From an uncultured Clostridia bacterium (lineage in GTDB: Bacteria > Bacillota > Peptococcia > Peptococcales > Peptococcaceae), in the NCBI GenBank assembly GCA_944391625.1, contig CALXUG010000022.1, positions 1-44,605 of the forward strand: a stretch of DNA of 44,605 nt, read 5' to 3'. This document shows, one piece after another, positions 1 through 44,605 of this stretch. A program made the position numbers and the translations under genes. The notes below the pieces were generated by a model, which saw only the letters and a list, made by a program, of their open reading frames with translations, did no database searches and was not told where the DNA came from. Position 1 is the stretch's first letter, and every line of letters begins with the position of its first letter.

Positions 1-1
1 C

Positions 2-73
2 TCTCTTTTTTTATTATTTTTTCTAAAATAATAAATGTCGGGAAATCGCTACCCCAACATTTATTATAGAACC
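2..73. repeat. Terminal inverted repeat, left copy (IS-like end)
   Basis: These 72 bases are the exact reverse complement of 44534-44605. Reading outward from the window interior, the element begins GGTTCTATAATAAATG and contains an internal hairpin: ATAATAAATGT pairs with ACATTTATTAT around a GGG/CCC-extended stem and a 9-nt loop. A contig that ends in the same sequence at both sides is what an assembler gives at a multi-copy mobile element. The GG start and AT-rich terminal repeat recall ISL3-type ends, but no transposase is present to confirm a family. Confidence 0.75.
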
Positions 74-108
74 CATTATTTTTGCTACTTTATTTTATAC
101 AGCAAACA

Positions 109-1128
109 TTACAGAATTTTACGAATCCATCCTTCCGGTGCTTCAATTCTGCCCATCTGAATGCCGGTTAATGTTTCATACAGCTTTTTAGTAATCGGTC
201 CCATTTCGGTCATGCCGCTGGCAAAGCAGATTTCTTTGCCGTGATCTACTACTTTACCTACTGGGGAGATGACAGCGGCAGTTCCGCACAGACCGCATTC
301 GGCAAAATCAGCCAGTTCAGCCAAAGCTACAGGACGCTGGGTTACTTTCAGACCCAGATAATGCTCTGCCACGTAAACCAGAGAACGACGGGTGATAGAA
401 GGCAAAATAGAATTAGACAATGGTGTTACCACTTCGTTATCCTTGGTGATGAACAGGAAGTTGGCACCGCCGGTTTCTTCCACATAGGTGCGGGTAGCAG
501 GATCCAAAAACATATTTTCATCATATCCGGCTGCATGGGCAACGCTGTGCGCATGCAAACTCATAGCATAGTTCAGGCCGGCTTTGATATGACCGGTGCC
601 ATTTGGCGCAGCACGGTCAAAATCACTGACACACAAAGTCAATGGTTTTACACCGCCTTTAAAATAAGGACCTACCGGTGTACCAAAGATACGGAACTGG
701 TATTCATCGGCAGGATGTACGCCGATTACCGGACCAGATGCAAACATATAAGGGCGCAGATAAAAAGTAGCGCCGCTGCCATAAGGAGGCACCCACTCGG
801 CATTGGCTTTTACCACTGCGTCTACCGCTTCTAAAAACCGTTCTTTTGGAAACTGCGGCATTTCCAGACGAGCAGCGGAATCCATCATCCGTTCTGCATT
901 CAAATCAGGACGGAAGGTAACAATGCTGCCGTCTTCTGTAGAATAAGCCTTTAATCCCTCAAAGCATTCCTGACAATATTGCAGAATGCCTGCGCATTCG
1001 TTGATCACCACATTGGCATCGCTGGTCAGACAGCCGGCATCCCACTGGCCGTCTTTATAGTTGGATACATAACGCTGGTCGGTCTGCATATAGCTGAAAC
1101 CAAGACTTGCCCAATCAATATTTTTCAT
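109..1128 (-). CDS. ilvE: Branched-chain amino acid aminotransferase
   Basis: PLP enzyme that exchanges amino groups between leucine, isoleucine or valine and 2-oxoglutarate, the last step of branched-chain amino acid synthesis; cytoplasmic. The 339-residue protein has the class IV aminotransferase signatures: QECFEGLKAY near 53-62, FRPDLNAERM near 72-81, and the PLP lysine K182 in HIKAGLNYA. It resembles the longer BCAT subgroup more than E. coli IlvE. The frame stays open to 1206, but the start at 1128 is preferred because GGAGG lies 9 nt upstream and the promoter at 1186-1214 would put the longer start outside the transcript. It stands alone, with no other ilv or leu gene nearby and no T-box seen in its about 50-nt leader. 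Confidence 0.93.
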   Translation of the reverse strand: MKNIDWASLGFSYMQTDQRYVSNYKDGQWDAGCLTSDANVVINECAGILQYCQECFEGLKAYSTEDGSIVTFRPDLNAERMMDSAARLEMPQFPKERFLEAVDAVVKANAEWVPPYGSGATFYLRPYMFASGPVIGVHPADEYQFRIFGTPVGPYFKGGVKPLTLCVSDFDRAAPNGTGHIKAGLNYAMSLHAHSVAHAAGYDENMFLDPATRTYVEETGGANFLFITKDNEVVTPLSNSILPSITRRSLVYVAEHYLGLKVTQRPVALAELADFAECGLCGTAAVISPVGKVVDHGKEICFASGMTEMGPITKKLYETLTGIQMGRIEAPEGWIRKIL

Positions 1129-1185
1129 AAAATACAACCTCCATTGCAGTAAAATTACCTTTGGCCTTACAGCCTTATCCCGTTT

Positions 1186-1214
1186 AGCATAATACTTTCT
1201 GTACATCCTGTCAA
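1186..1214 (-). promoter_or_regulatory. Sigma-A-type promoter of ilvE
   Basis: On the minus strand TTGACA (1214-1209), a 17-base spacer and TATGCT (1191-1186) form a near-consensus promoter. The predicted start is near 1179, giving a leader of about 50 nt. Confidence 0.75.
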
Positions 1215-1274
1215 TCAGGCAATTGGGCGGTTATCCATAAAAATTACTGACCTTTTTGCTATGCAGCAAATTTT

Positions 1275-1322
1275 GGGCCGATGCACCCTTCTATGCGCTT
1301 CATAGAATTGGTTCACCGGCCC
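1275..1322. other. Nested palindrome between ilvE and the phosphatase gene
   Basis: GGGCCG (1275-1280) pairs with CGGCCC (1317-1322), and inside it TTCTATG (1289-1295) pairs with CATAGAA (1301-1307). It lies 3' of the phosphatase gene, so it may end that transcript, but no good T-run follows on the minus strand. Confidence 0.4.
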
Positions 1323-1366
1323 ATTAAATACCAGACTGCTCTCTACCCGACTACGGCAAACTGCAA

Positions 1367-4300
1367 TTACCGCACTACTACAATTTGCTGTTTATCCGGT
1401 ACCCAAATCACATTGGCATCCAACGACTGACCAATATAGCGGATTGGCACCAGTGTACGGCCATTGCGGATAACAGGAGCCGCATCAAATCCATCTATCA
1501 CTTGATCAACAGTCATATTCAATACTTTATCCTGCGTTTTAATGGCAACGGAGCGGGTGCTGCCATTCCAGACAACCTCTGCGCCAAAGGCTTCGGAAAT
1601 CAAGCGCAGCGGTACCATGGTCCGTCCATCGATGAGCATAGGAGCCACATCGTTGCCAATGCTGCTGCCGTTTATCCGGCAGGCTGCACTACCTACTGTC
1701 AATTCCATTTTCTTAACTGCCGCATCTTCTACCAGAACATAGCTGCCCGGTTCATCTACATAAGCGGTCAATGTTTTTGTTTTGGCATCATAGTTGCCGC
1801 CCATATAAATCAGTTGGGTTTTGCCTTCCTCGTCGGTTACAACCTGTGCCAGAGTTAATTTAGCGGTGTCGTGTACCTCGCTTACCGGAACCGGCACTGT
1901 TACCGTAAGCGGATTATGGAAGCTGTTCAATACCACGCCGTTTTCTTTTGCCGTCACAATGACAGCACTGCTGCTGCCACCGATTATGGTAACGTCATCC
2001 TGCTGTGCCGCAGCGGCAACTGCCTGTTCCAACACTGCTGTGCTGACCGCAGCCTGCTGCACGGTAACAGTTTTATCGGATGAAGTCACTGTTGTTTGCG
2101 CCGCACTGCTGCCGGAAGAACTACCGGAACTGCTGGAGCTGCCAGAACTGCCGGAACCGGAAGAACCGGAGTCAGAGCTGCCGTTTTTATTAGCGGATAA
2201 TTCATAGGCCGCTACAGTGCCGCCCACTTCACAGGCTGCCAACAGCATGGCCTTGCCGTTAGGGCTTGCCTCCGCTGCAATAAAGTGCAGGCCTTCCGGA
2301 GAATCGTCACTGCCCGTTTCTTCGCTGAAATCCCGAGAGTTGATATAATTGACATAGGATACCTGGGCAGGATTGGTAATGTCATAAACCATTACACCAC
2401 CAATCCGTTCTAAGGTAACAAAGGCGTAAGTTTTATCTCCTACCTGGCCAATGGTAACGGTTTCCGGTTCAGGGCCTTTTTTGCCGGAACGGTCATCCAC
2501 TGTCAGATCATCGTTGGAGCAGTTAAAATAGTCAGGCAAATAGGCTGCTGTTTTGGCTTCAAAGTCGTTGCCGCTGTCAAATACTTCGGTAAGACCGTTA
2601 TCAGTTACTTCAAACAAGGTAAAGGAACGTCCGCCGAACAGATAGTCCTTGCTGTCGTCCAGTCCGTCATAATCGTTGCTGTCAAAGAACACCACTTTTC
2701 CGGCTAAACCGCTGTTTGCGTTGGTGATGGCGCCGGTAGGAGAGGTTTCTTTGCCGTCTTTAAAGTTGCGCTCAACTTCATTGCAATAGCTGCTGCCCCA
2801 TTCACGGGAATCACCTTCGTTGGCGGTCAGCAGATAGGTTTTTCCGCCGGTCTGATATAAGCTGATGCCGTCAGGCATACGGATACCCCGCAGACTGTCA
2901 TAGGTTTTGGCGCTGTAAGCTTCATCTTTTTTGTCCATATCTACTGTAATTTTAGAATAGTCTTCAAAGCCTGCACTGTACACACCGGTCATTGTAGTTG
3001 TGGTTAAATCCAGCACTGCAATGGCGTTGGCTTCCTGTAAGGTAATATAAGCGGCTGTATCGGTAGCTGCAATATATTCCGGCTCTAAATCCACGGTGGG
3101 AGCAGCCCCTTTTTTGAGCACAATCCCCTGCGCAGCTAAGGTATTATGGTCAAAGGCAGAGAAACCAACTGTCTGTGCAGTGTAGGTTTTGGCATTTATC
3201 ACAGTCACAGATCCGGCCGGGTCTACTGCACCGGCATCATACCCTTCACGGGGTTCGCCTTCATTGGCGGTCAAAATTTTGCTGCCATCGGGTGTAAAGG
3301 TAACCATGTCAGGCTGCACGCCGGTTTCCACTGCCTGCAGATAGGTCAGTGTGCCGTCATCGTTACACCGGAACAATGCCACACGGCCGTTATCCGCATA
3401 CCCTTCTGCCTGTACTGCAGCTGCCAGCAAGGTTCCATCCGGCGACACTGCCACCGAAGTCATATCGCCATAGGAAAATCCATCAACGGAAACCATGGCT
3501 TTTACATCAATATCATTGCCGTCCAGCATAGCCACGCTGTCGCCCTGCTGCAATTGTTTCAGCGGAATGGCTGTCAGCTTTCCTGTATTGCCGTTTATCG
3601 CATAGGCCCAGCCGGTGCTTTCATTGTAATCCACAATTTCCATCACACCGCCGTCCTTATTTTGCATACCCGAATCATACCGCCCAATCTGGGTTAAATC
3701 CAGCGAAGCGGTTCCGTTTTCCTGACCGGTAATTTTTTTGCCGCCGTCCGCCTGTTTGGTTACGGTAAATGCGTCAATCTCTTTGCTGTCCGGAGTTTGG
3801 CTGTCTCCGCTCAGGTTATAAACTTTCACCGAAATAGTATCGCCCTGCACATCAAACAATGCGTAACTGGGGCTGTACTCCTGATTCCATTCCTGGTTGC
3901 CTACCGGCAGATAACCAGCTTTGTCGGCATCACTGGCGGTCTGGCCTTCCAGATATGCCGCTGACCCCTGCTTGCCGTTGGCCAATATGGGATAATCGGC
4001 ATTGTTGGTTTTATCTACTTTTTCAAAGGGTGTATAGTACTGCATATCAGAACTACAGTTGCCGGTCAGATAAATGACACCCTGCGGGTTATTGATGGTG
4101 TCCAACCGTTCGCTGACCCGTTCTCCGGCACCATTGAGCACAAAGCTGCGGGAATACACATGGTCATGACCGCCCAGCACAAAATCAACGTCCTGCTCAG
4201 CCATTACCCGTTCAAAACCAGCATCCACATAATTTTCAATGTCTGAATCGGCGGCGTGTTTGGCCACAGTCTGGGTTGATTTATGATGGGTCACAATCAG

Positions 4301-5473
4301 CCAGTCGTATTGACCGGCATATTGACTTTTGGCCGCTTCTATTGTTTTTTCAAAGTTAGCTACAATAGCCTCTGCCTCCTGGTTTCCTTTGGAAGCGCTG
4401 GGCACATCTTTGTTGTCGCTGTTTTCCTCGTCATTCCCGCCTGGATAAGCGCCGGTGTTCAGTGTAACAAACAGCACATTGTTATACAGATAGTAATAGT
4501 TGCCTTTGGTTTCCATTTCCCGCCGTTCTGTAAAATCGTACTGACCTTCTTCGTTAGGTGTTACGCCATTGGAAGCTGTACCACCGGAAATTTCAGCATC
4601 TGTGGCCTGAATATAATTGCCGTGGCTCTGGCTGGTTCCGCTGTTTTGTCCGCGGAATGTGGTTTTTACCTCATACAGTGTATCGGCATCATCCGTAGCA
4701 GTTTCGCTGATTTCCATTTCATTCGGCAGATTAAAGTGATCTGCAAACATATAATGCCGGTCATGATTGCCGACAGCCGGCGCATAGGCAATCTGTGTCA
4801 TTTCTTCCGGCGCAAAGAACGCCGCATATTCGCTGGATTTTCCCCAGCTCTGGTCTTCCACTTGGTCTCCGGCAGAAACTACCAAAGAAGCCCCAGCATC
4901 TACCACAACCTCCATCATTTTGGCCCAACCGGTTTGGTTATTTTCTGGATTTGGATTCCAACCATCTTTGTTGATTTCGTTATTTTCTTTTATTTGCGGG
5001 TCACTGGTGAAGGCAAACTTGAATCCATCTGCCGCAGCTGTTTTGTAGGAATATTCCTGAGACCAGCTGGCGCCGCCGTCATTAGAAATTTGGTAAGTAT
5101 ACTGCGTATCCGGTTCCAGTCCATCTACTGTAACACGGCAGCCAACCTTGCCGCTGTCTGTGTATTTATCCGGTTTTAATTCTGTTGGCGCTGTTAAAGC
5201 AAATTCCATAGCCGCCATGGTTGTTACATCTTCATCGGTGGCAAACTGCAGCACCGAATTGGTAGTGCCTTCCGGCGCATACCAGTTCAAATTGATGGAT
5301 GCGCTTGTTTCGCCTGGCTGAATGGTCAAGCTGTCAATGCTCTGCGCTGTCAGCTGACGCTGCACAGCCTGCTGTAAGTCCAAATCTGTGGCAAATACGG
5401 ATGTAGGAAACATACCTGCCAGCAATGCGGAAGATACCACACCTGCAATTATTTTTTTACCATTTATTTTCAT
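1367..5473 (-). CDS. Secreted metallophosphoesterase with beta-propeller and stalk (copper amine oxidase-like) domain
   Basis: Exported 1368-residue multidomain protein. Residues 1-28 are a signal peptide ending VFA. A fibronectin/purple-acid-phosphatase-like N domain (about 45-145) precedes a calcineurin-type metallophosphoesterase (about 150-450) with metal motifs SDPQ (D158), GDQ (D203), GNHD (236-239), THH (395-397) and GHDH (435-438). A choice-of-anchor-I/LVIVD-like propeller spans about 590-1090. A Gly/Ser linker (1095-1126), an uncharacterised segment and a C-terminal copper-amine-oxidase N1-like stalk domain (about 1255-1368, with paired GRTMVPLR and GRTLVPIR motifs) follow. The start at 5473 has AGGAGGGG just upstream; the frame extends 10 codons further without such a site. 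It probably releases phosphate from organic phosphoesters outside the membrane; the stalk may hold it in the envelope. Substrate is unknown. Confidence 0.88.
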   Translation of the reverse strand: MKINGKKIIAGVVSSALLAGMFPTSVFATDLDLQQAVQRQLTAQSIDSLTIQPGETSASINLNWYAPEGTTNSVLQFATDEDVTTMAAMEFALTAPTELKPDKYTDSGKVGCRVTVDGLEPDTQYTYQISNDGGASWSQEYSYKTAAADGFKFAFTSDPQIKENNEINKDGWNPNPENNQTGWAKMMEVVVDAGASLVVSAGDQVEDQSWGKSSEYAAFFAPEEMTQIAYAPAVGNHDRHYMFADHFNLPNEMEISETATDDADTLYEVKTTFRGQNSGTSQSHGNYIQATDAEISGGTASNGVTPNEEGQYDFTERREMETKGNYYYLYNNVLFVTLNTGAYPGGNDEENSDNKDVPSASKGNQEAEAIVANFEKTIEAAKSQYAGQYDWLIVTHHKSTQTVAKHAADSDIENYVDAGFERVMAEQDVDFVLGGHDHVYSRSFVLNGAGERVSERLDTINNPQGVIYLTGNCSSDMQYYTPFEKVDKTNNADYPILANGKQGSAAYLEGQTASDADKAGYLPVGNQEWNQEYSPSYALFDVQGDTISVKVYNLSGDSQTPDSKEIDAFTVTKQADGGKKITGQENGTASLDLTQIGRYDSGMQNKDGGVMEIVDYNESTGWAYAINGNTGKLTAIPLKQLQQGDSVAMLDGNDIDVKAMVSVDGFSYGDMTSVAVSPDGTLLAAAVQAEGYADNGRVALFRCNDDGTLTYLQAVETGVQPDMVTFTPDGSKILTANEGEPREGYDAGAVDPAGSVTVINAKTYTAQTVGFSAFDHNTLAAQGIVLKKGAAPTVDLEPEYIAATDTAAYITLQEANAIAVLDLTTTTMTGVYSAGFEDYSKITVDMDKKDEAYSAKTYDSLRGIRMPDGISLYQTGGKTYLLTANEGDSREWGSSYCNEVERNFKDGKETSPTGAITNANSGLAGKVVFFDSNDYDGLDDSKDYLFGGRSFTLFEVTDNGLTEVFDSGNDFEAKTAAYLPDYFNCSNDDLTVDDRSGKKGPEPETVTIGQVGDKTYAFVTLERIGGVMVYDITNPAQVSYVNYINSRDFSEETGSDDSPEGLHFIAAEASPNGKAMLLAACEVGGTVAAYELSANKNGSSDSGSSGSGSSGSSSSSGSSSGSSAAQTTVTSSDKTVTVQQAAVSTAVLEQAVAAAAQQDDVTIIGGSSSAVIVTAKENGVVLNSFHNPLTVTVPVPVSEVHDTAKLTLAQVVTDEEGKTQLIYMGGNYDAKTKTLTAYVDEPGSYVLVEDAAVKKMELTVGSAACRINGSSIGNDVAPMLIDGRTMVPLRLISEAFGAEVVWNGSTRSVAIKTQDKVLNMTVDQVIDGFDAAPVIRNGRTLVPIRYIGQSLDANVIWVPDKQQIVVVR

Positions 5474-5518
5474 TGTTGTTTCGCCCCTCCTGATTTTATA
5501 CATACGTTACAATCGGAA

Positions 5519-5524
5519 GTATAG
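5519..5524 (-). promoter_or_regulatory. Extended -10 promoter of the secreted phosphatase gene
   Basis: The minus strand reads TGCTATACT, an extended -10, about 46 bases before the start codon. No good -35 lies at the right distance, as is common with TGn promoters. Confidence 0.45.
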
Positions 5525-5672
5525 CAAGGAAACAAGCAGGATAACTATCAAAAAAAGATTAAATTTAGGTAAAATATATCCGCCGGATGCCCTTAAGGTT
5601 CTGTTATTGTCTTCCCGCTGAAGCAGCTTCAGAACGTTCACCCTTCGGACTGCGCCCATGCTGACGCACAGC

Positions 5673-5712
5673 AAAAAAGGACTGCGGCCCGGAAAGGCTG
5701 CAATCCTTTTAT
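5673..5712 (-). terminator. Intrinsic terminator of typA
   Basis: The minus strand forms a GC-rich stem (AAAGGATTGCAGCC against GGCCGCAGTCCTTT) followed by TTTTTT, 34 bases after the typA stop codon. Confidence 0.8.
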
Positions 5713-5745
5713 CATTCAACTTATCTATTTTATTTTAAATTGTGC

Positions 5746-7566
5746 TTAACCCTGCTGCTGTGTTTTGGCATACTGCACACGGTCTTTTGCTTTTAAGAAC
5801 CGTTTGCGCAGACGCAGGAAATGAGGTGTTACTTCCAGATATTCATCATCATTCAAAAATGCGATGCATTCTTCCAAGGACATATCCTTTGGTGTCTTTA
5901 AACGAACGGTATCGTCTTTGGCAGACGCGCGCACGTTGGTCAGGTTTTTGCCTTTGCATACGTTTACAGCAATATCCTGTTCCCGATTGCCTTCGCCGAT
6001 AATCATACCTTCATACACATCAACGCCAGCGCCGATAAACAGAACGCCCCGTTCTTCTGCCGGGAACAAACCGTAAGCAGTGGTGGTGCCGGTTTCAAAA
6101 GCCAGCAATGCACCGGTGCGGCGGCCTACAATGCTGCCGGAGTATGGACGATAGCTGTCGAACACACTGTTCATGATGCCGTAGCCTCTGGTATCGGTCA
6201 AAAATTCGGTACGGAACCCAACCAGACCGCGGGCAGGAATGACATATTCCAGACGGGCCTGACCGTTGAAGTTCTGCATATTGGTCATTTCACCTTTACG
6301 AGCGCCCAGTTTTTCCATAACAGGACCCATGTATTCTTCAGGCACATCTACAGTCAGCGCTTCATATGGCTCACATTTATGGCCTTCGATTTCTTTGATA
6401 ACTACCTGCGGTTTGGATACCTGGAATTCCATACCTTCACGGCGCATGGTTTCAATTAAAATGGACAGATGCAGTTCGCCGCGGCCTGCCACTTTAAAGG
6501 TATCGGCATTTTCGGTTGCAGAAACTTTCAGCGCAATGTCCGTTTCCATTTCTTTAAACAAACGGGCAGCCAGTTTGCGGGAAGTAACCGGATCGCCGTC
6601 TTTCCCTGCAAATGGGGAGTTGTTTACCATAAAGCTCATTTCCAGAGTAGGTTCTTCAATTTTTAAGAATTCCATCGGATCTACATTGGCCGGATCGCAG
6701 ATGGTTTCCCCTACGTTGATTTCACCCAAACCGGCAATGGCTACAATTTCACCAACAGATGCTTCTTCAATTTCAAATTTTTTCAGACCCTGGAAACCGA
6801 ACAGTTTGCTGATGCGCGCCTGTTTTACCTTGCCTTCCCGTGTCTGCATAGCTACCATCTGACCACTGCGGACAATACCTCTGTTTACCCGGCAAACGGC
6901 AATACGGCCCAAAAAGTCGTTATAATCCATCAGGGTAATCTGCGCTTGCAGCGGGCCATTGGCATCGCCGCTCGGAGCAGGAATATATTTAATAATATCA
7001 TCAAACAATGGTTTTAAATCCACTGCTTCTACATCTAAATCATTGGTAGCAATACCGGCAATCCCGGAAGCAAAAATAACCGGGAATTCCAGCTGTTCTT
7101 CGTCTGCGCCCAAATCAATAAATAAATCCAGTACTTCGTCTACCACTTCCAATGGACGGGCAAATTCACGGTCCATCTTGTTGATAACAACGATAGGCGC
7201 CAGTTTTTGTTCCAGCGCTTTTTTCAATACAAAACGGGTCTGCGGCATGCAGCCTTCAAAAGCGTCTACAACCAGCAACACACCGTCTACCATTTTCATG
7301 ATACGTTCTACTTCACCGCCAAAGTCAGCATGGCCCGGGGTGTCCACAATATTAATCTTATAATCGCCATAATGGATGGCTGTATTTTTAGCCAGAATGG
7401 TGATACCTTTTTCTCTTTCCAAATCGCTGGAGTCCATAACCCGTTCGGCAACCTGTTCGTTTTCACGGAAGGTACCGGACTGACTCAAAAGCTTATCTAC
7501 CAGAGTTGTCTTACCATGGTCTACGTGGGCAATAATTGCTATATTTCTAATATGATCCTGTTGCAT
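5746..7566 (-). CDS. typA: Ribosome-associated GTPase TypA/BipA
   Basis: Translational GTPase of the EF-G/LepA superfamily that binds the ribosome and helps 50S assembly and stress adaptation. The 606-residue length is normal for the family. The G domain begins at once with AHVDHGKTT (13-21); [14 protein letters not shown] (switch II) and NKMD (G4) are visible, followed by the EF-G-like domains and the BipA-specific C-terminus. Start ATG at 7566 has AGGAGG 5 nt upstream. Monocistronic: a terminator lies just downstream and the HD-domain gene is divergent. Nothing unusual in the sequence. Confidence 0.96.
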
Positions 7567-7794
7567 AGCAGCCTCCTAAATAATTCTCTCTCAAAATTGC
7601 GTACAGAATATTTTAAGCCTATTTTTGCCGGAATACAAGTCTTTCCTGCAAAAAATTTTGTATAATTTCTGTAAAATCCACAAAAAAATCAATTTAAGCC
7701 ATGCAAAACAAAATTTTTCCTGTAAATGCTCTGCTTTGTCCTGCCGGAACCAATCATCAAAACCATCTGCTCGGTGGCGCTTTTTTATAATTTG

Positions 7795-7803
7795 TGGTAT
7801 GCT
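7795..7803 (+). promoter_or_regulatory. Extended -10 promoter of the HD-domain gene
   Basis: TGGTATGCT is a TGn-extended -10 about 49 bases before the start codon at 7852; no clear -35. Confidence 0.4.
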
Positions 7804-7851
7804 AAAATACAGAAACCATTGCAGACTCACTCAGACAGAAAGGATATTGCC

Positions 7852-8937
7852 ATGGAAGAATTCGCACAAACGACTACAGATTATATCCAACAAAACCAAC
7901 GGTTGAATCAGGCCATTATTTTTGCTGCCCAATGTCATGCCGGTCAGCTGCGCAAGGGCACCACGCTGCCCTATATTCTGCATCCATTGGAAACCATGCA
8001 GATTTTATCCGTTATGCAGGCCGATACCAATCTGCTCATTGCCGGATTGCTGCACGATGTCCTGGAAGATACCGACGCCACCGCCGAGCAAATTACCCAA
8101 CAGTTTGGGCAGGAAGTGCTGGAGCTGGTTCAGGAACACAGCGAAAACAAAGCAGACAGCTGGCTGAACCGCAAGCTGCGCGCCATTCAGATGCTGGAAC
8201 AGGCCGACCTGCCGCAAAAAATGCTGGCGCTGGCGGATAAACTTTCCAATCTGCGCAGCATTGCCAGAGATTATCAGGCTGTGGGCGATGCGCTTTGGGA
8301 GCGGTTTCATGCGCCAAAAGAAAAACAAGCCTGGTACTACAACGGCATTCTCAATGCACTGGCTCCTCTGCAGGACTTAGAAGCCACCGCTGCTCTCTAT
8401 GAAGAACTGACCGCGCATTACAAAGACGTTTTTGTTATTTATAAAATTACACCCACCTATGATAAGCTGTATCAGGCCAATACCTTTGGCGAAGCCTATT
8501 GCCTGACCAAAGGCAATCCCCAATGGCAGCCAACCACCTATCGGTTTCGGCAGAACGATATTCCGCTGACCAGACAGGAAGCGGAAACCCTGGAAGATAA
8601 ATGGTACGATTTATTCTTAGCTGTGGTGGAACAGGATTTGCAGGATGCAGTTTATCCATTGTATCAAACCGACAAACAGCAGACACAAATGCAGCTGGTT
8701 TCCGGTCAGCTCACCTGCTGCTCCCAAACAGAAGCAAATGCGCCGCTATGTGCTGTGCTCAGCGAAGACGATACCTATGCATGTTTCACCCAGCTTCGTA
8801 TGCACTACGGCATCGCCCAACCATTGCAGCAGCTATTAACACAATGCTTTGGCAGCGCAGAAGCAAGAGAATCATTTCAGGCATTTTGTGATGCAGCGGG
8901 GGTATCTTGTCAATTCATTCAGACAACCCCACAGTAA
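7852..8937 (+). CDS. HD-domain phosphohydrolase, RelA/SpoT hydrolase-like
   Basis: 361-residue protein whose first about 170 residues match the small alarmone hydrolase (MESH1/SpoT hydrolase) fold: CHAGQLRKG (H29), PYILHP (H44), LLHDVLEDT with the HD pair H68-D69, and ALADKLSNLR with D129. These are the Mn-binding residues, so ppGpp or a related nucleotide is a likely substrate; this is family knowledge, not shown here. The C-terminal half (about 175-361) has no feature I recognise and is not the synthetase, TGS or ACT domain of long RSH proteins. The start at 7852 is preferred over an in-frame extension to 7726 because AAAGGA lies 7 nt before it and the -10 at 7798-7803 is inside the extension. 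Divergent from typA; terminated at 9083-9131. Confidence 0.82.
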   Translation: MEEFAQTTTDYIQQNQRLNQAIIFAAQCHAGQLRKGTTLPYILHPLETMQILSVMQADTNLLIAGLLHDVLEDTDATAEQITQQFGQEVLELVQEHSENKADSWLNRKLRAIQMLEQADLPQKMLALADKLSNLRSIARDYQAVGDALWERFHAPKEKQAWYYNGILNALAPLQDLEATAALYEELTAHYKDVFVIYKITPTYDKLYQANTFGEAYCLTKGNPQWQPTTYRFRQNDIPLTRQEAETLEDKWYDLFLAVVEQDLQDAVYPLYQTDKQQTQMQLVSGQLTCCSQTEANAPLCAVLSEDDTYACFTQLRMHYGIAQPLQQLLTQCFGSAEARESFQAFCDAAGVSCQFIQTTPQ

Positions 8938-9252
8938 TAGCAGATTTAACATTAAAGAGCAATGCAGTTTATTAATAGGAAAGAGAATACAACCCTCTAA
9001 CAAACATCGTATCCTCTTTCTGTCCTTCAAAAAGAGCATGCTCATATATGCCCTCTATTTTTCACCCTATCAAAAACAAAAGAAAGCTGCCACAGCGGGA
9101 TTATTCACCATCCCTGCCGCGGCAGCTTTTTCATTGTTTTTTACTTGTCTGTTACTATTTTTACCATCGCTTTTATCATCATAGAAACCGGGGGAGCTTT
9201 CATCATCAAAGTCCGCTCGTCTTTGCTATCATCTCACAAATATCATAGGCAA
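8938..9252. other. Intergenic region between the HD-domain gene and menA
   Basis: The genes converge here. Apart from the bidirectional terminator at 9083-9131 I see no conserved ORF or RNA. Short open frames across it lack ribosome binding sites. Confidence 0.6.
9083..9131. terminator. Bidirectional intrinsic terminator
   Basis: AAAGCTGCC pairs with GGCAGCTTT, with an inner GCGGGA/TCCCTGC stem; T-runs occur on both strands. It serves the plus-strand HD-domain gene and could also end menA transcripts. Confidence 0.85.
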
Positions 9253-10161
9253 CTACAGCATGGGCAAAAAGGTTTCCACCAGCAAACCTAATGCCAAACC
9301 AAGACCAAATGTGGTGTTGGTTTTGGACACCAGAATCATGGCAGGCATCATCTGTTTGGGCTGCTGCCCTTCCGGACGGAATTTTTCTACCGCCTGCCGC
9401 GCTGTGGGAATACTGAAGTAGGAAGCCAACAGCCAGACACTATGGCCGCCAAAGAAAATCAATCCGGCCACCCAGATATAACAAAAGGCAAACAGAATGG
9501 ACAGCATCTGTACTGACCATTTGTGGCCCAACAAAATCACCAATGTGTGCCTTCCGTTGGCCGCATCCCCCACTCTGTCCCGAATATTATTGCCGGTCAG
9601 AATCAGCCCGATTAACACAGCCACCGGTAAGGAAACAGCCACAACATGCCAGTTGAGCAGACCGGTCTGAATATAAAAGGCAATGCAGATAACTCCGGTG
9701 CCCAGAAAACCACCGGCAAACACTTCACCAAATGGAGAGGACGAAATGGGAAATGGCCCACCGGTATACAAATATCCCACCAACATGCAAAATGCTCCGA
9801 TCAGCAGCAAATACCAGCTGCTGTTGGCACAGATATAAATGCCCAGCAGCGCTGCAAATCCATAGAAACCTAAAGCCAACCCCAACACAAATTGAGGGGA
9901 AGCGCCGTCATGCACAATGGTTCCGCCGATTCCTACCGAATCTTTGGTATCCAGCCCCCGCACATAGTCATAATATTCGTTAAATAAATTGGTTGCCACC
10001 TGTATGGCGCAGCTGGCAAGCAGCATGGCCAGAAATAATCCAAAATGCAGCGTTCGTGTGCAGGAAAAGGCATACATACTGCCCACCAGCACCGGCACCA
10101 GCGACGCTGTTAAGGTATGAGGCCGCAGCAAACGCCACCAAAAATCAAAATCTTTTTTCAT
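9253..10161 (-). CDS. menA: 1,4-dihydroxy-2-naphthoate polyprenyltransferase (UbiA family)
   Basis: Integral membrane prenyltransferase that joins a polyprenyl chain to 1,4-dihydroxy-2-naphthoate, giving demethylmenaquinone. The 302-residue protein starts with the MenA-like RLLRPHTLTASLVPVLVG, has the first Asp-rich motif NEYYDYVRGLD (61-71; N61, D65, D71) and a second at GNNIRDRVGDAANGRHT, and shows about eight or nine hydrophobic spans. The start at 10161 has AAAGGA upstream and is downstream of the promoter at 10228-10257, which excludes the longer reading to 10257. No other men gene is nearby. A related UbiA substrate cannot be excluded. Confidence 0.85.
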   Translation of the reverse strand: MKKDFDFWWRLLRPHTLTASLVPVLVGSMYAFSCTRTLHFGLFLAMLLASCAIQVATNLFNEYYDYVRGLDTKDSVGIGGTIVHDGASPQFVLGLALGFYGFAALLGIYICANSSWYLLLIGAFCMLVGYLYTGGPFPISSSPFGEVFAGGFLGTGVICIAFYIQTGLLNWHVVAVSLPVAVLIGLILTGNNIRDRVGDAANGRHTLVILLGHKWSVQMLSILFAFCYIWVAGLIFFGGHSVWLLASYFSIPTARQAVEKFRPEGQQPKQMMPAMILVSKTNTTFGLGLALGLLVETFLPML

Positions 10162-10227
10162 AAACTTGCAAATCCTTTCTGTCAGTTTACAAACTGCTTT
10201 ACGTATCAAATTTTTGACAATGATATT

Positions 10228-10257
10228 ATTATAGGCAATCTGCCTGACAATAATCAA
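10228..10257 (-). promoter_or_regulatory. menA promoter with a palindrome in its spacer
   Basis: The minus strand has TTGATT (10257-10252), 18 bases, then TATAAT (10233-10228). The spacer holds the short palindrome AGGCA-ATC-TGCCT (10233-10245), a possible operator. Confidence 0.6.
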
Positions 10258-10357
10258 GACAAATTCTTTTAAAAATTTTAATATTATAAAAATCTGTCAA
10301 TAAACGGTCTTCAACCGTTTAAAAAAATGGCAGAAAAAATTTTTTCAAAAATATTGC

Positions 10358-10386
10358 TTGACGGCTGAAAAAAACCATGTTATCTT
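10358..10386 (+). promoter_or_regulatory. Candidate upstream promoter P1 of the speD leader
   Basis: TTGACG (10358-10363), 17 bases, TATCTT (10381-10386). It would start a leader of about 485 nt containing all the hairpins upstream of speD. Confidence 0.4.
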
Positions 10387-10587
10387 TTTTCTAGCAAAAA
10401 ACGTGTGAAAACATGTTGTTTTCATGCAAATATTTTTTGACCGCCCAGTAGATGGGCCAAGGCCATACGGACAGCCGGGTCAAATGCCGATTGGCAACTT
10501 CGTTGCCTTATTGATTGAGTTAAAAGCTCAAATTTTATAAGTTGGTTACTTTACAACCGTATATGTTATATACATCAACTTGTGAAC

Positions 10588-10615
10588 TGGTCAATAAGAG
10601 TAGTAAAAGTATAAT
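10588..10615 (+). promoter_or_regulatory. Candidate proximal promoter P2 of speD
   Basis: TGGTCA (10588-10593), 16 bases, perfect TATAAT (10610-10615). It would give a leader of about 255 nt that still includes the terminator at 10810-10846. Confidence 0.5.
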
Positions 10616-10809
10616 ATTTGCTATATAGACTCTGTAAAACCATAACAACTGTCTTCATTTCGTTTTTCTTTTATTTTAAATTATTTTTTTGCCATATAAA
10701 GGTCTACTCTCCGGTAATCTCTTTCAAACTCTGTTTAAATGCCAAGTATTCCTTTTCTGCAAAAGTAATTTATACAATTTGATAGAAAAGCAGAATTATT
10801 GTTGATACG

Positions 10810-10846
10810 CACAAGTGATGGATATTCCATTGCTTGTGTTTTTTTG
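10810..10846 (+). terminator. Intrinsic terminator in the speD leader (candidate attenuator)
   Basis: CACAAGTGATGG (10810-10821) pairs along its whole length, with two G-T pairs, with CCATTGCTTGTG (10827-10838) around a 5-nt loop, followed by TTTTTTT. It ends 33 nt before the speD start. Either it regulates speD by attenuation or it ends a separate leader RNA. Confidence 0.8.
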
Positions 10847-10878
10847 TTTACAAAAATCGGAAAAAGGAAGGCCCCCCT

Positions 10879-11637
10879 ATGACAGAAAAATTAAAATTAT
10901 ATGGGTTTAATAATCTAACCAAGTCGCTCAGCTTTAATATTTATGATGTATGCTACGCCAAAACAGCCCGGGAGCAACAGGATTATGTTGCTTATATCGA
11001 TGAACAGTACAATTCGGAACGTCTGACTGGTATTCTCACCAATCTGGTAGATATGATCGGCGCTCGGGTATTGAGCATATCCAGACAGGATTATGATCCG
11101 CAGGGCGCCTCGGTAACAGTGCTAATGGCAGAAGAATCCCAGGTTCCCGCTGGTGAAACAATTGTAGGCCATCTGGATAAAAGTCATGTGACCGTTCACA
11201 CTTATCCCGAATACCATCCCGAAACCTGTCTGGCCACCTTTCGCGCCGATATTGATGTAGCTACCTGCGGCACCATTACGCCGTTATCCACGCTGGATTT
11301 TTTAATCAGTTCTTTTGATTCGGATATTATCACCATGGATTACCGGGTGCGAGGTTTTACCCGCGATGTCAGCGGCAAAAAGCTATTCACCGACCATGAT
11401 GTCATTTCCATTCAAAATTATATCAGCCCGGAAATCAAACAGCATTATGATGCGGTGGACATCAATGTGTATGAGGCCAATTTATTCCATACCAAAATGC
11501 TAATCAAAGAACGGGATTTACAAAACTATTTATTTAATGCCGATGTATACGAACTGGCGCCCAAAACCAGACTGGAGATTTCTCATAACCTACGGCGGGA
11601 AATGATCGAAATTTTCAGCGGACGAAATATTTACTGA
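10879..11637 (+). CDS. speD: S-adenosylmethionine decarboxylase proenzyme, E. coli type
   Basis: Pyruvoyl enzyme that makes decarboxylated AdoMet, the aminopropyl donor for SpeE. The 252-residue length fits the long bacterial (class 1a) type rather than the about 120-residue Bacillus type. The proenzyme self-cleaves before S102 in [12 protein letters not shown] (100-111), which becomes the pyruvoyl group; the [18 protein letters not shown] stretch is also typical. The start at 10879 follows AAAAAGGAAGG; an in-frame extension to 10834 would run back into the terminator arm and is rejected. First gene of the polyamine cluster, 17 nt before the decarboxylase gene. Confidence 0.95.
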
Positions 11638-11654
11638 GAACGGAGGGAAACACC

Positions 11655-13121
11655 ATGAATCATTTGTCACAGCAGAATGCACCCATTTATGAAGCGCTGG
11701 AACAGTTTCGCCGTATGCGGGTGGTGCCCTTTGACGTTCCCGGACACAAACGGGGCAAAGGAAATCCGGAGCTGGTGCAGCTGCTGGGAGAGCAATGCGT
11801 AGGTATTGATGTTAATTCGATGAAACCGTTAGATAACCTGTGTCATCCAGTATCGGTGATTCAACAGGCAGAACAGCTGGCCGCTCAGGCCTTCGGCTCA
11901 GCCCATGCTTTCTTGATGGTGGGCGGCACCACATCTTCGGTGCAGACCATGATACTCAGCTGCTGTAAACGGGGCGATAAAATTATTTTGCCCCGCAATG
12001 TACACCGCAGCGTTATCAATGCCTTGATTCTCTGCGGCGCTCAGCCTGTCTATGTAAACCCGGAAGTGGACACCATGCTGGGTATTCCCCTGGGAATGCA
12101 GCTATCCCAGGTAGAGCAGGCCATTTTAGAAAATCCCGATGCAGTGGCAGTGCTGGTCAACAATCCAACCTATTACGGCATCTGCTCTGATCTGCGGGGT
12201 ATTGTGGCACTGGCACATCAACACAAAATGCTGGTGCTGGCTGATGAAGCCCACGGTACCCATCTCTATTTTGGCGAAGGCTTGCCCATCTCAGCCATGG
12301 CCGCCGGAGCTGATCTGGCAGCTGTCAGTATGCACAAATCGGGTGGCAGCCTGACCCAAAGCTCGCTGCTGCTAACCGGTCCGCAAGTGAACGCAGGCTA
12401 TGTACGGCAGGTTATTAACCTGACCCAGACCACCAGCGGTTCCTACCTGTTGCTGGCCAGTCTGGATATTTCCCGCCGCAATCTGGCGCTGCGGGGTAAA
12501 GAAGAATTTGCTCGTGTGATGGAACTGGCCCAATATGCCAGAGATGAGATTAACGCTATCGGCGGCTATTATGCCTATAGCAAAGAGTTGATCAACGGCG
12601 GCAGTATTTATGATTTTGATGTAACCAAGCTATCTATTCATACGCTGGAAATTGGTCTGGCCGGTATTGAAGTATATGATTTACTGCGAGATCAATACGA
12701 TATTCAGATTGAATTTGGAGATATCGGTAATATCTTGGCTTACATCTCTATCGGCGACCGCAAACGGGATATAGAACGGCTCATCAGTGCACTGGCAGAA
12801 ATCCGCCGCTGCTACCGCAAAGAAAGAACCGGCATGCTGTCTCAGGAATATGTAACACCTAAGGTCGTTGCAACGCCGCAACAGGCCTTTTACGCAGAAA
12901 AAGAAGCGTTGCCGCTGGTGCAGACTCAGGGCCGCATCTGCAGTGAATTTGTGATGTGCTATCCGCCGGGGATTCCCATCTTATCACCGGGCGAAGAAGT
13001 GACCCGCGAGGTGCTGGAATATATCCGCTATGCAAAAAAGAAGGGCTGTACCCTAACCGGCACAGAAGATGCCCAATTAAATTATCTGAACGTACTGAAA
13101 ACAGAAAAGGCAGGTGTTTGA
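11655..13121 (+). CDS. speA: Orn/Lys/Arg decarboxylase, probably biosynthetic arginine decarboxylase
   Basis: Fold-type I PLP decarboxylase of 488 residues, the size of Bacillus SpeA, lacking the N-terminal wing domain of the large inducible enzymes. Visible motifs: FDVPGHKRGKG (26-36), VGGTTSSVQ (89-97), DEAHGTH (197-203) and the PLP lysine K228 in SMHKSGGS. The family includes arginine, lysine and ornithine decarboxylases. Arginine is favoured because agmatinase (speB) is encoded two genes downstream, giving arginine to agmatine to putrescine. ATG at 11655 has GGAGGG upstream. The next gene, speE, begins one base after its stop codon, so the genes are cotranscribed. Confidence 0.87.
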   Translation: MNHLSQQNAPIYEALEQFRRMRVVPFDVPGHKRGKGNPELVQLLGEQCVGIDVNSMKPLDNLCHPVSVIQQAEQLAAQAFGSAHAFLMVGGTTSSVQTMILSCCKRGDKIILPRNVHRSVINALILCGAQPVYVNPEVDTMLGIPLGMQLSQVEQAILENPDAVAVLVNNPTYYGICSDLRGIVALAHQHKMLVLADEAHGTHLYFGEGLPISAMAAGADLAAVSMHKSGGSLTQSSLLLTGPQVNAGYVRQVINLTQTTSGSYLLLASLDISRRNLALRGKEEFARVMELAQYARDEINAIGGYYAYSKELINGGSIYDFDVTKLSIHTLEIGLAGIEVYDLLRDQYDIQIEFGDIGNILAYISIGDRKRDIERLISALAEIRRCYRKERTGMLSQEYVTPKVVATPQQAFYAEKEALPLVQTQGRICSEFVMCYPPGIPILSPGEEVTREVLEYIRYAKKKGCTLTGTEDAQLNYLNVLKTEKAGV

Positions 13122-13122
13122 G

Positions 13123-13977
13123 ATGGATTTGTGGTTTTCCGAGTTTCACACAACAGACGTCAAGCTTTCTATCCGGGTACATCGCCAATTATACAGCGGA
13201 CAAAGTGAATTTCAACGCATTGATGTATTTGAATCACCGATTTTCGGCCGATTTTTAACGCTGGACGGCTACATGATGCTGACAGAAAAAGATGAATTTA
13301 TCTACCACGAAATGATTACCCATGTGCCTATGGCCGTCCATCCTCATGTGCAGGATGTACTGGTAATCGGCGCAGGAGACGGCGGCGTAATCCGGGAACT
13401 GAGCGCCTATCCATCTATTGCGCGCATTGACATGGTAGAGATCGATGCGCAGGTGGTGGAAGTATGCCGTCAATATTTACCCCAAACCGCCTGCAAACTG
13501 GATGACCCGCGACTGCATATTTATTATGAGGACGGTCTGCGTTTTGTGCGCAGCAAGAAAGATTGCTATGACTTGATTATCGTTGATTCTACCGATCCCT
13601 TTGGCCCAGGAGAAGGATTATTTACCCGGGAATTTTACGGCAACTGCTACAAGGCGCTACGAGCAGACGGCATTCTGGTTAATCAGCATGAAAGTCCCTT
13701 TTATCAAGATGATGCCTCTGCCTGTCAGCGAGCCCATCAGCGCATAGCTGCCACCTTTCCGGTCAGCTGTGTCTATCAGGCCCATATTCCCACCTATCCA
13801 TCAGGCCATTGGCTATTCGGCTTTGCCTCCAAGCAATATCATCCCATCCGGGATTTGCAGGCAGAGCGCTGGCAGGAGCTAGCCATACCAACCAGATATT
13901 ACACCACCAAACTGCACACAGGTGCTTTTGCACTGCCTGCATATGTTGAGGAGTTGTTGCATGATGTTGAACCCTAA
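13123..13977 (+). CDS. speE: Polyamine aminopropyltransferase (spermidine synthase)
   Basis: Transfers the aminopropyl group of decarboxylated AdoMet to putrescine. The 284-residue protein has the small N-terminal beta domain, GAGDGG (83-88) for the AdoMet analogue, the VEID acidic loop (105-108), YEDGLRF (135-141) and the catalytic VDSTDP with D155. The start at 13123 has AAAAGGCAGG upstream, one base after the speA stop. The 3' end overlaps speB by 17 bases, which implies translational coupling. Putrescine is the presumed acceptor from context; other diamines are possible. Confidence 0.93.
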   Translation: MDLWFSEFHTTDVKLSIRVHRQLYSGQSEFQRIDVFESPIFGRFLTLDGYMMLTEKDEFIYHEMITHVPMAVHPHVQDVLVIGAGDGGVIRELSAYPSIARIDMVEIDAQVVEVCRQYLPQTACKLDDPRLHIYYEDGLRFVRSKKDCYDLIIVDSTDPFGPGEGLFTREFYGNCYKALRADGILVNQHESPFYQDDASACQRAHQRIAATFPVSCVYQAHIPTYPSGHWLFGFASKQYHPIRDLQAERWQELAIPTRYYTTKLHTGAFALPAYVEELLHDVEP

Positions 13978-14827
13978 TATTGAAACCTTTTTGTGCTGTG
14001 ATGCAGACTACCCATCGGCTGAGCTGGTTTTATTCGGCGCACCATTTGATTCCACCACGTCCTACCGTCCCGGTACCCGTTTTGGCAGCCGGGCCATCCG
14101 CAGCGAATCCTTTGGACTGGAATCCTACAGCCCTTATCAGGACAAAGATCTGGAGGACTGCTCCATTTTTGACAGCGGCGATTTGGAGCTTTCTATGGGC
14201 AGCTGTGCATTGGCTTTGGAGCAGATTCAGGAACGTACCGCCATTATTTTGCAGGATGGCAAAATCCCTGTCATGCTGGGCGGTGAGCACCTGGTCACCT
14301 TAGGCGCTGTACGCGCTGCAGCGCAGCAATATCCAGACCTGCACATCATTCACTTTGACGCCCATGCCGATCTGCGCCAGGAATACTTGGGTGTAGAACT
14401 GTCCCACGCTTGTGTACTGCGCCGCTGCTGGGATATCTTGGGTGATAACCGCATTTATCAGTTTGGTATTCGCTCCGGTACCCGCGAAGAATTTTTGTGG
14501 AGCAGCGCTGGTCATACCAATATGCAAAAATTCAATTTTGCTCAGTTAAAGCAGACCATTGCTCAGCTGCAAGGCAAACCCATCTATTTCACCATTGATT
14601 TAGATGTGCTGGATCCGTCTATATTTCCCGGCACTGGCACACCGGAAGCAGGCGGTGTAGGCTTCTTAGACCTGCTGCAGGCAATTCACACTGTATGCGC
14701 CGGCAGTCATATTGTAGGCTGTGATGTTAATGAGCTGTGCCCTGCTTATGATGCCAGCGGCGTATCCACGGCCGTAGCCTGTAAAGTGGTGCGGGAGTTA
14801 TTGCTGGAACTAAGCACAAAAAAGTAA
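13961..14827 (+). CDS. speB: Agmatinase (ureohydrolase family)
   Basis: Binuclear Mn enzyme that splits agmatine into putrescine and urea. All metal-binding motifs of the arginase/agmatinase family are present in 288 residues: GGEH (H110), HFDAHADLR (D133, H135, D137) and TIDLDVLDPS (D213, D215). The substrate loop GTGTPEAGG is typical of agmatinase. The ATG at 13961 has GAGGAG upstream and lies inside the end of speE; an upstream frame extension to 13922 lacks an equal site. With the arginine decarboxylase it completes putrescine formation from arginine. A 172-base gap separates it from the second half of the cluster. Confidence 0.92.
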   Translation: MMLNPNIETFLCCDADYPSAELVLFGAPFDSTTSYRPGTRFGSRAIRSESFGLESYSPYQDKDLEDCSIFDSGDLELSMGSCALALEQIQERTAIILQDGKIPVMLGGEHLVTLGAVRAAAQQYPDLHIIHFDAHADLRQEYLGVELSHACVLRRCWDILGDNRIYQFGIRSGTREEFLWSSAGHTNMQKFNFAQLKQTIAQLQGKPIYFTIDLDVLDPSIFPGTGTPEAGGVGFLDLLQAIHTVCAGSHIVGCDVNELCPAYDASGVSTAVACKVVRELLLELSTKK

Positions 14828-14923
14828 TAAACACAATAAATCATGATCACAAACCAATTGCTATAAAATACCCATTTTTTGCAGGCCCGCCATTTCTGTT
14901 CTTTTAAAACAAACTGCTCAGAA

Positions 14924-14953
14924 CTGACGCATACAGTAAAAAATCGGGATAAT
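14924..14953 (+). promoter_or_regulatory. Candidate internal promoter before the carboxyspermidine genes
   Basis: CTGACG (14924-14929), 18 bases, GATAAT (14948-14953). No terminator was seen between speB and the next gene, so read-through is also likely. Confidence 0.35.
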
Positions 14954-14999
14954 TATAGATTACAATAACACAATGTACAAATAAAAGGAGCGATGTTTT

Positions 15000-16202
15000 A
15001 TGGGAAAATTATTAATTATCGGCTGCGGCGGTGTTGCCAGCGTTGCCATCCACAAATGCTGTCAGAACAGTCAGGTATTTGAAGAAATCTGTATTGCCAG
15101 CCGCACCAAATCCAAATGTGATGCGCTGAAGGAAAAACTGGAAGGCACCACCAACACCAAAATCACTACAGCCCAAATCGACGCTGATAACGTACCAGCT
15201 TTGATTGCCTTAATTAAAGAAGTAAAACCAGACGCTGTGCTCAATCTGGCTCTGCCTTATCAGGATCTGCACATTATGGACGCCTGCCTGGCTACCAAAG
15301 TGCATTATATTGATACTGCCAACTATGAACCGGAGGATACCGCCAAGTTTGAATATAAATGGCAGTGGGCTTATCGGCAGCAGTATGAAGATGCCGGCAT
15401 CACTGCTTTATTGGGCAGCGGCTTTGATCCCGGCGTTACCAGCGTATTTTCTGCATACGCCTTAAAGCATTATTTTGATGAAATCAACTATATCGATATT
15501 CTGGACTGCAATGGCGGTGACCATGGCTATCCCTTTGCCACTAACTTTAATCCGGAAATCAATATTCGTGAAGTATCCGCCAAAGGCTCCTATTGGGAAG
15601 ACGGCCACTGGGTAGAAACCGAACCCATGGAAATCAAACGGGTGTATCAGTTCCCGCAGGTTGGTGAAAAGGATATGTATCTGCTCCACCATGAAGAAAT
15701 CGAATCTTTGGCACTGAATATCCCTGGCATCAAACGCATCCGTTTCTTCATGACCTTTGGACAGAGCTACCTCACCCATTTAAAATGCCTGGAAAACGTA
15801 GGTATGACTTCCATTGAACCAATCATGTATGAAGGCAAGGAAATTGTACCGCTGCAATTTTTAAAAGCTGTACTGCCCGACCCAGCTTCTTTGGGACCGC
15901 GCACCAAAGGCAAAACCAATATCGGCTGCATTTTTACCGGCAAAAAAGATGGACAGGAAAAATCCATTTACATCTATAATGTGTGCGACCATGAAGCCTG
16001 CTACAAAGAAGTAGGTTCTCAGGCAGTGGCCTACACCACCGGCGTGCCTGCCATGATTGGCGCTATGCTGGTCATGCAGGGTGCCTGGCAGAAACCGGGC
16101 GTTTACAATGTGGAAGAATTTGATCCAGATCCATTCATGGATGCATTAAATCAGTGGGGACTGCCTTGGGTAGTAGAGGAAAATCCGGAGCTGGTAGACT
16201 AA
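15000..16202 (+). CDS. Carboxynorspermidine/carboxyspermidine dehydrogenase (saccharopine dehydrogenase family)
   Basis: NAD(P)H-dependent enzyme of 400 residues that condenses a diamine with aspartate semialdehyde. Putrescine gives carboxyspermidine and diaminopropane gives carboxynorspermidine. The N-terminus is a Rossmann motif (LIIGCGGVASVA, 4-15), followed by ASRTKSKCD, NLALPYQD (80-87) and a region typical of the CASDH branch of the Lys1 family, with GSGFDPGVTSVFSAY near 139-153. The alternative, a lysine-pathway saccharopine dehydrogenase, is unlikely because the stop codon overlaps nspC (TAATG). AAAGGAG lies upstream of the ATG at 15000. Confidence 0.87.
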   Translation: MGKLLIIGCGGVASVAIHKCCQNSQVFEEICIASRTKSKCDALKEKLEGTTNTKITTAQIDADNVPALIALIKEVKPDAVLNLALPYQDLHIMDACLATKVHYIDTANYEPEDTAKFEYKWQWAYRQQYEDAGITALLGSGFDPGVTSVFSAYALKHYFDEINYIDILDCNGGDHGYPFATNFNPEINIREVSAKGSYWEDGHWVETEPMEIKRVYQFPQVGEKDMYLLHHEEIESLALNIPGIKRIRFFMTFGQSYLTHLKCLENVGMTSIEPIMYEGKEIVPLQFLKAVLPDPASLGPRTKGKTNIGCIFTGKKDGQEKSIYIYNVCDHEACYKEVGSQAVAYTTGVPAMIGAMLVMQGAWQKPGVYNVEEFDPDPFMDALNQWGLPWVVEENPELVD

Positions 16203-17329
16203 TGAAGTTAGAACAGCTGCCTACCCCCTGCTATGTGATTCAGGAAGAAAAGCTGCTGCAAAACCTGCAGATTCTGCAAGGTGTGCAGCAGCGCACTGGC
16301 TGTCATATTTTGCTGGCGCAAAAAGCATTTTCTGCCTTTGCTCTTTACCCGCTGATAGGGCAATATCTCAACGGCACCACCGCCAGCGGTTTGTACGAAG
16401 CGCGGCTGGGTGCCGAAGAAATGGGCGGTGAAGTGCATATCTTTTCTCCCGCTTATCAGGACTCAGAATTTGCGGAAATCTGCCGACTATGCGACCATAT
16501 CATTTTCAATTCCTGCCAGCAGGTACGAAAATTTGCCGATATGGCCAAAGCCGCCGGTGTCAGCATCGGACTGCGTGTCAATCCCCAGTGCTCCACCCAG
16601 GAAGGCCATGCCATCTATGACCCTTGTGCGCCCGGTTCCCGTCTGGGCGTAACAGTGGAGCAGCTGGATTGGGAAATCATTTCCATGCTGGATGGGCTGC
16701 ACTTTCATACCCTGTGCGAACAAAATGCTGATGCACTGGCCATTACCCTGGCCGCTGTGGAACGGCATTTTGGTTCCTGGCTGCCAAATTTAAAATGGAT
16801 CAATTTTGGCGGCGGTCATCACATCACCCGGGACGATTACGACATTGCCCTATTGGAACAATGCATTACTTCCGTGCAACAAAAATATGATGTCACCGTC
16901 TATTTGGAACCGGGAGAAGCAGTAGCGCTCAATGCTGGTCTGCTGGCTACCACTGTGCTGGACACACTGCAAAACGGCATTGAAATCGCTATCCTGGATA
17001 CCTCTGCAGCCTGCCATATGCCCGACGTGCTGGAAATGCCCTATCGTCCGCCATTGCTGCACGCTGCTCAGCCCGATGAAAAGCCCTTTACCTATCGTTT
17101 AGCCGGCCCTACCTGCCTGGCTGGCGATATCATCGGCGATTATTCGTTTGATACACCATTACAACCGGGGCAGCGGCTGTATTTTGCCGATATGGCCATC
17201 TACTCCATGGTGAAAAACAACACCTTCAACGGCATGGCGCTGCCAACCATCGCACTGCAGCAAGCAGACGGCCAATGCCGCATTATTCGGCAATTTGGAT
17301 ATGAAGATTTCAAGAATAGATTATCCTGA
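16202..17329 (+). CDS. nspC: Carboxynorspermidine/carboxyspermidine decarboxylase
   Basis: Alanine-racemase-fold PLP decarboxylase that removes the carboxyl group to release spermidine or norspermidine. Of 375 residues, K41 in LLAQKAFS is the PLP lysine; GLHFHTLCEQ, NFGGGHH, YLEPGEAV (PLP phosphate side) and GPTCLAGD with C305 and D309 are the expected active-site motifs. Its ATG shares one base with the stop codon of the dehydrogenase gene, so the two are translationally coupled. A frame extension to 16154 lies inside the dehydrogenase gene and is rejected. Last gene of the cluster, closed by a strong terminator. Confidence 0.92.
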   Translation: MKLEQLPTPCYVIQEEKLLQNLQILQGVQQRTGCHILLAQKAFSAFALYPLIGQYLNGTTASGLYEARLGAEEMGGEVHIFSPAYQDSEFAEICRLCDHIIFNSCQQVRKFADMAKAAGVSIGLRVNPQCSTQEGHAIYDPCAPGSRLGVTVEQLDWEIISMLDGLHFHTLCEQNADALAITLAAVERHFGSWLPNLKWINFGGGHHITRDDYDIALLEQCITSVQQKYDVTVYLEPGEAVALNAGLLATTVLDTLQNGIEIAILDTSAACHMPDVLEMPYRPPLLHAAQPDEKPFTYRLAGPTCLAGDIIGDYSFDTPLQPGQRLYFADMAIYSMVKNNTFNGMALPTIALQQADGQCRIIRQFGYEDFKNRLS

Positions 17330-17354
17330 TTGGTGCTTTCTTGATGAATAAAAG

Positions 17355-17437
17355 AATAAAGCCCATCTCCCAAGCCTGATATACACATATCAACCAGACA
17401 AGTGTATCACCAGGTCATTGGGAAATGGGCCTTTATT
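17355..17437. terminator. Bidirectional terminator between nspC and AP1
   Basis: An 80-nt hairpin: AAAGCCCATCTCCCA pairs with TTGGGAAATGGGCCTTT, and an inner CCTG..ATACAC/GTGTAT..CCAGG stem extends it. T-rich tails lie on both sides. It separates the polyamine cluster from the AP island. Confidence 0.8.
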
Positions 17438-17487
17438 TATATAGTAATTGTTTTATCTAAAATATTTCGTAAGTTCGTATCCATTGC

Positions 17488-19521
17488 TTAATCAACATAG
17501 TCTTCCAAAATTTGATATACCACTGCGCCTTCACATTGTTTTGGCATTCTTACATCCAACATATGGGCTACAGTTGGGGTTACATCCACCTGACGGATGA
17601 TACGCTGAGAGTTGTAACCTTTCTTCAAACCTTTACCGGCAGCAATAAAGATTGGTGCTACAGAAGTATCTTTATAACCTTCTACCATTGGCAGCGCATC
17701 GCCGTGCAGACGGTTTACCCCTTCTTCCAGCCAATACAGTACATCACCGCATTCTGGACCGCCGGTGCCCAGTACCATAGCATCTTTGTTGCGCATTGCC
17801 ACTGCGATTACCCGCTTGCCGTTTAATCTGTAGTTATACAGCGCATCGATGATTTCCCGTTCTAATTCATATTTATCGGCTGGATCTACGATACCGGTTG
17901 GATATTTTCCTTTCAGGTTGATGTAAATCTGTCCGCCGCGGGTAGCAACCGCTCTGGTTTTTTCCCAGTCGATTTCTTTCAGGTTATTGCCGTTTTCGTC
18001 TTTCTTCAAAATAGTGAAGCCCAAATCCTGCATTACCATTACGTTACAACCGAATGCATCACCGATTAATGGTTTTTCATCTTCTTCCGGTGTCAACAGA
18101 CCATGGTCAGAGAAAATCATGATAGTCCAACCTTCATCTAAGTAGTGCAGGAATTCGCCTAAATAACGGTCAGTTTGTTCATATACTTGATAAAGGGCAT
18201 CCTGATAGCCTTCTTCTTCCATTTTATTTTTAGTTGGACGATTTTTGCCATAATACCAGAATGCATGCCCCTGGGCATCCACATTATGAATATGGCTGAA
18301 TACTACATCATAACCATTTTCATCAATCAAATAGTTCAGTGCTTTTGCCTGCCATTTGCAAACTTCATCCCAGGTAGGAATCATAATGCGATTAACAATT
18401 TCTAAATCATAACCACCGAAAGTTGGGTTAGGCTGTACATAGCCAACATTGTCTACAATTTGTTTGTACAGGGATTTTGGATGGAACAGAGTATCATGAT
18501 CAATATCAAAGGCTTTACTCATCCACAACCGAACCATACTGCCGTCTTCTGCAATATCCATCAGCAGCATATTACGGTTGCCCATTTTCTTTTCTTCTTT
18601 ATGAATATATTCATCTACAATACCGATTCTATATTCGTCTTTTTTCAGAACAACAATTGGTTCTGCATCTTTTTTGCTGTGATAGTAAGCAACTCTGTCA
18701 TACACACCATCTTCATTTTTCAGAATCAGGCAAGGACGACGTACCAAACCATCAGAAATGACTACATAAAATTCTTTGGCACCTTCCGGAGCATCAGCCC
18801 AACCGGTGGCATCTTTGATTGGAGAGTTGCACAGGTCAATAGCCACATCTTCAATCCCATCTTCCCCATCGGAATGTTTCAGAATGATATTGGTCATGCT
18901 CATACCACCGGAAGAAATAATGTTGGTGCAAGTAGCCATTGTAGCTGCTGTATCATCTTCTTCTGGAATATCTTCAATGACACATCCAGCACCGGTATTA
19001 TTTACTGCAGCCGGTTTAAACTGTACAGACTGAATATCTTCTCTTGCCAGTACCATTTTTTCCATTTCTACACGAGCCACACCAGCGTTGACCGCAGCTG
19101 GCTGTGTACCATCAATAACATGCAGATTTGGGTTGTCGCTGGTTGGAGGCCAGCTGGAACCAGGCCAATGCCATACTAAAGTTTTCAAACCAGCTTCCGC
19201 AGTTACATTCCACAATGCTTCAGCGGTGCAAAAACGAGAATCTAAGTTATATCCCGCTGTATCCAGATGAACCGGATCCTGTCTCCAGAAACAGGTGATA
19301 CCATGAGTAACAGGCAGAGCACCAGTGGATAACGTGGTCCACAATGGAGGGGTAATGGTTGGCGGTGTGCAAACTAACTGCAAGCTATCTTTCTGTGCGC
19401 CAGCTTCTACAAATTTTCTAATGTTTGGTAATTTACCTTCTTTTAAATATCTGGAAGTTAATTTAGGATCTAATCCATCAACACCTAACAGCAACACTTT
19501 ATCGGTATATTTTTTTCCCAT
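17488..19521 (-). CDS. Alkaline-phosphatase-superfamily hydrolase, paralog AP1
   Basis: 677-residue cytoplasmic protein (no signal peptide, no membrane span) of the nucleotide pyrophosphatase/phosphodiesterase-like branch of the alkaline phosphatase superfamily. The two-metal site is intact: D15 in LLGVDGLD, nucleophile T57 in TPPTITPPLWTT (set by its 9-residue distance to the TG motif), D415 and H419 in NVDAQGH, D472 and H473 in SDHG, and H606 in RLHGD. Members cleave phosphate mono- or diesters, phosphonates or sulfate esters; the substrate cannot be read from sequence. A 10-20 residue patch near 185-208 is longer than in AP3. ATG at 19521 follows AAAAAGGAGC. Divergent from LysR1. Confidence 0.85.
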   Translation of the reverse strand: MGKKYTDKVLLLGVDGLDPKLTSRYLKEGKLPNIRKFVEAGAQKDSLQLVCTPPTITPPLWTTLSTGALPVTHGITCFWRQDPVHLDTAGYNLDSRFCTAEALWNVTAEAGLKTLVWHWPGSSWPPTSDNPNLHVIDGTQPAAVNAGVARVEMEKMVLAREDIQSVQFKPAAVNNTGAGCVIEDIPEEDDTAATMATCTNIISSGGMSMTNIILKHSDGEDGIEDVAIDLCNSPIKDATGWADAPEGAKEFYVVISDGLVRRPCLILKNEDGVYDRVAYYHSKKDAEPIVVLKKDEYRIGIVDEYIHKEEKKMGNRNMLLMDIAEDGSMVRLWMSKAFDIDHDTLFHPKSLYKQIVDNVGYVQPNPTFGGYDLEIVNRIMIPTWDEVCKWQAKALNYLIDENGYDVVFSHIHNVDAQGHAFWYYGKNRPTKNKMEEEGYQDALYQVYEQTDRYLGEFLHYLDEGWTIMIFSDHGLLTPEEDEKPLIGDAFGCNVMVMQDLGFTILKKDENGNNLKEIDWEKTRAVATRGGQIYINLKGKYPTGIVDPADKYELEREIIDALYNYRLNGKRVIAVAMRNKDAMVLGTGGPECGDVLYWLEEGVNRLHGDALPMVEGYKDTSVAPIFIAAGKGLKKGYNSQRIIRQVDVTPTVAHMLDVRMPKQCEGAVVYQILEDYVD

Positions 19522-19580
19522 TTGTAATACGCTCCTTTTTATATCATCTTGGTCTTATTTATGAATAAAAACTTTTATGA

Positions 19581-19604
19581 TTCCGTTTTGTCGGCCGACC
19601 GGAA
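19581..19604 (-). promoter_or_regulatory. AP1 leader hairpin with GTCGGCCGAC core
   Basis: In the AP1 5' leader TTCCG and CGGAA pair around a loop holding the perfect palindrome GTCGGCCGAC (19590-19599). The same element, with a changed stem, lies in the AP5 leader at 40902-40925. Confidence 0.55.
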
Positions 19605-19626
19605 ACTTTATTTATTTGATGGTTTT

Positions 19627-19662
19627 ATTATATCTATCATTATTTCTTTTCGGTAGTACCCA
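19627..19662 (-). promoter_or_regulatory. AP1 promoter with LysR-type box
   Basis: Minus-strand -10 TATAAT (19632-19627), followed by AAAACCATCAAAT, which AP5 shares. The -35 (TACCGA) is poor and overlaps TCGGTAGTACCCA (19650-19662), a T-N11-A box with 4/5 dyad arms. This arrangement suits activation by LysR1. Confidence 0.6.
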
Positions 19663-19676
19663 CTTTTTTAAAAAAA

Positions 19677-19714
19677 GGCAGAGTAATACAATTAAATAAT
19701 TGTATTACTCTGCC
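19677..19714 (-). terminator. Perfect 18-bp-arm palindrome upstream of LysR1
   Basis: GGCAGAGTAATACAATTA and its exact complement flank a 2-base loop. The minus strand continues with TTTTTTT, so it acts as a terminator for transcripts coming from behind AP1. It also contains the LysR1 -35 (19700-19705), so it could be an operator. Confidence 0.6.
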
Positions 19715-19728
19715 TTTCCGTTTATAAT
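19700..19728 (+). promoter_or_regulatory. LysR1 promoter
   Basis: TTGTAT (19700-19705), 17 bases, TATAAT (19723-19728). Confidence 0.65.
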
Positions 19729-19771
19729 AGAGCTTAATAACTACAGCTTTCTCAAAAGGAGCATAATTTCT

Positions 19772-20698
19772 ATGAACACCTTGTATTTTAACTACATTCT
19801 TACTATAGCCAACTGTCAATCTGTCAGTAAAGCTAGTCAAAAACTAAATCTAAAACAACAATATCTGAGTCATGTAATAAAAACACTAGAACAGGAGTTT
19901 GATATAAAAATTTTTCGACGCCATTCCCGTGGTGTTACACCAACCGAAGATGGTAAAATTTTTCTGGAACAAATCAAAAAAATCACAGAAGAAATCAATA
20001 ACCTCTATTTACAAGGACAGTACCCAAGTAAACAGACTGCTGTCCATGAAAATCCCACTTTAAATTTATATGTGCTGCCCATGCTGCAGCCTGTGAATAT
20101 CAATCAAATGATTACTGCCTATCGCAATTTATTTCCACTGGTAAAAATCAATTATACAGAAACCTTTTTAACCGACAGCATTCCGGCTGTTTTAGAACAA
20201 CCTTACGCCATCAGTATGCAATTAGCCAGATTACCGTTAGACTCTTTACAAAGCCGTTTACCGTCAAATCTGAAAATCATAAAACTATCGCCCAGCAAAT
20301 TATCTATTTTAACATCGAAACAAACAGCCCATGCACAAAATTTATCCCAAATGACAATACCGGAGCTTTTAGAAAAAGATTTACTTTTCTTTGCGCCGCG
20401 CGGACTGGAAGAATCAGGAGCTTATCAATTTCTTACCCATTATGGTACTCCAACCAATGTAAAAGCCGTTGAAAATAATATGATTTTTATGAATTTGCTG
20501 GAGAATGAAACTTATTTTACGGTAGGTTCCTCCCGGCTTGCTGAACATAATGAGAACCTTGCTGCCATTCCTATTTCCGATTATGATGAATTATCATTTT
20601 ATAACATTGCCATCATCCGATCTGATACTTTCAACTCCCCAATTATCCGCGACTTTTTAAATATTATGCTGAACCACTTAGGAGAGCTAACTATATAG
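19772..20698 (+). CDS. LysR-type transcriptional regulator LysR1
   Basis: 308-residue LTTR, normal length. The winged helix-turn-helix occupies about residues 1-60, with the recognition helix in LKQQYLSHVIKTLEQEF and wing IFRRHSRGVTPTEDG. Residues about 90-300 are the periplasmic-binding-like effector domain. The N-terminus is close to LysR2 and LysR5, so the three are paralogs. Start ATG at 19772 follows AAAAGGAGC; the upstream frame (to 19700) runs through the promoter. Divergent from AP1, the usual arrangement of an LTTR with its target; the effector is presumably the AP1 substrate or product (inference). Confidence 0.9.
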   Translation: MNTLYFNYILTIANCQSVSKASQKLNLKQQYLSHVIKTLEQEFDIKIFRRHSRGVTPTEDGKIFLEQIKKITEEINNLYLQGQYPSKQTAVHENPTLNLYVLPMLQPVNINQMITAYRNLFPLVKINYTETFLTDSIPAVLEQPYAISMQLARLPLDSLQSRLPSNLKIIKLSPSKLSILTSKQTAHAQNLSQMTIPELLEKDLLFFAPRGLEESGAYQFLTHYGTPTNVKAVENNMIFMNLLENETYFTVGSSRLAEHNENLAAIPISDYDELSFYNIAIIRSDTFNSPIIRDFLNIMLNHLGELTI

Positions 20699-20702
20699 AA
20701 AA

Positions 20703-20749
20703 AAGGACCGCAGAATGGCTGTATCCATTACAGTCATCCTGTAGTCCTT
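20703..20749. terminator. Bidirectional terminator between LysR1 and AP2
   Basis: AAGGAC...CTGTA pairs with TACAG...GTCCTT across a small loop, with T-rich sequence on the plus side and AAAA (T-run on minus) on the other. Confidence 0.75.
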
Positions 20750-20795
20750 CTTCTTTTTGTTTATGCATTATATTTTTAGCATCTACCTATTTTAC

Positions 20796-22817
20796 TTAAT
20801 CAACGTAATCCTCTAAAATCTGATATACAACTGCTCCTTCACATTGTTTTGGCATTCTTACATTTAACATATGAGCTACGGTTGGTGCCATATCTGCCTG
20901 ACGGATGATACGCTGGGAATTATAGCCCTTCTTCAAACCTTTACCGGCAGCGATAAAAATTGGAGTTACAGATGTATCAAAAACACCTTCTACCATTGGC
21001 AATGCATCGCCATGCAAACGATTTACCCCTTCTTCTAACCAGTACAGTACATCGCCGCATTCCGGTCCGCCGGTACCCAATACCATAGCATCTTTGTTAC
21101 GCATAGCTACAGAGATAACACGTTTACCATTCAGTCTGTAGTTATACAGAGCATCAATAATCTCCCGTTCTAATTCATATTTATCAGCCGGGTCAACAAT
21201 ACCGGTTGGATATTTTCCTTTCAGATTGATATAAATCTGGCTTGCACGAGTAGCAACGGCTCTAGTTTTTTCCCAATCAATTTCTTTGATTTCATTGCCG
21301 TTTTCATCTTTTTTCAATACAGTAAAGCCTAATTCTTTCATAACACCAACATTACAACCGAATGCATCACCAATCAATGGTTTTTCCTCTTCTTCTGGAA
21401 TCAGCAGACCATGGTCAGAGAAAATCATGACGGTCCAATCTTCATCTAAATAATGCAAGAATTCACCTAAATAACGGTCAGTCTGTTTGTAAACCTCTTC
21501 AATTGCTGCCCGATAACCAGCTTCTTCTTCTTTGCCCATAATTGGACGGTTTTTACCATAATACCAGAACATGTGCCCCATAGCATCTACACTGTGTATG
21601 TGACTGAATACAACCTGGTAACCATTTTCATCAATCAGATAATTCAATGCTCTAGCCTGCCATTTTGTTAACTCATCCCAAGTAGGAATCATAATACGGT
21701 TTACCATTTCCAAACTCATCCCATTTACAGTTGGATGAGAAAGTGGGTAACCCACATTTTCTACCACTTGTTTGAACAGGGATTTTGGATGGAACAGGGT
21801 ATCATGATGAATATCAAATGCTTTCCCCAACCACAGACGCACCATAGAACCATCTTCTTCTATGTTCATTAACAGCATGTTACGACTACCCATTACTTTT
21901 TCATCACCACGGATATATTCATCCACTACAGCTACTGTATAGTCATCTTTTTTCAGAACAACGATTGGTTCTGCATCTTTTTTGCTGTGGTAATAAGCAA
22001 CTCTGTCATATTTACCGTCTTCATTTTTCAAAATCAGGCAAGGACGACGTACCAAACCATTAGAAGTTACCACATAAAATTCTTTGGCGCCTTCCGGAGC
22101 ATTGTCCCAGCCAGTAGCATCTTTGATCGGAGAGTTACATAAATCCAGTGGAGCATCACCAACGCCATCTTCCCCATCAGACTGTTTCAGAATGATGTTG
22201 CGCATACTTAAAGCATCTCCACCCAGCAGTGTATTTGGATCGAATACATCATCTGCTTCTGGAACATCTTCAATTACACAACCTGCACCGGTATTATTAG
22301 TAGCAGCTGGTTTAAACAGTACTTTTTCAAAGTCATGACGAGCCAGTACCAATTTTTCAGCGTCTGCTTTTGGAGCACCACCGTTTACAGAAGTCGGTTG
22401 AGTACCATCAACTACATGCAGATTTGGGTTCTGACTGGTTGGAGGCCAGCTGGAACCCGGCCAGTGCCATACCAATGTTTTCATACCAGCTTCGGCAGTT
22501 ACATTCCACAATGCTTCTGCATGACACAGGCGGGAGTCTAAGTTATATCCTGCGGTATCCAGATGAACCGGATCCTGTCTCCAGAAACAAGTAATACCGT
22601 GAGTTACAGGCAGAGCGCCAGTAGCCAATGTGGTCCACAGTGGAGGAGTAATGGTTGGCGGTGTACAAATTAATTTTAAATCTTCTTTCTGCGCACCGTT
22701 TTCTACATATTTTTTAATATTAGGCAGTTTACCTTCATCCATGAATTTTTTAGTCAGTCTTGGATCTAATCCATCTACACCCAGTAATAATACTTTGTCT
22801 GTGTACTGTTTACTCAT
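20796..22817 (-). CDS. Alkaline-phosphatase-superfamily hydrolase, paralog AP2
   Basis: 673 residues, same fold and active-site set as AP1: LLGVDGLD (D15), TITPPLWTT (T57), SVDAMGH, FSDHG, RLHGD. It is closest to AP5: both have GLDPRLTKKF, GKLPNIKKYVENGAQKE and TRASQIYINLK where AP1, AP3 and AP4 have TRGGQIYINLK. The middle region (about 143-210 and 295-460) differs most from the other paralogs. Start ATG at 22817 follows AAGGAG; the 8-codon upstream extension has no site. Divergent from LysR2. Unlike AP3-AP5 it has no permease gene next to it. Confidence 0.84.
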   Translation of the reverse strand: MSKQYTDKVLLLGVDGLDPRLTKKFMDEGKLPNIKKYVENGAQKEDLKLICTPPTITPPLWTTLATGALPVTHGITCFWRQDPVHLDTAGYNLDSRLCHAEALWNVTAEAGMKTLVWHWPGSSWPPTSQNPNLHVVDGTQPTSVNGGAPKADAEKLVLARHDFEKVLFKPAATNNTGAGCVIEDVPEADDVFDPNTLLGGDALSMRNIILKQSDGEDGVGDAPLDLCNSPIKDATGWDNAPEGAKEFYVVTSNGLVRRPCLILKNEDGKYDRVAYYHSKKDAEPIVVLKKDDYTVAVVDEYIRGDEKVMGSRNMLLMNIEEDGSMVRLWLGKAFDIHHDTLFHPKSLFKQVVENVGYPLSHPTVNGMSLEMVNRIMIPTWDELTKWQARALNYLIDENGYQVVFSHIHSVDAMGHMFWYYGKNRPIMGKEEEAGYRAAIEEVYKQTDRYLGEFLHYLDEDWTVMIFSDHGLLIPEEEEKPLIGDAFGCNVGVMKELGFTVLKKDENGNEIKEIDWEKTRAVATRASQIYINLKGKYPTGIVDPADKYELEREIIDALYNYRLNGKRVISVAMRNKDAMVLGTGGPECGDVLYWLEEGVNRLHGDALPMVEGVFDTSVTPIFIAAGKGLKKGYNSQRIIRQADMAPTVAHMLNVRMPKQCEGAVVYQILEDYVD

Positions 22818-22903
22818 TTTTAAACATCTCCTTATATTCATAATTTCATCTTATAATTTTCGGAAATCCATTTATCTGCATCTCCGATTCATTTATTGGC
22901 TTT

Positions 22904-22939
22904 ATTATAACGATTCTTTTTATTTTTCAGTAGCACCCA
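22904..22939 (-). promoter_or_regulatory. AP2 promoter with LysR-type box
   Basis: Minus-strand -10 TATAAT (22909-22904), followed by AAAGCCA as in AP3. TCAGTAGCACCCA (22927-22939) is the T-N11-A box shared with the AP1 and AP5 regions and overlaps a poor -35. Confidence 0.55.
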
Positions 22940-22954
22940 GTTTTTTGAATATGT

Positions 22955-22960
22955 TATACT
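22955..22960 (+). promoter_or_regulatory. LysR2 promoter -10
   Basis: TATACT about 100 bases before LysR2. The shared box at 22927-22939 covers its -35 position, so one site could control both directions. Confidence 0.4.
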
Positions 22961-23060
22961 ATTGTTACAACAAAATAGTTGAAACGATTTTTCTCTATGT
23001 AATCTACTGATTGTTCTTGATATCCATCTTTATATAAAAATGACAGGAGGCATATCCCTT

Positions 23061-23975
23061 ATGAATACGTTATATCTGCAATATATTCTTACTGTCGCTG
23101 AGTGCGGCTCTATCAATAAAGCTGCGCAACAGCTAACACTCAAAACACAATATCTGAGCCGTGTTATAAAAAATATGGAAGATGAACTGCAAATTCAAAT
23201 CTTTCAGCGTCACTCACGTGGAGTTGACCTTACAGAAGATGGACACATCTTTCTAAAACATGCAAAAATCGCTGTCGATGCTATTAACCAAATGTATCTG
23301 CAATACCAATATCCCAGTAAACAGCCATACAATAAGGAAAAAATAACTTTAAATTTATATATCCCACCCTTGCTCTATCCAACCAATATCAATAAAAGTA
23401 TTGCAACCTATCGTGAGTTCTTTCCAAATGTAAAAATTAATTATATTGAAAGTTATCTTGATACATGCAGTGCAGCTCTTTTGCAGCATCCTTATGCAAT
23501 TGCGTTGCAGCCGTTATACACTCCGAATGGGAATCTACCTCCCGGTTTAAAAATTCGCAAGCTTTATGCTTCTACCTTGGTAGCACTCACCAGCAAACAA
23601 ACTGCTTTACAGCAAAATTTAACAAAACTTTCTATCCAGGAAGTATTAAAGAAAGAGCTCATCTTTTTCTCCCATAGTAAAATAGAACAGTCTGCACTTT
23701 ATCAGGGAATTACCAAATACGGTACTCCTAATATTGTTTCTGTGATCGGAAATCAGACAATTTTCATTGACACCTTAGAATCCGGCAGCTATTTTGCCAT
23801 TGGAACATCACGGACAGCGCAACACAATGAAAATATTGCAGCCATTCCCATTACAGATTTTAATGATTTTTTTGTACCAGTTGTCGCTATCATGCGGGAA
23901 GACATTGCTGATTCTCCCATGATCCGCGACTTTATTAATACAATTTTACTGCAGCTCGGGGAGCCCATAGTATGA
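23061..23975 (+). CDS. LysR-type transcriptional regulator LysR2
   Basis: 304-residue LTTR related to LysR1 and LysR5. HTH about 1-60 with recognition segment LKTQYLSRVIKNMEDEL and wing IFQRHSRGVDLTEDG; effector domain about 90-300. ATG at 23061 has GGAGG about 11 nt upstream; the frame opens at 23040, but that start lies before the site. Divergent from AP2, the likely target, and probably autoregulated through the shared box. Confidence 0.9.
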   Translation: MNTLYLQYILTVAECGSINKAAQQLTLKTQYLSRVIKNMEDELQIQIFQRHSRGVDLTEDGHIFLKHAKIAVDAINQMYLQYQYPSKQPYNKEKITLNLYIPPLLYPTNINKSIATYREFFPNVKINYIESYLDTCSAALLQHPYAIALQPLYTPNGNLPPGLKIRKLYASTLVALTSKQTALQQNLTKLSIQEVLKKELIFFSHSKIEQSALYQGITKYGTPNIVSVIGNQTIFIDTLESGSYFAIGTSRTAQHNENIAAIPITDFNDFFVPVVAIMREDIADSPMIRDFINTILLQLGEPIV

Positions 23976-24003
23976 TACTATAAGATAGTTTGCCTAAAAA
24001 ATC

Positions 24004-24043
24004 AGGGCTGTGAAAAACGATTTCTCGTTTTTCACAGCCCTTT
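24004..24043. terminator. Bidirectional terminator between LysR2 and DASS1
   Basis: A perfect 17-bp stem (AGGGCTGTGAAAAACGA and complement) with a TTTC loop; T-run on plus, AAAAA on the other side. Confidence 0.9.
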
Positions 24044-24071
24044 ACATTTGTGTTATAAATCATGCTATTGA

Positions 24072-25538
24072 TTAAAATAATAAACTACCTAATGGAACAC
24101 CTACGCCAATCAGTATGATGAAAGCAGTAACCAGTGCTAAGAAACCGCACATATAAGCGTCTTTGGTAGCAACCCATTCCGCATTACCGAAGATCATAGC
24201 AGCATTGGAAGATGCAGCTGGTGTTGCGTATGCGGTCATTGCTGTAAAGTAAACTAATAAAGCAACCAAGATTGGGCTTACACCGAAACCCATACCCATT
24301 TTGGTTAATACAGGAGTAAATACTAACAACAGTACCAGGTTGTGCGTCACCTGTGTAGTAATTAAGAACAGAGCCATAAATGCTACTAAGAACATCATTG
24401 GGCTTAAGCCAGCGAATGTTTGAGTCATCCAAGCAATAACAGTCTGCAGTACACCAACTTCTTCTGCTTCCAACGCATTACACAGCGGCATGGTGGAACC
24501 AATCAGGATAATTAACTGCCAGTCTACGCCTTTACTAATGAAGCGAGTCACATTGATGTAGGATTTGCCTTCTTTTGTTCTTACTGCAGCTAACAGTACA
24601 ATACATAGAGTACCAACACCTAAGATGCTCATTTCATTCAAAATAGCCATACCAGGAATAGTTTTTGGTAAAATACTTGGCAACATTAAACCAACGATGA
24701 ACAAAACTAAGATAGCGGCGCCAATTTTGGTTTTTGGTTCCATTTTCTGTTCACGCAGATAAGCAAAATTTTTACCGGCATCTTTGATTCTGCTTAAATC
24801 CGGACGCATTACAATTCTGCAAGCCAGTACAAAGCCTAAACACAATAAAATAGAGATAACTGCGTTAAAAAGTGTCCAGGTTACAAAGTTGATGTCTAAA
24901 GCACCAACTGCTTTTTCTGTTAAACCGATAGAAATTACAGAGAACGCTTTGAATGGGAACAGAGCCCCGGTGGTGCCACAGATGATAACAATAGCGGCAA
25001 CTACTATGCCGGTATATTTGGAGCGGCGAGGTTCTCCAACTAAATCACATACTTTGTAGAAAATTGCCCACATGATAATGATGGTAGCATAGGTACTAAC
25101 GAATGCGGACATTACCCATGCTGCGGCAAAGATTAACATGGTAAATACCCATGGACGACCTTCCCCAATTTTCCGGCTGATAAACCAGTTTGCAATGTAC
25201 TGATTTAAACCACATTCTTCAAAATATGCTGCCAAAACAAAAACAACGATAATCATCAACGGAATATCTGCCCCGAAAGCAGCGGCAAAAGACTCTTTGA
25301 TGGTACAGTATTCTGTCATACCAACTGCTACGATACCGAATAAACTGGGCCATAACAAGTTAACTGTACACCAACCGTATAATACAGCTACGAAAATCCC
25401 TAAAATCTGCATTCCCAATGGGGTAACCTGCCCGAATGTTGGCAACTGACCGATCCCAAACATCAGTGCAAACATAATTACAATATTAATATAATAGAAC
25501 GTATTTTTACTTTTCTTAGAAGCACTGGTCTCTGACAT
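24072..25538 (-). CDS. SLC13/DASS-type anion permease (DASS1)
   Basis: 488-residue integral membrane protein with about 11-12 hydrophobic spans in two repeats, as in the divalent anion:sodium symporters that move dicarboxylates, tricarboxylates, sulfate or sulfonates. The N-terminal part has the conserved TPLGMQILGIFVAVLYGW block. The two substrate loops read GTTGALFPFKAFS and ATPAASSNAAMIFG rather than the SNT motifs of characterised Na-dicarboxylate carriers, so the substrate may differ. ATG at 25538 follows GAGAGGAA. It lies downstream of AP3 on the same strand, after a terminator, so it has its own promoter (a TATAAT is visible near 25598-25603). Confidence 0.86.
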   Translation of the reverse strand: MSETSASKKSKNTFYYINIVIMFALMFGIGQLPTFGQVTPLGMQILGIFVAVLYGWCTVNLLWPSLFGIVAVGMTEYCTIKESFAAAFGADIPLMIIVVFVLAAYFEECGLNQYIANWFISRKIGEGRPWVFTMLIFAAAWVMSAFVSTYATIIIMWAIFYKVCDLVGEPRRSKYTGIVVAAIVIICGTTGALFPFKAFSVISIGLTEKAVGALDINFVTWTLFNAVISILLCLGFVLACRIVMRPDLSRIKDAGKNFAYLREQKMEPKTKIGAAILVLFIVGLMLPSILPKTIPGMAILNEMSILGVGTLCIVLLAAVRTKEGKSYINVTRFISKGVDWQLIILIGSTMPLCNALEAEEVGVLQTVIAWMTQTFAGLSPMMFLVAFMALFLITTQVTHNLVLLLVFTPVLTKMGMGFGVSPILVALLVYFTAMTAYATPAASSNAAMIFGNAEWVATKDAYMCGFLALVTAFIILIGVGVPLGSLLF

Positions 25539-25678
25539 ATCAATTCATTCCTCTCATTTTTTTAATATTAATTCGATAAATATTCTTTTTTATTATAACT
25601 AACGCTTTTTAGTATAATTCCATGTATCAATTCATATAAAAATTTGTTACATTAATATTTTTTATATAAAAAATGTTT

Positions 25679-25740
25679 AAAAAATTCCGCAGCACAATTT
25701 ACAGGCAGTTGCACGCCGTCTATCCACCATGCTGCGGAAA
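25679..25740 (-). terminator. Terminator of AP3
   Basis: Minus strand TTCCGCAGCA (25739-25730) pairs exactly with TGCTGCGGAA (25694-25685), followed by TTTTTT. The 35-nt loop is long. It separates AP3 from DASS1. Confidence 0.75.
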
Positions 25741-25810
25741 CTCATTCAGTCAAACTTCATTCTTACTATTGTACTTTCATGATATTACATTGCCATACTT
25801 ATACAATCTA

Positions 25811-27832
25811 TTAGTCAACGTAGTCAGCATCTTCCAAAATCTGATAGATAACTGCGCCTTCACACTGTTTTGGCATTCTGACATCCAGCATATGAGCCAG
25901 AGTTGGTGTCATATCTGCCTGACGGATGATACGCTGAGAGTTGTAGCCTTTCTTCAAACCTTTACCGGCTGCGATAAAGATTGGGCTTACGGAAGTATCT
26001 TTATAGCCTTCTACCATTGGCAGTGCATCGCCGTGCAGACGGTTTACCCCTTCTTCTAACCAGTACAGCACATCGCCGCATTCCGGACCGCCGGTGCCCA
26101 GTACCATTGCGTCTTTATTGCGCATTGCCACTGCGATTACCCGTTTGCCGTTTAATCTGTAGTTGTACAGACCATCAATGATTTCCCGTTCTAGTTCATA
26201 TTTATCTTCTGGGTCAACAATACCGGTTGGGTATTTGCCTTTCAGGTTGATATAAATCTGACCGCCACGGGTAGCAACGGCTCTGGTTTTTTCCCAGTCG
26301 ATTTCTTTCAGATTATTGCCGTTTTCATCTTTCTTCAGAATGGTGAAGCCTAAATCCTGCATTACCATTACGTTACAGCCAAATGCATCACCGATCAATG
26401 GTTTTTCTTCTTCTTCCGGTGTCAGCAGACCATGGTCGGAGAAGATCATGATGGTCCAGCCTTCATCCAGATAATGGGTGAATCTGCCCAGGTATCTGTC
26501 TGTTTGCAGATAAACTTCTTCCATCGCTGCCTGATAGCCTTCTTCTTCCATTTTATCCATTACCGGACGGTTTTTGCCATAGTACCAGAACATATGACCC
26601 TGCGCATCTACGTTATGAATATGACTGAAAATTACATCATATTTATTTTCATCAATCAGATAGTTCAGGGTATCAGCCTGCCACTGACAGTAATGATCCC
26701 ATGTTGGCATCATAATACGGTTTACGATTTCCAGGTTTTTACCGCCAAAAGTTGGTGTTGGTGGTACGTAACCTACATTATCTACAATCTGTTTGTACAG
26801 AGATTTTGGATGGAACATGGTGTCATGAGCAGCATCAAATGCTTTACTCATCCAGAAACGAACGAAATTACCGTCTTCAGCAATATCCATAACCATCATG
26901 TTACGAGTAGCCATAATTTTTTCTTCTTTGTAGATCATTTCATCTACAACTGTCATTTTGTACTCATCTTTTTTCAGAACAACAATTGGTTCTGCATCTT
27001 TTTTACTATGATAGTAAGCAACTCTGTCATATACACCGTCTTCATTTTTCAGAATCAGGCAAGGACGACGTACCAGACCGCTGGAAGTTACTACATAAAA
27101 TTCTTTAGCGCCTTCTGGAGCATCTGCCCAACCGGTGGCATCTTTGATTGGAGAGTTGCACAGGTCAACAGCAACGTCTTCGATACCATCTTCCCCGTCA
27201 GACTGTTTCAGAATGATATTGGTCATGCTCATGCCGCCTAAGATACTGTTTGTATCAAAAGTATCATCGCTTTCAGGAATATCTTCAATTACGCAGCCTG
27301 CACCTGTATTGGTGGTTGCAGCCGGTTTAAACTGTACTTCTTTGAACGTATCTTTTGCTACTGTAATTTTTTCGCCTTCTACTTTAGCAACACCGGCGTT
27401 AACACCAGCCGGCTGTGTACCATCAACTACATGCAGATTTGGGTTGTCGCTGGTTGGAGGCCAGCTGGAACCCGGCCAGTGCCATACCAGTGTCTTCATG
27501 CCTGCTTCGGCAGTTACATTCCACAGTGCTTCAGCAGTACACAGACGAGAGTCTAAGTTATAGCCTGCTGTATCCAATTTTACCGGATCCTGTCTCCAGA
27601 AGCAGGTGATACCATGAGTAACAGGCAGTGCGCCGGTAGATAATGTGGTCCACAGTGGTGGTGTAATGGTTGGCGGTGTGCAAACCAATTGCAAACTTTC
27701 TCTCTGTGCCCCTGCATCTACGAATTTTTTAATATTAGGCAATTTGCCTTCTTTTAAGAATTTGGATGTCAGTCTTGGATCCAAACCATCAACACCCAGT
27801 AACAACACTTTGTCGGTATACTTTTTACCCAT
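25811..27832 (-). CDS. Alkaline-phosphatase-superfamily hydrolase, paralog AP3
   Basis: 673 residues with the same intact two-metal site and threonine nucleophile as AP1 (LLGVDGLD, TITPPLWTT, NVDAQGH, FSDHG, RLHGD) and no signal peptide. From about residue 465 to the end it is almost identical to AP1, while patches at 143-172, 185-205, 295-320, 360-395 and 425-460 diverge. The C-terminus ends EDADYVD as in AP4. ATG at 27832 follows AAAGGAG; the 15-codon extension to 27877 reaches the promoter and is rejected. Divergent from LysR3, which is of a different LTTR subtype, and followed by DASS1. Confidence 0.85.
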   Translation of the reverse strand: MGKKYTDKVLLLGVDGLDPRLTSKFLKEGKLPNIKKFVDAGAQRESLQLVCTPPTITPPLWTTLSTGALPVTHGITCFWRQDPVKLDTAGYNLDSRLCTAEALWNVTAEAGMKTLVWHWPGSSWPPTSDNPNLHVVDGTQPAGVNAGVAKVEGEKITVAKDTFKEVQFKPAATTNTGAGCVIEDIPESDDTFDTNSILGGMSMTNIILKQSDGEDGIEDVAVDLCNSPIKDATGWADAPEGAKEFYVVTSSGLVRRPCLILKNEDGVYDRVAYYHSKKDAEPIVVLKKDEYKMTVVDEMIYKEEKIMATRNMMVMDIAEDGNFVRFWMSKAFDAAHDTMFHPKSLYKQIVDNVGYVPPTPTFGGKNLEIVNRIMMPTWDHYCQWQADTLNYLIDENKYDVIFSHIHNVDAQGHMFWYYGKNRPVMDKMEEEGYQAAMEEVYLQTDRYLGRFTHYLDEGWTIMIFSDHGLLTPEEEEKPLIGDAFGCNVMVMQDLGFTILKKDENGNNLKEIDWEKTRAVATRGGQIYINLKGKYPTGIVDPEDKYELEREIIDGLYNYRLNGKRVIAVAMRNKDAMVLGTGGPECGDVLYWLEEGVNRLHGDALPMVEGYKDTSVSPIFIAAGKGLKKGYNSQRIIRQADMTPTLAHMLDVRMPKQCEGAVIYQILEDADYVD

Positions 27833-27883
27833 TTTCAAGCATCTCCTTTTTTTATAAGTACTATTGCTTTTCTTCATGGCTTT

Positions 27884-27912
27884 ATTATATAATCTGATTT
27901 ATAGATTGCATA
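27884..27912 (-). promoter_or_regulatory. AP3 promoter
   Basis: Minus-strand TATAAT (27889-27884), 17-base spacer, weak -35 TATGCA (27912-27907). The downstream TATAATAAAGCCA matches AP2. Confidence 0.45.
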
Positions 27913-27944
27913 GGTTCAGCTTATTATAAATTTTGTACTTTCTT

Positions 27945-27961
27945 TGTAACAATTCGTTACA
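27945..27961. promoter_or_regulatory. LysR-type operator between AP3 and LysR3
   Basis: TGTAAC-AATTC-GTTACA has perfect 6-base arms and contains T-N11-A. It is centred about 76 bases upstream of the predicted AP3 start and overlaps the -35 position of LysR3, the classic place for an LTTR recognition site. Confidence 0.6.
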
Positions 27962-27966
27962 TGAAA

Positions 27967-27975
27967 TGGTATAAT
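27967..27975 (+). promoter_or_regulatory. LysR3 extended -10
   Basis: TGGTATAAT, a TGn-extended perfect -10. It gives LysR3 a leader of about 310 nt. Confidence 0.45.
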
Positions 27976-28290
27976 AGTTCCATCACTATTATAAAAATGG
28001 TAAAAATTAATCCAATCGAACTATTATTTTCAGAATATTATCAACTTTTATTACATTCCTATCGTAAAACTGGTTCTGTTTTACTTGACTATCGTTAAAA
28101 AATTCCGAAAAATTATACTTTTTTGTTTACGCAAAAAAACAGCTATATAGTGTTTATCACACCGTATAGCTGCTATATATAGTAATTTTTATGCTTGATT
28201 AAAAAGTTATACTTTAAAAACAGCTGTAATAAAATGAAATAGATCTTTATCTAAGAAGATTTTTCTACCTGAATAAAGGAGGGCTTTTAC

Positions 28291-29220
28291 GTGCGCACAG
28301 AACATTTAAAATATTTTTTAAATCTTGTCGAAACCGGCTCTATCACCCAGACCAGCAAAGAATTGTACACAACACACCAAAACGTCAGTAAAATCATCCG
28401 TCAATTAGAGGAAGATTTAGGCACTACGTTGTTTATCCGTACTACAAAAGGAATTGAACTGACCGCCACCGGAAAATTATTGTTTCCTTTGGCACAACGC
28501 ACCTTTGCTGACTTTGCTCAACTGCGTTCTAATATCACAGCCTTAGAAGTGCGGCCGGATATTGCAGGAAAACTTCAAATTTTAGGCTCAGATCTGGTGA
28601 GCTTTTCAGTGTTACCCTCATTACTGCAAATTTTTGCTGACCTCTACCCTTCTCTGCAAATTCATCTTGAAAATGCAGAAGTAAATCATATTTTACAGCA
28701 AATTGCTTTGCACCCACAAATGATTGGCGTTGTAGTTGTCTTAAACAACCCTTTGTTTTTAGAACTTTATCAACCTTACATGGAACATATTCGTCTAACT
28801 CCGCTATTGGAAGATACTTATTACTGTGCCGTGAATAAAGATGCTCCTTTAGCCGATTCAAAATCTATCACGCTCAATGATTTTGCCCAGTACCCAATTG
28901 CGATTCCGTCCATAAATAAAGATAACGAAAGTATTTTTACTAAATTATTTACTAAATATGGCGGTAATATTGCTTTTAGTTCCAATAGTTCACGCGCCTA
29001 TGCACAGGCATTGCTCAGCGGACGTTATGTTGGAATCAGCAGCAACTTAGCTCACAAAAAGAATTTAGAAGAAAATGCTCTGTATAATCAAGTTAAATTA
29101 ATTCCTTTTCAAGAAGATATGCGATTTTCCATCTCTTTAGCGATTCACATCCACCCACAATTAAATGAAGCGGGCAAGGCATTTGTGGAGTTTATGAAAA
29201 ACAATAAGATCTATTTTTAA
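28291..29220 (+). CDS. LysR-type transcriptional regulator LysR3
   Basis: 309-residue LTTR with a GTG start after AAAGGAGG. HTH about 1-60; the recognition segment TTHQNVSKIIRQLEEDL and wing LFIRTTKGIELTATG differ clearly from LysR1, 2 and 5. Effector domain about 90-300. Divergent from AP3, with a different operator in between, so it should control AP3 and perhaps DASS1 beyond it (inference). A hairpin at 29239-29294 follows the gene. Confidence 0.9.
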   Translation: MRTEHLKYFLNLVETGSITQTSKELYTTHQNVSKIIRQLEEDLGTTLFIRTTKGIELTATGKLLFPLAQRTFADFAQLRSNITALEVRPDIAGKLQILGSDLVSFSVLPSLLQIFADLYPSLQIHLENAEVNHILQQIALHPQMIGVVVVLNNPLFLELYQPYMEHIRLTPLLEDTYYCAVNKDAPLADSKSITLNDFAQYPIAIPSINKDNESIFTKLFTKYGGNIAFSSNSSRAYAQALLSGRYVGISSNLAHKKNLEENALYNQVKLIPFQEDMRFSISLAIHIHPQLNEAGKAFVEFMKNNKIYF

Positions 29221-29238
29221 ACTATTTTTTAAACAAAC

Positions 29239-29294
29239 AGCAATCCCCTTAAACAAATTTTGGTTACCCACCAGATCTGTTTAAGGGGATTGCT
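29239..29294. terminator. Hairpin between LysR3 and the convergent unknown gene
   Basis: AGCAATCCCCTTAAACA pairs exactly with TGTTTAAGGGGATTGCT (17 bp) around a 22-nt loop. T-tracts are weak on both strands. Confidence 0.65.
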
Positions 29295-29331
29295 ATTAAA
29301 AAGTCTTGCTGCTATGTGTATATCACTTATC

Positions 29332-30258
29332 TTATTTTACATTCCACACCTTACCATACCACTGCATGGCAAACTGGCTCTCCTGCGGCAAATGAACTGT
29401 CTGCTCCAGCATCTGCTCATAGTCTGCTCCATGGATAGCCGGTGCAAAAGCCTGCATTTGTTCCAATATGGCTTTTAACCGTGTACCGGCCAGCGCTTTC
29501 AGCCAATCGGTAAATTTTCCCCGCAATGCCGCCAACTGGTTGGATTCGCTGTACCAGAATGTTTTTTGCAGCACCGGACTTACCAGCACGCCTTTCTGCT
29601 CCAACGAAATCTTTTCTTCCATCACCCGTTCCAGCTCCAGATTGATTTTGCTGCCGTAGGTGCCATCTGCATTCAGATATAAAATGCCGTAAAAGGTTCT
29701 TTCATTTTTCTCTTTGATGACAATATCATCTTCCATTTGGTTGCGATTTTTCTCCAGCCAATCCCATGCTTGCTGCTTATGTTTGTCATCCACCAGCTTT
29801 TTCTGACAGCATTGCCGCAGCAGCATTTCATACAACTGCAATTCATCGGCCTCAAACAAACCTTCCATGTCCTCCCGCAGCTGCTCCAGCAACGGCCATG
29901 CCACATTACCGGCTTCCTGCTCAGCAAAGGGCTTCATCTGTGCAAAATATTCCGCCGGATATAAACGCTGCAAATTCTGCGCCAGTTTTCGTTTCACCTG
30001 ATATAACACTTCATCCTTGCTGCCTGCCGGAATCAGCTGGCGAACGGTCAGTTCATGCACCGGTGTGGGAAACAACCCCAGATCGGACGATTCCAGCAAA
30101 AAATGATAAATTTCTGCTTTATCGCTGCTCACCCGATATTTCACTTTGCCGTTTTCCAGATAACAGCAGCCAAATACAGTGATTTCTTCCTCCATACTGC
30201 CCATCTCAGCAATCATCCCAATACGCTGGGCACACATTTCATCACGACTGATCCCCAT
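29332..30258 (-). CDS. Hypothetical protein of the zinc-ribbon/ABC operon
   Basis: 308 residues, soluble, acidic and helix-rich; I do not recognise a family. The N-terminus (ITVFGCCYLENGKVKYRVSS) looks like a beta hairpin; the rest is charged helix with many Gln, Glu and Lys. No signal peptide, membrane span or catalytic motif is evident. The ATG at 30258 follows AGGGGGTG and sits 3 bases past the stop codon of the ABC ATPase gene, so the two are cotranscribed and their products probably work together. Confidence 0.75.
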   Translation of the reverse strand: MGISRDEMCAQRIGMIAEMGSMEEEITVFGCCYLENGKVKYRVSSDKAEIYHFLLESSDLGLFPTPVHELTVRQLIPAGSKDEVLYQVKRKLAQNLQRLYPAEYFAQMKPFAEQEAGNVAWPLLEQLREDMEGLFEADELQLYEMLLRQCCQKKLVDDKHKQQAWDWLEKNRNQMEDDIVIKEKNERTFYGILYLNADGTYGSKINLELERVMEEKISLEQKGVLVSPVLQKTFWYSESNQLAALRGKFTDWLKALAGTRLKAILEQMQAFAPAIHGADYEQMLEQTVHLPQESQFAMQWYGKVWNVK

Positions 30259-30261
30259 TGC

Positions 30262-31080
30262 TCACACCCCCTGACCATTCAACAACTGACAGATATCCGA
30301 AGTCACATTGGCATGAATCTGATAACCGCCCTGCTCTCTGCTGCACCGCACTGGATATTCCAAAAAACCGGATAATGGTTCATCCTGAAACAAATCCTCT
30401 GTCATACCTTTGGCATAAATGCGGCCCCGTTTCAACAACATGCTGTGCTGGAACAACGGCTGGATTTCCTCGGCATAGTGGGTTACATACAGTATGGTAA
30501 TGCCGGTATTGGCCGCCAGTTCCCGCACCACGCTGAGCATATATTCCTTGGCCAGCACATCCAAACCGGTGCTTGGTTCATCCATCAGCAAAATTTCCGG
30601 CTGCGGCAATAAAGCACGAGCGATCAGCACATTCTGCCGTTCCCCCTTGGACAGCAAATCAAAGGGATAATCTATCTTATCTCCCAGATGAAACTGCTTT
30701 AACAGCTGCTTGGCCATTTTAACCTGCTGATTGGTAATCCCGCCGCTCAACCCCAATGTGCCGGACAAACCGGACAGCACAATATTCAAAGCTGACTCTC
30801 TGTTCATATATTTATCAAAAAAAGAGCTGCTGACCCAGCCCACCTTTTTGCGAAAATCAAATACATTCCGGTCACTGTACGGTTCTCCAAATAATTGCAG
30901 CGAACCATGGGTCTGCTTTCTATACCCGGCAATCATGCTCAGCAATGTGGTTTTTCCACTGCCGTTTAAGCCAAACACCACCCAGTGCTCCCCTCTTTTT
31001 ACTTCCCAGTTGATGTCCCGCAGCAGATAGGTATAGCCCGACTTATAGGAGAGCTGGCTGATTTTAATAATTGGTTCCAT
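30262..31080 (-). CDS. ABC transporter-type ATPase
   Basis: 272-residue ATP-binding protein: Walker A GLNGSGKTT (37-45), signature LSKGERQ (143-149), Walker B ILLMDEPS (163-170), H-loop histidine H201. It resembles single-domain ATPases such as YlmA or the ModF half. No permease gene is adjacent, so it may serve a permease elsewhere or act in a non-transport role. The ATG at 31080 has GGAG 5 nt upstream; a frame extension to 31128 overlaps the zinc ribbon gene and is rejected. Middle gene of a three-gene operon. Confidence 0.87.
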   Translation of the reverse strand: MEPIIKISQLSYKSGYTYLLRDINWEVKRGEHWVVFGLNGSGKTTLLSMIAGYRKQTHGSLQLFGEPYSDRNVFDFRKKVGWVSSSFFDKYMNRESALNIVLSGLSGTLGLSGGITNQQVKMAKQLLKQFHLGDKIDYPFDLLSKGERQNVLIARALLPQPEILLMDEPSTGLDVLAKEYMLSVVRELAANTGITILYVTHYAEEIQPLFQHSMLLKRGRIYAKGMTEDLFQDEPLSGFLEYPVRCSREQGGYQIHANVTSDICQLLNGQGV

Positions 31081-31096
31081 TGCCACTCCGCTCCTC

Positions 31097-31531
31097 TCAC
31101 GCCTCAGTCTGCTCGGCGTTATTCGCATCGATTAAATCTTTATCTTCAAATACAGCGGTCTGCCCAATCTGCTCAATCTCCAGCTTCACCGGCACCGAAT
31201 AGCCTTCCTCGCTCAAGATACCGATATTTTTATCGCCCCAGGCCATAATTTCACATATCTTGGCCACATTCATTCTTCTTGTTTTTTCATTGTCATCCAA
31301 ACCGGGATAATGATTAAACTCCAGATTATCTACAAAATAAGTAGCGCTCTGATAAATTTCCGGTTCGGTGCCAAACTCAATGCGCTGACACACCGGGCAA
31401 TACAGCTCACTTCTGGCCTCTCCATAGTCACTAAAGGCAATGCGGCGCAGCTCCAGCTTGCCGCCGCAATATTTGCACACGCAACGCTTTGCTCTGGCTT
31501 TCATAATCTCTAATCTGCTTTTCTGTTCCAT
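31097..31531 (-). CDS. Zinc-ribbon protein
   Basis: 144 residues with two CxxC pairs (CKYC near 20 and CPVC near 45), a treble-clef or zinc-ribbon pattern, followed by an acidic C-terminal part without known motifs. ATG at 31531 follows GAGGAGG. It is 16 bases from the ABC ATPase gene, so it leads the operon. Function unknown; metal sensing, RNA binding or partner regulation are possible but not supported further. Confidence 0.75.
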   Translation of the reverse strand: MEQKSRLEIMKARAKRCVCKYCGGKLELRRIAFSDYGEARSELYCPVCQRIEFGTEPEIYQSATYFVDNLEFNHYPGLDDNEKTRRMNVAKICEIMAWGDKNIGILSEEGYSVPVKLEIEQIGQTAVFEDKDLIDANNAEQTEA

Positions 31532-31644
31532 AATTATGGTCCTCCTCACCTACAAGCTTCACTTCAGCAGAAATGCGGACAGGGCATTGGCAAATTATCT
31601 CTTGCCAATACCCTTTATCCCTGCTTTTTCAATTTTTCTTTATA

Positions 31645-31660
31645 CTTATTATATAATGCA
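31645..31660. repeat. 16-bp direct repeat, copy 1
   Basis: CTTATTATATAATGCA, repeated exactly at 31758-31773. On the minus strand each copy holds a TATAAT -10, so the pair may be tandem promoters of the zinc-ribbon operon. Confidence 0.5.
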
Positions 31661-31757
31661 GTCCGCCGCTTGCATATCAGCAGTTCGTTTCCAAATTACC
31701 CTACTCCCGCAACGATTTGTTGCGAAAGCTTACCTCCTTGTTCAACAGATTCTTTTT

Positions 31758-31773
31758 CTTATTATATAATGCA
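31758..31773. repeat. 16-bp direct repeat, copy 2
   Basis: Exact second copy of CTTATTATATAATGCA, 113 bases after the first. Confidence 0.5.
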
Positions 31774-31965
31774 CCGCTGTCATCGTGTATCATGAATTTA
31801 TTGACGACTTACTTCTGCCTCTTGACAGTTCTCAATCTATTAAACATGGTTCTACTTATGCCATTCTCAACAGAAATCCTTAAAAAACCGTTTTATTGCA
31901 TTTTCAAGAATGGTGTCTTATTTTAACGATACTGTAATCCCTATTTTATACACAAAAATAATCCT

Positions 31966-32009
31966 TGCATTATGAATGCATTGTCAAGTTCTTATTGATG
32001 CTTTCTAAA
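31966..32009 (+). promoter_or_regulatory. AP4 control region: palindrome and promoter
   Basis: TGCATT-ATG-AATGCA (31966-31980) is a perfect 15-base palindrome placed directly before a -35 TTGTCA (31981-31986); a weak -10 TCTAAA follows at 32004-32009. It differs from the boxes of the other AP genes. Confidence 0.45.
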
Positions 32010-32103
32010 ATCGTCACGGAAGTCCTTATATGCAAGACAGAAAAAAAGACGTATGATTAACTCATAGAAATTGCTGATGCAATACATAAAAGGAGGAAAT
32101 GTT

Positions 32104-34131
32104 ATGAATAAGCCATTAACTGACAAAGTATTATTACTGGGTGTAGACGGATTGGATCCAAAACTGACATCCAAATATTTAAAAGAAGGTAAGCTACCCA
32201 ATATTCAAAAATTTGTAGAAGCCGGGGCACAAAGAGAAAACTTACAATTGGTTTGCACACCGCCAACCATTACCCCACCGCTGTGGACCACATTGTCTAC
32301 CGGCGCACTGCCAGTTACCCACGGCATCACCTGCTTTTGGAGACAGGATCCGGTTCACTTGGATACCGCAGGATATAATTTAGATTCCCGCCTGTGTACA
32401 GCAGAAGCATTGTGGAATGTAACTGCGGAAGCTGGTATGAAAACCTTGGTATGGCACTGGCCTGGTTCTAGCTGGCCTCCAACCAGCCCAAGCCCAAATC
32501 TGCATGTGATTGATGGTACTCAGCCAACTATGATTAACGGCGGGGTAGCCCGTGTTGACTTGGAAAAAATCGTTTTAGCAAAAGATACCATCGCAGAAGT
32601 AACCTATAAACCGGCTGCAGTCAATAACACCGGTGCCGGATGCGTGATCGAAGACTTACCGGAAGTAGAAGACACCTTTGACGTAAATACCATTCTGGGC
32701 GGAGATTCTATGAGCATGCGCAATATCATCCTGTCTCAGTCCGATGGGGAAGATGGTATTGATGCTGTAAAATTGGATTTATGCAATTCTCCAATCAAAG
32801 ATGCAAAAGGTTGGGCAGATGCTCCGGAAGGCGCCAAAGAATTTTATGTTATCACCTCTGAAGGCCTGGTTCGCCGTCCTTGCCTGATTTTGAAAAACGA
32901 AGACGGTATTTATGATAGAATCGCTTATTATCACAGTAAAAAAGACACAGAACCAATCGTTGTTGTGAAAAAAGATGAATATGTTGTAGATATCGTAGAT
33001 GAAATGATTTGGAAAGGTGAACATGTACGGGGCAATCGCAACATGTTACTGATGGATATCGCTGAAGACGGCAGTATGGTCCGTTTATGGTTATCCCGTG
33101 CTATGAATATTGAGCACAATCATTTATTCCATCCAAGAGAACTGCATACACAGATTGTAGAAAATGTAGGTCATGTACCACCAAACCCAACCTCCGGCGG
33201 TACCGATTTAGAACTGGTAGAACGAGTTATTCTTCCTACTTGGGAAGTGGCAGCACAATGGCAGGCTGATGCCCTGAACTATTTAATTGATGAAAATGAA
33301 TATCAGGTTGTATTCAGCCATATTCACAATGTGGATGCTATGGGCCACATGTTCTGGTATCTGGGTAAAGACAGACCCATTATGGGCGCTATGAACGGCG
33401 AACGTTACAGAAAGAATTTTGAAGAAGTTTACAAACAAACGGACCGTTATCTGGGACGGTTCCTGCATTATTTAGACGAAGGCTGGACCATTATGATCTT
33501 CTCTGACCACGGTTTATTGACACCAGAAGAAGAAGAAAAACCATTGATCGGTGATGCATTCGGCTGCAACGTAAAAGTGATGGAAGAGTTGGGCTTTACT
33601 GTTCTGAAAAAAGATGAAAACGGTAAAGATTTAAAAGAAATCGACTGGGAGAAAACCAAAGCGGTTGCTACCCGTGGCGGCCAGATTTATATCAACCTGA
33701 AAGACAAATACCCAACCGGTATTGTTGACCCGGCTGATAAATATGAATTGGAACGGGAAATCATCGACGGTCTGTACAATTACAGATTAAACGGCAAACG
33801 TGTAATCTCTGTTGCAATGCGTAACAAAGATGCCATGGTACTGGGTACCGGCGGTCCAGAATGCGGTGATGTACTGTACTGGTTAGAAGAAGGGGTAAAC
33901 CGTCTGCATGGTGATGCGCTGCCAATGGTAGAAGGTATTTATGATACTTCCGTAACCCCAATCTTTATTGCTGCCGGTCAAGGTCTGAAAAAAGGCTATA
34001 ATTCTCAGCGCATTATCCGTCAGGTAGATATGACACCAACCGTTGCGCATATGCTGGGTGTAAGAATGCCAAAACAATGTGAAGGCGCTGTCATCTATCA
34101 GATTTTGGAAGATGCTGACTATGTTGATTAA
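32104..34131 (+). CDS. Alkaline-phosphatase-superfamily hydrolase, paralog AP4
   Basis: 675 residues and the only AP gene on the plus strand. Active site intact: LLGVDGLD, TITPPLWTT, NVDAMGH, FSDHG, RLHGD. The region from about 300 to 460 is the most divergent of the five (for example ELHTQIVENVGHVPPNPTSG), while the first 135 and last 210 residues match the others closely. ATG at 32104 follows AAGGAGG. It has no divergent LysR; the nearest downstream gene, DASS2, is codirectional after a terminator, and LysR4 lies beyond. No signal peptide, so cytoplasmic. Confidence 0.85.
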   Translation: MNKPLTDKVLLLGVDGLDPKLTSKYLKEGKLPNIQKFVEAGAQRENLQLVCTPPTITPPLWTTLSTGALPVTHGITCFWRQDPVHLDTAGYNLDSRLCTAEALWNVTAEAGMKTLVWHWPGSSWPPTSPSPNLHVIDGTQPTMINGGVARVDLEKIVLAKDTIAEVTYKPAAVNNTGAGCVIEDLPEVEDTFDVNTILGGDSMSMRNIILSQSDGEDGIDAVKLDLCNSPIKDAKGWADAPEGAKEFYVITSEGLVRRPCLILKNEDGIYDRIAYYHSKKDTEPIVVVKKDEYVVDIVDEMIWKGEHVRGNRNMLLMDIAEDGSMVRLWLSRAMNIEHNHLFHPRELHTQIVENVGHVPPNPTSGGTDLELVERVILPTWEVAAQWQADALNYLIDENEYQVVFSHIHNVDAMGHMFWYLGKDRPIMGAMNGERYRKNFEEVYKQTDRYLGRFLHYLDEGWTIMIFSDHGLLTPEEEEKPLIGDAFGCNVKVMEELGFTVLKKDENGKDLKEIDWEKTKAVATRGGQIYINLKDKYPTGIVDPADKYELEREIIDGLYNYRLNGKRVISVAMRNKDAMVLGTGGPECGDVLYWLEEGVNRLHGDALPMVEGIYDTSVTPIFIAAGQGLKKGYNSQRIIRQVDMTPTVAHMLGVRMPKQCEGAVIYQILEDADYVD

Positions 34132-34442
34132 GGCAAGAAAATAATGAACTGATAAACTCCGCTGAGAAAATAAAGAATATTTTTATTAAGTAATTGCATA
34201 TCTAGTGGCAGCTCTGACCAGCTGAACACTGGCCGTAGTAATTAACAAACTATCCCTCAAATATAAAAATTAGTGTCCCAAATAAAAGACCATTCTAATT
34301 TGGGCAAGAAAAATTTAAGGGAACAAAAAGCTTTGTGGCGGTGGATACAGTCGCAAAGCTTTTTATATTGTTACTATCATTACAATTTATAATTTCATAA
34401 TAGTATTGGTTTGTAAAAATCAATTAGAAGGAGGGACTTACC
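34132..34442. other. Intergenic region between AP4 and DASS2
   Basis: 311 bases. A hairpin CCCAAAT...ATTTGGG (about 34277-34305) and the terminator at 34325-34365 are visible, and a TATAAT lies near 34388. No ORF. Confidence 0.5.
34325..34365 (+). terminator. Terminator after AP4
   Basis: AAAAAGCTTTG pairs with CAAAGCTTTTT, with an inner GCG/CGC, followed by a T-rich end. Confidence 0.75.
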
Positions 34443-35867
34443 ATGACAAAGAAAAAATATATCCATTTAGTGATTATGATCGCACTAACATTTATTATTA
34501 GTTTTGCCCCGCCATTCGGCGCAATTACTCCGGTAGGTATGAAAACATTAGGTGTATTTGTAGGCGTTTTGTATGGCTGGATTGCATTTGATTTATTCAT
34601 CCCCAGCGTATTCGGGTATGCAGCCTTAGCACTCTTAGGTGTAATGGATACAACTACTGCCCTATCATCAGGTTTTGGGAATAACAACTTGGTTGTTGTA
34701 TTGGTAGCAATGGTATTTACAGGCGCTATTGATGCAGTAGGTGTTACCAGATTTATTGCAAACTGGCTGGTTACCAGAAAAGCCTTTCGCAGAAGCCCGT
34801 GGCTTTTAGTATTTGGTATGATTTTGACAGCTTACATTATGGGGATGTTAGGTGTTTATTTAGCCGCTATTTTCCTGCTATGGGCAGTTATCATGCAGAT
34901 TGCCAAGGAAAATAACATTTCGCCCGGAGATAAATTACTTACCTTTATGATTATGATGATTACCGCAGCAGGATTTAATGGCGTTTTTGCTGTACCATTC
35001 CGCGCAACTGCTATGATATTTGAAGGATATTTTATTGACACTATGAAAATGACATTTGATGTCGTACCCTTTGTTATTTTAGCGGTAGCAACAACCGGTA
35101 CAATGTCCCTGTTAATGATTTTAGCCGGAAAATTTATCTTCCGTTTAGATGCATCTAAATTTATTTTACCGGACGAGGTCATTAAAGAATTGCAAAAAGA
35201 AAAAGTAACAAAAGAAGCAAAAATCGGTTTCATACTGCTAATCATCTATTCTGTTGCATTGTTATTACCATCTATGTTCCCCAAAGTGCCTGCAATGGCT
35301 CTGTTAAGTAACTTAGGCGTAGGCGGTATGAGCTGTTTAGGATTAGTGATTCTGGCTGTAATTTCTTTTAAAGGAGAACCTCTGATTCAGATGGGAAAAA
35401 CATGGACCAAATATGTAGACTGGCAATTAATCTTGCTATTATCTGTTACTTTCCCAATCGCAGAGGCAATGCGTGCGGAAGGTGCCGGCATTATGCCGAC
35501 TGTTGTCGGGATCGTACTACCTGTAGTATCTGATATGGGCGTTATAAACTTTATGATTGTATCAATGCTTTTATTGGGTATTCTAACACAAGTAACGCAC
35601 AATATTGTGCTGGCTGCAATGTTTACACCGTTCCTTTGTCCATTGTGCGCGCAAATTGGCGGTAATCCATATGTTATGTGGTTCCTGATGTATTTTACTT
35701 TGAATGCATCTTATATGACGCCAGCGGCAAGTTTCCAGTCTGCTATGGTGCATGGGCATGATATGACTGATACGAAATATTGCTATATCTTTGGGATTTC
35801 AATATCAGTATTAACCTGGTTAATCGGAATCGTTATAACAATTCCATTGGGCAATATGTTATTTTAA
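34443..35867 (+). CDS. SLC13/DASS-type anion permease (DASS2)
   Basis: 474-residue membrane protein with about 11-12 spans and the same TPVGMKTLGVFVGVLYGW N-terminal block as DASS1 and DASS3. Its loops read FNGVFAVPFRATAMI and MTPAASFQSAMVHG, again without the SNT motif. ATG at 34443 follows AAGGAGGG. It follows AP4 on the same strand, as DASS1 follows AP3 and DASS3 follows AP5, so it may import the AP4 substrate (inference from context). LysR4 converges on it. Confidence 0.86.
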   Translation: MTKKKYIHLVIMIALTFIISFAPPFGAITPVGMKTLGVFVGVLYGWIAFDLFIPSVFGYAALALLGVMDTTTALSSGFGNNNLVVVLVAMVFTGAIDAVGVTRFIANWLVTRKAFRRSPWLLVFGMILTAYIMGMLGVYLAAIFLLWAVIMQIAKENNISPGDKLLTFMIMMITAAGFNGVFAVPFRATAMIFEGYFIDTMKMTFDVVPFVILAVATTGTMSLLMILAGKFIFRLDASKFILPDEVIKELQKEKVTKEAKIGFILLIIYSVALLLPSMFPKVPAMALLSNLGVGGMSCLGLVILAVISFKGEPLIQMGKTWTKYVDWQLILLLSVTFPIAEAMRAEGAGIMPTVVGIVLPVVSDMGVINFMIVSMLLLGILTQVTHNIVLAAMFTPFLCPLCAQIGGNPYVMWFLMYFTLNASYMTPAASFQSAMVHGHDMTDTKYCYIFGISISVLTWLIGIVITIPLGNMLF

Positions 35868-35879
35868 AAGATAACAAAT

Positions 35880-35934
35880 AAAATAGATACGCGTATTATT
35901 CTAAAAAATCGGAATAATATGCGTATCTATTTTG
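35880..35934. terminator. Bidirectional terminator between DASS2 and LysR4
   Basis: AAATAGATACGC..TATTATTC pairs with GGAATAATA..GCGTATCTATTT around an AT-rich loop; T-runs on both strands. Confidence 0.85.
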
Positions 35935-36028
35935 TCACCAACTCGTACTTTTTCAATTTATTAAAATCCTATCTATCAAATTCCTGGTTTTGTTAAAACC
36001 CTCAATAAAAAATTTAATGAAACCGGAT

Positions 36029-36946
36029 TTAAATATGAAAAAAGTCTCTTATAAAATGAATAAAACATTCCTCGACGGAAGTTAATGTTTTAACATTCGG
36101 TACAATCATACAATAATGTATGGTGGTATTTTTATCCCGGATAGGAATGATTTTTAGTTTTTGCCGTTTATCACTCATCATTTTTAAAGAAATGATTTCC
36201 GTTGCCAACGCTGCATATTGACCACTGCCGATATATTTTTGATAGCCGGTAATACTGCTGGTAAATGTAACTTGGGTAGGTGTTACTCCATTTTCCTTCA
36301 TAATATGACCAAATACCGACTCCTGCCAATGTTTCTTACCCATCAGTGCTAATGGTAATTCAGCCATACGTTTCAAAGAAATGGATCTTTGATTATCCAG
36401 CACAGAATCCTTCTTAATTAATACTACCATTTTATCTTCCAATAATGAAATCACATTGGGCCCCGATTGTGCCAATTCTTCCGCAGTACGCGGCATCAAA
36501 TAAATATGCGTCGTATCTTCATATTTGGTCAGATAAGCGTCATCCTCCACCAGATTTACCGCAATTTTGGGATACTGTATAGAAAATTCCAATAAAACAT
36601 CATTAAAAAAAGCATTATTTACAATAATAGAAGATACTACATTCAGTGTCCCGGATATGCGCTTATTTTGCTCATTTACATTTCGTTCTGCTAAATGTTT
36701 GAATTGCTGCTGCATCTGATCATAACGCTGTATAATCTCCTGTGCAGCAGCAATTGCTATTTTTCCTTCCTCTGTAGCAATCATGCCTTTTGAATTGCGT
36801 TGAAACAATTGCACATTCCATTCATCTTCCATTTGCAAAAGTACACGACTTACATTTTGAAAAGATGTATTCAATTGCTCAGCCGCTTTTCTGGTTGATC
36901 CGTTTTCTTCAATTGCTAGTAAATACTGCAATGCCTCTAATTGCAC
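36029..36946 (-). CDS. LysR-type transcriptional regulator LysR4
   Basis: 305-residue LTTR. HTH about 1-60 with recognition segment TSFQNVSRVLLQMEDEW and wing LFQRNSKGMIATEEG, nearer to LysR3 than to LysR1, 2 or 5. Effector domain about 90-300. The start is taken as GTG at 36946, with GGAG 7-8 nt upstream; the nearest ATG (36948) is out of frame. It is downstream of DASS3 on the same strand and converges with DASS2, so its target could be DASS3, or AP4/DASS2 in trans. It has no divergent partner. Confidence 0.87.
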   Translation of the reverse strand: MQLEALQYLLAIEENGSTRKAAEQLNTSFQNVSRVLLQMEDEWNVQLFQRNSKGMIATEEGKIAIAAAQEIIQRYDQMQQQFKHLAERNVNEQNKRISGTLNVVSSIIVNNAFFNDVLLEFSIQYPKIAVNLVEDDAYLTKYEDTTHIYLMPRTAEELAQSGPNVISLLEDKMVVLIKKDSVLDNQRSISLKRMAELPLALMGKKHWQESVFGHIMKENGVTPTQVTFTSSITGYQKYIGSGQYAALATEIISLKMMSDKRQKLKIIPIRDKNTTIHYCMIVPNVKTLTSVEECFIHFIRDFFHI

Positions 36947-37251
36947 ATTATCACTCCAATTTTTCTGATTTATATAATATTCTGTTTAAAAGTATAGCGC
37001 GCTTTCCCTATCTTTCATATATAGAACAACAAATCTTTTTATTGCTTAATATTATACCAAAGAAAAAAATGAAGGGCAATTATGAACAACTTGTATTCCC
37101 GATTCAAATTTTTGTTTTTCTATTCCAGCTACAAATAAAAATGGCAAACAGGGTATTGATAATTGCATTTTACCAATACCCTGCACTGTTCCTGCCCTAC
37201 TTTTATTACCTACATAACATATTCATCCCATTACGATTTGTTGCAAAGGGA
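36947..37251. other. Intergenic region between LysR4 and DASS3
   Basis: 305 bases. It holds the hairpin at 37149-37183 and AT-rich promoter-like sequence for LysR4 (TATACT on the minus strand near 36996). Nothing else recognised. Confidence 0.5.
37149..37183 (-). terminator. Hairpin after DASS3
   Basis: CAGGGTATTG pairs exactly with CAATACCCTG around a 15-nt loop; on the minus strand a broken T-run follows. The stem resembles that of the hairpin at 31582-31613. Confidence 0.45.
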
Positions 37252-38685
37252 TTAATAAATAATTGATGCCCACAACAACCCTGCAACCATCGTAAACACA
37301 AAACTCAACAACACTGTTGCTGTACCATATTTATAAATATCCGATGATTTACACCATTTGTCGTTGGCAAACGTCAGCGCTGTAGTTGGTGCTGCAGCAG
37401 GCGTTGCCAGTGCCAAGTTACAGCACATTGCCAAAACTGCTACAATCGGAGCGATTTCCAGCCCCATATCTGTACCAATTGTGAATATCAATGTGGTAAA
37501 CACTGCACCAACTACCATATTATTTGCAACATTTGTCAATATTGTAGCGATAAACAAGGTCAAAACCACAAACATCATTGGTGAATGTCCGGCCAAAATC
37601 GGCTGCATCACCTGTATCATCATCTCTTTAATTCCAGTTTCTTCACTGGTAAACAAAGTGGCAAAGGGGATTACAAACCCCATAATCATTACCATGTCCC
37701 AGCTAACATGCTTTGCCATTGGGATAAAATCTAACAATGGTTCCTTATCAATATAAATCCATTGCATTAAAATCAATAAGCTAAATAGGCACCCAATAAT
37801 TCCCCATTGATTAATCAGTTGTGCCAAAAGCCAGGTTTCAGGTAAAATACTGGGCGCAATCATTAAGAAAATAAATACTGCTAAGAAACTAATCACAATT
37901 TTCTGCTTTTTGTTTAACACAAGCACATTTCTGTCTACAAAATCTACACTGAGATTTTTTAATTCCTTTAACTCCGGTCGAAATACAAAACGGCAAATCA
38001 ATACATAAAAAATCATGATCGCAAACGTAACAGGCAAGGCAAAGCAAATATATTTGAAGAAATCCATTGGCACGCCGGCTGCAGTACTGTAAGCTTTTAA
38101 AATTACAATCGGCACCGGTTTGTACGGCATCACCGCGCCACCAATCAGACTGGCTAAAGTTACCCCCATAATCATTAATGTGGGATATTTATCCTGTGGT
38201 TTAAAACTAAACCGTTCTGCTACAATATAAATAATGCCCCAGAACACAATAATTGCAGCAAAAATATTGATAAATGCAGCAGCAATATAAGCGCCCACTA
38301 ATAAAAACGCAGAAAACAACCACGGACGGCCATTTAAAATTTTAAAACTAATTACTTTATTGGCAATATAATTAATCAAACCAACTTCATCAATTACACC
38401 TGTAAAGAAGAACAAAAATATAATAAATACCAATGTTTCATTGCCAAAAATCAACGCTGCAAATTCTTTCATGGTCAATAGTCCGGTTAATGGCACCGCA
38501 ATCATTCCTAACATACTTGGCCAAATCATGCCACAAGTAGTCCAACCATAAAGCATAGCCAAAAAAATGCCCAATATTTTCATTCCCACTGGCGTAATAG
38601 TACCGATTGGCGGTAAAAAATGAAATCCAATAATCAAGATTAACATAATGGCAATATGAATATATCTTGCTTGTAGTTTTGTCAT
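37252..38685 (-). CDS. SLC13/DASS-type anion permease (DASS3)
   Basis: 477-residue membrane protein, about 11-12 spans, with the shared TPVGMKILGIFLAMLYGW block. Substrate loops are GGAVMPYKPVPIVIL and ATPAAAPTTALTFAN, so each of the three permeases differs at the predicted binding site. ATG at 38685 follows AGGAG with a long 12-nt spacing. It follows AP5 on the same strand after a terminator, as with the other AP-permease pairs. Confidence 0.86.
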   Translation of the reverse strand: MTKLQARYIHIAIMLILIIGFHFLPPIGTITPVGMKILGIFLAMLYGWTTCGMIWPSMLGMIAVPLTGLLTMKEFAALIFGNETLVFIIFLFFFTGVIDEVGLINYIANKVISFKILNGRPWLFSAFLLVGAYIAAAFINIFAAIIVFWGIIYIVAERFSFKPQDKYPTLMIMGVTLASLIGGAVMPYKPVPIVILKAYSTAAGVPMDFFKYICFALPVTFAIMIFYVLICRFVFRPELKELKNLSVDFVDRNVLVLNKKQKIVISFLAVFIFLMIAPSILPETWLLAQLINQWGIIGCLFSLLILMQWIYIDKEPLLDFIPMAKHVSWDMVMIMGFVIPFATLFTSEETGIKEMMIQVMQPILAGHSPMMFVVLTLFIATILTNVANNMVVGAVFTTLIFTIGTDMGLEIAPIVAVLAMCCNLALATPAAAPTTALTFANDKWCKSSDIYKYGTATVLLSFVFTMVAGLLWASIIY

Positions 38686-38750
38686 AATGTTATTTCATCT
38701 CCTAATTTTTATGTAACGATATTTTCTTAACTTAATTTTCACTTTATATT

Positions 38751-38788
38751 AAAAAAAGCACAGCATAAAATATAATTTCATGCTGTGC
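38751..38788 (-). terminator. Terminator of AP5
   Basis: Minus strand GCACAGCAT (38788-38780) pairs exactly with ATGCTGTGC (38766-38758), followed by TTTTTTT. Confidence 0.85.
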
Positions 38789-38832
38789 CCCATTCTTACA
38801 GCAGATTAACCGATTCAGTTCATACAACCTGA

Positions 38833-40851
38833 TTAATCTTCATAATCTTCTAAAATCTGATATGCGACTGCGCCTTCACACTGTTTTGGCATTCTTACAT
38901 CCAGCATATGGGCTACAGTTGGCACCATATCTGCCTGGCGGATGATACGCTGAGAGTTGTAGCCTTTTTTCAGACCTTTACCGGCAGCGATAAAGATTGG
39001 TGTTACAGATGTATCAAAGTAACCTTCTACCATTGGCAGCGCATCGCCATGCAGACGGTTTACCCCTTCTTCTAACCAGTACAGTACATCACCGCATTCT
39101 GGACCGCCGGTACCCAGTACCATAGCATCTTTGTTACGCATAGCTACAGAGATAACACGTTTGCCGTTTAATCTGTAGTTGTACAGTGCATCAATAATTT
39201 CCCGTTCCAGTTCATATTTGTCCGCTGGATCTACGATACCTGTTTCATATTTGCCTTTCAGGTTGATGTAAATCTGGCTGGCACGAGTAGCAACTGCTCT
39301 TGTTTTGCTCCAGTCGATTTCTTTCAGGTCGTTGCCGTTTTCATCTTTCTTCAGAACAGTGAAGCCCAGTTCCTGCATCACTTTTACGTTGCAGCCGAAT
39401 GCGTCGCCGATCAATGGTTTTTCTTCTTCTTCTGGAATCAGCAAACCATGGTCGGAGAAGATCATGATGGTCCAGCCTTCATCTAAGTAGTGCAGGAAGC
39501 TGCCCAGATAGTCGTCAGTCTGTTTGTATACTCGTTCGATAGCATTCTGGTAGAAATCTTGTTCCATTTTGTTCATTTTTTCGCGGTTTTTGCCATAGTA
39601 CCAGAAGAAATGACCCTGTGCGTCTACGTTGTGAATATGGCTGAATACAACCTGATAGCCGTTTTCATCAATCAGATACTGCATTGCTTTGGACTGCCAT
39701 TTGCAAACTTCATCCCAAGTAGGAATCATAATACGGTCAACGATTTCTGGATTTTTACCGCCGAAGCATGGGTTTGGCTGTACATAACCAACGTTTTCAA
39801 CAACCTGTTTGTACAGGGATTTTGGATGGAACATGCTGTCATTGGCGATATCAAATGCTTTACTCATCCACAGACGAACGAAGCTGCCGTCTTCGGCTAA
39901 GTCCATAACCATCATGTTACGGTTACCGATATATTTTTCTTCATTATGAATGATTTCATCTAAGATACCAATTTTGTATTCATCTTTTTTCAGTGTTACA
40001 ATTGGTTCTGCATCTTTTTTGCTGTGATAGTAAGCAACGGTATCATATACGCCGGCTTCATTTTTCAGAATCAGGCAAGGTCTTCTCACCAGACCATCGG
40101 ATGTTACTACATAGAATTCTTTGGCATCTTCCGGTGCATCTGCCCAACCGGTAGCTGGTTTAATTGGGGAGTTGCAAATATCAGCAGCGGTATCTTCTAC
40201 CCCATCTTCCCCGTCGGAATGTTTCATAATGATATTCTGCATGCTCATACCGCCGGTTAACAAACTAGCTGTATCAAATGTTTCTTCGGCATCTGGAATA
40301 TCTTCGATTACGCAGCCTGCGCCAGTGTTGTTGGTAGCAGCTGGTTTAAATACCAATTTATCAAAGCTTTCTTTTGCTACAGTCACTTTTTCCATTTCAA
40401 TTCTGGCAACACCGGAGTTTACTGCAGCTGGCTGAGAACCATCAATTACATGCAGATTTGGGTTGTTGCTGGTTGGAGGCCAGCTGGAACCTGGCCAGTG
40501 CCATACTAAGGTTTTCATGCCGGCTTCCGCAGTTACATTCCATAATGCTTCTGCATGACACAGACGAGAATCTAAGTTGTAACCGGCAGTATCCAAATGA
40601 ACCGGATCCTGTCTCCAGAAACAGGTGATACCATGGGTTACAGGCAGAGCGCCGGTAGCCAATGTGGTCCACAGTGGTGGGGTAATGGTTGGTGGTGTAC
40701 ATACTAACTGCAGATTTTCTTTCTGCGCACCGTTTTCTACATATTTTTTGATGTTAGGCAGTTTGCCTTCATCTAAAAATTTCTTTGTCAGTCTTGGGTC
40801 TAAACCATCTACACCCAATAACAATACTTTATCGGTATATTGCTTTGCCAT
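38833..40851 (-). CDS. Alkaline-phosphatase-superfamily hydrolase, paralog AP5
   Basis: 672 residues, closest to AP2 (GLDPRLTKKF, KKYVENGAQKE, TRASQIYINLK). Active site intact: LLGVDGLD, TITPPLWTT, NVDAQGH, FSDHG, RLHGD. It uses CNSPIKPATGW where the others have CNSPIKDATGW or a close form, and ends EDYED. ATG at 40851 follows AAAGGAG; the 27-codon extension to 40932 covers the leader hairpin and is rejected. Divergent from LysR5 with an intergenic region like that of AP1/LysR1; DASS3 follows. Confidence 0.85.
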   Translation of the reverse strand: MAKQYTDKVLLLGVDGLDPRLTKKFLDEGKLPNIKKYVENGAQKENLQLVCTPPTITPPLWTTLATGALPVTHGITCFWRQDPVHLDTAGYNLDSRLCHAEALWNVTAEAGMKTLVWHWPGSSWPPTSNNPNLHVIDGSQPAAVNSGVARIEMEKVTVAKESFDKLVFKPAATNNTGAGCVIEDIPDAEETFDTASLLTGGMSMQNIIMKHSDGEDGVEDTAADICNSPIKPATGWADAPEDAKEFYVVTSDGLVRRPCLILKNEAGVYDTVAYYHSKKDAEPIVTLKKDEYKIGILDEIIHNEEKYIGNRNMMVMDLAEDGSFVRLWMSKAFDIANDSMFHPKSLYKQVVENVGYVQPNPCFGGKNPEIVDRIMIPTWDEVCKWQSKAMQYLIDENGYQVVFSHIHNVDAQGHFFWYYGKNREKMNKMEQDFYQNAIERVYKQTDDYLGSFLHYLDEGWTIMIFSDHGLLIPEEEEKPLIGDAFGCNVKVMQELGFTVLKKDENGNDLKEIDWSKTRAVATRASQIYINLKGKYETGIVDPADKYELEREIIDALYNYRLNGKRVISVAMRNKDAMVLGTGGPECGDVLYWLEEGVNRLHGDALPMVEGYFDTSVTPIFIAAGKGLKKGYNSQRIIRQADMVPTVAHMLDVRMPKQCEGAVAYQILEDYED

Positions 40852-40901
40852 GATATAAGCACTCCTTTTATTTTTTAAAGATTTATAAAATTTGATTGGG
40901 C

Positions 40902-40925
40902 TTTCGTTTTGTCGGCCGACTGAAA
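40902..40925 (-). promoter_or_regulatory. AP5 leader hairpin with GTCGGCCGAC core
   Basis: Counterpart of 19581-19604: GTCGGCCGAC (40911-40920) with flanking arms TTTC/GAAA where AP1 has TTCC/GGAA, a compensatory C-G to T-A change. Confidence 0.55.
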
Positions 40926-40947
40926 ACCTCATGTATTTGATGGTTTT

Positions 40948-40983
40948 ATTATAGCTATCATGTTCTCTTTTCGGTAGAACCCA
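40948..40983 (-). promoter_or_regulatory. AP5 promoter with LysR-type box
   Basis: Minus-strand TATAAT (40953-40948), followed by AAAACCATCAAAT as in AP1, and the T-N11-A box TCGGTAGAACCCA (40971-40983) over a poor -35. Confidence 0.6.
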
Positions 40984-41065
40984 CTTTTTTGATTTTCAGC
41001 CAGCTCTGCCACAATGAAATATTTGTAGCAGATTGAAAAAACATCTTCTTTCCATTCACATTTTT

Positions 41066-41074
41066 TGCTATACT
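41066..41074 (+). promoter_or_regulatory. LysR5 extended -10
   Basis: TGCTATACT, about 56 bases before the LysR5 start. Confidence 0.45.
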
Positions 41075-41129
41075 AACTATTAAAAGAAATCGTTTTTATC
41101 ATTTGTCTTCGTTTTAAAGGAGTGTATCT

Positions 41130-42056
41130 ATGAATACCATCTATCTGCAATATATTCTGACCATTGCTGACTGCCGCTCTATCAGCAAAGCAGGGCAGCA
41201 GTTGAACTTAAAGCAGCAATACTTGAGCCATGTGGTAAAATCTGTAGAGGATGAATTTAATATTCAAATTTTTCAGCGGCATTCCCGCGGGCTCAGTATC
41301 ACCGAAGATGGCTATGTGTTTCTGAATTCCGCCCGCCAGATTACTACGCTGCTTGATAAAATGCACATGCAGTATCTTTATCCCAGCAAACAGGCAGAAC
41401 GCAACGAAGCACGGACACTGCATTTACAAGTAGCGCCCATGTTATATCCAAACATTGTAAATAAAAGCATTGCCGCATATCAGAAACTGTTTACCCAAAC
41501 CAAAATCAATTACGCTGAAAACTACCTGCCGGACAGCATTCCCTGCATTATGAACCATCCCTATTCCATCGGCTTGCAGGTGTCCCGCATCCCGCTGGAG
41601 CAATTAGCTGATACACTGCCTTCTCAAATTAAAATTATAAAGCTTTGCCCCACAGAGCTGGCTGTTTTAACATCCAAACAAACGGCAATGGAACTAAACA
41701 AAAAAACAATGTCTCTGGCTGAGCTATTTCAAAAAGAACTGATTGCCTTTGCGCCCAAAGCATTAGAAGAATCAGCCATTTATCAGACATTGCTTCCCTT
41801 TGGCGAGCCCAACATTTCTCTGACAGCAGAAAACAGTATCATTTTTATAAATTTATTGGAACAGGGAAATTATTTTACCATCGGTTCCTCCCGTTTAACT
41901 CAAATCAATAAAAACATTGTAGCCATTCCCATTGAAGAATATTTGCAGACACCCTTATGGAACGTAGCATTGATTCAGGAAACCATGTTCACATCTCCCA
42001 TTATCCGCGACTTTTTGAATATTCTTTTACAACAAATTGGTGAACCTACTTTATAA
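41130..42056 (+). CDS. LysR-type transcriptional regulator LysR5
   Basis: 308-residue LTTR, paralog of LysR1 and LysR2. Recognition segment LKQQYLSHVVKSVEDEF and wing IFQRHSRGLSITEDG; the HTH is almost the same as in LysR1, which fits their near-identical intergenic boxes. ATG at 41130 follows AAAGGAG. Divergent from AP5. Cross-talk with the AP1 and AP2 promoters is likely (inference). Confidence 0.9.
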   Translation: MNTIYLQYILTIADCRSISKAGQQLNLKQQYLSHVVKSVEDEFNIQIFQRHSRGLSITEDGYVFLNSARQITTLLDKMHMQYLYPSKQAERNEARTLHLQVAPMLYPNIVNKSIAAYQKLFTQTKINYAENYLPDSIPCIMNHPYSIGLQVSRIPLEQLADTLPSQIKIIKLCPTELAVLTSKQTAMELNKKTMSLAELFQKELIAFAPKALEESAIYQTLLPFGEPNISLTAENSIIFINLLEQGNYFTIGSSRLTQINKNIVAIPIEEYLQTPLWNVALIQETMFTSPIIRDFLNILLQQIGEPTL

Positions 42057-42063
42057 CAGCAAC

Positions 42064-42108
42064 AAAGCCAAGATAAAAAACAATTCCGTTTTTTATCTTG
42101 GCTTTTTA
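42064..42108 (+). terminator. Terminator of LysR5
   Basis: AAGCCAAGATAAAAAAC pairs with GTTTTTTATCTTGGCTT, followed by TTT. Confidence 0.85.
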
Positions 42109-42169
42109 TATTCCGCCGGTGCATTATTAAGAAAATATCATCTCATTGTAACAAATTCTCAAACATCTA

Positions 42170-42221
42170 TTGACAATGTGCATAAGCACAACTTATACTA
42201 CATATATAAGTTATACTTATA
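42170..42221 (+). promoter_or_regulatory. Amidohydrolase promoter with an operator array
   Basis: TTGACA (42170-42175), 18 bases, TATACT (42194-42199). The spacer has GTGC-ATAA-GCAC (42178-42189). The perfect 17-base palindrome TATAAGT-TAT-ACTTATA (42205-42221) sits at the predicted start site, and a further ACTTATA half-site overlaps the -10. This placement suits a repressor. Confidence 0.65.
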
Positions 42222-42349
42222 AAATTTATTTTTTATCTATGGCATATGTTACATCCAATAAGGAGGCTCATTGTTCCGGATCGGCCGCTGATAAAACAAT
42301 ACTTTTATGATTGATATCACTTTGTACGGCTATACAAGGAGGAGAGATT

Positions 42350-44401
42350 ATGGTTCAAAACAGCAACATGAAAAAAAGCTTAAGCATTTTATGTATCGTC
42401 TTTCTGCTTCTGACTCTGGTTCCGGCAGCAGCCTTTGCAGCAGATACCGAAACCATTGACCTGAGCAAATACAAAAACACCAGCTATTATTACAATGGTA
42501 CTATCATCACTGTGGACGAAGAAAAAGGCGAAGACGCTGATGGCAATCCAATCTATGCCAAAGCGGTTATCGTTGGCGACGGTAAAATTGCAGCGGTAGC
42601 TTATACCGATGCCGAGGCAGAAGTTTTGGCTAACACAGTGCAGAAATATAACTGCCGCCGCATCGACTTAAAAGGGCAAACCATGATTCCTGCATTCGTT
42701 GACCCTCACGGTCATATTGATATGGTTGACCAATACTACAGCGCATCTCCGGCCAGAGATATCGTTAGCCTGGAAATGCTGGTAGAACAGGGCAAAAAAG
42801 ATTTTAACACCTGGCTGAACGACAAAACCTATGACGATGTGTATGGCCCTACTGAACCGGGCGGAAAATTCTGGTTTGTTACCCATGGGTTTGATAATAC
42901 CGCATTCAAAACCGACAATTTTGATAAAGAACCTTATGCAATGCCAACCAAAGATATTCTGGACAAAATTTCTACCGAATATCCTATCATCTACATTCAC
43001 GCCAGCAACCATTTATGCGGCGTAAACTCCCTGGGTCTGGAACTGCTGAGCAAAAAAATCGAAGCAATGAAAACAACTGCTCCGCAGATGTATGCGTACT
43101 GCAATCCGGAAGTCAACTGGGATAAAGATGAAAACGGCGAATATACCGGTATTTTAAGAGAAGGCGGTTTCTATTCCTTATATATGGCAGAGCCTGTATT
43201 AACCGATCCTTCCCGCACCAGAATTGCTAATCCGGCCGGCACACTGGCAAACGCAATGGATACTTATGCTGGCTATGGCATGACCACTGCTGTTGGCGGC
43301 GGCGGTCCGAAAATGGCAGAATTAACTGCGCAGATTCCAAACAACGAACAGATTATCGATATCAACAATGTAGTTAGTTACGAAAACAAAAAAGTATTTG
43401 AGGGCTATACAAGCGCTACCTCTCCACGTAATGAAAACAACCTGCGTTCTCACTGCATTAAAATTTTCCTGGACGGTTCTCCACAGGGTAAAACCGCCTG
43501 GTTTGCAGTAGATAAAAATGATCCTTCCGGCGGCGGTTACTACAGAGATACCCATGAAACTCTGCTGGATGGTAAAACCAATGCCTGGTGGTATGCAGAA
43601 GCAGAAGGTAAAAAAATGGACAGCAAAGTACTAACAACACAATTTGTTGACTGCATTCAGTCCGATTTGCAATTTACCTGCCATACCAATGGTACCGGCG
43701 CAATTCAACAGTTTATTGATTGTTACCGCGATGCCTTAAAACAATGCGGTGTTGATATAAACAATCCAAAAGAAATTGCAGCTGTACAAAATCGCATTCG
43801 TCCAGTTCTGATCCATGCGCAAACCATCACCATGGACCAGATTGAAGAATGTAAAGCACTGGGCATTAACATGTCCTTCTTCGTAGACCATGTTTACTAC
43901 TACGGCGACTATCATCTGTACTCTACATTAGGACCGGTAAGAGGTCAGTTAGTAAGCCCAATGGCTACTGCAATGGCTGATGATAAAATTAATATAACCG
44001 TACATCAGGATGCGCCAATCTCTACACCGGATATGGTATTCTCCATTTATAATGCAGCAAACCGTATCACCAGAGATGGGCAGGCAATTGGCCGCGGTTC
44101 CGCAGACGGCAGCAGCGATAAAGATGCTCGCATTACCGACTGGCAGAACAAAAAATATGACACGCAAGATGAACGTATCAGCGCATATGACGCTCTGAAA
44201 ACCACCACCATCAACGGCGCATGGCAGCACTTTGAAGAAAACCAGAAAGGCTCCATCACAGTGGGCAAACAGGCTGACTTTGTAATCCTGAATGTGAATC
44301 TTCTGTCTGATGAATTCCTGGGCTTAACACCACTGGAAGTTAAGAACGGATCGTTTATTGAACAGACCATTAATAACGGCCGTGTGATTTACGATAAGTA
44401 A
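42350..44401 (+). CDS. Secreted amidohydrolase, YtcJ-like (amidohydrolase 3 family)
   Basis: 683 residues. Signal peptide 1-30 (hydrophobic core 12-28, cleavage after AAAFA), so it is exported; no lipobox. The mature protein is a metal-dependent TIM-barrel amidohydrolase: HGH-type motif DPHGHID (H120, H122), KIFLDGSPQG (K371), CHTNGTG (H445), LIHAQT (H489) and VHQDAP (D554), with the composite beta domain ending ADFVILN. Family members hydrolyse amides, often N-acyl amino acids, but most are untested. ATG at 42350 has AGGAGGAG 5 nt upstream; the longer frame start at 42311 lacks one. Tandem lone gene beyond LysR5, with its own promoter. Confidence 0.87.
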   Translation: MVQNSNMKKSLSILCIVFLLLTLVPAAAFAADTETIDLSKYKNTSYYYNGTIITVDEEKGEDADGNPIYAKAVIVGDGKIAAVAYTDAEAEVLANTVQKYNCRRIDLKGQTMIPAFVDPHGHIDMVDQYYSASPARDIVSLEMLVEQGKKDFNTWLNDKTYDDVYGPTEPGGKFWFVTHGFDNTAFKTDNFDKEPYAMPTKDILDKISTEYPIIYIHASNHLCGVNSLGLELLSKKIEAMKTTAPQMYAYCNPEVNWDKDENGEYTGILREGGFYSLYMAEPVLTDPSRTRIANPAGTLANAMDTYAGYGMTTAVGGGGPKMAELTAQIPNNEQIIDINNVVSYENKKVFEGYTSATSPRNENNLRSHCIKIFLDGSPQGKTAWFAVDKNDPSGGGYYRDTHETLLDGKTNAWWYAEAEGKKMDSKVLTTQFVDCIQSDLQFTCHTNGTGAIQQFIDCYRDALKQCGVDINNPKEIAAVQNRIRPVLIHAQTITMDQIEECKALGINMSFFVDHVYYYGDYHLYSTLGPVRGQLVSPMATAMADDKINITVHQDAPISTPDMVFSIYNAANRITRDGQAIGRGSADGSSDKDARITDWQNKKYDTQDERISAYDALKTTTINGAWQHFEENQKGSITVGKQADFVILNVNLLSDEFLGLTPLEVKNGSFIEQTINNGRVIYDK

Positions 44402-44469
44402 GTTAACTGTTCATTGTTTCGCAATGTTCCATCGTCGAGAGAGTATTTACAATTCATTTGGTTAATAAC

Positions 44470-44489
44470 GATGTTTCACGTGAAACATC
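44470..44489. promoter_or_regulatory. parS site (ParB/Spo0J binding)
   Basis: GATGTTTCACGTGAAACATC is a perfect 20-base palindrome containing TGTTTCACGTGAAACA, the parS consensus used by chromosomal ParB proteins in Bacillota and other phyla. ParB loads here and organises the origin region. parS sites cluster near oriC, so this window may lie in the origin-proximal part of the chromosome (inference). No parA, parB or dnaA gene is in the window. Confidence 0.88.
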
Positions 44490-44491
44490 CA

Positions 44492-44514
44492 TGTTAGCCG
44501 TAAATCGGCTAACA
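44492..44514. terminator. Hairpin after the amidohydrolase gene
   Basis: TGTTAGCCG pairs exactly with CGGCTAACA around TAAAT. No T-run follows, so its action as a terminator is uncertain. Confidence 0.4.
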
Positions 44515-44533
44515 CAAATAGGTAATGAAAAAA

Positions 44534-44605
44534 GGTTCTATAATAAATGTTGGGGTAGCGATTTCCCGACATTTATTATTTTAGAAAAAATAATAAAAAA
44601 AGAGA
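44534..44605. repeat. Terminal inverted repeat, right copy (IS-like end)
   Basis: Exact reverse complement of 2-73, beginning GGTTCTATAATAAATG next to the unique sequence and running off the window end. See the left copy for the internal hairpin and interpretation. Confidence 0.75.

Follow-up and report, generated by a model that had tools for sequence, protein, structure and literature searches.

How is the polyamine operon of this uncultured Clostridia bacterium controlled, and what is the role of the long leader preceding it? In the window (the whole stretch of 44,605 nucleotides analysed), this leader is located between menA, its minus-strand upstream neighbour (NF004749; start near 10161), and the polyamine operon. 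A preliminary description, made from the letters alone, had proposed a structured attenuator of polyamine synthesis extending from 10258. This position approximately corresponds to the end of the TTG-started reading of the menA ORF, and the structured element was found to begin near 10426, with helix P1 (10426/10621). The general proposal was otherwise borne out by covariation, by an exclusive polyamine gene context and by the terminators of relatives. Sequence comparison argues for a cis-acting, transcription-attenuating leader, most likely a polyamine riboswitch with spermidine as its likeliest ligand, a reading to which we assign a probability of about three in four. The operon and its expression signals are the following:

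10358-10386, plus strand: probable promoter, TTGACG-17-TATCTT with TG before the -10 (consensus match only)
10864-10871, plus strand: probable ribosome-binding site of speD, AAGGAAGG (sequence inspection)
10879-11637, plus strand: speD, adenosylmethionine decarboxylase, ATG at 10879 (TIGR03331, 395.7 bits)
11655-13121, plus strand: Orn/Lys/Arg decarboxylase of ldcC/speA type (PF01276, 229.7 bits)
13114-13977, plus strand: speE, spermidine synthase (TIGR00417/NF002010)
13922-14827, plus strand: speB, agmatinase (TIGR01230)
15000-16202, plus strand: carboxynorspermidine synthase (NF043000, E 3.4e-129, 431.6 bits against a cut-off of 800; PF03435/PF16653)
16202-17329, plus strand: nspC, carboxynorspermidine decarboxylase (TIGR01047, 474.8 bits)

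The window also carries, on the minus strand, a pair of type I phosphodiesterase/nucleotide pyrophosphatase genes that closely resemble each other (17488-19521 and 20796-22841), with a divergent gene for a LysR-type regulator (19700-20698) between them.

Extent and fold of the leader element

The structured element covers about 210 nt (10426-10633) and comprises ten helices that are covarying or highly conserved. Its parts, together with the switching strand and the terminator, are listed below.

10426-10434, plus strand: 5' strand of P1, GCAAATATT, closing stem (covariation, three pairs with double changes; closes in the MFE fold)
10438-10490, plus strand: 5' domain, corresponding to RF02440 (cmscan, 69 bits, E 1.7e-10; P2a covariation)
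10493-10507, plus strand: P3 hairpin, GGCAAC/GTTGCC (covariation)
10508-10597, plus strand: P4 (10508-10514/10591-10597), enclosing P5 and the P6-P7-P8 junction (covariation; matches of model R1, see below)
10533-10587, plus strand: P6 (10533-10541/10579-10587) with hairpins P7 (10544-10558) and P8 (10559-10573) (alignment of relatives, covariation)
10573-10584, plus strand: switching strand CATCAACTTGTG, 3' side of P6/P8 or, alternatively, 5' side of the antiterminator (best of 224 windows; co-evolution)
10597-10633, plus strand: P9, AGAGT/ACTCT, with the P1 3' strand (10613-10621) in its loop (nearly invariant, one double change)
10809-10846, plus strand: intrinsic terminator; the antiterminator strand pairs with its 5' arm at 10810-10820 (terminator scan)

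P1 pairs GCAAATATT with AATATTTGC and is pseudoknotted with P9, the last hairpin. The 5' domain contains P2 (10437-10442/10478-10483), P2a (10443-10447/10453-10457) and P2b (10461-10463/10474-10476), and P5 is formed by 10515-10519 and 10527-10531. The three-way junction suspected at 10539-10581 proved to be real and is that of P6, P7 and P8 (10533-10587). An additional hairpin, GTGTGAAAACATGTTGTTTTCATGC at 10403-10427, overlaps the P1 5' strand and could compete with P1.

Folding of 10426-10634 gave -58.9 versus -42.2 +/- 4.2 (z -3.96), surpassing all 200 dinucleotide shuffles. Covariation in relatives, a check that had been proposed beforehand, was evaluated in an alignment (A1) of 40 diverse sequences, with P1 as a pseudoknot across P9 and P2-P8 nested. 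The proposed structure pairs 88.4% of the cells, versus 35-47% for partners slid by 1-3 columns, a comparison biased in its favour since the structure was partly derived from the same sequences. This bias is absent from the shuffle test, which ignores relatedness: 108 cells were changed on both sides versus 38.3 +/- 4.8 in shuffles, none of the five measures being reached by shuffles, and the structure including its pseudoknot is thus backed by covariation. Clear double changes were observed in P1, P2a, P3, P5, P7 and P8, in two pairs of P4 and in one pair each of P2 and P9. P6 varies on one side only (G-U/A-U exchanges) and its support is weaker, while P2b is supported by single cases only (AGC/GCT in L149, GGC/GCT in L006 and L141); in L200, what looked like a clean compensatory exchange in P2b was not confirmed by hand alignment.

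RF02440 and the spread of the element among relatives

The preliminary description had recognised no known riboswitch class and had suggested an Infernal search against Rfam. This held for other Rfam classes, which gave chance matches only in 10240-10890 (E 0.27 and 0.75). It did not hold for the known family RF02440 (SpF59 sRNA / ldcC RNA), which matched the leader at 10438-10490 over model positions 1-54 of 54 with 69 bits, against a gathering threshold of 37.2 (cmscan). With its 54 nt, this model is limited to the element's 5' domain. Relatives were collected by RF02440 match and by DNA-pattern search of genome contigs, the latter giving more than 118 matches, so that the total abundance of the element is a lower bound. 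Conservation extends about 150 nt beyond RF02440, to 10633, with long near-invariant blocks seen in Paenibacillus, Bacillus, Neobacillus, Blautia, Ruminococcus, Agathobaculum, Synergistaceae and Spirochaetes; the roughly 200 conserved nucleotides thus span Bacilli, Clostridia, Synergistaceae and Spirochaetes.

A covariance model (R1) built only from the part of the element outside the 54 nt of RF02440 had matches in 24 of the 398 genomes sampled from the phylum, and RF02440 in 17 of them. All 17 RF02440-positive genomes were among the 24, and the two matches abut where coordinates were compared. RF02440 is therefore one domain, the 5' one, of a larger element. Conversely, seven of the 24 genomes with the 3' part had no RF02440 match over the cut-off, and of 18 sampled R1 loci 11 reached this cut-off as well; the 3' part therefore exists without a recognisable RF02440 domain. 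Two speD leaders of about 105 nt (L153 and L154, about 1560-1770) keep P1, the CTTGTGAA..GGTCAATAAGAGTAGTAAAAG block, P9 and the terminator, and have neither the RF02440 domain nor P3-P8. They probably represent the smallest functional form of the element. The conserved functional core may be the 3' part (P1, P9, CTTGTGAA..GGTCAATAAGAGTAGTAAAAG), which Rfam does not model. RF02440 scores were 62-74 bits for Paenibacillus and clostridial sequences and 39.8 bits for L200 and L201, divergent full-length leaders upstream of ldcC from one Bacilli genus (2 Mb). The RF02440 consensus being nearer to the former, the published ldcC motif would correspond to the 54-nt domain only.

The distribution of the element is patchy even within the family of the window's host, since in two of its genomes (G009 and G010) the fetched stretches (L011 and L010) contain speD but no Rfam element. 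At the sensitivity of this search, no phage record contained the element, and the sole plasmid record was a 2.7-Mb Paenibacillus replicon.

This conservation also bears on the nature of the signal. Protein control is frequent among terminator-antiterminator leaders, and a protein could bind at the large invariant stretches; the leader might then be read by an antiterminator protein, a ribosome-associated signal or another trans-acting factor instead of a small molecule. We consider this improbable, as a pseudoknotted fold of about 200 nt, invariant blocks across phyla and minimal versions such as L153 and L154 are typical of aptamers, and no candidate regulator was linked to the loci.

Terminator and antiterminator

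The terminator claimed at 10810-10846, 33 nt before speD, was recovered at 10809-10846. It consists of GCACAAGTGATGGA-TAT-TCCATTGCTTGTGT, forming a hairpin of 14 pairs (10809-10839; -18.0 kcal/mol) followed by a T-run to 10846, and the leader region has three terminator-like sites versus 0.3 expected from shuffles. Among the matches listed, an intrinsic terminator lies between element and start codon in 95 of 113 leaders of relatives. The same scan detected none in six leaders of a rumen Clostridia clade (L029, L040, L047, L068, L080 and L112), which have a different 3' domain, GAGTGCGATGAGCTTTGGCTTTGAGGACCTCTTGCCC, and about 50 nt to the speD start; these may act on translation.

Pairing of CTTGTG (10579-10584) with the terminator 5' arm had been proposed as an antiterminator, and CACAAG at 10810-10815 is indeed exactly complementary. 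This pairing was first doubted since CTTGTG, being part of P6, does not vary, a doubt reversed by a scan in which the terminator 5' arm was compared, by duplex energy, with each 9-nt window of its own aptamer in 45 non-redundant leaders. The windows at 10576-10578 (CAACTTGTG, AACTTGTGA, ACTTGTGAA) came top of 224, the most complementary being CAACTTGTG (10576-10584), the very strand named in the preliminary description. This best window reached -5.2 kcal/mol versus -2.5 for shuffled arms (z about -10), and the median window was without effect. The full antiterminator is longer than had been proposed, 10573-10584 pairing with 10810-10820 around one bulged A.

The two strands also co-evolve. Own arms gave -9.18 versus -7.93 +/- 0.23 for swapped arms in 62 leaders, and -9.37 versus -7.71 +/- 0.32 in 35 conservatively filtered ones, values reached by none of 20,000 permutations in either set. 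Co-varying pairs include GCTTG/CAAGC in L005 and L166, TACTTGTG/CGCAAGTA in L160, AACTTGTG/CGCGAGTT in L034 and AACACTTG/CAGGTGTT in L173. Single-position contingency tests of the antiterminator were not significant and had low power, the signal residing in the whole helix.

P6 (-11.4 kcal/mol in the window), the antiterminator (-14.3) and the terminator are mutually exclusive through their common use of 10579-10584 and 10810-10820. One strand is thus common to P6 and the antiterminator, and linked to the terminator via its arm, an arrangement that is usual for OFF riboswitches. Sequence and comparison establish the element with its fold and gene context, as well as the terminator and an antiterminator that co-evolves with it, and all of these are compatible with the following model. 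What we infer in this model is that a ligand binds directly, which ligand this is, and that binding turns the operon off. The aptamer (10426-10633, with the P1/P9 pseudoknot and P2-P8) would be transcribed first. The trigger would be a small molecule that, once bound, stabilises P6 and so termination: P6 would hold CATCAACTTGTG (10573-10584), the terminator would form and the polyamine operon would be off. Without ligand, the CATCAACTTGTG strand would capture the terminator's 5' arm at 10810-10820, allowing RNA polymerase to read through into speD-speA/ldcC-speE-speB-carboxynorspermidine synthase-nspC. Such a leader would combine two features of riboswitches observed here, a structured and conserved aptamer preceding genes of linked function, and an expression platform that cannot form together with one of the aptamer helices.

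Besides the rumen leaders without a detected terminator and the non-significant single-position tests, two further observations count against this model. The spacing between aptamer and terminator is long (about 180 nt), and two carboxynorspermidine synthase leaders (L006 and L007) have lost the 5' strand of P6 together with P7 and the greater part of P8. CTTGTG stays in L006 (CCTGTG in L007), as does CTTGTGAA in L006, with CCTGTGAG in L007; the strand must be held otherwise in these leaders and the switch wired differently.

Attenuation by translation of a leader peptide, as in amino-acid operons, had been listed among the options. It can hardly be upheld: a frame open over 290 nt occurred in only one of 117 elements, revealing no conserved reading frame, and an SD-preceded upstream ORF in only 12, the window leader having none. 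A translated upstream ORF with regulatory codons was not found, and a leader-peptide attenuator was rejected.

Downstream genes, known systems and candidate ligands

Among the matches listed, the next gene was a polyamine gene in all 114 relatives with enough downstream DNA, and the element was always co-oriented with and directly upstream of polyamine genes. A first reading of 113 loci gave speD (52), carboxynorspermidine synthase (50), potA (4), ldcC/speA (2) and five unclear cases. Reading all frames of the latter and of L064 added three cases each of speD and carboxynorspermidine synthase, for totals of 55, 53, 4 and 2; these loci are not independent, many being from Paenibacillus. NCBIfam models confirmed SpeD in the window and, for L002 and L044, polyamine transporters of the PotA type. 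These four gene types, found in distant genera, have only the polyamine pool in common, through synthesis by two routes and uptake. Since the same RNA precedes potA, a polyamine ABC transporter gene, in L002, L004, L044 and L099, the element probably controls polyamine uptake as well as synthesis.

This context also bears on the status of RF02440, which Rfam types as 'Gene; sRNA'. Its relative in the pneumococcus is listed as sRNA F59/srn235 and lies between SP0915 and SP0916 (PMC3395615, PMC12323649), and by analogy an independent small RNA could end at 10846, with speD transcribed from a promoter further downstream. This appears very unlikely: no promoter-like site was found on the plus strand between 10616 and 10890, the invariable position and orientation of the element relative to polyamine genes speak against it, and a co-evolving antiterminator would be purposeless in a stand-alone sRNA. 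Moreover, a prematurely terminated leader would likewise be seen as an sRNA, resembling the catalogued F59/srn235. The comparative evidence points to a cis-acting leader, and the element differs from RF02440 as filed, a 54-nt sRNA gene, in being about 210 nt long with P1, P3-P9 and an expression platform, whereas the 5' domain is the same over the full model and the element was found in all 17 RF02440-positive genomes of the 398-genome sample. The streptococcal 'sRNA' would thereby change from a stand-alone regulator to a probable attenuation product, which matters for virulence screens listing F59 as an sRNA (PMC4387999).

Natural spermidine riboswitches have been sought many times, mostly without published success (Salvail et al., PMC10853860). 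The SAM-I variant spermidine riboswitch (Salvail et al. 2023, PMC10853860) is located upstream of speB, speD, speE and ldcC, where it switches transcription off by means of a terminator and an antiterminator. The present element resembles it in its position upstream of polyamine genes and in its terminator/antiterminator platform, a likeness of working and not of membership. No SAM-I match was found in 10240-10890 at E up to 1 in Rfam, the four-way junction of SAM-I contrasts with a P1/P9 pseudoknot with nested junctions, and the variant class is called rare (PMC10853860), whereas the present element occurs in dozens of genera. The speF, potE (WRC-18-1) and odc1 motifs are orphan RNA motifs upstream of polyamine genes, the first and last described from alphaproteobacteria and potE from Veillonella (PMC8632094, PMC11477304); as far as they are in Rfam, a scan at E up to 1 revealed no relation to them.

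Spermidine appears the likeliest ligand because the controlled genes make or import polyamines and because the validated SAM-I variant is a spermidine OFF switch. The same attenuator might instead sense putrescine, agmatine, cadaverine, decarboxylated SAM, MTA or SAM: SpeD uses SAM, RF02440 is named after ldcC, and the SAM-I variant illustrates the swapping of related ligands (PMC10853860). We regard such a ligand as rather unlikely, given that SAM is used by none of ldcC, potA and carboxynorspermidine synthase, that no SAM-family match appeared in the leader even at an E of 1, and that the four gene types have the polyamine pool as their common outcome. With spermidine as preferred ligand, the element may well represent a widespread class of polyamine (spermidine) riboswitches, with its own pseudoknotted aptamer of about 210 nt structurally unrelated to the SAM-I type, of which the 5' domain alone has been catalogued. 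As an abundant conserved leader on polyamine genes only, with a co-evolving terminator switch, it makes the question testable with one RNA construct. Within the genus of the window's host, the element precedes speD in one genome (G000) and potA in two others (G001 and G003).
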